Shown here: positions 1 through 64,000 of the stretch, piece by piece
How positions within the stretch are numbered: position 1 is the first letter of the stretch
How the letters are laid out: each line of letters begins with the position of its first letter
Source of the DNA: Streptococcus anginosus subsp. whileyi MAS624
GTDB lineage: Bacteria; Bacillota; Bacilli; Lactobacillales; Streptococcaceae
Direction: 5' to 3'
Assembly (NCBI RefSeq): GCF_000478925.1
Contig: NZ_AP013072.1
Span: 846,501 to 910,500, forward strand
Length of the DNA: 64,000 nt
Notes under the pieces: model-generated
Told to the model about the DNA's origin: nothing
The model's database searches: none
Seen by the model: the letters and a program-made list of their open reading frames with translations, nothing else
Made by a program: the position numbers and the translations under genes

Positions 1-2
1 AT

Positions 3-557
<555 letters not shown>

Positions 558-575
558 TTCTTAAAAGAAATAATT

Positions 576-606
576 AGCTTGCCATATTTTATGGCAGGCT
601 TATTTT
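576..606 (+). terminator. Intrinsic terminator of tpiA
   Basis: A 10-bp stem (AGCTTGCCAT paired with ATGGCAGGCT, one G-U pair) with a five-base loop is followed by TATTTT. It lies between tpiA and the next gene, whose start is only 17 bases further on. Confidence 0.8.
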
Positions 607-622
607 AAAATGGAGAAATAAA

Positions 623-3600
623 ATGAAAAAGAAAAGTTTATTTTATTTAGCAAGCACAGCTATTTTAATTGCAGCTAGTTCACATCAGGTTTTTGCTGAT
701 GAACCTGTAAAAACTTCTACGCCACAGCCGACAGTAGAAGTCAATAAACAAGAAGCTCATTCTTCAGTTGAACTCCAAACAAAAGAAGTAACTCAAACTG
801 CTCCAATAAATCAAACAACTTCATCTTCTTCATCTAAAAATGAAGCAACTGCTTCATCAACCGCTTCAACTGAAGCTAAAGTTTCAGAAGAACAAAATGT
901 TGTAAAAGAAAATTCGACAACTACAACTGAGACTAAAAAAGACAATAAGTCAACTTTTTTTGCTACGCAGAATAATCAAACAACAGCTAGAAGTAATCCT
1001 GATGCGCAAGTAAAAAAATCAACCTTTGTAGATGTCAGCAGTCATAATGGGCATATCAGCAAAGAGGATTATCAACATTTAGCTGAAAAAGGGGTAAATG
1101 GGGTTGTTGTCAAATTAACAGAAGGAACGAGCTATAAAAATCCTTATGCGGCTTCTCAAACACGGAATGCACAAGCGGCAGGTATGCAAGTGTCGGCTTA
1201 TGCCTTTTCTCATTATACTAATGAAGCAGAAGCAAGAGCAGAAGCGCGCTATTTTGCAGAGGAAGCAAGGCGATTGAACCTTCCTTCCTCAACTGTTATG
1301 GTAAATGATATTGAAGATTCTGATATGCGTCCAAATATCAATGCAACTACTCAAGCTTGGGCAGATGAAATGCGGCGTATGGGCTTTTCAAATTTGATGT
1401 ACTATACAAGTGCAAGTTGGCTTGATCGAAATAATCTCAGAACGAAAGGACCAATCCAAATAGAGCAATTTGGCTTGGAGAATTTCTGGGTAGCGCAATA
1501 TCCAACTTCAAAATTAAGTGCAGATGATGCGAAAACACTGAAATATAATAGTGAAGCAGGTGCTTGGCAGTTTACTTCGTAAGCTGAACTACTACCTGGT
1601 CGTCATGTATTTGACCAAAGCGTGGATTATACTGGACGATTTACGAATAAGGCAACTCCAAGCAATCGTGCTGCAAATCAGCCAATAAAGGGAAAAATCA
1701 CGGTTCAAAACAATAATCCTAACACAGGAACCTTTGATGTGATTGTGTCAGATGTTTCTGCTCCTTATGGCGTTCGTGAAGTGAAGTTACCGACCTGGTC
1801 TAATGTCAATGGTCAAGATGACATTATTTGGTATACAGCTGCTAAACAGGCTGATGGAACTTATAAAGTAACAGTAAGGGCAGTAGATCACAAATTTTCT
1901 ACAGGACTCTATCACATTCACCTTTATTACATCCAAAATAATGGGAAATTGGTTGGCGTAGGTGGAACAACTACCGAGCTTTCATTTGGACGACCTCAAG
2001 GAAAAGTGACTATTGCTAATAATAATCCTGACACAGGAACTTTTGATGTCCTTATTTCCAATGTTTCTAGTCCTTATGGCGTTCGTGAAGTGAAAGTTCC
2101 AACTTGGTCCAGCATCGGTGGTCAAGATGATATTATCTGGTATACCGCTAAAAAACAAGCTGATGGGACTTATAAGACGACCGTCAAGGTAAGTGATCAC
2201 AAATATTCAACAGGTCTATATAATGTTCATCTGTATTATATCCAAGACAATGGCAAAATCGTTGGAGTAGCAGGAACGCAAGTAATTGTATCTTTAGCAA
2301 GAGCAAAAGGCAATCTTACAATTGCGAATAATAATCCTAACACAGGAACCTTTGATGTGATTGTCTCAGGTGTTTCTAGCCCTTACGGTGTTCGTGAAGT
2401 GAAATTACCGACCTGGTCTAATGTGGATGGTCAGGACGATATTATCTGGTATACCGCTACTAGACAGGCCAATGGGACTTACAAAGCAACTGTCAAAGCG
2501 AGTGACCATAAAAGAAGTACAGGTTTATACCACATTCATCTGTATTATATCCAAAACAATGGTAAACTCGTTGGAGTAGGTGGTACAACGACAGAAGTTT
2601 CAATTGCACGTCCAAAAGGTACATTAACGATTCAAAATAAAGATGCGAATAAAGGAACTTTTGAAGTAATTGTCTCCAATGTTTCTAATCCAGATGGTGT
2701 TCGTGAAGTGAAATTACCGACTTGGTCTAATGTCAATGGTCAGGATGATATTATCTGGTACACTGCTACTAGACAGGCCAATGGAACTTATAAGGCGTTC
2801 ATTAAAGCAAGTGATCATAAGAATTCAACCGGTTTGTACTATATTCATTTGTACTATGTTCAAAACAATGGAACATTGATTGGAGTAGGCGATACATCAA
2901 CCAATGTGACAATTTCTGCGGAAAACCTTAAACCAACTGGAAAAATCACGATTCAAAATAATAATCCTAAAACAGGAACATTTGACGTGGTAGTGTCTAA
3001 TGTTTCCAGTCCTTATGGTGTTCGTGAAGTGAAATTGCCAACTTGGTCTAGTGTAAATGGTCAAGATGACATCATTTGGTATACTGCTGCGAAACGAGCC
3101 GATGGTACCTATAAGATAACTGTGAAAGCGAGTGACCATAAGAGCTCAACCGGCGAATACAATATTCATTTGTATTACATTCAAAACAATGGTAAGCTGG
3201 TTGGAGTAGGTGGTACAACAATACAAGTTTCTAAAACGTCTTATCCGACACCATATTTTTCTCAACGTGATGGTCGTTGGGCAGGACGAACTTATGGAGG
3301 CTACACATTTGCTGCAACAGGTTGCGTGCCAACAACGGTCGCTATGGCAATTTCTGGTATTACAGGACAGACTGTTTTACCAACGACTGTGGCAGATTAT
3401 CTCTATTATTCTACGAATGAATTTAATAAGAGAAGCTATGGTACAACGAGTCATGGTATTGTATTAGCAGCTCGACATTGGGGCTTGAAAACGGATGTTT
3501 TAGGTTCAACCGCAGCTGTGCGAGAAGCGCTTGCTATGGGACACCATGTGCTTGGTGCAGTAGGAACCAGTGTATTTGCAAATTATCCTGTTACGCATGA

Positions 3601-3760
3601 GCTAGTCATGAGGGGCTATAACAACGGAATGACTTATGTAATGGATCCGTATAATGCTAATAATAATGGCTATTATTCAGTAGATTATTTATTTAGAGTA
3701 CGGAGTTTGGATCCAACTGACAATACAGAAGGTTCTCCATTCATGACAATCAGAGCATAA
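623..3760 (+). pseudogene. Secreted GH25 lysozyme with five Bsp-like repeats and C39-like peptidase domain, split by an in-frame stop
   Basis: The upstream part (319 codons) has a signal peptide (MKKKSLFYLASTAIL..., cleavage near VFADEP), a Thr/Ser/Gln-rich low-complexity linker to about residue 125, then a GH25 muramidase domain with DVSSHNG and the acidic NDIEDSD motif. A TAA at 1580-1582 stops translation. Exactly the same frame continues at once (AELLPGRHVFDQSVDYTGRFT is the expected GH25 tail) and stays open to 3760. This second part carries five tandem GBS-Bsp-like repeats and a C-terminal papain-like domain with ATGCVPTTVAMA (Cys) and THELVMRGY (His), resembling Peptidase_C39_2. The intact ancestor would be about 1,045 residues and would act on peptidoglycan outside the cell. 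As read, only the signal peptide, linker and nearly whole GH25 domain are made. SD is ATGGAGA; there is little room for a private promoter after the tpiA terminator. A CAA-to-TAA change is a plausible origin (inference). Confidence 0.85.
1688..3235 (+). repeat. Five tandem Bsp-like protein repeats
   Basis: Five coding repeats begin near 1688, 1997, 2306, 2615 and 2936, a period of 309 bases except for the fourth unit of 321. Each unit carries the cores PYGVREVK, PTWS, GQDDIIWYTA and STGLY followed by IHLYYIQNNGKLVGV. Repeat 4 is the most divergent (PDGVREVK, a changed first strand). The pattern matches the GBS-Bsp-like repeat family of streptococcal cell-surface hydrolases, where it is thought to help wall or glycan binding. 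Confidence 0.85.
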
Positions 3761-3887
3761 TATTGTGTCTGCTCTATGAGAATGAAGTTTTTGTCATTTT
3801 ATCGGTCTAGTAATGAAAGGTTGAAACTACGAACTAAAAATTTTAAATGTTTAGTTCTGTCTTATTCTCTTTTTGATGAAAAGTAAG

Positions 3888-3940
3888 AAGCTCTATGATT
3901 TCTATAGGAATAACCTTAGAAATCATAGAGCTTACTTGTT
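3888..3940. terminator. Bidirectional terminator between the GH25 gene and mnmE
   Basis: A perfect 17-bp inverted repeat (arms 3888-3904 and 3917-3933) with a 12-base loop lies between two convergent genes. It is followed on the plus strand by ACTTGTTTTTG, and on the minus strand by a T-containing stretch. Confidence 0.85.
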
Positions 3941-3961
3941 TTTGTTCGAATTTATTTACTA

Positions 3962-5335
3962 TTATTTTCCCAAACAAAATTGGCTGAAAAGTTGGCTAAT
4001 GAGTTCATCAGGAGCGGCATCACCTGTGATTTCACCAAGGATTTCCCATGTTCGGGTGAGATCCACTTGGACTAAGTCAACAGGCATTCCTAGATCCAGT
4101 CCTTCATTGACAGCGTGGAGACTTTCAACAGCTTTTTCAATTAGAGAAATATGACGAGCGTTAGAGAGATAAGTAGCATCTTGTTCTACAATGCCTGCAT
4201 TTTCAAAGAAAAGTTGGTTGATTCGTTCTTCGATTTTATCAATATTTTGATTTTGAAGAACAGAAATCTTGATGAAGTTATCGGGAAGCTGGTCAACTTC
4301 AATCTTTTCTTCTAAGTCGGTTTTATTGAGCAACAAGATACGGTTGGTGTCTTGACTGATTTCTAGAAGTTTGCGGTCTTGTTCTGTCAATGGCTCACTA
4401 GCATTTAACACAAGAAGTACAAGGTCAGCATCTTGGAGCGCTTTTTTGGAACGCTCTACTCCGATTTGTTCGACAATATCATCTGTATCACGAATACCCG
4501 CAGTGTCAATCAACTTGAGTGGTACCCCATTGATGTTGACATATTCTTCAATGACATCGCGAGTGGTTCCAGCGATGTCCGTTACAATTGCCTTGTCCTC
4601 GTGGAGCAGGTTGTTAAGGAGACTAGATTTGCCAACATTTGGGCGACCAATAATAGCAGTCGAAATTCCTTCGCGCAGAATCTTACCGCGGCGAGCTATT
4701 TTTAAAAGTTGAGACAGAAGTTTTTCAAATTCAGCTGTTTTTTCACGCAACAGTTTGGTGGTCATTTCCTCAACATCGTCGTATTCTGGATAGTCAATAT
4801 TGACCTCAACTTGAGCCAGTGTGTTAAGAATTTCCAGACGTGTATTGTTAATGAGGTCGGATAGAGAGCCGTCCAGTTGCTTGACGGCGATATTCATGGC
4901 TTTGTCCGTTTTTGCCCGAATAATGTCCATAATAGCCTCTGCTTGCGTCAAATCCACGCGTCCATTGAGAAAGGCGCGCTTAGTAAATTCACCAGGTTCT
5001 GCCATTCTAGCTCCTTCTCGAATGGCTAATTGGAGAATTTCGTTGGTCACAGCAATCCCTCCGTGGGTGTTAATCTCAATCACGTCTTCACGTGTGAAGG
5101 TTTTAGGAGAACGCATAGCTCCAATCATAACTTCATCTAAAATTTCGTTTTTTTCTGGGTCAATAATATGCCCATAATTTAGTGTGTGACTGGCAACCGT
5201 ACTTAAATCTTTTCCTTTGAAGATTTTTTGAGCAATGGCAAAGCTGTCCGTCCCGCTCAGTCTAACAATGCCGATAGCTCCTTCACCAAGAGGAGTGGAA
5301 ATGGCAGCAATCGTATCAAATTCTTTGGTTATCAT
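3962..5335 (-). CDS. mnmE: tRNA uridine-5-carboxymethylaminomethyl modification GTPase MnmE (TrmE)
   Basis: Together with MnmG this GTPase installs the cmnm5 group on wobble uridine 34 of certain tRNAs. From the chosen ATG ([15 protein letters not shown]) the protein is 457 residues, the usual length. It shows the N-terminal folate-binding domain, an embedded G domain with P-loop GRPNVGKSS, the switch region [12 protein letters not shown] and NKTD, and the hallmark C-terminal FC(L)GK whose Cys is needed for modification. The open frame continues 17 codons upstream, but AAGGATT precedes this ATG and homologues start here. It is transcribed alone and divergently from rpiA, and converges on the GH25 gene. 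Confidence 0.97.
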
Positions 5336-5374
5336 CAATTTAATCCTTATAATGTGTTTATGCAATCTATATTC

Positions 5375-5403
5375 ATTGTAACGCAAAACAAGGTTCGTCG
5401 CAA
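5375..5403 (-). promoter_or_regulatory. Sigma-A-type promoter of mnmE
   Basis: On the minus strand TTGCGA and TACAAT are separated by exactly 17 bases, with the -10 about 40 bases upstream of the mnmE start codon. Confidence 0.7.
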
Positions 5404-5654
5404 GATTTTTACATGCTGTTTTTGTTCAAATAAATTCATCATCTCTTTTTAATACAATAAAATAAATTTTAAGAAAGCTTCAAATATCATTCGTTTATTC
5501 ATTTGATATATCAAATTATAGCAAAGAAAATCTGGAATTTTTGGTGTTTTATAATCAAGAAAAATAGAATATTCGGATTTTAGAATGTTTGTAAAAAAGG
5601 GATCATTTAAAAAGAAAGTGGTTTCATTTTTTGGGTGCTAAAGTTGGCAAATCA
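5404..5654. other. AT-rich intergenic region between mnmE and rpiA, with a 16-bp palindrome
   Basis: No gene is seen. The stretch is very AT-rich and contains a perfect palindrome ATTTGATATATCAAAT at 5501-5516, which could be an operator or only chance in AT-rich DNA. No rho-independent terminator is evident. Confidence 0.5.
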
Positions 5655-5663
5655 TGGTATACT
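5655..5663 (+). promoter_or_regulatory. Extended -10 promoter of rpiA operon
   Basis: TGG followed by TATACT forms an extended -10 element 28 bases before the rpiA ATG. No well-spaced -35 is obvious (TTGGGT at 5631 is 21 bases away), which suits an extended -10 promoter. Confidence 0.6.
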
Positions 5664-5690
5664 AGAAGCAGATTGAATAAAGGAGCAAAA

Positions 5691-6380
5691 ATGGAGAACC
5701 TCAAAAAAATGGCAGGAATCAAAGCTGCAGAATATGTGAAAGACGGTATGGTAGTTGGTTTAGGAACGGGTTCGACTGCCTATTATTTTGTGGAAGAAGT
5801 TGGACGGCGTATCAAGGAAGAAGGACTGAAAATAACAGCAGTTACAACTTCAAGCACAACGAGTGAACAAGCTCGGCGTTTAGGTATTCCTTTGAAATCA
5901 ATTGATGAAGTAGATGAAGTAGACGTGACCGTTGACGGAGCTGATGAGGTGGATACTGACTTCAACGGTATCAAAGGCGGTGGCGGCGCTCTGCTTATGG
6001 AAAAAGTTGTTGCAACTCCAACCAAAACCTACATTTGGGTAGTTGATGAAAGTAAAATGGTTGGTAAACTAGGTGTTTTCAAATTGCCTGTAGAAGTCGT
6101 ACAATATGGTGCAGGACAGCTTTTCCGTCGTTTTGAACATGCAGGCTATAAACCGTCATTTCGTGAAAAAAATGGGCAGCGCTATGTCACGGATATGCAG
6201 AATTTCATTATTGATCTTGACTTAGGCGTGATTGAAAATCCAGTCGAATTTGGGCAAAAGCTAGATCATGTAGTTGGCGTTGTGGAACATGGACTCTTTA
6301 ATCAAATGGTGGATATGGTCATTGTTGCTGGAAGAAATGGCGTGCAAATTTTAAAATCAACCAAATCAAAAGGAGAATAG
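5691..6380 (+). CDS. rpiA: Ribose-5-phosphate isomerase A
   Basis: This enzyme interconverts ribose 5-phosphate and ribulose 5-phosphate in the pentose phosphate pathway. From ATG at 5691, preceded by AAAGGAGC, the product is 229 residues, standard for RpiA. Signature motifs are [29 protein letters not shown] with catalytic acidic residues, and [14 protein letters not shown]. It heads a nucleoside and pentose salvage cluster with punA and deoD; in related streptococci deoB lies directly downstream, and here only a scar of it remains. Confidence 0.96.
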
Positions 6381-6386
6381 AATTTT

Positions 6387-6472
6387 ATGTCACATGTTAT
6401 TATATTTATGTCATTATCATGGATTCAGTCCGAATTAGTGTTGCACTAAATGCTGATGTTCAAAAAGAATAA
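6387..6472 (+). pseudogene. deoB: Probable scar of phosphopentomutase gene deoB
   Basis: After rpiA there is an AAGGAG site and ATG at 6387, then a short frame that soon stops. Shifted by one frame at 6419 it reads MDSVRISVALNADVQKE then stop, which closely parallels the DeoB N-terminal metal-binding stretch (MDSVGIGAAPDAD) including the Asp and Ser. The rest of this ~400-codon gene is absent before punA at 6566. In pneumococcus-type genomes deoB sits at this very place (established gene order). I read it as an internal deletion plus frameshift; the resemblance covers only about 17 codons. Confidence 0.6.
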
Positions 6473-6565
6473 GAAAGATTAGAATATGCTCTTAAGAGTG
6501 GAGCGTAATTGTGTCATTCAACATTTTTCGAGTGAAAATTAAAAAAGATATAAAAGGATAAAGAT

Positions 6566-7375
6566 ATGAATTTAATGGATAAAATTAACGAAACAGCACA
6601 GTTTTTAAAAGATAAAGGAATTACCGCACCAGAATTTGGTTTGATTCTCGGTTCTGGTTTGGGAGAATTAGCTGGTGAGATTGAAAATGCTGTCAGCATT
6701 GACTATGCAGGCATTCCAAATTGGGGTCGCTCAACAGTGGTGGGGCATGCTGGTAAATTGGTTTATGGCGATTTAGCAGGTCGGAAAGTACTGGCTTTGC
6801 AAGGACGTTTTCATTTTTACGAAGGAAATCCGATGGAAGTGGTGGCATTCCCTGTTCGTGTGATGAGAGCACTAGGTTGTGAAGGTGTCATTGTTACCAA
6901 TGCCGCTGGAGGGATTGGATATGGTCCAGGGACGTTAATGGCTATTTCAGACCATATCAATCTGACGGGGCAAAATCCTTTGATTGGAGCGAATTTGGAT
7001 GAATTTGGTCCACGCTTCCCAGATATGTCTGATGCTTATACAAAAGCTTACCGTGAAAAAGCCCACGCCGTAGCCGAAAAATTAGGCATTGAATTGAAAG
7101 AAGGAGTTTATCTGGGTGTTACCGGTCCAACCTATGAAACACCAGCTGAAATCCGCGCTTTCCAAACCTTAGGAGCTAGCGCTGTCGGTATGTCAACTGT
7201 TCCAGAAGTAATTGTGGCAGCCCACTCAGGCTTGAAAGTATTGGGGATTTCTGCTATTACAAACTTTGCAGCTGGTTTTCAAAACGAGCTAAACCATGAA
7301 GAAGTCGTAGAAGTGACAGAACGTATCAAGGAAAACTTTAAAGGACTTGTAAAAGCAATCCTTGCAGAACTATAA
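6566..7375 (+). CDS. punA: Purine-nucleoside phosphorylase (PunA, trimeric type)
   Basis: It cleaves inosine and guanosine with phosphate to a base and ribose 1-phosphate. The 269-residue length and motifs GSGLGELA, GHAGKLVYG, GRFHFYEG, TNAAGGIGYGPG and the ETPAEIRAFQTLGASAVGMSTVPE segment place it in the class II trimeric family. The start ATG follows AAAGGATAAAGAT; ATG at 6575 is an alternative three codons later. Ribose 1-phosphate would normally pass to DeoB, whose gene is a scar here, so the salvage route is probably interrupted unless another phosphopentomutase exists. Confidence 0.95.
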   Translation: MNLMDKINETAQFLKDKGITAPEFGLILGSGLGELAGEIENAVSIDYAGIPNWGRSTVVGHAGKLVYGDLAGRKVLALQGRFHFYEGNPMEVVAFPVRVMRALGCEGVIVTNAAGGIGYGPGTLMAISDHINLTGQNPLIGANLDEFGPRFPDMSDAYTKAYREKAHAVAEKLGIELKEGVYLGVTGPTYETPAEIRAFQTLGASAVGMSTVPEVIVAAHSGLKVLGISAITNFAAGFQNELNHEEVVEVTERIKENFKGLVKAILAEL

Positions 7376-7557
7376 AAACATAAATGTAAAAAGAGTCGAA
7401 GATTGAGCTTACAATCACATCTCTTTCTGAACTCAACTAGAAACGAAAGGAATAAAACCCGCACGCAATCCTTTCTGAGATGAATAAGCTCCTAAGAAAA
7501 GTTATTTAGCGCTTGTACTTTTCAGTTTGGGTTTTTGACGGGCTTGGTATCTTACTT

Positions 7558-8271
7558 ATGTCAATCCATATTGCAGCAAAACAAGGCGAAATTGCCGATA
7601 AAATTTTACTACCTGGAGATCCACTCCGTGCCAAATTTATTGCCGAAAACTTTTTAGAAGATGCTGTATGTTTTAATGAAGTTCGCAACATGTTTGGTTA
7701 TACAGGGACTTATAAGGGGCATCGTGTTAGTGTTATGGGAACTGGAATGGGAATTCCGTCGATTTCTATCTATGCTCATGAATTGATTGTGAACTATGGT
7801 GTGAAACGTTTAATTCGTGTAGGAACGGCTGGTTCCTTGAATAAAGACGTTCATGTACGTGAATTGGTATTAGCGCAAGCAGCAGCGACAAACTCAAATA
7901 TCATTCGTAATGATTGGCCTCAATATGATTTTCCGCAAATTGCAAGTTTTCGTCTTTTAGATAAGGCTTATCATCTTGCCAAGGATTTTGGTATGACAAC
8001 GCATGTTGGAAGTGTCTTATCATCAGATGTTTTCTACTCAAACTACGGTGAAAAAAATATCGAACTTGGAAAAATGGGAGTTTTGGCTGTGGAAATGGAA
8101 GCGGCAGCTCTTTACTATCTAGCTGCTCAATATAATGTCGAAGCTCTTGGCATTATGACCATTTCAGATAGTTTAGTTAATCCGGACGAAGATACAACAG
8201 CGGAAGAACGACAAACGACTTTCACAGATATGATGAAAGTCGGTTTAGAAACGCTTATTTCAGAATCATGA
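7558..8271 (+). CDS. deoD: Purine-nucleoside phosphorylase DeoD (hexameric type)
   Basis: DeoD phosphorolyses purine ribo- and deoxyribonucleosides. From ATG at 7558 ([22 protein letters not shown]) it is 237 residues, the usual size. It has [39 protein letters not shown] and SDSL with the catalytic Asp. A longer frame starts at 7513 but homologues begin at MSIH. No good ribosome-binding site precedes the ATG (GGGCTTGG about 15 bases upstream at best), which is unusual for this operon. The stop TGA overlaps an ATG (ATGA), pointing to translational coupling with the following degraded gene. Confidence 0.94.
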
Positions 8272-9027
8272 TTGAAAATTTAGACGTACGTCAAAGAAGA
8301 GATAATTTACGCTATTTCTCGCTATGATTATGCTCATGCTTATAAATTAGCTCAAAGGCTGAATGGTGCAGACTCAAAGTTAGTTGAACTTTTGTATATC
8401 ATGGCAGAGCGGAGAGAGTTGAATATTCGCCCTGCTATGGAATATCAGTTGAAAATTAGAAATGATTTTCAACTTTTTTGTCATGATTCTGAGGAAGATG
8501 AGCAATTAGCGAATTACCTATATGACTTAGAAGCAAAGCTCAAAAACGAACAAGTGATTGACTTTATTCGTGCTGTTAGTCCGGCGATTTATCGGATTTT
8601 TATGCGTTTGATTAAGCAAGAAATTCCTGATATTGAATCCTATATTCATAATTCTAGAGAAGCGAGTTACGATCGTTGGAATTTTGAAAAGATGAAAAAT
8701 ACAGATCATCCTATTTTGAGTACTTTTCATGCTGAAAGTCCAGTTCATTCTTCTAGTCTGGCTAGCTTGATTTTACTGTTGGATTTACCAGAGCAAGTTA
8801 AAATCATGGTCAAAGAACTACGAAAGTTGGAGAAATCCGTTCGGAACCCATTAGCGCATTTAATTAAACATTTTGACGAAGAAGAATTGCATTCCACTAC
8901 AGGTTTTTCTTCTCAATTTTTTATGGAAATATTGATTTTGTTGGCAAAAGCAACAGGCATTACTTATGACGAGGAGCAATTTTTCTTTGATCAAGTCAAT
9001 CGAGTCATCAAAACATTAATAGATTGA
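8268..9027 (+). pseudogene. HEPN-domain fragment resembling the C-terminal half of a Csm6-type RNase
   Basis: The ATG at 8268 overlaps the deoD stop, but its frame ends after 19 codons. A different frame is open from 8284 (TYVKEEIIYAISRYDY...) and has no ATG until 8392, from which 211 residues run to 9027. The protein is alpha-helical, and at residues 151-156 it contains RNPLAH, an Rx4H motif typical of HEPN ribonucleases, in the setting EKSVRNPLAHLIKHF. The preceding DYAHAYKLAQRL stretch resembles the linker before the HEPN domain in CARF-HEPN proteins (Csm6). The N-terminal CARF sensor that binds cyclic oligoadenylates is absent. I infer an internal deletion/frameshift that removed the CARF half. 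No CRISPR array or other cas gene is visible in the window. Family assignment is by motif and layout only. Confidence 0.55.
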
Positions 9028-9044
9028 GTGCTTTCTTTCATTAT

Positions 9045-9083
9045 AAAATCCCATACAGTTCATTTTACTTGTATGGGATTTTT
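9045..9083. terminator. Bidirectional terminator between the HEPN fragment and ltaS
   Basis: The 13-base arms AAAATCCCATACA and TGTATGGGATTTT (9045-9057 and 9070-9082) flank a 12-base loop. A-run and T-run edges allow termination of both convergent transcripts. Confidence 0.85.
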
Positions 9084-9085
9084 GG

Positions 9086-11263
9086 TTATTTAGAAGAAGA
9101 GCTGGATTCTTCTGTTGATGAGGAAGAACCGCTACTTGTTGATTCAAATTGTTCAGGGTGAAGAGCACGATAGCTTGGGGAATTAAACAGATCAACAGTT
9201 GAATTACCACCTCGTTTGCTATAAAGGCTTGTAGATTCATCACCTTTTTTCTTTTCAATAGATAATAATGATTTAAGTGAGTTGGTATAAGAATAGTCCT
9301 TAGGATTCACTTTCCCTAAATCATTTCCAGTATAGAAGCGAAGCAAGTCTCCGGTTTGAATCAGGTCACTCATTTTCAACTGCTCATTGGTTGTATTGCG
9401 GATTTTTTCCAATTCTGCCTTAGTTGTTTCATCTGGATTGGTAATTTCTTCTCCTGTTTCTGTGTAGTAAGTACGTCCACTGTAGCTAGTATACTTAGGA
9501 GTTACAAAATAGTTTGATGAACGAAAGGCAACGGTTTGTTGATGTTTAGATGATAACAAATCTTGACCGACTTGCAAGTATTGTTTAGAGTCTATACCGA
9601 GCAAATGTTCTAGAGTAGGTAAAAGATCAACTTGCCCGCCATAGGTATTAACGACTTTTCCTTTTGTCATACCAGGAATAACAATCATATAAGGAACTCT
9701 TTGGAGCATGGCATTGTCGTAGCTAGACCAAGTTTCAGAATTTTTGCCTAGTAATGGCGCCAGCGAGGGATTCCGTGAATTGGAAATACCGTAGTGATCA
9801 CCATAAAGAACGATGATTGAATTCTCATAAAGACCAGACGCTTTTAAGTAGTCAAAGAATGATTTAACGGCAGAATCTAGATAATTGGCCGTTGCAAAAT
9901 AACCATTGATTGTTTCATCCTTAGTCGAAGCAAGTGGGAAACCAGTATCGTCTCCAATCAAGCTAGTTGTATAGGGATAGTGATTAGAAACGGTGATATA
10001 TTTTGCATAAAATGGTTGTTGCAAATGTTCAAGATATTTAATAGAATCTTTGAACATAATCTTATCATTCAAGCCATATTGGAATGAATTTGTTTTGTCT
10101 TGCTTAGAGAAGTAAGAAGAATCGAAGAAATAGTTATATCCCCATTGTTTGTAGGTGGTATTTCGATTCCAGAAACTACCAGCATTTCCGTGGAAAACGG
10201 CACTAGAATTATATCCATTTTTTGAGAGAATATACGGAGCAGCTTGCTGCGTGTTTGTTCCACCATAGTTTACCATAAAGGACCCCTGATTGAGACCAAA
10301 TAAACCAGTTTCTAGCATGGTTTCTGCATCAGATGTTTTTCCGGCTTTTACTTGATTAAAGATATTAGAAAAAGCAAAAGTTGAGTTGGAATGATATAGT
10401 GAGTTGAGGAAAGGTGTTACTTCGTATTCTTTGCCATCAGACTTTAATTTATAATCAATCAGGAATTGTTGGAAACTTTCTAAATGAAGATAGATGACAT
10501 TTCTACCTTTAGCAATTCCGTAATACTCTTTATTTGGCTCGGCATAGTGTGACTTGACGTATTCTTCAACTGGTTTCAAATCTTCAGCACTTGCTTTGGA
10601 GCGTTCTTTGTTGGCGCTATATGTCTGATTAGCACTATAGCCAAGAAAGGCTGGCAAGCCTAAAGCGCGGACAACATAATAATTAGAGAAGCCGCGTGTC
10701 AATAACTCTGGACGGTCAACTTCTGCTAAAAAGAGATTGGCTGAAAAAAGCATACTGGACAGAGCAGTAATTGCAAAGCTAGCTCGCTTGTTGAATGGCC
10801 GATCGTCTAAACGGATCCATTTTTTATAAAAAAGAAAACCTAAGATTGGAAAATCAATGATGTAAATCAAATCTCCAGGGCGGAATAATTCAAGCGCAGC
10901 CTCTCCTAGACCAGCCGAGACACTACTTGAAGCGAGCATGGTATTGACAGTAACAAAATCACTAAACTCGCGATAATAGATAGAGTTTGAAATGAGCCAG
11001 ACAAATAATAAAATGTAAAGCGCAACTGCTAGAATATAGAAAACTTTGGTGCGCTTAATATAAAGTGCCAGTCCAATCAACAGCAATCCCAATGGAAGGG
11101 GATTGAGAATCGCGAGAAAGACTTGATAGGCACCCTGAATATCAAGATTAAAGTCAACAGAATAAGCCCACATGGTTTTCAGCCAATAAAGGGTCAGTAA
11201 GGTCAAGACAAAACCTAGTCTTGTACTCATGAAGTTGAGTATCTTCCTAGTCATAGTTTTCAC
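9086..11263 (-). CDS. ltaS: Lipoteichoic acid synthase-type sulfatase (LtaS family)
   Basis: This membrane enzyme polymerises or transfers glycerol-phosphate from phosphatidylglycerol outside the membrane. Five N-terminal membrane segments (to about residue 185) precede an extracellular sulfatase domain. GKTSDAETMLETG carries the nucleophilic Thr, and GDHYGIS and HFH-like metal sites (SNHYPY, YGDH) follow. The C-terminus ends in a Ser/Glu-rich tail (SSGSSSSTEESSSSSK), an uncommon addition. An AAGGAAG site sits at ideal distance from a GTG at 11263 (VKTMTRKIL), so I use that start (725 residues); ATG at 11254 and 11230 are alternatives. Some streptococci make a different type IV teichoic acid, so the substrate is inferred from the family. 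Confidence 0.9.
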   Translation of the reverse strand: MKTMTRKILNFMSTRLGFVLTLLTLYWLKTMWAYSVDFNLDIQGAYQVFLAILNPLPLGLLLIGLALYIKRTKVFYILAVALYILLFVWLISNSIYYREFSDFVTVNTMLASSSVSAGLGEAALELFRPGDLIYIIDFPILGFLFYKKWIRLDDRPFNKRASFAITALSSMLFSANLFLAEVDRPELLTRGFSNYYVVRALGLPAFLGYSANQTYSANKERSKASAEDLKPVEEYVKSHYAEPNKEYYGIAKGRNVIYLHLESFQQFLIDYKLKSDGKEYEVTPFLNSLYHSNSTFAFSNIFNQVKAGKTSDAETMLETGLFGLNQGSFMVNYGGTNTQQAAPYILSKNGYNSSAVFHGNAGSFWNRNTTYKQWGYNYFFDSSYFSKQDKTNSFQYGLNDKIMFKDSIKYLEHLQQPFYAKYITVSNHYPYTTSLIGDDTGFPLASTKDETINGYFATANYLDSAVKSFFDYLKASGLYENSIIVLYGDHYGISNSRNPSLAPLLGKNSETWSSYDNAMLQRVPYMIVIPGMTKGKVVNTYGGQVDLLPTLEHLLGIDSKQYLQVGQDLLSSKHQQTVAFRSSNYFVTPKYTSYSGRTYYTETGEEITNPDETTKAELEKIRNTTNEQLKMSDLIQTGDLLRFYTGNDLGKVNPKDYSYTNSLKSLLSIEKKKGDESTSLYSKRGGNSTVDLFNSPSYRALHPEQFESTSSGSSSSTEESSSSSK

Positions 11264-11466
11264 AAATATATACTTCCTTGTCTTATTTCCTAAAATTTTC
11301 ACTACTAAGTATAACATATTTTTGATTTAAGTTGGTAATTTAAAATGTTGCATTTTCTTTTGCTAGATAAAAAACAGAGAAAGGATTTTTATCCATTGAG
11401 AATAAATAGAATTTTTACGTATGAACACATTTTTTGCAATCATTTTGTAATAAGTAGTACATTTTT

Positions 11467-11495
11467 TTGAGAAAATTCATAACATTTGATATAAT
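11467..11495 (+). promoter_or_regulatory. Promoter immediately abutting the methyltransferase start (leaderless)
   Basis: TTGAGA and TATAAT are separated by exactly 17 bases; the ATG at 11503 begins only 7 bases after the -10. A start of transcription at the usual distance would give an mRNA with essentially no leader, and no Shine-Dalgarno sequence is present. Confidence 0.75.
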
Positions 11496-11502
11496 AGAGC
11501 TT

Positions 11503-12666
11503 ATGAAACAGCTTACGATTCCTTCTTATACTGAAGAAAACATAAAAAAAGGACGATTTGTTTTAGAAAAACAAGATTTTCCTTCACTTTCTTTTCATCA
11601 TCAAGTTGTAGAATTGGTAAATGCAAAAGGAAATTTTGTAGGTATCGCATACTTATCAGAGCAAAACAAGGGTATCGGTTGGTTTATCTCACAGAAGAAA
11701 GTAACTTTAGATGTCTCGTTTTTCTGTCAGTTATTCCAATCTGCGAAAGAAAAGCGACAAGTTTATCAACAATCAAAAGAGACAACAGCTTACCGCCTTT
11801 TTAATCAAGAAGGAGATGGTTTTGGTGGGGTGACAATAGATTTGTATCAAGAATATGCTGTTTTTTCTTGGTATAATCTCTTTGTTTACGAGATTAAAGA
11901 TACCATTGTTCAAGCATTTCAACAGGTCTTTCCAGAAGTTACAGGAGCGTATGAGAAAATTCGTTTCAAGGGTTTGAATGTTGAATCCGCTCATTTGTAT
12001 GGGCAAGAAGCACCAGCATTTTTCACGATTTTAGAAAATGGTGTTCGCTATCAAGTGTTTTTAAACGATGGATTGATGACGGGAATTTTCCTCGATCAGC
12101 ATGAGATTCGTGGTAGCTTGGTAGACGGTCTAGCAGCTGGCAAGTCGCTATTAAATATGTTTTCCTACACGGCAGCTTTTTCGGTTGTGGCAGCCATGGG
12201 AGGAGCCAGCCAGACGACCTCTGTTGATTTGGCAAAACGCAGTCGTGAATTGTCGGAAGCACATTTTAGAGAGAATAATCTTGACTTAAGCAACCATACA
12301 TTCTTTGTAATGGATGTGTTTGACTATTTCAAATATGCAAAACGACATGGTTTGACTTATGATGTAATTGTGTTAGATCCGCCGAGTTTTGCAAGAAATA
12401 AAAAACAAACTTTTTCTGTGGCGAAGGATTATCATAAGTTGATTGCTCAGTCTTTGGAAATTTTAAATCCCCAAGGGATTATCATTGCTAGTACAAATGC
12501 TGCGAATGTTTCACGTACTAAGTTTAAAAAAGAAATTGAAAAAGGTTTTGCAGGAAGCAAGCACCGTTATTTGAAAGAATACGGTTTGCCAGCAGATTTT
12601 ACTTATAATAAAAAAGATGAAAGAAGTAATTACCTCAAGGTATTTACCATTAAGGTGGACAAATGA
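11503..12666 (+). CDS. Class I SAM-dependent rRNA methyltransferase, RlmI-like (COG1092)
   Basis: The product is 387 residues with an N-terminal PUA-like RNA-binding region and a Rossmann methyltransferase half. [16 protein letters not shown] is the SAM-binding motif I, SVDLAKRS follows it, and [12 protein letters not shown] is the catalytic motif IV of the RlmI/YwbD family, which methylates a cytosine (C5) of 23S rRNA in E. coli. The exact target in streptococci is not established here. It appears to be the first gene of the aromatic biosynthesis transcript and overlaps aroD by ATGA. It lacks an SD and probably uses a leaderless mRNA; the upstream in-frame codons to 11467 overlap the promoter and are not likely translated. 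Confidence 0.9.
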
Positions 12667-13340
12667 AATTAGTCGTATCAGTGATGCCGAAAAATTTAGA
12701 GGAAGCGCAGAATATTGATAGCTCGCGTTATGATGACGCGGACATTATTGAATGGCGTGCTGATTTTTTAGCAAAAGATGAGGTTTTGACTGTTGCACCT
12801 GCTATTTTTGAAAAATTTGCTGGTCGTGAATTGATTTTCACTTTGAGAACAATTGACGAAGGTGGAAATATTGAATTGACGGATGATGAATATATTTCTA
12901 CTATCAAGGAAATTTCAACGATTTATCAGCCGGATTATATTGATTTTGAATATTTTTCTCACAAAAATAGATTTGAGGAAATGTTGGATTTTCCAAATCT
13001 TGTTTTGAGCTATCACAATTTTGAAGAAACGCCTGAAAATATGATGGAAATTTTATCTGAATTGACAAGCCTGACTCCAAAAGTAGTGAAAGTTTCTGTT
13101 ATGGCGCGCAGCGAGCAAGATGTATTGGACTTGATGAACTATACGCGTGGTTTTAAAACCTTAAATCCAGATCAGGATTTTGTGACCATTTCTATGGGAC
13201 AAATTGGAAAAATTTCACGAATAACAGCAGATTTGACAGGTTCCAGCTGGTCGTTTGCTAGTTTAGATGAGCCTAGTGCGCCAGGTCAAATTTCTCTTGC
13301 TAGTATGAAACAAATTCAGGAGATTTTGAATGAAAATTGA
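12663..13340 (+). CDS. aroD: 3-dehydroquinate dehydratase, type I
   Basis: It converts 3-dehydroquinate to 3-dehydroshikimate (third shikimate step) through a Schiff base. Length 225 residues. EWRADF at the N-terminal barrel edge, [12 protein letters not shown] with the catalytic His and KVVKVSVMA with the Schiff-base Lys are visible. The start overlaps the previous stop (ATGA), and the 3' end overlaps aroE by 11 bases, so the three genes are translationally coupled. Confidence 0.96.
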
Positions 13341-14184
13341 CGGCTATACTCGTTTAGCGGCAGTTGTCGCCAATCCAATCAAGCACAGTATTTCTCCTTT
13401 TATCCATAATGCAGCATTTGAGCAAACGGGTGTTAATGGTGTTTATGTGGCTTGGGAAATCTCACAGGATGACTTGAAAGCAACTGTTGAAAACATTCGC
13501 TGCTATAATATGTTTGGAATCAATTTGTCCATGCCTTATAAACAAGTTGTGATTCCTTTTTTAGATGAAGTGACACCTGCTGCGCAGATGATTGGGGCGG
13601 TGAATACTGTTGTGAATCAACATGGAAAATTGATTGGTTATAACACAGATGGCAAGGGATTTTTTATGAGCTTGCCTTCTTTTGTCATTAAAGGCAAAAA
13701 AATGGTCATGCTTGGAGCTGGTGGAGCTGCGACAGCGATTATTGTACAGGCAGCTCTAGATGGTACTGAGGAGATTTTTGTGTTTACGCGCCAGTCCTCT
13801 TTTGAACGCGTTTCACAGAAAATGAAGGAAATTCAGCAGAAGACTGCAACGAAGATTTGGGTATTGCCTTTAGAAAATCAAGAATTATTGCAAGAAAAAA
13901 TTAACGTTTCTGCTTTATTGGTCAACGGGACCAGTTTAGGCATGGACGGTAAGGCTTTACCAATACCAAGCAGTATTCGTTTACCACATTCACTTCTTGT
14001 GGCAGATGTGATTTACCAGCCGTTTGAAACCCCATTTTTAAAATGGGCAAAAGGACAAGAAGTTGAAGTAGTGAATGGCTTGGGAATGTTGTTGTATCAG
14101 GCGGCAGAAGCATTCAAATTGTGGACAGGAAAAAAAATGCCAACTAAAGAAATTTGGCAGGCATTGGAAAAAAAGTACAAATAA
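13330..14184 (+). CDS. aroE: Shikimate dehydrogenase
   Basis: It reduces 3-dehydroshikimate to shikimate with NADPH. The protein is 284 residues. N-terminal [19 protein letters not shown] binds shikimate, NLSMPYKQ holds the catalytic Lys (most relatives have TMPHK), NTDGKGF carries the Asp partner, and GAGGAATAI is the nucleotide-binding loop. It begins within the end of aroD and is followed by aroB after 10 bases. Confidence 0.95.
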
Positions 14185-14194
14185 GGGGTTGCCT

Positions 14195-15262
14195 ATGAAA
14201 TTAAATGTGAATATTCCCAATCATCCTTACGATATTGTCATTGAAAAAGGTACTTTAGCCAAAGCTGGAGAATGGCTGGCAAGTTTATGGTCAGCTCAAA
14301 AGATCGTTGTTATCACAGATAATCATGTGGCAAGTCTGTATGCTGAAACGGTTAAATGTAGCTTAGAAGTTGCTGGTTTTGAAGTGTTTGTATTTGATTT
14401 TCTGGAAGGGGAAGCTAGTAAAAATTTAACAACAGTCAATAAAGTTTATGAATTTCTCGCTAAAGTAGGGATGACTCGCAGTGATGGTATTGTTGCCTTG
14501 GGTGGCGGTGTGGTCGGTGATTTGGCTGGCTTTGCAGCTTCAACTTATATGCGAGGTATTCATTTTGTACAGATACCGACGAGTTTGACAGCTCAGGTAG
14601 ATTCTTCGATTGGTGGAAAAACAGGAGTCAATACGCCGTGGGCTAAGAACATGGTGGGTACTTTTACTCAGCCGGACGGAGTTCTGATTGACCCAGATGT
14701 TTTAACAACTTTAGGACAACGTGAATTGATTGAAGGCATGGGAGAGGTCATTAAGTATGGTCTGATTGAGGACGTGGAGCTATGGCAGGAACTGTCTGAC
14801 ATGGACGGTAGCCCAGAGTCCATTTTGGAGCACGCAGAAAGTATCATCTATCATTCTTGTAATGTCAAACGAAAGCTAGTAGTGGAAGACGAACTTGACA
14901 ATGGTGTGCGCCTTTATCTAAATTTTGGACATACGATTGGTCATGCAGTGGAGGCGACTGCTGGTTATGGCAAAGTCATGCACGGAGAAGCTGTGGCTAT
15001 TGGAATGGTTCAGGTAGCGCGTGTAGCAGAAAAAGAAAAGCTAATGCCTAAAGGAATTACCACAGATATTGAGCAGATGTGTCGCAAATTTGGGCTTCCA
15101 GTTGATTATCAACCTTGGCGACAAGAAGAGCTCTATCATGCCTTACTTCATGATAAGAAAGCTCGGGGCAAGACAATCAAATTAGTCATTGTTCCAGAAT
15201 TAGGCAGGGCAGCCATTCATCAGATTCCTTTAGAAGAAATGAAAGATTATTTAGAAAAGTAA
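14195..15262 (+). CDS. aroB: 3-dehydroquinate synthase
   Basis: It makes 3-dehydroquinate from DAHP using NAD and a divalent metal. From ATG at 14195, preceded by AAGGGG, the product is 355 residues. Motifs are [14 protein letters not shown] for NAD binding, [28 protein letters not shown] with a metal-binding Glu, [10 protein letters not shown] and HGEAVAIGM with metal-binding His residues. A longer frame to 14075 is only overlap with aroE. Confidence 0.96.
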
Positions 15263-15295
15263 GTGCTAAATAGCAACAACAGATGAGGTAACGGA

Positions 15296-16462
15296 ATGAG
15301 ATATTTAACTGCTGGGGAGTCACATGGACCGCGTTTAACAGCTATCATTGAAGGAGTGCCAGCTGGGCTTCCTTTGACAGCTGACTACATCAATGCAGAA
15401 TTGAAACGTCGTCAGGGCGGATACGGTCGTGGAGCTCGTATGAAAATAGAGAGTGACAAAGTGGAATTTACTTCTGGTGTTCGGCATGGGCGAACCATGG
15501 GGGGGCCGATTACACTCAATGTGACCAATCTAGATCATCAAAAATGGTTGGACATCATGAATGTAGCAGATGTGGAGGACAAGAAAAAAGGGCTGCGCAA
15601 GATTACCAAACCTCGTCCAGGTCATGCAGATTTGGTCGGCGGTATGAAATATCGTTTTGACGACTTGCGCAATTCATTGGAGCGCTCTTCTGCGCGTGAA
15701 ACGACCATGCGGGTTGCGGTGGGAGCTGTTGCTAAGCGTCTTTTAGAAGAAATCGGAGTTGAGGTAGCTAGTCATATCGTAACTTTCGGTGGCATTGACA
15801 TTGAGGTTCCGGAAAATCTGACCGTTTCTGAAATCAAGAAACGTGCTCGTCAGTCAGAAGTTTCGATTGTCAATCCAGAACGTGAAGAGGAAATTAAAGC
15901 CTATATTGATCAGATAAAGAAAGATGGTGACACGATTGGTGGAATTGTTGAAACCATTGTCGGTGCTGTGCCAGTTGGACTAGGTTCCTATGTTCAATGG
16001 GATAGAAAACTAGATGCTAAAATTGCTCAAGGAGTGGTTTCTATCAATGCATTTAAAGGTGTGGAATTTGGAGTTGGTTTTGAAGCAGGGCGGCTTAAGG
16101 GCAGTCAGGTGATGGATGAAATAATCTGGTCTAAAGAGGACGGCTTTACTCGTCGTACTAACAATCTAGGTGGTTTCGAGGGCGGTATGACCAACGGAGA
16201 ACCTATCGTAGTGCGCGGAGTGATGAAGCCAATCCCAACTCTCTACAAGCCACTTATGAGCGTTGATATTGAGACACACGAGCCTTATAAAGCAACGGTG
16301 GAGCGAAGCGATCCGACAGCTCTGCCAGCTGCTGGTGTTGTTATGGAAGCTGTTGTTGCAACAGTGCTTGCAACTGAGGTTTTGGAGAAATTCTCTTCAG
16401 ACAATCTGAAAGAATTAAAAGAAGCCGTTCAACAACACCGCGATTATGTGAAAGGATTTTAA
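15296..16462 (+). CDS. aroC: Chorismate synthase
   Basis: It eliminates phosphate from EPSP to give chorismate, with reduced FMN. Length 388 residues, usual for the bacterial enzyme. GESHGP at the N-terminus, [12 protein letters not shown] and [18 protein letters not shown] are the family signatures. Its stop overlaps the next start (TAATG). Confidence 0.96.
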
Positions 16463-17298
16463 TGCTCACCTATATTTTTACAATGACTTTGGTCGGAATT
16501 TTTGCAGGAATTTTGGGCGCTTTATTAGGACTTGGAGGCGGAATTGTTATCACGCCTGTACTCACTCTCTTATTTGGAGTAGACATTAAGTATGCGGTAG
16601 GAGCCTCTATTATTGCAGTTTTAGCAACTAGTTCAGGTTCTGCGATTGCCTATCTCAAAGATGATATGCTCAATCTGCGAATTGCCATGTTTTTGGAAAT
16701 TTTTACGACTTTAGGAGCTTTTGTAGGCGCTATGTTATCAGTGATAACAGATTCACAAGTCCTTTTCTTACTTTATGGCGCTCTCATGCTCTTTCAAGCA
16801 TTTAATATGTACCAGAAGATTCATGATAAAAAGGACAATCAGAATGTGAGTCACAATGATGCTATCGCAGAGAAATTAAATCTCGGTGGTGAATATTTTG
16901 ACAAAGGTCTCAACCAGACAATCAAGTATCAAGTGACCAATGTCCCTGGTGGCTCTGTTGTCATGTTATTTGCAGGTGTTATGTCGGCGCTTTTAGGAAT
17001 TGGTGCGGGTGCTTTCAAAGTATTGGCCATGGATACTGTTATGAAAATGCCTTTAAAAGCTAGTTCAGCAACTTCTAACTTTATGATGGGAGTGACAGGA
17101 ACGGCTTCAGCTATCTTTTACCTTTTTATAGGACAAATCAACCCAGTATTGGTTACACCAATCGCCTTGGGTGTTTTAGCAGGTTCTTTCATCGGAAGCC
17201 GCATCATGCCTTATGTACCTGTAAAAGTATTGCGCTGGATTTTTCTAGTCGCTTTATTAGCTCTGGGTGTACAGATGTTTATACGAGGTATGCAATGA
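16462..17298 (+). CDS. TauE/SafE-family membrane anion exporter
   Basis: A 278-residue integral membrane protein with about eight hydrophobic segments and two related halves, each with a glycine-rich motif (LGALLGLGGGIVITPVL in the first, SALLGIGAGAFKVLAMD in the second). This is the pattern of TauE/SafE (DUF81) sulfite or organosulfonate exporters. It is coupled to aroC and to the following DUF1634 gene, a pair often seen together. Its substrate is unknown; a place inside the aromatic operon hints at an organic acid, but that is inference. Confidence 0.85.
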   Translation: MLTYIFTMTLVGIFAGILGALLGLGGGIVITPVLTLLFGVDIKYAVGASIIAVLATSSGSAIAYLKDDMLNLRIAMFLEIFTTLGAFVGAMLSVITDSQVLFLLYGALMLFQAFNMYQKIHDKKDNQNVSHNDAIAEKLNLGGEYFDKGLNQTIKYQVTNVPGGSVVMLFAGVMSALLGIGAGAFKVLAMDTVMKMPLKASSATSNFMMGVTGTASAIFYLFIGQINPVLVTPIALGVLAGSFIGSRIMPYVPVKVLRWIFLVALLALGVQMFIRGMQ

Positions 17299-17675
17299 CA
17301 GATAAAATGCAAAAAGAAAAAGAAGAGCTGGATTTGGTCATGGGGAAGATTCTCCGAGTGGGGATTTTTCTCTCTATTCTTTTTATGTTTCTTGGGCTGA
17401 TTTTTTACCTTTTTAGTGGTCAGCAGGTCATTTCTTTAAAGAATTTGGAACAGTTTAATCCAGTTGCCTATGTGAAGAGCCATTCCATTTTTGATGCAGT
17501 GACGTTTATGTTACTAGGGGCTTTTATGCTTATTTTGACACCGATTTTTCGAGTGATTTCAACTTTTATCATTTTTGTCAAAACAAAAGATAAAATGTAT
17601 ACGATTTTCACAGCGATTGTTATGGTTATTATTTTAGTGTCGATTATTCTGGGATTTATCGTTGAGCCAAAGTAA
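17295..17675 (+). CDS. DUF1634 small membrane protein
   Basis: 126 residues with three predicted membrane segments (around 23-45, 68-88, 102-122). It overlaps the TauE-like gene by ATGA. DUF1634 proteins are commonly encoded next to TauE/SafE permeases and are presumed partners; no catalytic motif is visible. Confidence 0.8.
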   Translation: MTDKMQKEKEELDLVMGKILRVGIFLSILFMFLGLIFYLFSGQQVISLKNLEQFNPVAYVKSHSIFDAVTFMLLGAFMLILTPIFRVISTFIIFVKTKDKMYTIFTAIVMVIILVSIILGFIVEPK

Positions 17676-17684
17676 GGAGTAAGC

Positions 17685-18791
17685 ATGGAAAAGAGAATTA
17701 TTTATATTGCGGGTCTTGGTTTGATTGGTTCATCAATCGCGCTTGGAATTCGACGTGATCATCCAGACTATACTATATTAGGTTACAATCGTGGAGAAGA
17801 ATCTCGAAAAATTGCCCTTGAAAAACGCATGGTAGATCAAGTGACCGACCAATTTGCTGAATTTGCTCCTCTGGCAGATGTGATTATTCTTGCTGTCCCT
17901 ATCAAGCAAACCATTGAGTTTATCAGGCAATTAGCAACTCTAGATTTGAAAAAAGATGTGATTATCTCAGATGCAGGTTCTACCAAAGCTGAAATTGTAG
18001 CTGCTGCTGAAGAAGCTCTAAAGGAGAAAACCATTCGCTTTATAGGTGCTCATCCAATGGCTGGTAGCCATAAGTCAGGTGCTAGTGCAGCAGATGTAAA
18101 TCTCTTTGAAAATGCCTATTATATTTTTACTCCGTCTCATTTGACGAAAGACGGCACGATAGCAGAAATGAAGAATCTCTTATCTGGTCTGCATGCTCGC
18201 TTTATCGAAATTGATGCCAACGAGCACGATCGTGTCACCAGTCAAATTAGCCATTTTCCGCATATTCTCGCTTCTAGTCTTATGGATCAAGCCGCTGCCT
18301 ATACTCAGCAACACGAGATGACGCAGCATTTCGCTGCTGGAGGATTTCGTGATATGACACGGATTGCAGAAAGTGAGCCGGGCATGTGGACTTCGATTTT
18401 GTTGACAAATCCAGATGCTATTTTAGAGAGGATAGAGGATTTTAAGAAGCGCTTGGATACTATTTCAGGTGCCATTCAGAATAAAAATGAAGATGTGATT
18501 TGGAATTTCTTTCAGCATGGTCGCCAAGTGCGAAAAGCTATGGAAATTCATAAACGAGCAGGTGTGGATAGCTTTTATGACATTTTTATCAATGTTCCCG
18601 ATGAAGAAGATGCTATTTTAGGAGTGTTGGAACTTCTAAGGGGAACATCCATTGTTAACATTCACATCAATGAAGAAAATCGCGAAGATATTAACGGAAT
18701 TTTGCAAATCACCTTTAAAAATCGCGAAGATTTGGAAAGATCTGCTAAAATAATAAGAGAAAAGACACACTATCAAGTCTTTTTAGATTAA
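17685..18791 (+). CDS. tyrA: Prephenate dehydrogenase
   Basis: It oxidatively decarboxylates prephenate to 4-hydroxyphenylpyruvate in tyrosine synthesis. 368 residues: N-terminal Rossmann motif [30 protein letters not shown] with the catalytic His, and [11 protein letters not shown]-terminal region from about residue 298 is an ACT-like regulatory domain, suggesting feedback control by tyrosine. SD is AAGGAG. In related streptococci tyrA directly follows aroC; here the TauE/DUF1634 pair lies between. Confidence 0.95.
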
Positions 18792-18802
18792 GGAGGAAGA
18801 CT

Positions 18803-19141
18803 ATGTCAAATATTTATGATTTAGCGAATGAATTAAGCCGTACTCTGCGTGACCTTCCTGAGTACAAAGCCGTTGTCGAAAGCAAAAAAGCAGTGGATGC
18901 TGATAGTGAAGCAAAGAGTCTTTTAAAAGACTATCTAGCTTTCCAGCAAGAACTGCAAGGCATGGCGCAATCAGGTCAAATGCCAACGCAAGAAGTGCAA
19001 GACAAGATGAAGTCGTTTGGGGATAAGATTCAAGGCAATCATGCCCTGACTGAATTTTTCAATAAACAACAACAATTGTCTATTTACTTAGCTGATATTG
19101 AACGTATCATTTTTGATCCAGTTCAAGAATTGTTGAAATAA
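18803..19141 (+). CDS. YlbF/YmcA (DUF964) family protein
   Basis: A 112-residue helical cytoplasmic protein ([26 protein letters not shown]...). It matches the YlbF/YmcA family, which in Bacillus forms the Y-complex that influences RNase Y and mRNA processing. Streptococcal members of this paralogue typically lie between tyrA and aroA, as here. SD is AAGGAGGAAG. Its role in streptococci is not firmly known. Confidence 0.85.
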
Positions 19142-19151
19142 GGTTATGATT

Positions 19152-19183
19152 CAAGCTGATTCAAGATTTTGGTCAGCTTTTTA
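19152..19183 (+). terminator. Terminator after the ylbF-like gene
   Basis: AAGCTGA and TCAGCTT pair across a 13-base interval (with the central bases partly pairing), followed by a T-run. It ends the first half of the aromatic gene cluster. Confidence 0.7.
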
Positions 19184-19257
19184 TGTGCATAAAATCCATA
19201 GGAGAAGAAAGGATTCAACAAATTAGCAAGAATTTTCTGAATATTTCCACTAAATAC

Positions 19258-19285
19258 TTGTTTTTTACTAATTTCTGAGTATAAT
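19258..19285 (+). promoter_or_regulatory. Promoter of the hydroxyisocaproate dehydrogenase gene
   Basis: TTGTTT and TATAAT are 16 bases apart, giving a leader of about 65 bases before the ATG at 19357. Confidence 0.6.
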
Positions 19286-19356
19286 GAAATGTATCAACTA
19301 GACGGATTTTCAGTTTAATGGTGAAAGCTGAACAGTGTATTTTATGGAGGTGCTTT

Positions 19357-20190
19357 ATGTCACGTAAAATTGCGATTATTGGTATGGGAAATGTTGGTGC
19401 TGCAGTCGCACATGGTCTCATTGCGCAAGGTGCTTTTGATGATTATGTGTTGATTGATAAAAATGAAGCGAAAGTCAAAGCAGATGCGGATGTGGTGGTA
19501 TCAGCACTGGGCAATATCAAATTACAAGATAACCCCAACGCCGATCGATTTGCGGAATTACCCTTTACATCCAAGGAAGCTCCTTTTGTCGCTGAACAAT
19601 TGAAAAAAGTTGGATTTACAGGGATTATCATTGTTATTAGTAATCCAGTAGATGTCATTACCAGTCTTTATCAACACTATACTGGTCTGCCCAAAGAGCG
19701 TGTTATTGGAACGGGAACGCTACTGGACACAGCTCGTATGAAACGTGCAGTTGGTGTTCGCTTTGGTGTCGATCCTCGAAGTGTTTATGGCTACAATCTT
19801 GGAGAACATGGGAATTCTCAATTTACAGCTTGGAGCCAAGTACGGATAAAAGGGCAACCGATTTCTACATTTGCTTCAGTCGAGGAGTTGGATGAAATTG
19901 CTCTAGAAGCCCTTAAAGGAGGGCATACCGTCTTTTATGGCAAAAAATACACATCTTATGGTATTGCGAGCGCAGCTATCCGTTTAGCAGTAGCCCTTGT
20001 ATCGGATTCGCATGAAGAATTGCCAGTATCAAATTATTATCAGCCATTAGATACCTACCTGAGTTATCCAGCGATTGTAGGACGTGAGGGAATTGTTGAG
20101 CAAGTCAAACTTAGTTTAACGGAAAAAGAGGAAGAAAAATTAGCGTATTCTGCACAATTCATCAAGCAAAAATTTGCAGAAAGTTTATAA
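19357..20190 (+). CDS. L-2-hydroxyisocaproate dehydrogenase-like L-LDH family protein, with internal deletion
   Basis: The protein (277 residues from ATG at 19357, SD TGGAGG) begins [18 protein letters not shown], the NAD-binding loop, and has [27 protein letters not shown] and [10 protein letters not shown] with the catalytic His. It is closest to L-HicDH of lactic acid bacteria, which reduces branched-chain 2-oxo acids. Against my memory of that family, the run [15 protein letters not shown] lacks about 25-30 residues normally present between KAD and ADVVV (the DxxDFQDAM... strand and helix of the Rossmann fold). The deletion is in frame, at a repeated AD (GCAGAT/GCGGAT), and may inactivate the enzyme. 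It sits with its own promoter and terminator inside the aromatic cluster, so it looks like an insertion there. Confidence 0.8.
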
Positions 20191-20197
20191 TTCTAAG

Positions 20198-20253
20198 AGG
20201 GTGAGGAAAAGTTGAATTCCACGAAATGAAGCTTTTTCCCCGCTCCCTTTTGT
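20198..20253 (+). terminator. Terminator after the dehydrogenase gene
   Basis: GGGTGAGGAAAA can pair imperfectly with CTTTTTCCCCGCTCCC, and TTTTG follows. The stem is imperfect but GC-rich at its base. Confidence 0.6.
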
Positions 20254-20278
20254 TTCCCTTCTCTTTTTATGGTACAAT
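20250..20278 (+). promoter_or_regulatory. Promoter of the aroA-aroK-pheA half-operon
   Basis: TTGTTT and TACAAT are separated by 17 bases. The -35 overlaps the T-tract of the preceding terminator. The start codon of aroA follows 30 bases after the -10. Confidence 0.6.
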
Positions 20279-20284
20279 ATGTAA

Positions 20285-22057
<1,773 letters not shown>

Positions 22058-22061
<4 letters not shown>

Positions 22062-22891
22062 AAATTGGATTTTTAGGTCCGAAAGGGTCTTTTTCTCATC
22101 ATGTGGCACAAGAAGCCTTTCCAGCAGATACTTTAGTTGCTTTTGAAAATATCACAGATGTTGTAAAGGCTTATGAAATAGGTGAAGTAGATTATTCTGT
22201 GGTGCCGGTTGAAAATTCAATTGAAGGCAGTGTCCATGAAACATTGGATTATCTTTTTCATCAGGCTGCCATTCATGCTGTGGCGGAAGTTGTGCAACCG
22301 ATACAACAACAGCTATTGGTCACAGCAACTGATAAGCCAGTAGAAAAAATCTTTTCTCATCCGCAGGCAATTGCGCAAGGCAAAAAATATATCCGTCAGC
22401 ATTATCCACAAGCTAAAATCGAAATAACAGCTAGCACAGCTTATGCAGCCCGTTTTGTGGCTCAACATCCTGAAGAAAATTATGCAGCCATTGCTCCTAA
22501 AACTGCAGCCAGTGAATATGATTTGCAGATTATTGCAGAAGATATTCAAGAAATGGATGAGAATTTCACTCGTTTTTGGTTGCTTGGACAGTCAATCTCG
22601 GATTTGCCATTGTATCCGAAGGAAAAGAAAATGACGCTTGCTTTAACTTTGCCAGATAATCTACCTGGTGCTTTATACAAAGCCCTTGCAACTTTTGCAT
22701 GGCGGGGAATTGATTTGACAAAGATTGAAAGCCGTCCATTGAAGACAGCCTTGGGAGAATATTTTTTCATTGTAGATATCAATAATGAAAAAGCGAATTT
22801 GGTATCATTTGCGATAAAAGAGTTAGAAACAATTGGTATTACTTATAAAATTTTAGGAAATTATACTGTTTATACCATTTCAGAAAAGTAG
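22058..22891 (+). CDS. pheA: Prephenate dehydratase
   Basis: It turns prephenate into phenylpyruvate in phenylalanine synthesis. 277 residues: FLGPKGSFSH, VPVENSIEGSVHETLD, the substrate-site NFTRFWLLG and a C-terminal ACT domain with ESRPLK that usually binds phenylalanine for feedback inhibition. No chorismate mutase domain is fused. It is coupled to aroK and followed by an LCP gene after 12 bases. Confidence 0.95.
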
Positions 22892-22903
22892 ATTGGAGAA
22901 ATC

Positions 22904-25958
<3,055 letters not shown>

Positions 25959-26097
25959 AAGCTATAGATTTAAAAATTTGAAAAAATTAACCAAAAATTA
26001 ACCAAGCAAGTTATATTTTTAGTCAATATTTATAAAATAAAGGGGAACTATATATCAGTTTACACTAGACACAGTATATAGTGCTTACGAGAATATC
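25959..26097. other. Gene-free spacer between IS remnant and the type IIG gene
   Basis: AT-rich DNA with a direct repeat of AAAATTAACCAA near 25982-26003. No coding frame or RNA gene is recognised. It may be residual DNA of an integrative element at the rlmD 3' end. Confidence 0.4.
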
Positions 26098-26132
26098 AAA
26101 AAGGCGACTTCCAAGCGGAAATCGTCTTTTTC
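26098..26132 (-). terminator. Terminator of the type IIG restriction-methylation gene
   Basis: On the minus strand AAAAAGACGA...TCGCCTTTTT form a stem, with an inner TTCC/GGAA pairing and a run of five T. It starts just after the stop codon at 26137. Confidence 0.75.
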
Positions 26133-26136
26133 ATGC

Positions 26137-28428
26137 TTATTTCAAAAATTCATACTCAAATAGGAATGACACAATTTCAGAATTATAATATTCTTTTACC
26201 ATTGTTTTCAATGTATTCAAGTGTCCGTTTAATTCGGGATAGTTATAGATTGTTTTATCATTTTCATCTTTTTCAGATGTGTTAAGCTCATCAATAATCT
26301 GATAAACTGAATACGTCAATTTAGAATTATAATTTTCCGTTTTCTTAGCTTCTGTTAGGACTTTTTCCCATTGTTCAAATAAAGCAGTCTCTTTAGAACC
26401 TTGTTTCAATTTTGCTAAGTTGACTGTTGCTAGCGTATCTCCATTAGAGTTATCCAGTGACAACTCATTGCGGTAGAATCGTCCATCAGAACCATATAAA
26501 CTTCTCATGTGATTTTGCGTTTCAAGTGTTGTGAAGAGCAGAATTTTCAATAAGTCTTGTTCAATCTTGTTACTTGATACAGCTTTATTAAAACGTTCAG
26601 CGCCATCAGCAGATTTCATAATATTAGCACGCTGTGTCCAGTGACGATTATAAGTAATGTAGCGACTGGCGGCAAACATTGGGAGCTTTTCTATGAAATT
26701 GTCTTTTCTTAATGGGAAATACCCTGCACCATTATATAGACTAGCAACTAGTAGAGAAGAAGCCAAGTCAGGATTGTCAAAATTCACTCCAGAAGCTCGC
26801 AAATAGCCAATTAGATTGTTATTTATAATTGTCTGAGAAGTAATTTTATTCGTGCCTACTAATTTTGCTCCATTTAACCCCAATACAAAATCAGATAATT
26901 TATCGTCACTAAATTTCCGTTTGTCGTAATACACATTACTATATTTCGTATAAATACGATTGATGGTTAAATCTTCTTCTTGTAAGATTTCGTTATTGGC
27001 TATATTGAATGCTTCAAGGGTAATATTATCTAATTTTTCATCTACATTTGACCAAAGAATACAAGAAACTAACGCATCAATTTTAGTGTGAAAATGTCTT
27101 CGGTTGAAAGCAAATCCTCTTTCAAACTTTTTATCAATGAGATGAATTTCTTTCCAATATTTGATTGGGCTATAAATAATGTAACTATCAGTAGGCTGAC
27201 GAAGATAATATTTGAAACCACTCCAAATAAAGATATTTCCCATCTCATTTACACCCATTCCCTTGATTTCTTGTTTCATCTGTTTCATTAAATAACTTTG
27301 TTTCCATTGAGATGATGATGAAGTCTTTTTTGCTTTTTGATGCTCTATACTGCGTGTATCTGCGTAGGGTGGGTTTTCATACAAAATAATTGTTACTTTT
27401 GGGTCGTTGATATAGCGTTGAATAATTTCATTATTGATATATTCCTCGCTAAGAGCATCCGCTCCTCGGACTAGCCCCATATTAAAAGTATCTTCTTTTT
27501 CAGTTGGTGGAATGATATGACGGACTTTATCTCCAAGCAATTCCAGCAGAACTTTGTATTCATAATATTCTATAGTTGAAAGAACACAGTGACTTAATTC
27601 CTCGTCGCTCATCAATTTCTCAAGGTTTCCAGTTCCGGCACATCTATCCAAAATAATATAATCATTTCCTTTAGGAACATGTTGAATGGCTTGTCGGACT
27701 AGCTCCAATGACTTTTGAACATAAGGTTCAGGAGTGTAGAAAGCTCCTAAATTTTTCTTTTGCAAAGTATCATTGAGTTTATCCATCAAATATTGAAATT
27801 GAACATTAGTTTCACCGATATAAGGATTGATAAACTCTTTTAGTTTCTCAGGTTTCCGAATTTCACCAATAATTTTAACTTTACCAGTATGGTCACCGAT
27901 AAAATCAGACTTTTTAGCCCCTTTGTTTTCACGATAAAAACGTTCTGCCCAACCAACAATACAGTTTTCGTCAATGTTAATTTTTGTATATTGCTTTGAA
28001 CGTAGTAAAGTAATAAGACGACTTTCGTCTAGTTGACTTTGACCGTATTCTAAAACTTCAAGAGGGGCATCAGAAGAAAAACCAGAGGTTTTTACACTTG
28101 CACCACCAAAATATACTTTTTCGATATGTGTTAAATATTCCTGACTATCAAAAACGTAGATTTTTTCATTCGTTAGCGACACAAGCAGAATGTTTTTGGG
28201 AATTTCTTTTCCTTTGATTCTCCGAGCGGATAGATATTTGATGGCTTGGAATAGAACAGTGTTAATATCATTGATAACAACTTTAAATTCAATCAGATTT
28301 CCATTTACAATACCATCTGTATAATCCGTTAAAATATCATCTGTTTTTAAAGTTTTATCAACAAGAGGGAGATAATCTTGATAAAACTTGAGTTGTCCAT
28401 CAACTTCGTTTGAGAAATGGTTAGGCAT
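26137..28428 (-). CDS. Type IIG-like restriction-modification protein (nuclease plus adenine methyltransferase)
   Basis: From ATG at 28428 (MPNHFSNEVDGQLK; SD GGGGAG) the product is 763 residues. Near the N-terminus TDGIVNGNLIEFKVVI has the D...ExK spacing of a PD-(D/E)XK nuclease. In the middle, ILDRCAGTGNLEK is SAM motif I and YENPPYAD is the NPPY motif of N6-adenine methyltransferases. The long C-terminal part is a likely target-recognition region. One polypeptide with both activities is the type IIG or ISP-like arrangement. Upstream in-frame starts exist (GTG 28491, ATG 28443). A tandem-repeat leader ORF ends on top of the chosen ATG, so expression is probably phase variable. The gene lies in an island between IS982 copies and is not part of the core streptococcal map. 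Confidence 0.8.
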   Translation of the reverse strand: MPNHFSNEVDGQLKFYQDYLPLVDKTLKTDDILTDYTDGIVNGNLIEFKVVINDINTVLFQAIKYLSARRIKGKEIPKNILLVSLTNEKIYVFDSQEYLTHIEKVYFGGASVKTSGFSSDAPLEVLEYGQSQLDESRLITLLRSKQYTKINIDENCIVGWAERFYRENKGAKKSDFIGDHTGKVKIIGEIRKPEKLKEFINPYIGETNVQFQYLMDKLNDTLQKKNLGAFYTPEPYVQKSLELVRQAIQHVPKGNDYIILDRCAGTGNLEKLMSDEELSHCVLSTIEYYEYKVLLELLGDKVRHIIPPTEKEDTFNMGLVRGADALSEEYINNEIIQRYINDPKVTIILYENPPYADTRSIEHQKAKKTSSSSQWKQSYLMKQMKQEIKGMGVNEMGNIFIWSGFKYYLRQPTDSYIIYSPIKYWKEIHLIDKKFERGFAFNRRHFHTKIDALVSCILWSNVDEKLDNITLEAFNIANNEILQEEDLTINRIYTKYSNVYYDKRKFSDDKLSDFVLGLNGAKLVGTNKITSQTIINNNLIGYLRASGVNFDNPDLASSLLVASLYNGAGYFPLRKDNFIEKLPMFAASRYITYNRHWTQRANIMKSADGAERFNKAVSSNKIEQDLLKILLFTTLETQNHMRSLYGSDGRFYRNELSLDNSNGDTLATVNLAKLKQGSKETALFEQWEKVLTEAKKTENYNSKLTYSVYQIIDELNTSEKDENDKTIYNYPELNGHLNTLKTMVKEYYNSEIVSFLFEYEFLK

Positions 28429-28657
28429 ATTGTAGCTCCCCATTTCTCTCTGAAAATAACTCAGAAAACTCAACATAAAAAGCCTTCTCACAAAAATGTG
28501 AAAAAGCCTGTTTTAATGCTTGACAAAAAACACGCCCGATTACATAATCAGTGTGAGCTGTGAGCTGTGAGCTGTGAGCTGTGAGCTGTGAGCTGTGAGC
28601 TGTGAGCTGTGAGCTGTGAGCTGTGAGCTGTGAGCTGTGAGCTGTGATTGCGTTCAT
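28421..28657 (-). CDS. Repeat-containing leader ORF, a candidate phase switch for the type IIG gene
   Basis: A 78-codon frame opens at ATG 28657 behind AAAGGAA and an extended -10 promoter. It encodes MNAI, then four copies of the heptad TAHSSQL made by the 7-bp DNA repeat, then a non-repetitive tail ending ...NGELQYA. Its TAA (28423-28421) overlaps the ATG of the type IIG gene (ATGCCTAA), the arrangement used for coupled re-initiation. In both other frames a stop (TAA or TGA) comes within a few codons after the repeat tract. So the frame reaches the next gene only at certain repeat numbers. The peptide itself has no recognised function. Confidence 0.65.
   Translation of the reverse strand: MNAITAHSSQLTAHSSQLTAHSSQLTAHSSQLTAHTDYVIGRVFCQALKQAFSHFCEKAFYVEFSELFSERNGELQYA
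28552..28642. repeat. 13 perfect tandem copies of a 7-bp repeat (TGTGAGC)
   Basis: Thirteen uninterrupted TGTGAGC units (GCTCACA on the minus strand), 91 bases, then a partial TGTGA. The unit length is not a multiple of three, so gain or loss of one unit by slipped-strand mispairing shifts the frame of the leader ORF. Perfect identity indicates recent or ongoing change. Confidence 0.95.
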
Positions 28658-28689
28658 AATACTTAATTTCCTTTATTTTTGATACTTCT

Positions 28690-28698
28690 ATTATATCA
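28690..28698 (-). promoter_or_regulatory. Extended -10 promoter for leader ORF and type IIG gene
   Basis: The minus strand reads TGATATAATAG, an extended -10 (TGA TATAAT) about 32 bases before the leader ATG. It is divergent from the transposase promoter, with the two cores about 40 bases apart. Confidence 0.6.
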
Positions 28699-28737
28699 AA
28701 ATTTTGGAATCTTGCATAGTAGAAATTTACATTTTTG

Positions 28738-28766
28738 TTGATAAATATTCTTATTTTCGATATAAT
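28738..28766 (+). promoter_or_regulatory. Promoter of the IS1595-TIR operon
   Basis: TTGATA and TATAAT are separated by 17 bases, upstream of an AAGGAG ribosome site and the ATG at 28794. Confidence 0.75.
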
Positions 28767-28793
28767 ATAATCAAGAAGTAAGGAGTACCAGTT

Positions 28794-29711
28794 ATGAAGT
28801 TTGAGTTTAAGTCATTATTTGATTTACAATCTGCTTTTCCAGACGAACAGTCATGTATTGACCATTTAGAAAATATGATTTGGGGCGATGTGATTATCAG
28901 CCCTTTTGATGCTACTTCAAAGGTCTACAAATGCAAAGGTAACAAATACCGCTGTAAAAATACTGGAAAATACTTCAATGTCAAGACTGGTACTCTTTTT
29001 GACAATACTAAAATTGAACTTCGTAAATGGTTTATGGCAATTTGGCTTGTGACTTCTCACAAAAAAGGAATCTCATCTGTGCAATTATCAAAAGATATTG
29101 GTGTTACGCAAAAAACAGCTTGGTTCATGCTGGAACGTATCCGTAAGTGTTTTAGTTCTGAAAGCAACAATAGTCTTGATGATGCTGTGGAAGTTGATGA
29201 AACCTACATAGGTGGTAAAAATAAGAATCGTCATAACTCCAAAAAAGTCAAAAATGCTCAAGGGCGTTCATTGAAAGACAAATCTGCTGTAGTAGGCATG
29301 GTACAACGTCAAGGTAAAGTTAATGCTCATCATGTACCAGATACAAAGACGAAAACATTGACTGAACAGATTGTCAAATACGTAAAGGAAACAGCTCAAC
29401 TTTACTCAGATGAATGGCTGGGTTATAATAAAGTGGCTAAGATGTATAATCATGACTTTGTTAATCATAGAACTAGCGAGTATGTGCAGGGTGATGTTTA
29501 TACCAACACGATTGAAGGCTTTTGGGCTGGATTGAAACATGGAGTATTAGGAATTTACCATTCGTGGTCTAAGAAATATCTTCAAGACTATGTAGATGAA
29601 TTTGTTTTTCGTTATAATACTCGTGACTATTCGGATAGTGAGCGTTTTAATCTCCTGATTTCAAATGCCTGTGTCCGAACTAAATACAGGGAGCTGATTT
29701 ATGGCTACTAA
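28794..29711 (+). CDS. IS1595-family (ISXO2-like) transposase
   Basis: A 305-residue transposase. YKCKGNKYRCKNTGKYFNVKTGTLF is recognisable as the N-terminal ribbon, although most zinc-ligand cysteines of the classical CPxCG form are absent. It is followed by a helix-turn-helix (GISSVQLSKDIGVTQKTAWFMLERIR) and a DDE/N catalytic domain: VEVDETYIGGKNKNRH (first Asp), YSDEWLGYN (second Asp) and NTIEGFWAGLK (Glu). All catalytic positions are present, so it may be active. I see no clear terminal inverted repeats at either side. It has its own promoter, and its stop overlaps the start of the next ORF by 11 bases, so it is the first gene of a four-gene operon rather than a lone insertion sequence. 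Confidence 0.85.
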   Translation: MKFEFKSLFDLQSAFPDEQSCIDHLENMIWGDVIISPFDATSKVYKCKGNKYRCKNTGKYFNVKTGTLFDNTKIELRKWFMAIWLVTSHKKGISSVQLSKDIGVTQKTAWFMLERIRKCFSSESNNSLDDAVEVDETYIGGKNKNRHNSKKVKNAQGRSLKDKSAVVGMVQRQGKVNAHHVPDTKTKTLTEQIVKYVKETAQLYSDEWLGYNKVAKMYNHDFVNHRTSEYVQGDVYTNTIEGFWAGLKHGVLGIYHSWSKKYLQDYVDEFVFRYNTRDYSDSERFNLLISNACVRTKYRELIYGY

Positions 29712-30156
29712 TACATTACATGACCTACATTTTGAATTGGAAAGGTCTATCGCTCGTAGAGTTGATAGTAAGCTGATTGGTTATCAGGTCAGCCTTTCAG
29801 ATGGTTTTTACAATAAATACACCAAACTCTGGGATAAGACCTATTCCTTTGATTTTGTTACTGAACATCGCTCTTTTTACACTCAACTGACAAAACGTTG
29901 TGTTTATGACGTACTTGGAGATAGTCAAAAGAAAATTGACAGAAAGGCTATTGCCAAACAAATGGCAGAGTTAGAAGCCTTGGTTGATATTGCAGAAAGT
30001 AAAGAGGAGTTTCAGAACTTTTTTGAGAAAAAATACAGTCTCAAATTTCCTGATTTGAACGATTGCATTTATCAGAAGAAAAAAGAGTTATCTGATTTTG
30101 ACAAAAAACTTTGGATAGCGATGCACTATAACCCTAGAAAAGATGAGGGGGAATAA
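29701..30156 (+). CDS. Unknown 151-residue protein coupled to the transposase
   Basis: I do not recognise the family. The product is a soluble, charged, probably mostly helical protein with many aromatic residues (LSDGFYNKYTKLWDKTYSFDFV) and a C-terminal charged end. Its ATG lies inside the last codons of the transposase gene and the next ORF begins two bases after its stop, so the three are likely co-translated. No membrane segment, signal peptide or metal motif is seen. Confidence 0.6.
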   Translation: MATNTLHDLHFELERSIARRVDSKLIGYQVSLSDGFYNKYTKLWDKTYSFDFVTEHRSFYTQLTKRCVYDVLGDSQKKIDRKAIAKQMAELEALVDIAESKEEFQNFFEKKYSLKFPDLNDCIYQKKKELSDFDKKLWIAMHYNPRKDEGE

Positions 30157-30158
30157 TA

Positions 30159-30461
30159 ATGACAACATGGTATGATTACATGGTGAGAGCTAGTGAACAT
30201 GCTGGAAGTGACGGTGATTCGTGGTTTCGCTATCTTTATAAGGTCATTAAAGATGAGGAGACTAAACTAACTACTGATGATGTAGAGCAATTGTTGAAAA
30301 ATCCTACCTTAACACCTTTCCAAAAAATAACCCTTCAAGATGCTTTAACAGAAGGTACACACACAAGAGAACACGTTTTGCAGGCGAACCGTAAAAGTCA
30401 GCCAAAAGATATTTTGAAACTCTTTAGAGAGGGTAACTATGGATACGAAAGTTTTATTTGA
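30159..30461 (+). CDS. Unknown 100-residue protein in the IS1595-TIR operon
   Basis: Family not recognised. A small acidic helical protein (MTTWYDYMVRASEHAG...) with no signal peptide. AGGGGG lies just upstream of its ATG. Its last 23 bases overlap the start of the TIR-domain gene, again showing tight coupling. Confidence 0.6.
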   Translation: MTTWYDYMVRASEHAGSDGDSWFRYLYKVIKDEETKLTTDDVEQLLKNPTLTPFQKITLQDALTEGTHTREHVLQANRKSQPKDILKLFREGNYGYESFI

Positions 30462-31851
30462 GGCTCTCAATACAGAATTAGCTAAGGAAAATATTGACCT
30501 ATTTAAAAACATGGTACAGATTACTTGCTTTGATAAAGAAACATACGATGAGTTATCAGAAAAATATTCAAATAAGAACTATCAGTTGAATTTAAAAGGC
30601 TTTGATAAAAAATTTTCGGATAATATTCAAGTCGTTTATAAAGAAGCTACAGGGACAGAATTTACATATAGCAAAGATGGTCAAGAAAAAACAAAGGTTG
30701 GTAAGATAACTGGATGGATTGGTATACACTCTACTATAAATTCGTCTGAAGCAACGGAGTTAAATGATACTAATTTCAAGAAAAATAAGTTATATAATCC
30801 TTTGAGTCTTAGAATTTATGTTAGAAATAAATTAGCTATCTCTAATTTTTTGCCAGTAATTAATAATACGCAAGCTTTTGTAAACTATATTGAAGGTGAA
30901 ATCGGTTATGACATTCTTGATGATAACAACTTTAAAGATATTGCAACGACTAGTAGACAAAATATGGATGAAAATGATCCTCGAGTAGTGGATTTAGCAG
31001 AAAAAATAAAACAAGAAGTATCAAGTTTAATTCGTACAAGATTAGAAGTTAGAAATAAAATGAATAATGAGATTCAATCTTTACGAACAAAATCTGAAAA
31101 AATTGCTAAAGAATCGACTTCTAAAAATATTGATAAAATATTTGATGATTTTAAGTCTCAAAAGGATAGAAATAGCTTTAGTACCTATGAAATGGATCAG
31201 CTAAATCTTAATGTAAAAAATAGGGTTGTACAACAACTCAAAGGAGAAAATTTTAAAAACGAGTATACTATTTTCTTTTCCCATTCACGAAGAAATAAGA
31301 ATGTATTAGACTTTTTCTATTATTTATTAAAAAAGATTGGTGTTACTTCAGACGAGATTTTCTATACAAGTAAAGAGGATGCACCTCAAATTGATATTAA
31401 GCAAAACTTAGGTGAAATTTCTAAAGAAAATATTGTCAATAAAAATACATTATTATTCTTTTATGTTACGAAGGATTTTAAAGACTCAGATTATTGTATG
31501 TTTGAAGGAGGTGCTGCTTGGGCAACGCGAGGTGCAGAAGATTATCTAATCAATTTTGATGAATTTAGTCTGATTCCTGATTATCTTAATCAAAAAGGTG
31601 AATTTCTATAAAAACTTACTCAAAATTCTGATTTGTCTAAAGGAGATTTTTATAATCAGTTGATAAATACACTAAATAAGTTAATTGAGCATATTAATAT
31701 TGGACGAAAAATGAAAGCTGCTGAGGAAGTACCGTTATTTAATAACATTGAATTTCCTGACAAAGTGGAATTAAGCCAAGGAAAAACTCCGGAGCTTAAT
31801 AAAGATATTGAAAACTATTGGAATACTTATATTTTAGAAAATAATGAGTAA
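30439..31851 (+). pseudogene. TIR-domain protein, interrupted by an in-frame stop near the C-terminus
   Basis: The first 390 codons run from ATG at 30439 (SD GAGGGT). The C-terminal third is a TIR domain: NEYTIFFSHSRRNKNVLDFF, DEIFYTSKEDAPQIDI, and SDYCMFEGGAAWA with the Glu (about residue 356) in the place of the catalytic NADase Glu. The N-terminal part has GKITGWIGIHSTIN and DIATTSRQNMDENDPRV, reminiscent of the region after the ATPase fold in MORC/Hsp90-like (GHKL) proteins, but no ATP-binding motifs precede it, so it may be shortened. A coiled region lies at about 190-230. TAA at 31609-31611 stops the frame; the same frame continues at once for 80 codons (KLTQNSDLSKGDFYNQLINTL...), the expected tail. 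TIR proteins of this sort usually act in anti-phage NAD depletion; that is inference here. Confidence 0.65.
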
Positions 31852-31921
31852 TTTCAATGTGCGAATAGGGAGAGAGTTGCCCCTTAAGTTTTATAAAAAA
31901 TAGGTGCTAAATATGATGTCT

Positions 31922-32887
31922 ACCCATGGTGCTAGTTCATTTCAAAATAGCGTAAATTATGAGCCAGAATAATTTGTTCAATTCGTAACTGTAGTCCGGC
32001 TAGCCCTCTAGCTAATGTATGTTCGATGTCAAAGAGACGACACAGTTCAGAAAAACGAGTTTCAATCGTTCGTCTCATGGCCATTACTTTCCAATTGTTA
32101 TGTTCTTCGGCTCCTGTCATGTTTTGTCGAAATGGTATCCATAGATGGTCACCTTCCTGTTTTAAGTCCTTTTTGAGTTCACCGCTTAAGTAGCCAAGAT
32201 TACCTAGAATAACCGATTGCTTACATCCCTCTAATAGCTCATAAACCACCTTGATATCGTAGACAGAGGCTGGTGTGACAACACAGTTCAGAATACAACC
32301 CGATAAGGTCACTAGCATATGAACCTTGAAACCATAGAACCAAAGATGTTTAGAGACGTTATAGCCAATATCGGCTAATCCTTTAAAAATGGCAACTCTT
32401 TGATTGCGAACTGGTTGGCAAAGTGGTAAGGAAAAACTATCTATAATCGCTATTTCATCAGGCGAAATCAAGTCGCTCATAGCTTTTCGGATTAATTGGA
32501 CTAGCCAAATCATTCGTCTAGACCGACGATTGAAACGACTTCTTTCTAGTAACTGACCACAAGGAAAGAGGTGTCAGATGGTGTAGAAATGGCGTTGTGA
32601 CGTTATGCCTAGTTCAGCTTGTAACAAAAGCAAGACAAGAAGCGCTTCATCTGAAACTTTGCCTAAGCCAACATTACGCCGATGTTTAAAGGAATCTGGG
32701 CAATAAGTTTTATAAAAGTAATGACAAATTTGTGATAATTGGCGTAAATTCCATTCATTGTAAATGATGAGATTTAGCAGTATACTGTAAGTGGCTCATT
32801 TGGACTAACCGCCTGTATGTTTCGTCACTTACAGTATAGTCCATTTGGGCTTTTTATTGTATGTTGAAATTAACTAGCACAACGGGT
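31922..32887 (-). mobile_element. IS982-family element, near full length but degenerate
   Basis: Terminal repeats ACCCATGGTGCTAGTT (31922-31937) and AACTAGCACAACGGGT (32872-32887) match in 14 of 16 positions. The minus-strand transposase starts at 32799 but a 4-base duplication (CCATTCATTG against CCATTG in copy 1) shifts the frame, and a TGA replaces the TGC of copy 1 in the ...HFYTI motif. The C-terminal 193 codons (32513-31932) retain an IS982-type DDE domain (AIIDSFSLPLC..., NLGYLSGEL, MRRTIETRFSEL). No target-site duplication is evident beside the ends. It lies in the same orientation as the remnant at 25640-25958, so the two bracket the island. Confidence 0.85.
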
Positions 32888-32918
32888 AGAACTAGTTTTG
32901 TATAAGAAAAGAGATTTC

Positions 32919-34656
32919 ATGAAAGATTTATTGAAATATTTTAAGGGTTATATCAAAGAATCCTTGTTGGGGCCACTTTTTAAATTATTAGAAGCTAGTT
33001 TTGAACTATTGGTGCCAATTTTGGTTGCAACAATTGTAGACCAAACAATCCCTAAAAAAGATAGCACGCATCTTTATACCGTGGTCTTTTTGTTGGTTGT
33101 CCTAGCATCGTTTGGTGTTGTCGTGGCGATTATTGCTCAATATTATTCCTCAAAAGCAGCGGTAGGATTTACACGTCAATTAACTAAAGATTTATATCAA
33201 AAAATAATGCGTTTGCCAAAAGCTAGTCGAGATAACTTGACGACATCTAGTCTGGTCACTCGTTTAACAAGTGATACTTATCAAATTCAGACCGGCATCA
33301 ATCAATTTCTTCGTCTTTTTTTTGCGCGCGCCGATTATTGTTTTTGGCTCGATTATCATGGCATTTTTGATTAGTCCAAGTATTACACTGTGGTTCTTAC
33401 TCATGGTTGTCATCCTAACGGGTATTATCTATATCATGTCACGCTTGGTAAATCCGCTTTACGCTAAAATTCGCCAGATTACAGATAAAATTGTCAATAT
33501 GACACGCCAACAACTGCAAGGTATGCGTGTTATCCGTGCCTTTGGGCAAACAAATAAAGAAATCCATGAGTTTAGAGATACCAATGAGATCTATAAGACC
33601 TGGCAGATAAAAACAGGAGTTTGGTCCAGTTTGATTAGCCCGTTGACTTTTTTAGTGGTAAATAGCACTTTGGTCATGGTTATTTGGCATGGGAATCTAG
33701 CTATTGGACAGGATTTGCTGACGCAAGGGAAATTAGTTGCTTTAGTCAATTACCTTTTGCAAATCTTGATAGAGTTGTTGAAACTGGCAATGCTTGTTAC
33801 TTCTTTGAATCAAAGTTACATTAGTGCTAGACGAATCCAAGAGGTTTTTGAACAGGAAGAGGAAGATGTACTAGCAGAACTGTCAATACGGCATTCTGTT
33901 GGTGCTCAGTCTATTTCTGCTGAAAATGTTACCTTTACCTATCCACAAGCTGCTAGTCCAGCCTTGGAAAATATTTCGTTTGACGTACTATCTGGTCAGA
34001 CTTTGGGAGTGATTGGCGGAACAGGCTCAGGAAAATCAACTTTGGTGCAACTCTTGGCGCACTTGTATTCGATTGATACAGGTAAGTTAGTCATTTTAAA
34101 AAATGGTCGCAGTCCTCGAAATCTGAAAGAATGGCGTTCTTGGATAAGTTTAGTACCACAAAAAGCAGAATTGTTCTGTGGAACGATTCGCTCAAATTTG
34201 TCGCTGGGACTGGAAGACGAGGTGACGGATGAACAACTTTGGTGGGCTCTTGATATTGCGCAGGCTAGTGACTTTGTACAGGAAAAAGAAGGTCAGCTAG
34301 ATGCAGTAGTAGAAGCTTTTGGTCGGAATTTTTCCGGTGGTCAACGCCAACGGTTGACGATTGCGCGCGCTATTTTACAAAAAGCACCTTTTCTGGTGCT
34401 GGATGATTCCACTTCGGCACTTGATTATTTAACAGAAGCTAAACTATTGCAAGCTATCAAAGAGCAGTTAAAGAACACGAGTTTGATTTTAATTTCACAG
34501 CGAACCAATAGCTTGCGTGCAGCTGATCAGATACTGGTCTTGGATAAGGGACATCAGATGGCTCTGGGTGCACATGAGGAGCTGATCCAAACGAGCGATA
34601 TTTATCGAGAAATTCATCTCTCACAACATAGCAGGGAGGAAAAGCATGAAAACTAG
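32919..34656 (+). pseudogene. ABC exporter half-transporter A (multidrug type), frameshifted
   Basis: A full half-transporter would be about 579 residues: six membrane segments, then an ATPase domain with Walker A GGTGSGKST, signature FSGGQRQR and Walker B FLVLDDSTSALD. At 33316-33323 a run of eight T breaks the frame. Removing one T restores QFLRLFLRAPIIVFGSIIMAF, the expected membrane segment. As read, translation stops at 33374 inside the membrane domain; the remainder would need re-initiation. The gene overlaps its partner by 11 bases. The pair resembles the heterodimeric exporters of the LmrCD, EfrAB and PatAB type. The Walker B Glu is Asp (DDST), the usual degenerate site of one subunit in such heterodimers. 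Confidence 0.85.
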
Positions 34657-36395
34657 ATATTCTACAAGTAGGTTGAAGCGTCTAGCGAGTGATTTATTAC
34701 AACAACGTTGGCTTTTTCTGTTAGCCACAGTTGGAACGATTGTTCAGGTTGCCTTGACCATTTATTTGCCGATTTTGATTGGAAATGCAATTGATAGTGT
34801 TTTACTTTCCGATGCAAGTCAGCATTTGCTGCCAATTCTCTCGAAAATGGGGATGGTGATTGTTGCCAATACAGCGATTCAATGGCTCAATCCTTTAATC
34901 TATAATCAGTTGATTTATAGTTATAGTCGGAAACTTCGGGACGCAGTTATTCAAAAAATTCATCGACTTCCCTTGGCTTATCTTGATCGTCAAGGGAGCG
35001 GTGATTTAGTGAGTCGCTTGACGACGGATGTGGAGCAGCTAAATAATGGTCTGCTCATGGTCTTCAATCAGTTTTTTGTAGGCGTGTTGACTATTCTTGT
35101 AACGATTGTGACAATGGCAAGGATTGACTTTTTCATGATGATGTTAGTCTTGCTTTTAACTCCCTTATCTATGCTGATTGCACGTTTTATAGCCCGTAAA
35201 AGCTACAAGCTGTTTCAAAAACAAACGACGGCACGAGGGCTTCAGACACAGCTCATTGAAGAAAGTCTCTCTCAAGAAAGTTTGATTCAAAGTTTTAATG
35301 CTCAAGAGCAATTCATTACGGATTTTACAAAAGGCAATGAGACATATGCTGACTATTCTCAGGATGCTATCTTTTATTCCTCTACTGTCAATCCAGCGAC
35401 TCGCTTCGTGAATGCTCTTATTTATGCCATTGTTGTTGGATTTGGTGCGGTTCGTATCATTAACGGCTCTAGTTTCACAGTTGGACAATTAGTGACATTC
35501 TTAAATTATGTCAACCAATACACTAAGCCCTTCAACGATATTTCGTCTGTTATGGCTGAATTGCAAAGCGCCCTTGCTTGTGCAGAGCGCTTGTACATGA
35601 TTTTAGATGAAAAAGAAGTTGTGGAAACGGGGAAAGAAGAACTTACGAGTGAGGCAGTACGGGGAGCAATTCGTTTTGAACATGTCCGTTTTGGTTATGA
35701 AAAAGATAAACCTTTGATTCACGATTTAAACATGACCGTTCCAGCAGGAAGCAAAGTTGCTATTGTTGGACCAACTGGTGCTGGAAAATCGACTTTAATC
35801 AATCTCCTCATGCGTTTTTATAATGTAGATGCGGGTAAGATTAAGTTAGACGACAGAGATATTACAGATTATACCAGAGTCTCATTTCGCCAGCAGTTTG
35901 GTATGGTTTTACAAGAAACATGGCTGAAGACAGCGACGATTCATGAAAATATTGCTTTTGGGCCGACCAGAGGCTAGCCGAGAAGAAGTAATTGCAGCAG
36001 CTAAAGCTGCTAATACTCATTTCTTTATCCAGCAATTGCCGCATGGCTATGATACTTATCTAGCAGATGCAGGAGATTCTTTGTCACAAGGACAACGCCA
36101 GCTATTGACCATTGCGCGTGTTTTTCTAGCGGTTCCTAAAATCCTGATTTTGGATGAAGCAACCTCCTCTATTGATACGCGGACTGAAGTACTCATTCAA
36201 GAGGCTTTTAATAAGCTCATGGTAGGGCGAACCAGTTTTATCATTGCTCATCGCTTGTCTACCATTCAGAATGCAGATATCATTTTAGTGCTGGTTGACG
36301 GAGATATTGTGGAATATGGCAGTCATCAAGAGCTGATGCAAGCAAAAGGCGTTTATTATCAAATGCAGACAGCGCAGGGAAGTTTGGCGGTTTAA
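34646..36395 (+). pseudogene. ABC exporter half-transporter B (multidrug type), frameshifted
   Basis: Partner of the preceding gene. It has six membrane segments, PTGAGKST as Walker A, SQGQRQLLTIAR as signature and KILILDEATSSID with a canonical catalytic Glu. The frame breaks at GGG 35960-35962: one G fewer gives IHENIAFGRPEASREEV, the expected sequence between Q-loop and signature. As read, the first product ends at 35977 before the signature motif and Walker B, so it could not hydrolyse ATP. Both subunits carrying independent +1 shifts at homopolymers is either true loss of the transporter or a sequencing artefact. Confidence 0.85.
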
Positions 36396-36415
36396 GATTG
36401 ACTAGGCGAACAAAC

Positions 36416-37951
36416 TTATAGCTGTTCTTTGCGGACTAGCTCTATTCCTGTCTCATTCAAGCGGTAGATTTTCTGACAAACTTCTTTGAGAAAGGTTCGG
36501 TCGTGTGAAACGGTAATGATAGCGCCGCTATAGTCTGTAAAAAGCTTTCGTACTTGTGGCTGAGAAGTGGGGGAAAAGTTGCATGTCGGCTCGTCTAGCA
36601 ACAAGACATTTGCCTGATCTAATACCATTTTTAGAAGCAGTAATTTAGCTTTTTGTCCACCAGATAGCTGGGAAATGGGATGATGTACTTCGTTGCGCGT
36701 GAATTGCAGACTGGCTAGGTGGGTGAGGATTTTTTCTCGCTCAATAGCCTCTCCTGTAGATGTTAGAAAATCTATTGGAGAATCGACTTCGTTTAAACTA
36801 TCAGGATAGATTTGAGGCATATACCCTAGCGTAATGCCTTTTTTCTTTTGCAATAGATTTCGCAGTTCTTTGATAAAAGTAGATTTTCCGGCACCATTTT
36901 CACCAATAATCCCAATCTTTTCCTGCCCTAAGAGTTCAAAATTTATATTTTTGGCTAAGGTGCGTTCCCCTACCTTCAAATACATCTGTTTGAGAGTGAC
37001 TACTCTTTTTGTAGATGGCAGAGGAGTAATAGTAGAAAATTGTAGATTGATAGCATCTGCTTGTGTTGGTAACTCTGTCATTTTAGTGGCTTCTCGATTA
37101 AAACGTTTTTCTTGTGAGAGAATATTTTTCATTTTTTTGGCTAGTAATCTACCAGCTGTGCTGTCATGAGTATGACGCAAGACATGCTCCACACTTTGTT
37201 TGACTCGCTGGTGTTTTGCCATTGCTTTTTGATATTCTTCTCGTTCTTTTTTTGCATCTTTAGTTTGCTTTTCAAATGCAGCTTGTCGTTGCTGGCTGTA
37301 ATTTTCATAATCAAGATTCTGTACAGTCGTCCGAGCTTCTTGCTTTTTCTTAACCAATTCCAAATGTACGATTTTTGTTGCTGTATGACCTAAAAGACTT
37401 TCATCATGTGAAACAAACATAACTGTTTGAGGTGTATTTTGAAGAAAATTTTCCAGCCAAATCAGAGTGTCTGTGTCTAAATCATTGGAGGGCTCATCTA
37501 AAAAGAGAATGTCCCAATTTGTAGAGAGGATTTTTAAAAGCTGTACTTTTAATGTTTCACCGCCAGATAGAGTCGCTAATGTTTGCTGACTAGTAAAACG
37601 TTCGCTATCAAAATGTAATTCTTGAGCAAAGCGGTAAAGTTTGCTGTAATCTAAGTCTACGTCCAAATCACCAAAGAAATAGTCGTTGAGGGAGAGCCTT
37701 CTTTCATTTTCAGGTAAAGTTTGCGGCAAATAAGCGTAACGATGATAGTTTTTCTGAATTTCTCCCCTATAACTAACATAGTCTGAAACAAGTGCGTCAT
37801 TCATGAGTAATTTGAGAAGAGTAGATTTCCCATTTCCTTCTTCTCCGATAATGGCAATTTTATCACTTGTATTGACTGTGAGTGATAAATCGCTGACCAA
37901 GTCTTTCAAGTCTTTTAAATGGGTAATAGTTAAATGTCGAATTTGTAACAT
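36416..37951 (-). CDS. ABC-F family ATPase (ribosomal protection type)
   Basis: 511 residues with two ATPase domains and no membrane segments. The first has Walker A GEEGNGKST, signature LSGGE and LDEPSNDLD; the second has GENGAGKST, LSGGQKAK and LDEPTCNFS. Between them is a long charged helical linker (about residues 205-290, KKEREEYQKAMAKHQRVKQS), the P-site tRNA interaction motif that reaches the peptidyl-transferase centre in antibiotic-resistance ABC-F proteins. SD is AAAAGGAG. The second Walker B region (LDEPTCNFS) departs from the usual LDEPTNHLD. Upstream is a leader peptide and an attenuator-like structure, typical for inducible ABC-F resistance genes. The drug class cannot be told from sequence. 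Confidence 0.85.
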   Translation of the reverse strand: MLQIRHLTITHLKDLKDLVSDLSLTVNTSDKIAIIGEEGNGKSTLLKLLMNDALVSDYVSYRGEIQKNYHRYAYLPQTLPENERRLSLNDYFFGDLDVDLDYSKLYRFAQELHFDSERFTSQQTLATLSGGETLKVQLLKILSTNWDILFLDEPSNDLDTDTLIWLENFLQNTPQTVMFVSHDESLLGHTATKIVHLELVKKKQEARTTVQNLDYENYSQQRQAAFEKQTKDAKKEREEYQKAMAKHQRVKQSVEHVLRHTHDSTAGRLLAKKMKNILSQEKRFNREATKMTELPTQADAINLQFSTITPLPSTKRVVTLKQMYLKVGERTLAKNINFELLGQEKIGIIGENGAGKSTFIKELRNLLQKKKGITLGYMPQIYPDSLNEVDSPIDFLTSTGEAIEREKILTHLASLQFTRNEVHHPISQLSGGQKAKLLLLKMVLDQANVLLLDEPTCNFSPTSQPQVRKLFTDYSGAIITVSHDRTFLKEVCQKIYRLNETGIELVRKEQL

Positions 37952-37992
37952 ACAAGTCTCCTTTTGATGTTCATTGTCATTTTAGAGCTAAG

Positions 37993-38027
37993 AAAAACAG
38001 CCCTATTTATCTAGTAGAGCTGTTTTT
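37993..38027 (-). terminator. Attenuator hairpin in the ABC-F leader
   Basis: On the minus strand AAAAACAGC pairs with GCTGTTTTT, extended by TCTA/TAGG, to a 13-bp stem with loop CTAGATAAA, then TTTTTC. It sits about 40 bases upstream of the ABC-F start codon, within the untranslated leader, so it would end transcription before the gene. Confidence 0.8.
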
Positions 38028-38153
38028 GTTTTTGGATTGCCAACAAACATTGCAAAACGGAGTAGTCTGCAACGAATAGATTATTATTGAGAAGTTTGAA
38101 AAAATTCTTTTATAAAAATAGGCAAGAGCATGACAAAAAATCTACTAGATAAA
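38006..38153 (-). promoter_or_regulatory. Anti-terminator arms upstream of the ABC-F gene
   Basis: A 13-base segment TTTATCTAGTAGA (minus strand, at 38153-38141), starting seven bases after the leader-peptide stop, is exactly complementary to TCTACTAGATAAA (38018-38006) inside the attenuator's left stem and loop. Pairing of the two excludes the terminator. This is the layout of ribosome-mediated attenuation. Confidence 0.7.
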
Positions 38154-38160
38154 GTTTCCT

Positions 38161-38184
38161 TTAAGCAATAGATTTCTTGTACAT
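38161..38184 (-). CDS. Seven-residue leader peptide MYKKSIA
   Basis: ATG at 38184 follows a very strong ribosome site (GGAGGTAAGGAG) with correct spacing and encodes MYKKSIA then TAA. Such short leader ORFs precede inducible ABC-F genes, where drug-stalled ribosomes release attenuation. The same frame is open upstream to 38346 (a hydrophobic 61-codon ORF), but the strong SD points to initiation at 38184. Confidence 0.7.
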   Translation of the reverse strand: MYKKSIA

Positions 38185-38333
38185 AAACTCCTTACCTCCG
38201 AATTTTACTGATTTTAGTGTAGCAAAAAAGATATAAAATGTCAAAAGAGTACCGAGAAAAAAGTTTGTCACTAAGAATAAATAGAATGAAAGTGCAACTG
38301 TTGTGTTATTGAGTTTTCTTCTAGAAAGTAAAC

Positions 38334-38362
38334 GAGTCTGGAACATTTTTGTCCCAGACTCG
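38334..38362 (-). terminator. Terminator after the glutamine-type ABC importer
   Basis: GAGTCTGGGAC and GTTCCAGACTC pair on the minus strand around AAAAAT. The 11-bp GC-containing stem starts 8 bases after the stop of the ATPase gene. The downstream T-tract is weak. Confidence 0.7.
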
Positions 38363-38370
38363 AAGTCATA

Positions 38371-39111
38371 TTATATGTTCAAGACTTTATCTAGGAAGTC
38401 TTTGAGGCGTGGGTGCTGCGGATTATCAAAGATTTGGTCGGGTTTACCGTCTTCTAAAAACTCTCCGTCAGCCGTAAAGATAACACGGTTTGCCACTTGG
38501 CGAGCAAATCCCATTTCATGAGTTACAATAATCATAGTCATGCCTTGCTTGGCCAATTCTTTCATAACATTGAGAACATCTCCAACCATTTCGGGATCAA
38601 GAGCAGAAGTAGGTTCGTCAAAGAGCATAATATCAGGATTCATAGCAAGTCCCCGTGCAATTGCAACACGTTGTTTTTGTCCACCTGAGAGGCTATCTGG
38701 CATGGCATCAGCTTTATCAGAGAGACCGACTTTTTCTAATAATTCCATACCAAGTTTATCTGCTTCAGCTTGTGTCATTCGCTTGTGCTCGACAGGAGCA
38801 AAGGTGATATTTTCCAAAACTGTCATGTGAGGGAAGAGATTGAAGTGTTGGAAAACCATACCAATATTTTCACGAACTAAGTCGACATCTGTTTTTTTAT
38901 CGGTTAAGTCGAAACCGTCCACGGTAATAGATCCACTTGTAACTTCTTCCAGCAGGTTGAGACTGCGAAGAAAGGTTGATTTTCCCGAACCTGAAGGTCC
39001 GATGATACAAACGACATCCCCTTCATAGAATTTGGTTGTGATTCCTTTTAGAACTTCATTTTCTCCGTAGTATTTATGTAAATCATTGACATCAATTTTT
39101 AATTTAGCCAT
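38371..39111 (-). CDS. glnQ: Amino-acid ABC transporter ATPase (GlnQ type)
   Basis: 246 residues: Walker [10 protein letters not shown], signature LSGGQKQR, Walker [15 protein letters not shown] and the H-loop THEMGF of polar amino-acid importers. It overlaps the upstream permease gene by one base (TAATG arrangement). With that fused partner it forms a GlnPQ-type importer for glutamine/glutamate or a related amino acid. Confidence 0.92.
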
Positions 39112-41288
39112 TATTTAATCCTCTTTTCTAAGCGTTTTGCAAGTCTCGTTAAAAGAGTGATGATAATCAAGTAAAAGACTGCTAGGATAGCATACATTTT
39201 GAAGCTTTGATAGTTACGAGCAATGATGATTTTACCCGTTTGGAAAAGTTCGACGAGACCGATAGCAGAGACGATTGTAGTATCTTTCAAAGCGATAACA
39301 AACTGATTGACGAAGTTTGGTAACATGATTTTTGTTGCTTGTGGCAGAATAATCTTTCTCATTGTCTTAGAATAAGAAATACCAAGACTGCGACTGGCTT
39401 CCATTTGTCCAGCTGGAACAGCTTGAATCCCACCACGGACAATTTCTGCAATATAAGCACCTGCATTGAGAGAAAGAGCAATCGTACCAGCCACAAAATC
39501 GTTAATCGGACTTTGATGACCTGTCATTGATTCAATAAGGTTTGGGATGCCCCAGAAGATAAAGGCTGCGAGAATCATAAGTGGGATTCCACGAATGACA
39601 TCCACGAAGATTTCTGAGATGACGCGGAGTGTTTTGACGGGACTCACGCTAAACATACCAAAGATAATTCCAATTACCATAGCAATAGCAAATGACAGAA
39701 GCGCAAGAGCAATGGTGATACCAAGTCCGCTTAACAATTGTTTATAGTTGTTTTGGAGAAGCCCCCAAATGGTAGTTTCATCAACTGTACTGTCTGAAGA
39801 GCTAGAAGCAGAGCTGGTCTTTTTCAAATATTTATCAAGAATTTTTTGATACTGACCATTTTTCTTGATATTTGCTAAACCATTATTAAACATTTGGATT
39901 AATTCAGGATTGCTGCCCTTTTTTACTGCAAAAGCAGTATCTCCGATAGGAGTTCCCTTGATTGGAGTTTTTAGTTTTTGACCTTGGCTAATGGAGTATT
40001 TTACAACGGGTTCGTCGTCCATAACAGCATTCACAGAGCCAGAATTCAAACTATCATACATAGAAGAAGCATCAGCGAATGTCTTGATTTTATAACCATA
40101 CTTGTTTTGATTTTCTGTTAAGAAGGTTTGCGAAGCAGTACCATTTTTAACGCCGACTGTTTTGCCTTTCAAGTCTTTATAAGAAGCAATTGTGCTGGAT
40201 TCTTTGACAGCAAGGATTGCGTTTGCTGTGTAATAAGGCTCTGAGAAATCAAAGGTTTCTTTACGAGCGTCTGTCACAGACATCCCTGCAATCATTCCGT
40301 CAGCTTGTCCAGATTGTACAGCATTTAAAGCGGCATCAAATCCGGGATTTGTAATTTCAATCGTGAAACCTTGGTCTTTGGCAATGGCTTTTATCAAATC
40401 CATGTCAATCCCAGTATATTTGTTATTACTATCTTGGAAAACGAATGGTGCAAAGGAAGAATCGCTAGCAATGGTATATTTTGCTTTGACAGGAGTTGCT
40501 TTTTGGCCAGCAGGAGTAGTAGTTTCTGGAGTGGAACTAGTTGCCTTTGTAGCTCCTGTCCATTTTGAGATGATTTTATCAAGAGAACCATCTTTTTTCA
40601 TTTGAGCAAGTGCTTCATTGAATTCTGTTACTAGATACTCATACTTGCTTCCTTTTTTGACACCAAATGCAAAGCTACCAACAGCTTCCCCTTTCATAGA
40701 AATTTTTAAGTTTTGGCCTTGCTTGATAGCATATTCAATAACGGGCTGATCATCCATCATAGCATCAATTGAACCAGAGTTCAAACTATTATAAGTCAAA
40801 TCAGTTGTATCAAAAGTTTTGATAGTAAATTTATATTTGTCTTTGATTTTTTCTAGAAAACGTTGTGCAGTAGTCCCGTTTTTAACTCCGACGGTTTTTC
40901 CTTTTAATTGTGAATAACTTCTAATTGCATGTGTTTTAGTCGTTGCGATGACGACTTTTGTATCATAATAAGTATCAGACATGGTGAAGACTTTTTCGCG
41001 GTCTTTGGTTTTTGTCATTCCAGCCATAATAGCATCTGCCTGACCAGATTGAACAGCATTGACCGCTGCATCAAATCCAGGGAAAGTCATATTGATGTTC
41101 CAACTTTTTAGTTCAGCGACTTTATTGATAATATCTACGTCAATACCTTTGTAAGTTTGATCGGAATCTTTAAACTCAAAAGGTGCATAGGCTGTATCAG
41201 ATACTACTTTGATTGCATCCGCATGGATATTAATTGTAGCAAATAGTGGTAGTAAAGCTAACAAAAAAGCTATGATTTTTTTCTTCAT
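39111..41288 (-). CDS. glnP: Fused amino-acid ABC importer: two substrate-binding domains plus permease (GlnP type)
   Basis: 725 residues. A signal peptide ([23 protein letters not shown]) is followed by two tandem periplasmic-binding-protein domains (about 25-250 and 270-490), each with [30 protein letters not shown] and the Arg/Asp ligand motifs [18 protein letters not shown]. After a Ser-rich linker comes a permease domain with several membrane segments and the EAA-like loop [22 protein letters not shown]. Two binding domains per permease is the known GlnP architecture in lactic acid bacteria; the two domains often differ in substrate. SD is AAAGGAGAG. Confidence 0.93.
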
Positions 41289-41396
41289 GAGTCTCTCCTT
41301 TAAAGAATATTTTTAAATTATACCAGAAATATCTTCGAAAGGCAAATATTTCACATTTTTATGTTATATTTTATAACATGGACGAAAATTTCTTTT

Positions 41397-41426
41397 TTGA
41401 TTTGCGTAAAATAAATATGATATAAT
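41397..41426 (+). promoter_or_regulatory. Promoter of the CPBP protease gene
   Basis: TTGATT and an extended -10 (TGA TATAAT) are separated by 18 bases, with the ATG 28 bases downstream of the -10. Confidence 0.65.
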
Positions 41427-41453
41427 AATAATAAAAAATAGAAAGGAAATTTT

Positions 41454-42413
41454 ATGTTTAAATCTCGTATGCTTGATAATGTGAAACAGTCCCGTTACAT
41501 TCCGCCTATTTGGTTGGCCGTTATCCTCTCGATTGTTTTTGTTTATGGAGGTGAAATTGTCGGTGGGCTTGCATTGGTTCCAATTTCGATACTGCTGGGT
41601 CTTGTGCTTGGCCTTGTTCATTCTGGGTCAGGCTTTGTAATGATACAAGAACTGATATCGCATTGTATGATTTTCATTCAACTCTTCCTCTTTTTCTTTA
41701 TTTCTTTAGCTCTCTTTCTTTGGGTGAAATGCGTTGAAAAAAGACCTTTTTCAAGTCTTGGTTTTTTTAAGGAAAATTGGTTTAAAGAACTAGCAAAAGG
41801 ATTTTTGATTGGATCGGCACAGTTTTCTCTCATAGTTGTCTTACTTTTGGTGACAGGTGTAAGTAGGTTAGAACTCAAACATCTTAGTTTGGAGCCCTTT
41901 CTCTTTATTATCGCCCTGATTCCGTTTTGGATTTTACAAGGCGGAACAGAAGAATTGGTGACGCGTGGTTGGCTATTTCCTACGGTTACTGCCAAGTCAA
42001 ATATTTTGGTCGGTATCTTAATTTCTGCTGGTCTATTTGGTGCTCTCCATTTATTAAATCCCGGTGTAACGCTTCTTTCGATTATCAACATTATTCTTGA
42101 TGGTATTTTCGCTTGTTTTTACATGCTAAAAACGGACAATATGTGGGGTCTGGCTGGTATCCACGGGGCTTGGAATTTTGTTCAAGGTAATATTTATGGT
42201 ATTCAGGTCAGCGGTCAGGGAGCAGAAGCTTCCGTCTTTGCCTATAATACGAAATCTAGTGTTGATTGGCTTTCGGGTGGGGCTTTTGGAGCAGAAGGTT
42301 CTATTTTTACCAGTCTGGTGTTAATTCTCAGTATTGCCTATCTGTATTGGTCTCTTAAAAAAGAAGATAAATTACCAGCAGTATTGCAATTTAGAAAGTC
42401 ACATCTCACTTAG
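41454..42413 (+). CDS. CPBP-family intramembrane metalloprotease
   Basis: 319 residues with about eight membrane segments. The CPBP (CAAX protease/bacteriocin-processing, Abi) motifs are all visible: GGTEELVTRGW (EExxxR), FGALHLLN (first His) and HGAWNF (second His/Asn). These proteins cleave within membranes; streptococcal members are often linked to bacteriocin immunity, but no bacteriocin gene is nearby. SD AAAGGAAA. A monocistronic gene upstream of uvrB. Confidence 0.88.
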   Translation: MFKSRMLDNVKQSRYIPPIWLAVILSIVFVYGGEIVGGLALVPISILLGLVLGLVHSGSGFVMIQELISHCMIFIQLFLFFFISLALFLWVKCVEKRPFSSLGFFKENWFKELAKGFLIGSAQFSLIVVLLLVTGVSRLELKHLSLEPFLFIIALIPFWILQGGTEELVTRGWLFPTVTAKSNILVGILISAGLFGALHLLNPGVTLLSIINIILDGIFACFYMLKTDNMWGLAGIHGAWNFVQGNIYGIQVSGQGAEASVFAYNTKSSVDWLSGGAFGAEGSIFTSLVLILSIAYLYWSLKKEDKLPAVLQFRKSHLT

Positions 42414-42503
42414 TGTTACTAGGTGAGATTCTTTATATCCTAAGTCAGTGATATTTTAAGAATTGTGATAAAATAAGAGAAGATTGTATAGAGGAAAAGA
42501 ATA

Positions 42504-44492
42504 ATGATAAATAGAATTACGGACAATAAATTTAAATTAGTTTCCAAGTATGAGCCTTCAGGAGATCAACCACAGGCGATTGAGCAATTAGTGGATAATA
42601 TAGAGGGTGGTGAGAAAGCTCAGATTCTCATGGGAGCGACAGGAACTGGGAAGACCTACACTATGAGTCAGGTCATCCAAAAGGTCAATAAACCGACCCT
42701 AGTTATCGCTCATAATAAAACCCTGGCTGGTCAGCTCTATGGTGAATTTAAGGAGTTTTTTCCTGACAATGCGGTAGAGTATTTTGTGTCTTACTATGAC
42801 TATTACCAACCGGAAGCCTATGTGCCTTCTAGTGATACCTATATTGAGAAGGACAGCTCGGTCAATGATGAGATTGACAAACTTCGTCACTCAGCAACCT
42901 CGGCTCTCTTGGAGCGCAACGATGTGATTGTTGTGGCATCAGTCAGCTGCATTTATGGTTTGGGCTCGCCTAAGGAATACTCCGATAGCGTGGTCAGTCT
43001 GCGACCTGGTTTAGAGATTTCACGGGATCAACTTCTCAATGATTTGGTTGATATTCAATTTGAGCGCAATGATATTGACTTTCAGCGGGGAAAATTTCGT
43101 GTGCGTGGCGATGTTGTGGAAATCTTCCCAGCTTCTCGCGATGAACATGCCTTTCGGGTGGAATTTTTCGGTGATGAAATTGACCGCATTCGAGAAGTGG
43201 AAGCATTGACAGGTCAAGTGTTGGGCGAAGTAGACCATTTAGCTATTTTTCCTGCCACTCACTTTATGACCAATGACGAAAATATGGAAATTGCCATTGG
43301 TAAAATTCAATCAGAATTAGAAGATCAGCTAGCCTTTTTTGAAAGAGAAGGGAAGCTTTTAGAAGCTCAGCGGTTGAAGCAAAGAACGGACTATGATATT
43401 GAAATGCTGCGCGAAATGGGCTACACGAATGGTGTAGAGAATTATTCTCGCCACATGGACGGACGGAGTGAAGGTGAGCCACCTTACACTTTATTAGATT
43501 TCTTTCCTGATGATTTTTTAATCATGGTAGACGAAAGTCACATGACTATGGGGCAAATCAAAGGTATGTATAATGGTGACCGTTCTCGGAAAGAAATGTT
43601 GGTTAATTATGGATTTCGCTTACCTTCTGCCTTGGATAACCGTCCGTTGCGTCGGGAAGAATTTGAAAGTCATGTGCACCAGATTGTCTATGTATCTGCG
43701 ACACCGGGCGACTATGAGCGGGAGCAAACGGATACGGTGATTGAGCAAATTATTCGACCAACTGGACTGCTGGATCCAGAAGTTGAAGTGCGTCCGACTA
43801 TGGGGCAAATAGATGATCTTTTAGGAGAAATCAATGCGCGTGCAGAGAAGAATGAGCGGACTTTTATCACAACGTTGACTAAAAAGATGGCAGAAGATCT
43901 GACGGATTACTTTAAAGAAATGGGTGTTAAGGTCAAATACATGCACTCAGATATCAAGACTTTAGAGCGGACAGAAATTATCCGCGACCTGCGGTTAGGT
44001 GTCTTTGATGTTTTAGTCGGAATTAACCTGTTGCGTGAGGGAATTGATGTGCCAGAGGTTAGTCTGGTTGCCATTCTTGATGCAGACAAGGAAGGCTTCC
44101 TCCGCAATGAGCGTGGTTTGATCCAAACCATTGGTCGGGCTGCCCGTAATAGTGAAGGCCACGTCATCATGTATGCTGACACGATCACAGATTCCATGCA
44201 AAAAGCTATGGATGAAACTGCCCGTCGTCGTCAGATTCAAATGGCTTATAACGAAGAACATGATATTGTACCGCAAACAATCCAGAAAGAAATTCGTGAT
44301 TTAATCAGTGTGACAAAAGCAGCTCTACCAGACAAGGAAGAAGTGGTAGATATTGAAAGTCTTAACAAGCAGGAACGCAAGGATATGATTAAAAAGCTAG
44401 AAGGACAAATGCAAGAAGCTGCTGGTCTTCTGGACTTCGAGCTGGCCGCCCAAATCCGCGATATGATTTTGGAGATTAAGGCGGTGGATTAG
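42504..44492 (+). CDS. uvrB: Excinuclease ABC subunit B
   Basis: 662 residues, the helicase-like damage-verification subunit of nucleotide excision repair. It shows P-loop [11 protein letters not shown], the beta-hairpin [12 protein letters not shown] that clamps DNA, DESH, the motif VI region IGRAARN, and a C-terminal UVR domain for UvrC binding ([27 protein letters not shown]). It is followed after 30 bases by the broken DUF1697 gene with the same polarity. Confidence 0.97.
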
Positions 44493-44522
44493 AAAGATAA
44501 ACAAAGCAAAAAGGGAAGAAGA

Positions 44523-45068
44523 ATGCGTTACATTCTCTTACTTCGCGGCATTAATGTCGGTGGGAAAAACAAGGTAGCTATGGCTGATTTGAAGGCCGAT
44601 TTGGCGGGACTCGGTTTTGAGAACCCTATCTCCTACATCAACAGCGGCAATCTCTTTTTTGACAGTCAGGAGCACGAGAAAAAGATTAGGACGATTTTGA
44701 CGGCTTATTTCAGTCAATCCTATGACTTTCCAATCCCTTTTGTCCTGCTCAGCTCTGCTATTCTCTAAGAAGAAGTGGCAAAACTGCCTGCTTGGTGGCA
44801 GGATGAGGCAGCTTATCGGCGCGATGTCCTCTTTTTCCTGCCAGAGGCTAATCGCGAGCAGATAGAGGTAGAAGCGGGGAGCTGGGCAAATGACAGGGTT
44901 CTGCTGCATTTCGGTCAGACAGCCTTCTTTTACAGAAATAGCGACCAGACTGACTATCTCAAGTCCAACTACCACAAGAAGCTACTCAAATCTAACTTTT
45001 ACAAGTCTTTGACTATTCGTAATGGGAAAACCTTTCAGAAAATTTTGGAGTTGGCAGATACTAGTTAA
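44523..45068 (+). pseudogene. DUF1697 protein gene split by an in-frame TAA
   Basis: The first 81 codons (MRYILLLRGINVGGKNKVAM...) end at TAA 44766-44768. The same frame continues immediately as EEVAKLPAWWQDEAAYRRDV... to TAG-free DNA ending at 45068, which is the expected remainder of a DUF1697 protein (about 181 residues). ATG at 44775 is not a natural start. CAA to TAA is a plausible cause, since Q or E is common at this spot. The function of DUF1697 proteins is unknown. In pneumococcus a DUF1697 gene lies next to punA instead. Confidence 0.88.
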
Positions 45069-45197
45069 AGAGGCATTATTTTGTTTTTTTGGAAAACTAA
45101 TAATAAATTGTTAATGAATATATATGTTTGAATAAAGAGAAAGAATTTTTACTTTTATTTCTATCATGCTGAAAACATTCAATAGATAGGAGAATTT

Positions 45198-45941
45198 ATG
45201 ATTGATTTTAAGGATGTTACAAAAGTGTACGATGACAAGATAGCGTTGAATCATCTGAATTTAACGCTTCAGAGTGGAGAAATTGTAGGATTAATTGGAC
45301 ACAATGGTGCTGGAAAATCAACAACGATCAAATCATTGGTTAGTGTGATTAATCCAACGCATGGTCAGATTTTTGTGGATGGCAAGGAATTAGCAGCTAA
45401 TCGGTTGGAAATCAAGAAAAAAATTGGTTATGTAGCTGATTCGCCGGACTTGTTTTTACGCCTGACGGCAAATGAATTCTGGGAATTGGTTGGAACTTCT
45501 TATGATATGAGTCCTTCAGATTATGAGAAACGTTTAACGGAGCTACTGGAATTATTTGATTTTACAGCTCATCGCTATGAAGTTATTGAATCGTTTTCAC
45601 ATGGAATGCGACAAAAAGTGTTTGTCATTGGTGCTCTTTTGTCTGATCCAGATATCTGGGTGTTGGATGAGCCTTTAACTGGTTTGGATCCGCAGGCGGC
45701 TTTTGACCTCAAACAAATGATGCGAGAGCATGCAGACAAAGGAAATACTGTTTTGTTCTCAACACATGTTTTAGAAGTGGCAGAGCAATTGTGTGACCGT
45801 ATTGCCATTCTCAAAAAGGGAGAATTGTTGTTTTACGGTACGATTGAGGAATTGAAAGGTCAACATCCTGAAAAATCATTAGAAAGTATTTACCTCAGTT
45901 TGGCTGGCCGTAGAGAAGAGGTGAGTCCTGATGCGTCTTAA
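45198..45941 (+). CDS. ABC transporter ATPase
   Basis: 247 residues: Walker A GHNGAGKST, signature FSHGMRQK, Walker B IWVLDEPLTGLDP and STHVLEVAEQL. It belongs to the CcmA/EcsA-like group of drug or peptide exporters. It follows AGGAGAAT and overlaps the membrane subunit by 11 bases. Confidence 0.9.
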   Translation: MIDFKDVTKVYDDKIALNHLNLTLQSGEIVGLIGHNGAGKSTTIKSLVSVINPTHGQIFVDGKELAANRLEIKKKIGYVADSPDLFLRLTANEFWELVGTSYDMSPSDYEKRLTELLELFDFTAHRYEVIESFSHGMRQKVFVIGALLSDPDIWVLDEPLTGLDPQAAFDLKQMMREHADKGNTVLFSTHVLEVAEQLCDRIAILKKGELLFYGTIEELKGQHPEKSLESIYLSLAGRREEVSPDAS

Positions 45942-47553
45942 AGCGATTCGCTCCCTCATTCATGCAAATATCATTTATACGACGCAATCAACTAGGCTTT
46001 CTAGTTATCGTAAAAAACAGCAAAAAAATCCAAAGAAAAAAGGAAATGTTGCTAGAAATCTAGTAATGAACTACCTCTACGTTGGAATTTTGTATGCTTG
46101 TATATTTGGTGTACAGGGTGCTTTTTTACCGCTTGCTCAGAATCCAGGGCTGTTTTCGAATTTTGTCAGCGTCTTTTATCTATTCATCTTTGCACAGGGA
46201 TTTCTTTCCTTTTACAATGTTTTTTATGAAAGTAAAGACTTGCAAGCTTACCGACCTTATGCCTTTAGTGAGAGCGAAATTATGGTTGGGAAAGGATTTT
46301 CTGTTCTTTTAACTACTTTAATGGGAGTGTTTCCCATTGTTATTTACTTTATTGGTTTGCAAATGCAATCAGGTCAACCAATCTGGCTTGCAATCCCTAT
46401 TCTGCTTATTTCGTTAGGAGTACTATTTTCGACACTTATTTTCCTTCTTTTGGTTGGTGTTCATTTTATTACGAAAACAACTATTTTTAGGAAATATAAA
46501 AAGCTTGCCTCTAATATTTTACTGGCTCTTGCTACAATAATGGCTTTTGGTGCGATTTTATTGGTGAATTTGCAAAATAACTCTAACGTTAAAAACGCAA
46601 TATTGCAAGATCAACCTGCTTATTTTCCGCCAATGACGATTTTTCATGCTTTCAGTATGCAACCTTTTGCTTTGAATTCCTTGCTGGGAATGGGAGCTTG
46701 GGTAGTCGTAGCTGTTATATTATTTATAATTGTTAAGCGAAAGGTTTTACCAGAATTTTATGAAGCTGCAATGACTACAACAGCAACGGTCAATAGACAA
46801 AAACGAACGAAAATTTTCAAGATGAATGGACTTAGGAACTTTTCGCAGTTTGTGTTGCGCTATCAATTAAACCTAATCAGTGATGGCTCTGTCTTATTAC
46901 AAACTCTTTTGATGCCTAGTGTATTACCTTACTTTATTCTAATTCCGTTAATGGCTAGTTTTATGCAGTATCGTGAAATGATTTCTCCTTATTTGACAAC
47001 CAGATTTGCTTTTCCATTGATGCTGATAGCAACATTTGTAGCAAGTTTAAATACGGGTGGAGCAAATTTAACAGGAATTGGCATTTCACTTGAACGTGAA
47101 AATTATGATTATTTGAAAGTATTACCCTTTGACATGGCACGTTATCTTAAACTTAAGTTTTGGAATTTATTTGTCATTCAATCCATTTTGCCATTCATTT
47201 TGTTAGCAATCTTTTCATTTGTGGTTGGTGTACAACCTATTGCTATTCTATTGATGCTAATCGCTTGGTTATTGACTTGTCTAGCATGGAGTGCTTGGGG
47301 ATATCATCGTGATAAACGCCTACAAGTTACTAACTGGTCGAATGTGACGGAATTATTTAATCGTGAAAATAATTCACTAAAGATGATTTTGGGCATTGTT
47401 GCTATGATTATTTACATAATCATTATTGCAGTGAGCGCTTATTTCATTTTGGTATCACCAGATTTAGTGGGCTATTTGTTAGCGGGTACTTTTCTGATTG
47501 CTCTTGCAATGATGGCATTTTTACTGACAAATCATTATTTGAAAAAAGTTTAA
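45931..47553 (+). CDS. ABC transporter membrane subunit
   Basis: 540 residues with about 12-14 hydrophobic segments and a short charged cytoplasmic N-terminus (RKKQQKNPKKKGN). It is the probable membrane partner of the ATPase just upstream. No substrate can be deduced. Confidence 0.85.
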   Translation: MRLKAIRSLIHANIIYTTQSTRLSSYRKKQQKNPKKKGNVARNLVMNYLYVGILYACIFGVQGAFLPLAQNPGLFSNFVSVFYLFIFAQGFLSFYNVFYESKDLQAYRPYAFSESEIMVGKGFSVLLTTLMGVFPIVIYFIGLQMQSGQPIWLAIPILLISLGVLFSTLIFLLLVGVHFITKTTIFRKYKKLASNILLALATIMAFGAILLVNLQNNSNVKNAILQDQPAYFPPMTIFHAFSMQPFALNSLLGMGAWVVVAVILFIIVKRKVLPEFYEAAMTTTATVNRQKRTKIFKMNGLRNFSQFVLRYQLNLISDGSVLLQTLLMPSVLPYFILIPLMASFMQYREMISPYLTTRFAFPLMLIATFVASLNTGGANLTGIGISLERENYDYLKVLPFDMARYLKLKFWNLFVIQSILPFILLAIFSFVVGVQPIAILLMLIAWLLTCLAWSAWGYHRDKRLQVTNWSNVTELFNRENNSLKMILGIVAMIIYIIIIAVSAYFILVSPDLVGYLLAGTFLIALAMMAFLLTNHYLKKV

Positions 47554-47679
47554 GCTGAAGTAGAAAATTAAGCTGAAAGTTTTTGAATACTTACTATGTT
47601 TTTATTGCTTAGCAAGAATATATTGATAAGAGTCTATAAATTTTTATGTGCGCTTTGAAACATCTATATACTAAATTTA

Positions 47680-47688
47680 TGCTATAAT
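47680..47688 (+). promoter_or_regulatory. Extended -10 promoter abutting hemW
   Basis: TGC TATAAT is an extended -10 whose last base is 7 bases before the hemW ATG at 47696. No Shine-Dalgarno sequence lies between. TTGAAA at 47655 is 22 bases upstream of the -10, too far for a normal -35. Confidence 0.65.
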
Positions 47689-47695
47689 AAATACT

Positions 47696-48826
47696 ATGTA
47701 CACCAAACCAACTTCTGCTTATGTACACATTCCATTTTGTACTCAAATTTGTTATTATTGTGACTTTTCTAAGGTTTTTATCAAAAATCAGCCAGTTGAC
47801 GCCTACTTAGAGCACTTGCTTCAAGAATATGCTTCTTATGATATAAAGCATTTACAGACGCTCTATATTGGCGGTGGGACACCGACAGCTCTTTCAGCGC
47901 AGCAGATGGAGTTTCTGTTAGCAGAGCTGACGAAAAGTTTGGATTTATCATGTTTAGAAGAGTTGACGATTGAGACCAATCCAGGTGATTTGGATCCAGA
48001 TAAGATTGCTGTTTTAAAAGATTCGGCTGTTAATCGAGTATCTCTAGGTGTGCAAACTTTTGATAATCGTATGCTCAAGCAAATTGGGCGCAGCCATTTA
48101 GAGAAAGATATTTATGAAAATATCACCAATCTGAAGCAAGCTGGGTTTGACAATATCTCTATTGACTTGATCTACGCATTACCCAAGCAGACCATGGACA
48201 ACGTACGGGAAAATGTAGCCAAGGCTATTGCACTAGACATCCCTCATATGAGTCTTTATAGCTTAATTCTAGAGAATCACACGGTCTTTATGAACCGGAT
48301 GCGGCGAGGAAAGCTGCCTTTACCGAAAGAAGACTTGGAAGCAGAGATGTTTGAGTACATCATTGAGGAGTTGGAAAAAGCTGGGTTTGAACACTATGAG
48401 ATTTCCAACTTTTCTAAGCCAGGCTTTGAGAGTCGACATAATCTTATGTACTGGGACAATGCGGAATATTTTGGTGTTGGAGCTGGAGCATCTGGTTATG
48501 TCAATGGAGTTCGCTACAAGAATCATGGTCCCATCCGTCATTACTTAGAGGCAGTCGAAAAAGGTAATGCCCGTGTGAGTGAGGAACACCTTAGCAAGCA
48601 AGAGATGATGGAAGAAGAAATGTTTCTGGGCTTGCGCAAAAAGTCAGGTGTTTCTAAAAAGCGTTTTGAAGAAAAATTTGGTATTTCTTTTGAGCAGCAG
48701 TATGGTCATGTAGTAACAGAATTGACTGAGCAAGGACTCTTAGTTCCTGATAAAGAAATCGTCCGTATGACTAAAAAGGGTCTTTTTTTAGGTGATACGG
48801 TCGCAGAGAAATTTATATTGGAGTAA
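47696..48826 (+). CDS. hemW: Radical SAM protein HemW (coproporphyrinogen oxidase-like)
   Basis: 376 residues with the radical SAM cluster motif FCTQICYYCDF (CxxxCxxC), YIGGGTPTAL and ETNPGDLDP. The family was long annotated as oxygen-independent coproporphyrinogen III oxidase, but HemW of lactic acid bacteria binds and delivers haem rather than making it. It begins a five-gene run (hemW, thioesterase, HAD phosphatase, two membrane proteins). The mRNA appears leaderless. Confidence 0.93.
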   Translation: MYTKPTSAYVHIPFCTQICYYCDFSKVFIKNQPVDAYLEHLLQEYASYDIKHLQTLYIGGGTPTALSAQQMEFLLAELTKSLDLSCLEELTIETNPGDLDPDKIAVLKDSAVNRVSLGVQTFDNRMLKQIGRSHLEKDIYENITNLKQAGFDNISIDLIYALPKQTMDNVRENVAKAIALDIPHMSLYSLILENHTVFMNRMRRGKLPLPKEDLEAEMFEYIIEELEKAGFEHYEISNFSKPGFESRHNLMYWDNAEYFGVGAGASGYVNGVRYKNHGPIRHYLEAVEKGNARVSEEHLSKQEMMEEEMFLGLRKKSGVSKKRFEEKFGISFEQQYGHVVTELTEQGLLVPDKEIVRMTKKGLFLGDTVAEKFILE

Positions 48827-48829
48827 ATT

Positions 48830-49561
48830 ATGGGTTTAACTTATCAAATGAAAATGAAAATTCCGTTTGACATGGCGGATATGAACGGTCATATCAAGTT
48901 GCCTGATGTCATTTTGCTGTCCTTACAGGTATCAGGTTTGCAGTCTATTGACTTGGGGATTAGCGACAAGGATATGCTGGAGAGATGCAATTTGGTCTGG
49001 ATTATTACTGACTATGATATTGATGTGGTACGGCTGCCTAAATTTGGTGAAGAAATGACGATTGAAACAGAAGCACTTTCCTATAATCGTCTCTTTTGTT
49101 ATCGTCGTTTTACCGTTTTTGATGAAAATGATGTTGCTGTGATTGAAATGATGGCTACCTTTGTCCTTATGGACAGAGACAGTCGAAAAGTGCACGCTGT
49201 AGAGCCAAAGATTGTTGCGCCTTACGAGGCAGAATTTTCTAAAAAGTTGATTCGTGGACCAAAATATCCAGAACTGAAAGATTCGATCAGTAAAGATTAT
49301 CATGTTCGGTTTTATGATTTAGACATGAATGGTCATGTCAACAACAGCAAGTATCTGGACTGGATTTTTGAAGTTGTGGGTGCTGATTTTCTCATGAAAC
49401 ACGTTCCCAAAAAAGTTCACCTCAAGTATGTCAAGGAAGTGCGACCTGGTGGGCAGATTACCTCTAGCTATGATTTGAATGGATTAGAGAGCAATCATCA
49501 GATTTCCAGCGATGGTGATACCAATGCACAAGCTATGGTAACTTGGCAAGAAATTTCATAA
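48830..49561 (+). CDS. Acyl-ACP thioesterase (FatA/FatB family)
   Basis: 243 residues with two hotdog domains. The second carries [23 protein letters not shown], the active-site Asn/His segment of acyl-ACP thioesterases. It releases fatty acids from ACP in the cytoplasm. It starts three bases after hemW, so it is co-transcribed. Confidence 0.9.
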
Positions 49562-49583
49562 GAGAAACAATAGAAAGAGAAGT

Positions 49584-50357
49584 ATGACCTACAAAGGATA
49601 TTTAATTGATTTAGACGGAACGATTTATAAAGGAAAAGACCGAATCCCAGCGGGAGAAGCTTTTGTCCATGAATTACAGCGTCGCAACATTCCATATTTA
49701 TTTGTGACAAATAATACGACACGTACTCCTGAGACTGTTCAAGCTATGTTGGCTGAACAATTCAATGTTGAAACGCCGATTGAAACGATTTATACAGCGA
49801 CTTTAGCAACGGTTGACTACTTAAATGATAAAAATCTAGGCAAGAAAGTCTATGTTATCGGTGATGTCGGACTTAAGCAAGCCATTGCAGAAGCTGGCTA
49901 TATCGAAGATACTGATAACCCAGATTATGTGGTTGTTGGATTAGACTGGGAAGTGGACTATGAAAAATTGTCAATTGCTACTTTAGCTATTCAAAAAGGA
50001 GCTCATTTCGTAGGAACCAATCCAGATCTTAATATTCCAACGGAGCGCGGTCTCATGCCTGGAGCAGGATCGATTATTACTCTCATTGAAGTAGCAACTC
50101 GTGTGAAACCTGTTTATATCGGGAAGCCAAATGCAATTATCATGGAAAAGGCGGTTGAGCATCTAGGACTACCGCGGCAAGAAGTGATAATGGTTGGGGA
50201 TAATTACCTGACGGACATTCGGGCTGGGATTGACAACGATATCCCTACACTTCTGGTGACAACTGGCTTTACGAAACCAGAAGAAGTGCCAGACTTGCCA
50301 ATCCAACCAGATTATGTACTTTCTAGCCTAGCGGAGTGGGATTTCGATGCGCATTAA
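49584..50357 (+). CDS. HAD-superfamily phosphatase, NagD-like (TIGR01457)
   Basis: 257 residues. The N-terminal nucleophile motif [22 protein letters not shown] (motif II), [10 protein letters not shown] with the Lys, and [12 protein letters not shown] (motif IV) define a type IIA HAD phosphatase. Substrate unknown, probably a sugar phosphate or nucleotide. SD AAAGAGAAG. It overlaps the following gene by 11 bases. Confidence 0.9.
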
Positions 50358-50985
50358 ACTGACCTTTTGGCTGAGTATGCTCTGCTTTTTAGCAGTAGCT
50401 ATTTTGTTGACCATTTATCTGACTTGGCTGTTTTATCCTTTGGAAATTTCTTGGTTGCATTTAGAAAATCAAGTTTACCTCAAATCTGCAATCATTCAGC
50501 ACAATTTCAATATTTTGATGAATTACCTAACCAATCCATTTCAGCAAAAGCTCTCCATGCCTAATTTTCGCTCATCAGCAGCAGGTCTGCACCATTTTCA
50601 AGTCGTGAAATATCTTTTTCATCTGGCGCAAGTTGCTTTTCTAGTAACCTTACCAGCGGTTTGTTTGTTTGTAAAAAACATTATAAAAAAAAGATACCTA
50701 TCTGTCTTTTCAAAGGCGATTTTAGCTATTATTTGGTTGCCTATTGTAATTGCTGGTGTGGCGCTGGGGATTGGCTTTGATGCATTTTTCACTCTCTTTC
50801 ACCAGATTTTATTTGTTGGGGATAAAACTTGGTTATTTGACCCTGCTAAAGATCCTGTCATTTGGATATTACCAGAAGAATTTTTCCTCCACGCCTTTCT
50901 TTTGTTTTTTGTTCTTTATGAAGGCTTTGCTGTGGGGTTATACTTGTGGAGTCGAAAAAGCTATTTGAAGAAGGAGGAAAATTGA
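50347..50985 (+). CDS. TIGR01906-family integral membrane protein
   Basis: 212 residues with about four to five hydrophobic segments and an extracytoplasmic loop ([22 protein letters not shown]). This matches a conserved Gram-positive membrane protein family of unknown function that typically follows the NagD-like gene. Its stop overlaps the next start (TGATG). Confidence 0.8.
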
Positions 50986-51936
50986 TGCCAGTCAATCAGC
51001 AAGTGCGAAAAGATGTTAGTTTATTTTCTGCTTTGTGTCTGATTTATGTTTTCGTCATGACAATGATTAGCTTAATCTATCAGACGATTGTAACCTTGTT
51101 TCAAGCGATTCGTTATCCCGGAAATCTTGAGAGAATCCAAAAAGCAACGGAAAGTTTTATGTCACGCGATGGCAGCTATTATCTAATTGCTGTTTGTGCA
51201 GGAGTATTTATCTTTTGGTTGTATCGGGACGGAAAATTATTTAAGTCTGATTTACGAACGCAGAAAAGGGTCATGACGCCAAAAACGTTTGGAATAGTCC
51301 TATCATTCTTACTTCTGGGTCAATTAGGTTTTGTACTCTTTAATCAAATATTTGAAGCAGTGTTGAATATCTTTGGATTTAGCTTATTTAAAGCCATTGA
51401 ATCAGCTTCCGCAGGCTCAGATAGTGTAACGATGTTTTTGTATGCAGGTTTTTTTCGGTCCTGTTTCAGAAGAATTGATTTTTCGCGGGGCAGGCTTACG
51501 AACATTTGAAAGATATGGAAAAGTTTTTGCGATTCTGATGTCTTCCCTCATATTTGGTTTATTTCATGGAAATATCCCGCAGTTCTTTTTTGCAACTTTT
51601 GTTGGAATTATCTTCTCTTATGTGACCTTGGAGTATTCAATTCTCTGGGCAATGGTTTTCCACGTTTTTAATAACTTGGTCATCGGAGATGGTTTAACTT
51701 ATTTGTATTCGTTTTTGCCAGACGATATAGGTGGTCTCTTACACTTATTTATCCTGCTAGTCGGTGCAAGTGTCGCAGTAATTTTCCTGTTTAAAAACAA
51801 AACAGACATAAAAATGTATGTACAAGAAAATCGTTCATTTTCAGGAACCTATAGGCAAGCTTTTCGCTCTGTTTGGTTCTGGATTTTTGCAATCTTCATG
51901 TTCTTAACATCTTTGACCTTGATAAGTCATTTGTGA
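50985..51936 (+). pseudogene. CPBP-family intramembrane protease, frameshifted at a T-run
   Basis: ATG at 50985 follows AAGGAGGAAA. The frame breaks in a run of seven T at 51449-51455; with six T it would read AGFFGPVSEELIFRGAGL, the EExxxR core of CPBP proteases, and then continue through FGLFHGN and VFHVFNNL to 51936. As read, the first product ends at 51509 in non-homologous residues, before any catalytic motif. The intact protein would be about 316 residues with eight membrane segments. Confidence 0.88.
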
Positions 51937-52014
51937 AAGAAGATTTTTGAAAGGACTTTCAACTTTCTTTCATTTATGATAAAATAAAGGTAACAAAAGA
52001 GGAGCGTGTCAATC

Positions 52015-52437
52015 ATGGAACAAACATTTTTTATTATAAAACCAGACGGCGTAAAACGTGGCTTGGTTGGAGAAGTACTGAAGCGCGTAGAACAACGTGG
52101 TTATAAAATCGAACGTTTGGAAATGAGAACCAATATTTCAAATGAGTTAATTGATCAGCATTATGAAGCTCTGTTAACGAAAGATTTTTATCCTTCAATC
52201 CGTGATTATATGACAAGCGGACCTGTGATTATCGGTGTTTTATCGGGAAGCCAAGTAATTTCAGGTTGGCGTCACATGATGGGTGCTACTCGTCCGGAAG
52301 AAGCTCTACCGGGAACTATTCGCGGAGATTTTGCACAAGCAGCTGAAGCTGGTGAAACGATTCGAAATGTTGTTCATGGTTCAGATTCTGAAGAATCTGC
52401 CAAACGGGAAATTGCGCTTTGGTTTGGTAATCATTAA
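52015..52437 (+). CDS. ndk: Nucleoside diphosphate kinase
   Basis: 140 residues ([21 protein letters not shown]). KPDGV binds nucleotide and NVVHGSDS contains the phospho-acceptor His. It transfers the gamma phosphate between nucleoside triphosphates and diphosphates. The ATG at 52015 follows AGGAG at suitable distance; the GTG at 52006 is too close to it. It is monocistronic with its own terminator. Confidence 0.96.
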
Positions 52438-52456
52438 AACATAGTAGTATAAATTC

Positions 52457-52497
52457 GAGAGAGTACAGATAGCGATTGCTTTTGTTCTCTCTTTTTT
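52457..52497 (+). terminator. Terminator of ndk
   Basis: GAGAGAGTACA pairs with TGTTCTCTC (two bulged bases) around a loop of about 15 bases and is followed by six T. Confidence 0.75.
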
Positions 52498-52519
52498 ACT
52501 ATCCGAATTGTACTGGGTG

Positions 52520-52528
52520 TGTTATAAT
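52520..52528 (+). promoter_or_regulatory. Extended -10 promoter of rapZ-yvcK-whiA
   Basis: TGT TATAAT at 52520-52528 forms an extended -10, 60 bases before the rapZ ATG. Confidence 0.55.
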
Positions 52529-52588
52529 AAAAAGGAATTGGAAATATTTTAACATGCTGAAAATTGATTGTTTTATCAAGGAGGAGAT

Positions 52589-53479
52589 ATGTCAGACAAA
52601 CAAATTCATTTGGTTATCGTGACGGGAATGAGTGGAGCGGGAAAGACCGTGGCCATCCAGTCTTTTGAAGATTTGGGCTATTTTACGATTGATAATATGC
52701 CCCCCACGCTGGTTCCTAAATTTTTGCAGTTAATCGAAACAACGCAAGACAACGACAAGATTGCTATGGTTGTAGATATGCGTAGTCGTTCCTTCTTTTC
52801 TGAGATTCAGAAAGTTCTAGATGAGATTGAAAGTAACGCTGGACTTGATTTTAAGATTTTGTTTTTAGATGCGGCAGATACAGAATTAGTTGCACGTTAC
52901 AAGGAAACGCGGCGTAGCCACCCCTTAGCAGCAGACGGTCGTATTTTAGACGGGATAAAATTAGAGCGGGAATTACTTGCACCATTAAAAAACATGAGCC
53001 AAAATGTGGTAGATACGACTGACTTAACACCACGTGCATTACGTAAAACAATTTCTGAGCATTTCTCGGACTCAACAAAACTCCAATCATTTCGCGTTGA
53101 AGTGGTAAGTTTCGGCTTTAAATACGGTATCCCGTTGGACGCGGATCTTGTTTTTGATGTGCGTTTTTTACCAAATCCTTATTACCAACCAGAACTCCGC
53201 AATCAAACAGGGCTTGATAAAGCAGTTTATGATTATGTCATGAATCATACGGAATCAGAAGAATTTTATCAACATTTAGTGGCACTTATCAAGCCTATTT
53301 TGCCGGGTTACAAAAAAGAAGGAAAGTCTGTTTTGACAATTGCTGTCGGTTGTACAGGTGGTCAACACAGAAGTGTCGCTTTTGCCCAACGTTTAGCCGA
53401 TGATTTGGCTAATGGTTGGACTGTTCATTCGTCTCATCGAGATAAAGACCGTAGAAAGGAAACGGTAAACCGTTCATGA
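52589..53479 (+). CDS. rapZ: RapZ/YvcJ-family nucleotide-binding protein
   Basis: 296 residues from ATG at 52589 (SD AAGGAGGAG). The N-terminal P-loop is [10 protein letters not shown]; the C-terminal domain has [10 protein letters not shown]. In E. coli RapZ guides a small RNA of amino-sugar metabolism; in Gram-positives (YvcJ) the role is less clear and linked to competence. It is the first gene of a coupled trio with yvcK and whiA. Confidence 0.93.
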
Positions 53480-54453
53480 GAAAACCTAAAATTGCTGTTA
53501 TCGGTGGTGGTACAGGAATTTCTGTGATTTTAGACAGTTTGCGTAAGAAAGATGTAGATATTGCAGCCATTGTAACAGTCGCTGATGACGGAGGAAGTTC
53601 AGGTGAATTACGGAAAAACATTCAGCAATTAACACCACCAGGTGATTTACGAAATGTTTTGGTGGCTTTGTCGGATATGCCTCGTTTTTATGAAAAAGTC
53701 TTTCAATATCGCTTTGCAGAAGAAGACGGTGCTTTAGCTGGACATCCTCTTGGAAACTTGATTATTGCCGGAATTTCAGAAATGCAGGGTTCGACTTATA
53801 ATGCTATGCAGCTGTTGACCAAGTTTTTCCACACAACTGGCAAGATTTATCCGTCTTGTGATACACCTTTGACGCTTCATGCAGTATTTACGGATGGAAG
53901 TGAGGTGGCTGGAGAAAGTCATTTGGCAGAGCACCAAGGTATGATTGAACGAGTTTATGTCACCAACACCTATAATGACCAAAAACCAACTGCTAGTCGC
54001 AAAGTGGTGCAGACAATTTTAGAAAGTGATATGGTAGTTTTAGGACCGGGATCATTGTTTACCTCTATCTTACCCAATATGGTGATAGAAGAAATTGGGC
54101 AAGCGCTCTTGGAAACCCAAGCAGAGATTGCTTATGTTTGTAATATTATGACGCAGCGTGGTGAAACCGAGCATTTCACAGATAGTGACCACGTAGCTGT
54201 TTTGCATCGTCATCTTGGGAAAGCTTTTATTGACACGGTTTTAGTGAACATTGAGCAAGTTCCTCAAGAATATATGAATTCTAATAAATTTGATGAATAT
54301 TTAGTGCAAGTTGAACATGATTTTCAAGGCCTGAAAAAACAAGTTCCTCGTGTCATTTCGTCTAATTTTCTTCGCTTGGAAAATGGCGGAGCTTTTCATG
54401 ACGGTAAGTCTGTGGTAGATGAACTGATGAAGATCATACAGGTGCGTAAATGA
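53476..54453 (+). CDS. yvcK: YvcK/gluconeogenesis factor family protein
   Basis: 325 residues with [13 protein letters not shown] and [15 protein letters not shown] at the N-terminus, GDLRNVL and [13 protein letters not shown] further on. The family binds UDP-sugars (UDP-GlcNAc) and links metabolism to cell shape and wall synthesis. It overlaps rapZ and whiA by four bases each (ATGA). Confidence 0.94.
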
Positions 54454-55361
54454 GTTTTACTATTAAAGTGAAAGAAGAATTGCTTGGTCTAGGTAGGCAA
54501 GACAAAACGGAATTATCTGCAATTATTAAAATGTCAGGGAGCTTAGGAATTGCTAATCAAGGTTTGACATTATCCGTTACAACAGAGAATGCAAAAATTG
54601 CTCGCCATATTTATGAATTATTGGCAGCTTTTTATCACGTTAAGTCTGATATTCGCCATCATCAAAAAACAAATCTTCGGAAAAATCGTGTTTACACTGT
54701 TTTTTTAAATGAAAGTGTGGAACAAATTTTAGCTGATTTGCACTTGGCAGACTCTTTTTTTGGAATTGAAGCAGGTATTGATCAAGCTATTTTATCAGAT
54801 GACGAAGCTAACCGAGCTTATTTGCGTGGGGCTTTTCTGTCAAGTGGTAGTATGCGCGATCCAGAGTCAGGAAAATATCAGTTGGAAATCTTGTCGGTTT
54901 ATTCTGATCATGCCGAAGGGTTAGCAACCTTAATGCGAAAATTTTTGTTGGATGCAAAAATAATTGAGCGTAAAAAAGGAGCGGTGACCTATCTGCAACG
55001 AGCTGAAGATATTATGGACTTTTTGATTGTGACTGGTGCTATGAAAGCAATGACTGAATTTGAGTCGGTCAAACTTTTGCGAGAAGCTAGAAATGACCTG
55101 AATCGGACAAACAATGCAGAAACGGCTAATATCGCTCGAACAGTGACGGCTAGTATGAAGACCATTCACAATATTGGCAAGATTATTGATACAGTTGGTT
55201 TAGAAAGTTTGCCTGTTGATTTACAGGAAGTTGCTTATCTGCGTGTCAACCACCCCGATTATTCTATTCAGCAATTGGCAGATAGTCTTAGTAAGCCTCT
55301 GACGAAAAGTGGTGTCAATCATCGTTTGAGAAAAATCAATAAAATTGCAAATGAACTGTGA
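54450..55361 (+). CDS. whiA: WhiA DNA-binding protein
   Basis: 303 residues: an N-terminal LAGLIDADG-like domain ([21 protein letters not shown]) without nuclease residues and a C-terminal helix-turn-helix ([25 protein letters not shown]). In Gram-positives it is a nucleoid-associated or regulatory protein that affects chromosome segregation and division. It ends the rapZ-yvcK-whiA operon. Confidence 0.95.
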
Positions 55362-55374
55362 AAATCAGTATCAA

Positions 55375-55395
55375 TAATCTATATATTATAGATTA
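55375..55395 (+). other. AT-rich perfect hairpin after whiA
   Basis: TAATCTATA and TATAGATTA pair perfectly (9 bp, 3-base loop) 14 bases after the whiA stop. It has no GC content to speak of and no T-run, so it is only a weak terminator candidate. Confidence 0.4.
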
Positions 55396-55505
55396 AATAA
55401 ATATAAAAATGTTGTAAAAAAGTATTTGATTAGTAATAGCAAGTCTGATGTTATCGTTTTTCTAGTCAAATGATTCTAACTTTTTTACTTTTTTTATGTT
55501 TCCTC

Positions 55506-55549
55506 TTGCCAACATCCTATTTGTGTGTTATATTTAACTAGTTAAATAT
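55506..55549 (+). promoter_or_regulatory. Promoter with AdcR-type zinc operator
   Basis: TTGCCA (55506-55511) and TATATT (55529-55534) are separated by 17 bases. TTAACTAGTTAA at 55534-55545 is an exact match to the AdcR box TTAACYRGTTAA, lies in a 20-bp perfect palindrome at 55530-55549 and overlaps the -10. A second, weaker half-site (AACCAATTAA) follows at 55551-55560. Zinc-bound AdcR should repress, so the gene would be on when zinc is scarce. Confidence 0.85.
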
Positions 55550-55577
55550 AAACCAATTAAATAAATAGGAGACTAAT

Positions 55578-58073
55578 ATGAAATACAATAAAAAACTTTT
55601 AACATTAGCGGGAATTATTTTAGCTTGTAATCTTTGCTTGACTGCTTGTCATTCGCGTTCGTCTAATCACTCAAATAGTAAGGATAAATTAAAGACTAAA
55701 CAAAGTGTAAAAAAGAAGAACAAAAGCAGTAAAAAAGGACAAGTTCCTGGTGTAGATAAACCAACTGATGACGGTTTTCTTTTTACTAGTGAATCTCAAA
55801 TTAAAGCTAGAACAAGCGATGGTTTGATTTTAGATCATGATGGGCATACACATTTTATTTTTTATTCTGATTTAAAAAATAGCAAATGGGCTTATCTGAT
55901 TCCAAAAGACGGGCAAGCACCTGCTACCTCTCCTCAATTGACAAATCAAACAGGAACTGTGGATGATGGCTATATTTTTAATCCTAAAGATATCGTTTCA
56001 GAGGATCAGTATGGTTATGTTGTCCGCCATGGAGACCATTATCATTACATTTGGAAACATTCTTTGGGAAATGGTTATGAAGGCCAACATTATAGTCCAA
56101 ATCCATCTGGAAATGGTGCAGGACAGATTTCTCAGCCAAATTATACACCGACACCATCTACTCCTCAACATCAGGGGACAGATAAACGTCAGTTTGCGGG
56201 GATTGATTTTCCAACGAGTGATGGATTTTTGTTTAACGGCAAGGGAATAACAGGAAAGACACCTGCTGGTTTGTTAGTAGATCATAATGGGCATACACAT
56301 TTTATTCCTTATGAACAGCTGATTCGCTCACCGTGGGAATCTTTGATTCCAGCAGAATACAAAAAGGATGCTGAAGATGCGTATTACGGTAGAAAAAGAC
56401 AGACACCACCATCTCCAGCACCTTCTAAAGAAGATGAAGAAATTGCAAAGAAAAAGGCTTATTTGGCTCAGCAATTAGGAATAGATGAAAACTTAATTGA
56501 AGTGATTGATACGGAAAAAGGAAAGGCATTCCTCTATCCACATGGCGATCACAAACATTCGACATTGATTAGTGAAATTGATACTAGCAAGCCGTTTGAT
56601 CCTCACGGTAATCCACATGCTCATGATAAAGTTGGTATGGCAACTTTAAAAGCGTTAGGATTTGATGATGAAATCATTGAAGATATTTTACATGCCACTG
56701 CCGACACACCATTTCCTTCAAATGAAACAGATTTGGAAAAAATGAAAGCATGGTTAGCGACTGTCAAATACTTAAATATTGGTCAGCGAAAAGATCCTCT
56801 TGAACGCAAAGGTTTGCATCTCATGCCAAATCTTGAAGTTCTTGGTATTGGTTTTACACCTATTAAAAATATTAGACCTGTTTTGCAATTTAAGCACCTA
56901 AAGCAACTTTGGATGACAAAAACAGGGGTTACTAACTACGATTTCTTAAAAGAAATGCCAACTTTAGAAGGACTGGATATTTCACAGAATGGTATTTCCG
57001 ATTTATCTTTCTTGAAGGATTATCCAAATCTTAAAACGGTCGCAGCAGCAGGAAATAATATCAGTAATATTGCACCTTTGGCTCAGCTAAAGAATCTAGA
57101 ATCATTGAATCTTGATTATAATAACATCTCCGATATTGTTGCGTTAACACATCTATCAAGATTAAAAGCAGTCAGTTTAGAGTATAATCAACTGCAGGAT
57201 GTATCTGCTTTGAGTCAAAAAGCAGAATTAACCAAGCTATTCTTATCACATAATCCTAACTTGGATATCAATACACTGAAAGCTTCGCACCTCGAAGAAT
57301 TAACCGTTGACAATTCAAATGTTCGAAGCTTGGACTTTTTGAAGTCAAATCCAAATTTAACCACTCTTAGTATGAATGGTAATCGCTTGACTTCGCTTAC
57401 AGGTATTGAAGTTGCGAAGAACTTAGTGACATTCTCTGCTAATCAAAACAATATCAATTCTTTAACGATTCAAGGTACTCAAACTTCCTTAAAGAATTTG
57501 AGTTTAGGTGAGAACGAACTAAAAAATTTGGAAGGTGTAAATCAGTTTACAGCTTTAGAAAATTTGAATGTTACTAAAAATAAAATCACAACATTATCAC
57601 TTCAAAAACCAAATACCACAGTTACTTATATCGATGTTAGTTATAATCATATTTCAAAAGAAGAACTTGAATTGAATGAAAAACGAATTCCAAAGGCTTT
57701 GGCGAAATATTTCACAGCTGTTCAAGGCGGTAGTATTAACAATAATACCTCTGATGCAAAAGATGAAAAAAATAAGGAGGCTCAAAAGGATAAGCAGCCT
57801 AAGGAAGCGGTTGAAAAAGAGAAAGAACATTCGGATAAACCAGCTCCTTCTGTAGAAACTAGCAGTAAGTCAGACAAAAGAGAAACTGATAAGCCGGCTG
57901 CATCTTCTGAGGAAGCTTCTAGCAAGCAGAAGGCAGAGTCAAAAGATACGACTAAGCCATCATCGGAAACATCTAAAACTTCCGAAAAAGATAATTCAAA
58001 AAATGAGCAAACAAAACTAGCAGAAAAAGAAAGACAAAATGGTTCAACAGCGAATAAAATAGCTGAGAAATAA
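55578..58073 (+). CDS. Zinc-regulated lipoprotein with histidine triads and leucine-rich repeats
   Basis: 831 residues. The signal peptide ends in a lipobox (LCLTACHS, Cys at 24), so it is a membrane-anchored lipoprotein. A Lys/Ser-rich spacer is followed by three streptococcal histidine-triad modules (HDGHTHF, HGDHYHY, HNGHTHF) and HGDHKH, the HxxHxH zinc-binding motif of Pht proteins. From about residue 390 to 700 come about 13 leucine-rich repeats of 21-22 residues (LEGLDISQNGISDL, LKTVAAAGNNISNI...). The C-terminus is a long low-complexity Lys/Glu/Ser tail with no LPXTG. It resembles Slr/internalin-like streptococcal proteins. The AdcR operator upstream supports a role in zinc scavenging, perhaps joined with adhesion through the LRRs (inference). 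Confidence 0.88.
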   Translation: MKYNKKLLTLAGIILACNLCLTACHSRSSNHSNSKDKLKTKQSVKKKNKSSKKGQVPGVDKPTDDGFLFTSESQIKARTSDGLILDHDGHTHFIFYSDLKNSKWAYLIPKDGQAPATSPQLTNQTGTVDDGYIFNPKDIVSEDQYGYVVRHGDHYHYIWKHSLGNGYEGQHYSPNPSGNGAGQISQPNYTPTPSTPQHQGTDKRQFAGIDFPTSDGFLFNGKGITGKTPAGLLVDHNGHTHFIPYEQLIRSPWESLIPAEYKKDAEDAYYGRKRQTPPSPAPSKEDEEIAKKKAYLAQQLGIDENLIEVIDTEKGKAFLYPHGDHKHSTLISEIDTSKPFDPHGNPHAHDKVGMATLKALGFDDEIIEDILHATADTPFPSNETDLEKMKAWLATVKYLNIGQRKDPLERKGLHLMPNLEVLGIGFTPIKNIRPVLQFKHLKQLWMTKTGVTNYDFLKEMPTLEGLDISQNGISDLSFLKDYPNLKTVAAAGNNISNIAPLAQLKNLESLNLDYNNISDIVALTHLSRLKAVSLEYNQLQDVSALSQKAELTKLFLSHNPNLDINTLKASHLEELTVDNSNVRSLDFLKSNPNLTTLSMNGNRLTSLTGIEVAKNLVTFSANQNNINSLTIQGTQTSLKNLSLGENELKNLEGVNQFTALENLNVTKNKITTLSLQKPNTTVTYIDVSYNHISKEELELNEKRIPKALAKYFTAVQGGSINNNTSDAKDEKNKEAQKDKQPKEAVEKEKEHSDKPAPSVETSSKSDKRETDKPAASSEEASSKQKAESKDTTKPSSETSKTSEKDNSKNEQTKLAEKERQNGSTANKIAEK

Positions 58074-58166
58074 TCTTTATTAACTCCATAAATGAAAAAT
58101 GCAACTAAGTGGTAAGAGTTTGTAGAATCAGAAAAAAATTCAATATTTATAATGTTTAAGTAACTT

Positions 58167-58196
58167 AGAGAGTTGATTATTCAACTCTCTTTTTGT
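58167..58196 (+). terminator. Terminator downstream of the lipoprotein gene
   Basis: AGAGAGTTGA and TCAACTCTCT pair perfectly around TTAT and are followed by TTTTTG. Confidence 0.85.
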
Positions 58197-58229
58197 TTGT
58201 TTAAAACAAGTAGGAAAGGAGAAGTGTTG

Positions 58230-58271
58230 ATGAAATATAAAAATCCCTTATTACTAGTTTTAAGAAATTAA
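58230..58271 (+). pseudogene. 13-codon 5' remnant of a gene
   Basis: A strong AAAGGAGAAG site precedes ATG at 58230, which encodes MKYKNPLLLVLRN and stops. The good translation signal and the signal-peptide-like start suggest the 5' end of a gene cut off here by later rearrangement. The original gene is not identifiable. Confidence 0.4.
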
Positions 58272-58334
58272 GTCACATTATTTCAGTATTGACTATCCAA
58301 ATATTTATTAAAGTATGAATGAAGAGTGATAGCT

Positions 58335-58853
58335 ATGGAAAAAAATATTTTTTATGAACAGTTGATAAAGAGTGAACCATTAGGCTTCATTGACCCGTTC
58401 GCTGATTTAGGAGAATTTGATCGATTTCAGCTAAAGTTCAAAAGTCCAGTAAGAGAATTAGTAAATAAGTACTCAGGTGAACGCTATAGCCCACAATGGC
58501 AAAAGAAAATAGAAGAGATGAGAAGCCTCTACATTCAATATCAGATAAGTATTCGAGAAGATGATACAGAAAATACTTTTGAAACAAAAGTTAGAAAGCA
58601 ATCTGATAAAGAGAGTTTTGAAGAAGATGCTATAACATACCTTAAACTAGGCTTTCGTTTTGCAGAAATCGAAAAAAAGATGAATCGATCTGCTAAACGA
58701 CTGCGTAGTCAATGGAAACGTAGTCAATATGTAGAAACTCATCCTGCAGTAATCTATAATAAGCAAGATTTACAAGCTGGTTATGCAAAGTCAAAAAGTT
58801 ATTTACCAGGAAGTATGAAACTGAAAGGAGAACATAATGAGGATTTTTTATAG
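58335..58853 (+). CDS. Unknown mobile-element protein
   Basis: 172 residues from ATG at 58335 (GTG at 58326 is an alternative). A soluble charged protein; the region ITYLKLGFRFAEIEKKMNRSAKRLRSQWKRS looks like a helix-turn-helix DNA-binding segment. Family not recognised; the context is an integrative element. Its end overlaps the next ORF by 17 bases. Confidence 0.55.
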   Translation: MEKNIFYEQLIKSEPLGFIDPFADLGEFDRFQLKFKSPVRELVNKYSGERYSPQWQKKIEEMRSLYIQYQISIREDDTENTFETKVRKQSDKESFEEDAITYLKLGFRFAEIEKKMNRSAKRLRSQWKRSQYVETHPAVIYNKQDLQAGYAKSKSYLPGSMKLKGEHNEDFL

Positions 58854-59061
58854 TCGAAGTTACCCACCTAAAGGGATAAAAGATAATCGTTCTCAGTTTG
58901 AAAAAAATAAAGATAATGATTGGAATATGGTTCATATATACCGTAGTATGCTATCTGCTGGAAGTCCAAATACGACACTCGAACAGGTGCTCGCTTTAGA
59001 AAATTGGTTTGAAAAAGTATATGGGATATTGGTAGATGAATATTGTCCTTCTCTTTTCTAG
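58837..59061 (+). CDS. Unknown 74-residue element protein
   Basis: A small soluble protein (MRIFYSRSYPPKGIKDNRSQ...) with SD AAAGGAG. Its start lies within the end of the previous gene, indicating coupling. No domain recognised. Confidence 0.5.
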   Translation: MRIFYSRSYPPKGIKDNRSQFEKNKDNDWNMVHIYRSMLSAGSPNTTLEQVLALENWFEKVYGILVDEYCPSLF

Positions 59062-59080
59062 TAAATGAGGAGGAAATTAT

Positions 59081-59326
59081 ATGATTTTGTTGTTTATTGT
59101 ATTGTTTGTTATAGGAGTGTGCATTTCGTTCAGTGGAGCATTTATTATAGCTAAAAATACAGATATCGGATTTGATTTGATTGGTGAGAAAGACTTCTAT
59201 GTACATCTAACTGCTTTGGGATGGATATTGAGTATCTTTTTAATTATTGTAGGAGGGGGAATGATGTACTTCTCATATATTGAGTTGGCACCATATTTTG
59301 TAAGTGTATTTGACTTCAAACTATAA
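59081..59326 (+). CDS. Unknown small membrane protein
   Basis: 81 residues with two hydrophobic segments (about 1-25 and 43-68) and SD AGGAGGAAA. Function unknown. Confidence 0.55.
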   Translation: MILLFIVLFVIGVCISFSGAFIIAKNTDIGFDLIGEKDFYVHLTALGWILSIFLIIVGGGMMYFSYIELAPYFVSVFDFKL

Positions 59327-59339
59327 CTAGTGAAGGGAT

Positions 59340-59528
59340 ATGAGAGTCCTAAAAATCATGAAAAAGATTGATTTATTAAAATGCTTATCCATCATCACAA
59401 AAGACGGATTAAGAACAAAAAAATTTAAGAATAGCCATCTAAAACTCATCTCTTCAGCTGAAGAAGAAACAATGTGTAGCCATTGCTACTATGGTTGGGG
59501 TAAAGACAAAGGAGAATTATGCAGCTAG
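59340..59528 (+). CDS. Short ORF similar to the N-terminus of the replication protein
   Basis: A 62-codon ORF; the internal ATG at 59358 is a possible start. It contains DGLRTKKFKNSHLKLISSAEEE and YGWGKDKGE, which match the start of the next protein (NGIRNYKFKNSQL..., YRSKDD) position by position. It looks like a partial duplication of the first ~45 codons, and overlaps the next gene by 10 bases. It may be a real small protein or a relic. Confidence 0.5.
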   Translation: MRVLKIMKKIDLLKCLSIITKDGLRTKKFKNSHLKLISSAEEETMCSHCYYGWGKDKGELCS

Positions 59529-61012
59529 AGACAATTTACCATCTCATCTTAAAAAATGGGATTAGAAACTATAAGTTTAAGAACAGTCAATTAAGACCTA
59601 AAAATTCTCCTGAAGAAGAGAATAAAGGTTCTATTTTTGGCTATCGTTCTAAAGATGATATGGTTCATGCTACTGGAGTCGTTTTAACCTCGTTAGAAGC
59701 GATTCTAGAGAATCGAGATAGATTTACTCATTGGACACCAAATGTTTATCGATATGGAGCTTATAGTGACAAAAAACGACGAATTACACGAGGACACAAT
59801 GAAGAGAATCTTAGACAAATTAACACCTTTTACATTGACTTTGATATTACTTCATCAGCTGAAGAAATGTCCTCTGGAGACATCCTGAATGTGGCAATGG
59901 ATTTAGGATTTATGCCAACGCTCATTTTAAAATCTGACAAAGGTTATCAAGCTTACTTTGCACTGAAAGAGCCAGCTTACGTGACTGCTCATTCAAATTT
60001 CAAAGTCATCAAAGTTGCGAAAGAGATCTCTCAGAATTTAAGAAATCATTTTAGTAAACATCTTCCAGTTGACTTAACCTGCAATCACTTTGGAATCGCT
60101 AGAATTCCTCGAACAGACAACGTAGAATTCTTTTTTGAAGAGTATACCTACTCGTTTGAAGAATGGCTTCAATGGTCTATGAAACAGTCAGAATTTAGCT
60201 TTTCAAAACGGAAAGCAAATCTAACTGTTATCACAGGAACGGAAGGCAAAAAACAAATTGATGAGCCCTGGTATAGAATGCTGATGAATGAATCAAATAT
60301 CAAGGGAGCTAAAGCCCTGATGGGAAGAAACAATGTCTTATTCACTTTAGCGCTTGCGAACTATTCATCAGGTGTCTCTCAGGGCGATTGTGAGACAGTT
60401 TTGGGACAATTCAATGCAGGATTGGACGAACCACTCTCTCAGGACGAATGTCTGAAGGTTGTCAAAAGTGCTTATTCTGGAAAATACGAAGCTGCTAGTA
60501 GAGATTTTGTTCTCTTGCTTTGTAAAGCTTGGGTGGATAAGAAACTAACAATTAGTGATCTTTTTATTCGACAAGGTTGGAAGAAGTTTAAGAAACCTCG
60601 ACAAGCAAGAAAAAATAGTCATCTGCATGAATGGAAAAGTGATGTCATGAACTATTTAGAAAGTCTGTCACAAGATACTGATCCATTTCTTGAGACGACA
60701 AAGAAAGCGATACGAGAGGAACTATCAATTCCAGAAAGAAGTTTAGATAAGGTATTGAAAGTTTTGAAGAAAGAACAAAAAATCTTTTTGAAAGTAAAAT
60801 CCGGTCGAGGTGGAGGTATTCGAATTGCTTCTATCAAATCTGTTCTTTTATCTGTTATTCAGATTAAAAGAGAGCGTCAGGAAGCTTATTTTGCCAATAT
60901 AGCCACTTTCTTTGAAGAAAGATTAGGATTTATCCAACAGGTACTTCAAAGAGCAGAGATGGCTTTTAAACAGGTTCGAGAAGTCTCTTTGTTTGAGGTT
61001 GACGTAGGCTAG
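59519..61012 (+). CDS. Primase-like replication protein of an integrative element
   Basis: 497 residues. An N-terminal archaeo-eukaryotic-type primase domain has NTFYIDFDIT (the acidic D-x-D motif), LILKSDKGYQAYFAL and DLTCNHFGIARIPRT. A primase C-terminal helical domain follows (RNNVLFTLALANYSSGVSQGD and a KSAYSGKYEAAS region). Proteins of this kind occur in Tn5252-like ICEs and phages of streptococci. It should prime replication of the element. No helicase or origin is visible next to it. Confidence 0.75.
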   Translation: MQLETIYHLILKNGIRNYKFKNSQLRPKNSPEEENKGSIFGYRSKDDMVHATGVVLTSLEAILENRDRFTHWTPNVYRYGAYSDKKRRITRGHNEENLRQINTFYIDFDITSSAEEMSSGDILNVAMDLGFMPTLILKSDKGYQAYFALKEPAYVTAHSNFKVIKVAKEISQNLRNHFSKHLPVDLTCNHFGIARIPRTDNVEFFFEEYTYSFEEWLQWSMKQSEFSFSKRKANLTVITGTEGKKQIDEPWYRMLMNESNIKGAKALMGRNNVLFTLALANYSSGVSQGDCETVLGQFNAGLDEPLSQDECLKVVKSAYSGKYEAASRDFVLLLCKAWVDKKLTISDLFIRQGWKKFKKPRQARKNSHLHEWKSDVMNYLESLSQDTDPFLETTKKAIREELSIPERSLDKVLKVLKKEQKIFLKVKSGRGGGIRIASIKSVLLSVIQIKRERQEAYFANIATFFEERLGFIQQVLQRAEMAFKQVREVSLFEVDVG

Positions 61013-61122
61013 ATCGAAAACCCGCAAACTCCCATTACATTATATCTAAGATACCGTGAGGAATTTGTGAGCAGAAAAATAGATGTAAAAAAATAATAAT
61101 CTGTTAGTAGGAGAATATTTCT

Positions 61123-61311
61123 ATGCTAGAAAAACTAAGAAAAAAGATAGAACAAAATCTTTATCAGCTTATAAACATAAATAAGAGCTTAGGAGAACTT
61201 TGTAAAGGTCAATATGAATTATTGCTACATACTAGTTCTACTGAAGAGGATTTTGTAGCTTTAAATAATGATATGAGATTCATTATTGAATTATATGAAA
61301 AGGAAGGTTGA
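61123..61311 (+). CDS. Unknown 62-residue protein
   Basis: A small helical charged protein with SD AGGAGAA. Its stop overlaps the start region of the methylase gene. Not recognised. Confidence 0.45.
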   Translation: MLEKLRKKIEQNLYQLININKSLGELCKGQYELLLHTSSTEEDFVALNNDMRFIIELYEKEG

Positions 61312-62111
61312 GAGTAATTATGAAATCAATTCTAAGGTATCCAGGAAGTAAATGGAACCTAGCACATAAGATTATTGAATTGTTTCCAGCTCATAAGAGC
61401 TATTTAGAACCATTCTTTGGAAGTGGAGCAGTTTTATTTAATAAACCTTCAAGTTCAATTGAAACGGTTAATGATTTGAATGAAGATGTCGTCAATTTGT
61501 TTCAAGTGATTCAGAGTTGTCCGGAAGAGCTGGCCGAAAAAGTATTTTTAATTCCTTATAGTCGAGCTGTTTATGATAGAGCTTAGGAATTTCGTCCAAA
61601 AGATGAAATAGAAAAAGCTCTTAGTTTCCTCATTCGTTCCATGATGTCACATGGTTTTAGAAATACAGAGAAATCAGGATGGAAGCGAGATGTTAATGGT
61701 CGTGAACGGTCTTATGCAGTTAAGCATTGGAATGAACTACCTGGAATTATTCAAGAGGCAGCCTTGCGCTTAAAAGAAGTTCAAATTGAAAAGCGCCCGG
61801 CATTAGATTTAATTCAAGAATTTAGTCGAAAAGATGTTTGTATGTATGTCGATCTACCATACGTATTAAGTACTAGAGCTAGAAAACAATATACTGTTGA
61901 GATGGAAGATAAAGATCATATAGAACTTTTAGGAGAACTGAACCAATCTAAGGCAAAAATATTACTTAGCGGTTATGATAGCGAACTTTATAATAAACGG
62001 TTATCTAATTGGGAAAGAATAGAGTTTGCATCGCTGGCAGAGGGTGGTCTGAAAAGAGTAGAGGTTCTTTGGATGAATTTTCAGCCTAATAAGCAGTTAG
62101 AACTATTTTAG
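61308..62111 (+). pseudogene. Dam-type DNA adenine methyltransferase with in-frame stop and altered catalytic motif
   Basis: The frame from 61308 (natural start likely the ATG at 61320, KSILRYPGSKWNLA) carries motif I LEPFFGSGAVLF of D12-class adenine methylases, then TAG at 61584-61586. The same frame continues as EFRPKDEIEKALSFLIRSMMSHGF... to 62111. The catalytic motif IV is YVDLPYVL, where DPPY is expected; codon CTA replaces CCA. So the gene has two separate defects. A reconstructed protein would be about 263 residues. Methylases like this usually protect an element from host restriction. Confidence 0.85.
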
Positions 62112-62131
62112 GAGGATAAGGAGAAGTCAAA

Positions 62132-62683
62132 ATGAAATTAAAAATAAATAGAGATTTATTTGCATCAGCTTTTGTGAGAAGTACAATTCTTTTCATTGCG
62201 CTTGGTATCATTAGTTACTGTCTAATAGACATTTTTGCTGCTAATAAAATTCAGAATAACAATACTTATCGGATTGTTCGGCTGACAAGCCAAACTCAAG
62301 ACATTGGAACTAAAACTGAAAAAACGATTTATACAATTACTCTGAGTCAGTATGATAAAAATAAAGATGTATTTGCTATTCCTATCAATTTGGAAACCTA
62401 TACCAAACTTTGTTGGTATTCTTCTCCTTCAAAAGTCCCTTTCTTGTCAAATACTTATGTTACTTATACATCTAAAGCCGGTTTCGGTACAGTAGATGAT
62501 AAAATTCATTTTATTTCTACAGCTCCGAAATTGAGAAAAAAATACGCACATTCCTACTTTTTTCTAATCATGATAAGCTATTTCCTTACTATCACTTTAA
62601 TCTATATTGTAGAGAGTATTGATAAGGATAGACTTGCTGAAGACAGAGAATTGTTAAAAACGTACAAGGAGGAAAACAAATGA
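62132..62683 (+). CDS. Unknown membrane protein of the element
   Basis: 183 residues with a membrane segment at each end (about 15-36 and 140-162) and an extracytoplasmic middle part. SD AGGAGGATAAGGAG. It overlaps the next ORF by four bases. Family not recognised. Confidence 0.55.
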   Translation: MKLKINRDLFASAFVRSTILFIALGIISYCLIDIFAANKIQNNNTYRIVRLTSQTQDIGTKTEKTIYTITLSQYDKNKDVFAIPINLETYTKLCWYSSPSKVPFLSNTYVTYTSKAGFGTVDDKIHFISTAPKLRKKYAHSYFFLIMISYFLTITLIYIVESIDKDRLAEDRELLKTYKEENK

Positions 62684-62883
62684 AATATATCATCTTTAGC
62701 TTTTTATTAGGGGACTATGTTCGTGATAGTGAAGAGAAGATTTTGGTTTTTGAAAGTCAAGGATTGGCTTGTCAGTATATTCAGAAGCACTACCACAATG
62801 AAGAGCCTATTTCGACAACTAAGAAGTTTACTTGTTTGCCAAATTACTATGATGCACCGTTTCGGTTTCATAAAGTCAGTTAG
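62680..62883 (+). CDS. Unknown 67-residue protein
   Basis: A small soluble protein (MKYIIFSFLLGDYVRDSEEK...) coupled to the upstream membrane protein gene (ATGA-type overlap) with SD AAGGAGGAAA. No domain recognised. Confidence 0.5.
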   Translation: MKYIIFSFLLGDYVRDSEEKILVFESQGLACQYIQKHYHNEEPISTTKKFTCLPNYYDAPFRFHKVS

Positions 62884-62898
62884 AAAGAAGGAGTAGAA

Positions 62899-63330
62899 AT
62901 GACTGAAAAGAAATATAAAATTCTTCGTGGCTATTATTTAACAGGCGTAGGTCAAGAAGAAGATGCTAATTATTTTAAAATGGATGACCAACATTCTGAT
63001 TATGAATTTATTGCTGAAGGAGATATTTGTTTGACCTTCTATCAAAACCAAGACATCATTACAAGTATTCCTGCTTTAATTCGAGTAGATCATATTATTA
63101 AATCAGACAATGTTGTATCTAGTCTGTTGAAAGCTGAAAAGAATGATCATCTTCCAATGCTTCCAATTGTTCAGATCTTTGATTCTTTTGATCCAAAGCT
63201 CCAAAAGAAAATGCAAAATACTTTTCAAGTATTAAACAGCCAAATAAAAGAATTGGCTCAATTTAAAATGATTCAAGGCAATTTATTTGATTTTCTTGAA
63301 GAAGAAGGAGGGAATCATGGTGAAAGATAA
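62899..63330 (+). CDS. Unknown 143-residue element protein
   Basis: A soluble acidic protein, with SD AAGAAGGAG. No motif recognised. It overlaps the start of the thioredoxin-like gene by 14 bases. Confidence 0.5.
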   Translation: MTEKKYKILRGYYLTGVGQEEDANYFKMDDQHSDYEFIAEGDICLTFYQNQDIITSIPALIRVDHIIKSDNVVSSLLKAEKNDHLPMLPIVQIFDSFDPKLQKKMQNTFQVLNSQIKELAQFKMIQGNLFDFLEEEGGNHGER

Positions 63331-63742
63331 ACTAATGTTTCTGATCGGAATATTTGGATTGGTTTTATTGTTTGGTATGGCTATTTATAGCGGTTTCCAG
63401 TTTGATACCCCTTATGACAGTCATTTAACTCAAAAGCAATACAACGATGTAGTACTTGAGCAAAATGTTCAGCTTGTCTTTTATAAAAAGACTTGTCCTT
63501 ATTGTCGAGCTGCTAAAAATGCAGTGATTAAAGCTGCTAGTAAGAGTGATTATCCAACGTTTTATATCAATATTCAAACAAAAGAGGGACAAAAATTAGT
63601 GCATCAATATGACGTAAATAAAGCAGCTACCGTAGTCTCTATTCGTAAAGGAGTTATCAAGTCTTACTTGTATGCTAAAAAGAACAATAAGGGAGATTTC
63701 ACAGCTAATAAACAAGCAATAAAGGAGGCATTCCGTGAGTAA
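63317..63742 (+). CDS. Membrane-anchored thioredoxin-like protein (CPYC)
   Basis: 141 residues from ATG at 63317 (SD AAGGAGGG). One N-terminal membrane segment (about 5-25) anchors an extracytoplasmic thioredoxin-like domain with QLVFYKKTCPYCRAAKNAV, in which CPYC is the redox-active pair. Such proteins are often encoded in streptococcal ICE conjugation modules and are thought to help disulfide formation in mating-channel proteins; that role is inference. Confidence 0.75.
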   Translation: MVKDKLMFLIGIFGLVLLFGMAIYSGFQFDTPYDSHLTQKQYNDVVLEQNVQLVFYKKTCPYCRAAKNAVIKAASKSDYPTFYINIQTKEGQKLVHQYDVNKAATVVSIRKGVIKSYLYAKKNNKGDFTANKQAIKEAFRE

Positions 63743-63944
63743 TTTATTTAATTTTATCGGGCATATTATCACAATGTCTGCTCTGCTGACAGCTTGGTTT
63801 TTTCCACTTTTTCATGTGATGATTATTCGGAACTTTGAACAAGAGAAACGAATCTACAGAGCTTCTTTAGTGTTGATGATGCTTTTAAAAATCATTTATC
63901 CAGATAGTAAAATTCATCTTCGTCAGTGGAGGCAAGAAAAATGA
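63735..63944 (+). CDS. Unknown 69-residue membrane protein
   Basis: A small protein with a hydrophobic N-terminal half (NFIGHIITMSALLTAWFFPLF) coupled to its neighbours. SD AAGGAGG. Not recognised. Confidence 0.5.
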   Translation: MSNLFNFIGHIITMSALLTAWFFPLFHVMIIRNFEQEKRIYRASLVLMMLLKIIYPDSKIHLRQWRQEK

Positions 63945-64000
63945 TAGATACAATAAAACAATTGATTAAACAACTTCAAGAAAGTTCAGTTATTCAATTC
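63941..64000 (+). CDS. Start of an ORF cut by the window edge
   Basis: ATG at 63941 overlaps the previous stop (ATGA) and opens a frame of 20 visible codons (MIDTIKQLIKQLQESSVIQF). Too short to identify. Confidence 0.4.
   Translation, partial: MIDTIKQLIKQLQESSVIQF

Follow-up and report, generated by a model that had tools for sequence, protein, structure and literature searches.

A repeat-bearing leader ORF as a probable phase-variable attenuator of DNA methyltransferase genes in Streptococcus

How could a tandem repeat switch a DNA methyltransferase gene when it lies in a separate upstream reading frame that ends where the gene begins? The question is raised by a leader in Streptococcus anginosus subsp. 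whileyi MAS624, within a stretch of 64,000 nucleotides that was analyzed as a whole and is called the window here. A sequence-only reading of this stretch had proposed a translational phase switch acting by coupled re-initiation on a type IIG restriction-methylation gene. We followed up this proposal by structural analysis of the leader, by comparison across Streptococcus genomes and by characterization of the genes behind the leader, which are referred to as payloads.

Anatomy of the leader and of the gene behind it

The leader ORF (28421..28657, minus strand, as are all features of the switch) starts at ATG 28657 and comprises 78 codons (78 aa) in its present, open frame. A ribosome-binding site, AAAGGAAA (28667..28674), precedes it, and further upstream lies the extended -10 element of the leader transcript, TGATATAAT (28690..28698). 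The promoter claimed earlier is thus present as an extended -10 type, whereas its -35 box is poor by eye. Thirteen perfect GCTCACA units (28552..28642) begin 15 nt past the first base of the leader ATG, and TRF describes the tract with a period of 7, 13.7 copies and 100% matches. Directly 3' of the tract lies CTGATTATGTAATC, and both closed-frame stops fall within about four codons of the repeats: a TGA (28548..28550) closes one of the two OFF frames and a TAA (28540..28542) closes the other. The present 13 units read the open frame, which continues to TAA 28423-28421 inside the payload start ATGCCTAAC (payload ATG 28428). Since 7 is not a multiple of three, each unit gained or lost changes which of these three outcomes applies. 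The repeat count, the terminal TAA overlapping the next ATG and the stop within five codons in both other frames were all described correctly in the sequence-only reading. Fusion of the leader to the enzyme by slippage is ruled out, because the frame of the enzyme carries a TAA (28542-28540) between the tract and its start. The methyltransferase gene has a ribosome-binding site of its own, GGGGAG (28436..28441; anti-SD pairing -8.9 kcal/mol), and no known RNA family was found in 28300-28850.

The gene itself (26137..28428, minus strand) encodes 763 aa. The segments GAFYTP (228-233), DRCAGTG (261-267) and NPPY (352-355), which we take to be adenine methyltransferase motifs, are invariant in nine relatives, as is the N-terminal TDG...ExK (37-49), a D..ExK motif that is presumably nuclease-like. 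Relatives encoded on two viral contigs align with residues 205-763 only; the one inspected has 532 aa and follows a gene judged by eye to be a terminase. Profile comparison joined motifs X and I to the N6_Mtase group in a weak match (probability 52%), and the structure model, built from 5 sequences, was too poor to use (mean pLDDT 37.5). The earlier designation as type IIG is consistent with methyltransferase and nuclease-like motifs in one chain and with phage relatives confined to residues 205-763; Pfam, NCBIfam, PADLOC and PDB sequences yielded no supporting match. On the strength of the motifs and the viral relatives, the enzyme is probably a methyltransferase with an added N-terminal nuclease domain, and so of type IIG. 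The enzyme of locus L086 (G007) differs from that of the window mainly in alignment columns 400-620, and its target-recognition part may have been exchanged.

Recurrence of the leader and its reading frames

The 101 nt after the tract were used as a DNA query against 284 Streptococcus genomes, one per species. The query matched 45 places in 40 genomes; after L079 and L080 had been dropped as unrelated sequence, 43 loci with related leaders were kept in 38 of the 284 genomes. A second search with the divergent leader L075 matched 38/284 genomes, five weak places (E about 4e-4 to 7e-4) being among its matches. Across the order, 12 of 395 genomes were matched, ten of them belonging to the genus Streptococcus and the other two giving short matches. 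A pattern scan of named genomes returned 23 stretches, all titled Streptococcus, with S. cristatus, S. oralis, S. infantis, S. suis, S. gordonii, S. gallolyticus, S. australis and S. sciuri among the species. No match to the leader was found in phages or plasmids, and its pattern did not occur in viral contigs. The promoter element recurs as well, TGNTATAAT being found at the matching position, no more than 60 nt from the leader ATG, in 27 of 29 loci.

A tandem tract is still present at 39 of the 43 loci, with units of 5, 7 or 8 nt and never a multiple of three. Units of 7 nt occur at 33 loci (GCTCACA; GTTCACA at L067), 8-nt units at three (L052, L066, L076) and 5-nt units at three (L073, L075, L078). 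Altogether six different repeat units, all non-triplet, occupy the equivalent place, and their number ranges from one to 23. Tandem copies are gone at L069, L072, L074 and L077, and two copies are present at L055 and L071. At 10 of the 43 loci the contig starts inside the tract, so that the unit counts there are lower bounds; the tract may explain the assembly breaks at these loci.

All three phases are populated among the 29 loci with a recognisable leader start: 11 leaders are in the open frame (a set that includes L072, where the hairpin described below is broken), 12 end at the first OFF stop and 6 at the second. Of the 34 loci at which a payload start could be defined, all but L072 have their open-frame stop at -4 to +11 nt relative to it (33 loci; -4 to +5 in 31), a count that is somewhat favoured because the payload starts were picked by the analyst among in-frame candidates. 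Across 26 distinct tails between hairpin and payload, the open frame contains a single stop, which is the L062 leader's own, against 19 and 36 in the other frames. The non-triplet units, the 11 open against 18 closed leaders and this distribution of tail stops lend good support to the earlier claim of a phase switch in a separate upstream cistron.

Tract length also differs between loci that are otherwise nearly identical, as judged between different genomes rather than clones. L056 and L067 share 99.87% identity over 2360 nt behind the leader; L056 carries 20 GCTCACA units, L067 one GCTCACA followed by six GTTCAC(A) units. The C-to-T change is thus found in nearly all units of L067, so the tract appears to have re-expanded from a single changed unit. 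Identity behind the leader is 98.7-99.6% among the window, L085 and L044, which have 13, 10 and 10 units, respectively, and L045 contains a shortened unit within its tract. We infer that the tract would undergo slippage in culture.

An unstable array that sits in the leader without influence on the gene would be compatible with the collapsed tracts at L055, L069, L071, L072, L074 and L077 and with the broken genes behind several leaders. We nevertheless consider neutral repeats very improbable, given six non-triplet units at an equivalent place and the joint conservation of OFF stops, open frame and hairpin. The peptide itself might instead be what acts, for example as a regulator whose length is varied by the repeats, and the post-tract peptide is indeed alike across loci (DYVIGRVFCQALKQAFSHFC and variants). 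Its tail, however, varies from one payload class to the next without loss of the open frame or the stop-start overlap, and the conserved letters also encode the OFF stops and the hairpin, which leaves an acting peptide with an equally slight chance of being correct.

A hairpin between the tract and the gene

Between the repeat tract and the methyltransferase gene lies a terminator-like hairpin (28480..28509, minus strand) that the sequence-only reading had overlooked. It consists of 13 pairs and a TTTT loop, is followed by a short T-run and, judged by its fold and by comparison, is the proposed attenuator. Seven terminator-like sites were detected on both strands of 25500-29000 (shuffle mean 1.6), and 28509-28480 has the most pairs. 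The fold of the surrounding 80-nt stretch is more stable than that of 1000 out of 1000 dinucleotide shuffles, and that of a 50-nt stretch is more stable than 999 out of 1000. Of the 43 loci examined, 41 retain a hairpin, with energies of -11 to -25 kcal/mol; it is absent at L072, where the tract is lost too, and at L074, and at L076 the equivalent position is taken by a hairpin of unrelated sequence. The T-run on its 3' side is variable, being short and poor at, for example, L052, L054, L066 and L077. Pairing and covariation were counted over 27 distinct rows, after prior exclusion of L072 and L074, which lack the hairpin, and of L076, whose hairpin differs in sequence. In this alignment 98% of the cells are paired, and slid structures drop to 50-73%. 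The covariation score was matched by 1 of 500 shuffles, and three pairs are altered in both partners, a number also attained by 25 of 500 shuffles; since the rows are related, the covariation is support rather than proof.

With respect to the reading frames, the hairpin begins 38 nt after TGA 28550-28548 and 30 nt after TAA 28542-28540, and the ON stop lies beyond it. We consider it probable that the leader attenuates transcription of the DNA methyltransferase gene in a phase-variable manner gated by translation, and that it is one copy of a recurring Streptococcus module. Slippage would alter the number of units and hence the reading frame past the tract. In the ON state, as with the present 13 units, ribosomes would traverse the hairpin up to the stop that overlaps the payload start, the hairpin would be unable to form, and transcription would continue into the methyltransferase gene. 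As a second layer, the arriving ribosomes may also help to start this gene through stop-start coupling. In the OFF states ribosomes would leave at the TGA or the TAA, 30-38 nt ahead of the hairpin, which would then form and end most transcripts. Expression, and with it DNA methylation, would be expected to change between the two states.

Several loci and features argue against an attenuator. At L069 the tract has gone and the leader is locked in a closed frame, with the hairpin still present, yet the 773-aa gene there is intact. L058 and L059 combine long tracts with the lack of both a recognisable leader start and an intact gene downstream. The gene of L047 is truncated, its leader being in the open frame, and the T-runs are short.

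The coupled re-initiation proposed by the earlier reading would explain the same frames differently: the frame would decide whether ribosomes arrive and re-initiate at the stop-start overlap, and the hairpin would not terminate transcription. The overlap at 33 of 34 loci argues for some coupling and, being conserved, can also be read as coupling without attenuation. At L056, L057 and L067 the payload ribosome-binding site is buried in local structure (unpaired probability 0.00), strong local structure being found at this site in L053/L088 as well, and by eye the 3' arm of the hairpin contains the ribosome-binding site at L076 and likewise at L129, a GCAGA-repeat locus considered below. Pure coupling would, however, leave a hairpin kept at 41/43 loci without a role. 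The payload ribosome-binding sites, moreover, pair well with the anti-SD (-8.9 to -16.6 kcal/mol), and their occlusion does not exceed that found at the sites of 15 control genes of the window (P = 0.33; 27 leader values, identical rows being counted once), which argues against coupling alone. A hidden payload ribosome-binding site as the general switch is not supported by the same comparison, in which the leaders do not differ from the 15 control genes. Coupling alone therefore appears unlikely, although more credible than either neutral repeats or an acting peptide; of the earlier proposal, the stop-start overlap stands, and coupled re-initiation is probably only one part of the mechanism in view of the conserved hairpin, the good ribosome-binding sites and the closest precedent.

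This precedent is the S. gallolyticus pil1/pil3 system, in which non-triplet GCAGA repeats lie in a separate leader-peptide gene of pilus genes (PMC3894217). The OFF peptide of pil1 ends 39 or 49 nt before a terminator hairpin, and at least 28 nt before it in other isolates; in the ON state the peptide reaches the terminator and expression is high, and transcription attenuation was demonstrated with mutants (PMC3894217). As in pil1, the window has a non-triplet tandem repeat within a short leader ORF with its own start, and its OFF frames end ahead of the hairpin (38 and 30 nt) and the ON frame beyond it. Unlike pil1, its leader has other units (GCTCACA instead of GCAGA) and another sequence and precedes methyltransferase rather than pilus genes; furthermore, a single leader family precedes methyltransferases of several kinds, and the open frame extends into the start of the gene. 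A weak terminator-like hairpin in a streptococcal restriction locus is also known from the pneumococcal tvr locus, where 19 paired bases and five U form a working attenuator whose deletion raised tvrR transcription more than 40-fold (PMC6265443). The tvr attenuator differs from the one proposed here in that it controls a recombinase gene and is described without a repeat-gated leader peptide. The match to the pil1 geometry and the size of the tvr hairpin effect led us to rank attenuation first and coupling second.

The 101-nt DNA search gave no support for common descent with the GCAGA leaders, as none of its 45 places is a listed GCAGA locus; a remote kinship may still exist. At L129 a leader with eight GCAGA units is followed by a strong hairpin whose 3' arm ends at a TAATG overlap, and the gene behind it resembles by eye the type III Mod gene of L076; the anatomy is alike, the repeat and the sequence are other. 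At L125 GCAGA repeats lie close to the beginning of a reading frame that looks, by eye, like a glycosyltransferase, making it a candidate phase-variable gene.

In the phase-variable type IIG enzyme of Campylobacter jejuni, the repeat tract reportedly lies within the gene. A phase-variable restriction-modification enzyme of type IIG has been described in that species (PMC4889913), and the window payload resembles it in being a probable type IIG enzyme for which phase variation is proposed. In ModS of S. suis, non-triplet repeats switch a DNA methyltransferase on and off at random, and repeats and enzyme form one continuous ORF (PMC6265453). The window shares with ModS the non-triplet repeats before a Streptococcus DNA methyltransferase and the random switching proposed here; in contrast to ModS, its tract belongs to another cistron, and the enzyme frame is stopped after the tract by TAA 28542-28540. 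Searches for repeats within an enzyme's own frame would miss phase-variable methyltransferases of this class.

Payload exchange and genomic surroundings

The main proteins of 36 loci fall into four methyltransferase groups without mutual BLAST similarity, which were assigned by family scans of group representatives. The group of the window comprises 15 loci plus a broken copy at L074 and has no family match. An EcoRI-type methylase group (PF13651) is found at 6 loci, with an HNH endonuclease domain in the next gene at L066; an N6_Mtase group (PF02384) at 11 loci, some with Methylase_S in the same or the next gene; and a type III Mod group (PF01555 and PF12564) with an adjoining Res gene at 4 loci. 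L075 and L076 lie outside these groups and encode further type III Mod genes with PF01555, that of L075 also having PF18273 and a reading frame broken near the start. Gene remnants or no identified gene lie behind the leaders of L058, L059, L071 and L077. All identifiable payloads are DNA methyltransferases, several of them broken (including L047, L055, L074 and L087).

Leaders and payloads do not vary together. L049 and L065 have 96% of a 107-nt leader region in common and unrelated payloads, whereas L064 and L065 have payloads that are 99.6% identical and leader regions that are 82% identical. Farther downstream, L048, L060, L063 and L064 share sequence at 90-95% behind payloads of EcoRI type (L048), type III (L060 and L063) and N6_Mtase type (L064), and at L064 the common part starts within the Res gene. 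The simplest account would be that homologous exchange replaced payloads between flanks common to the loci, including the leader. We lean towards the view that a repeat-gated attenuator leader serves streptococci as a dedicated and exchangeable module for phase variation. It would occupy more than one chromosomal site and precede four or more unrelated kinds of DNA methyltransferase, with restriction-modification genes swapped beneath a constant leader. Under such an arrangement a newly acquired system would be phase-variable at once.

Repeat-gated attenuation as such is already known from experiments on S. gallolyticus pil1 (PMC3894217), and what appears to be new is that restriction-modification genes share a conserved leader module under which payloads are exchanged. 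No account of this leader was found in the open-licence literature, taken without supplementary files, so that an earlier description is possible; the accessible text of PMC6265453, PMC6265443, PMC13343189, PMC3711429 and PMC12211801 does not describe it. In the searchable text of the open-licence literature, the repeat and peptide strings, and GCTCACA together with Streptococcus, gave only matches that were unrelated (a human gene) or from B. subtilis. If the proposal is true, 38 of 284 Streptococcus species genomes contain, at a minimum, the leader of a methyltransferase whose switching depends, or formerly depended, on a separate cistron. This would affect phage defence, DNA uptake and methylation-dependent regulation. 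The switch would then look like a separate part into which restriction genes plug, which would make the evolution of phase variability testable.

An IS1595-family transposase gene (28794..29711, plus strand) lies divergent from the leader and is not part of the switch. Upstream of the leader, 12 other loci, whose payloads differ, share with the window a block containing the IS1595-type transposase gene (75-98% identity, 0.7 to 1.8 kb), and the block that the window shares with 7 loci ends about 1843 nt before the leader ATG. Past this boundary the other loci still resemble each other and the window is the odd one out. A transposon of IS1595 type carrying leader and enzyme as passengers is not supported, as an inverted copy of the block end (24 nt, up to 6 mismatches) was absent downstream at all 43 loci.

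The gene at 30439-31611 appears to be a chimera: the opening ~20 codons match those at the beginning of a 182-aa gene in the corresponding place of L158, and the rest gives an SpbK/ThsB-like TIR match (PADLOC) and a weak BbrUII-like restriction match (NCBIfam, far below the cut-off). A fragment of an IS982-type transposase (193 aa) lies at 31932-32513, and a tandem array with a 309-nt unit, 4.9 copies and 74% matches occupies 1691-3221.
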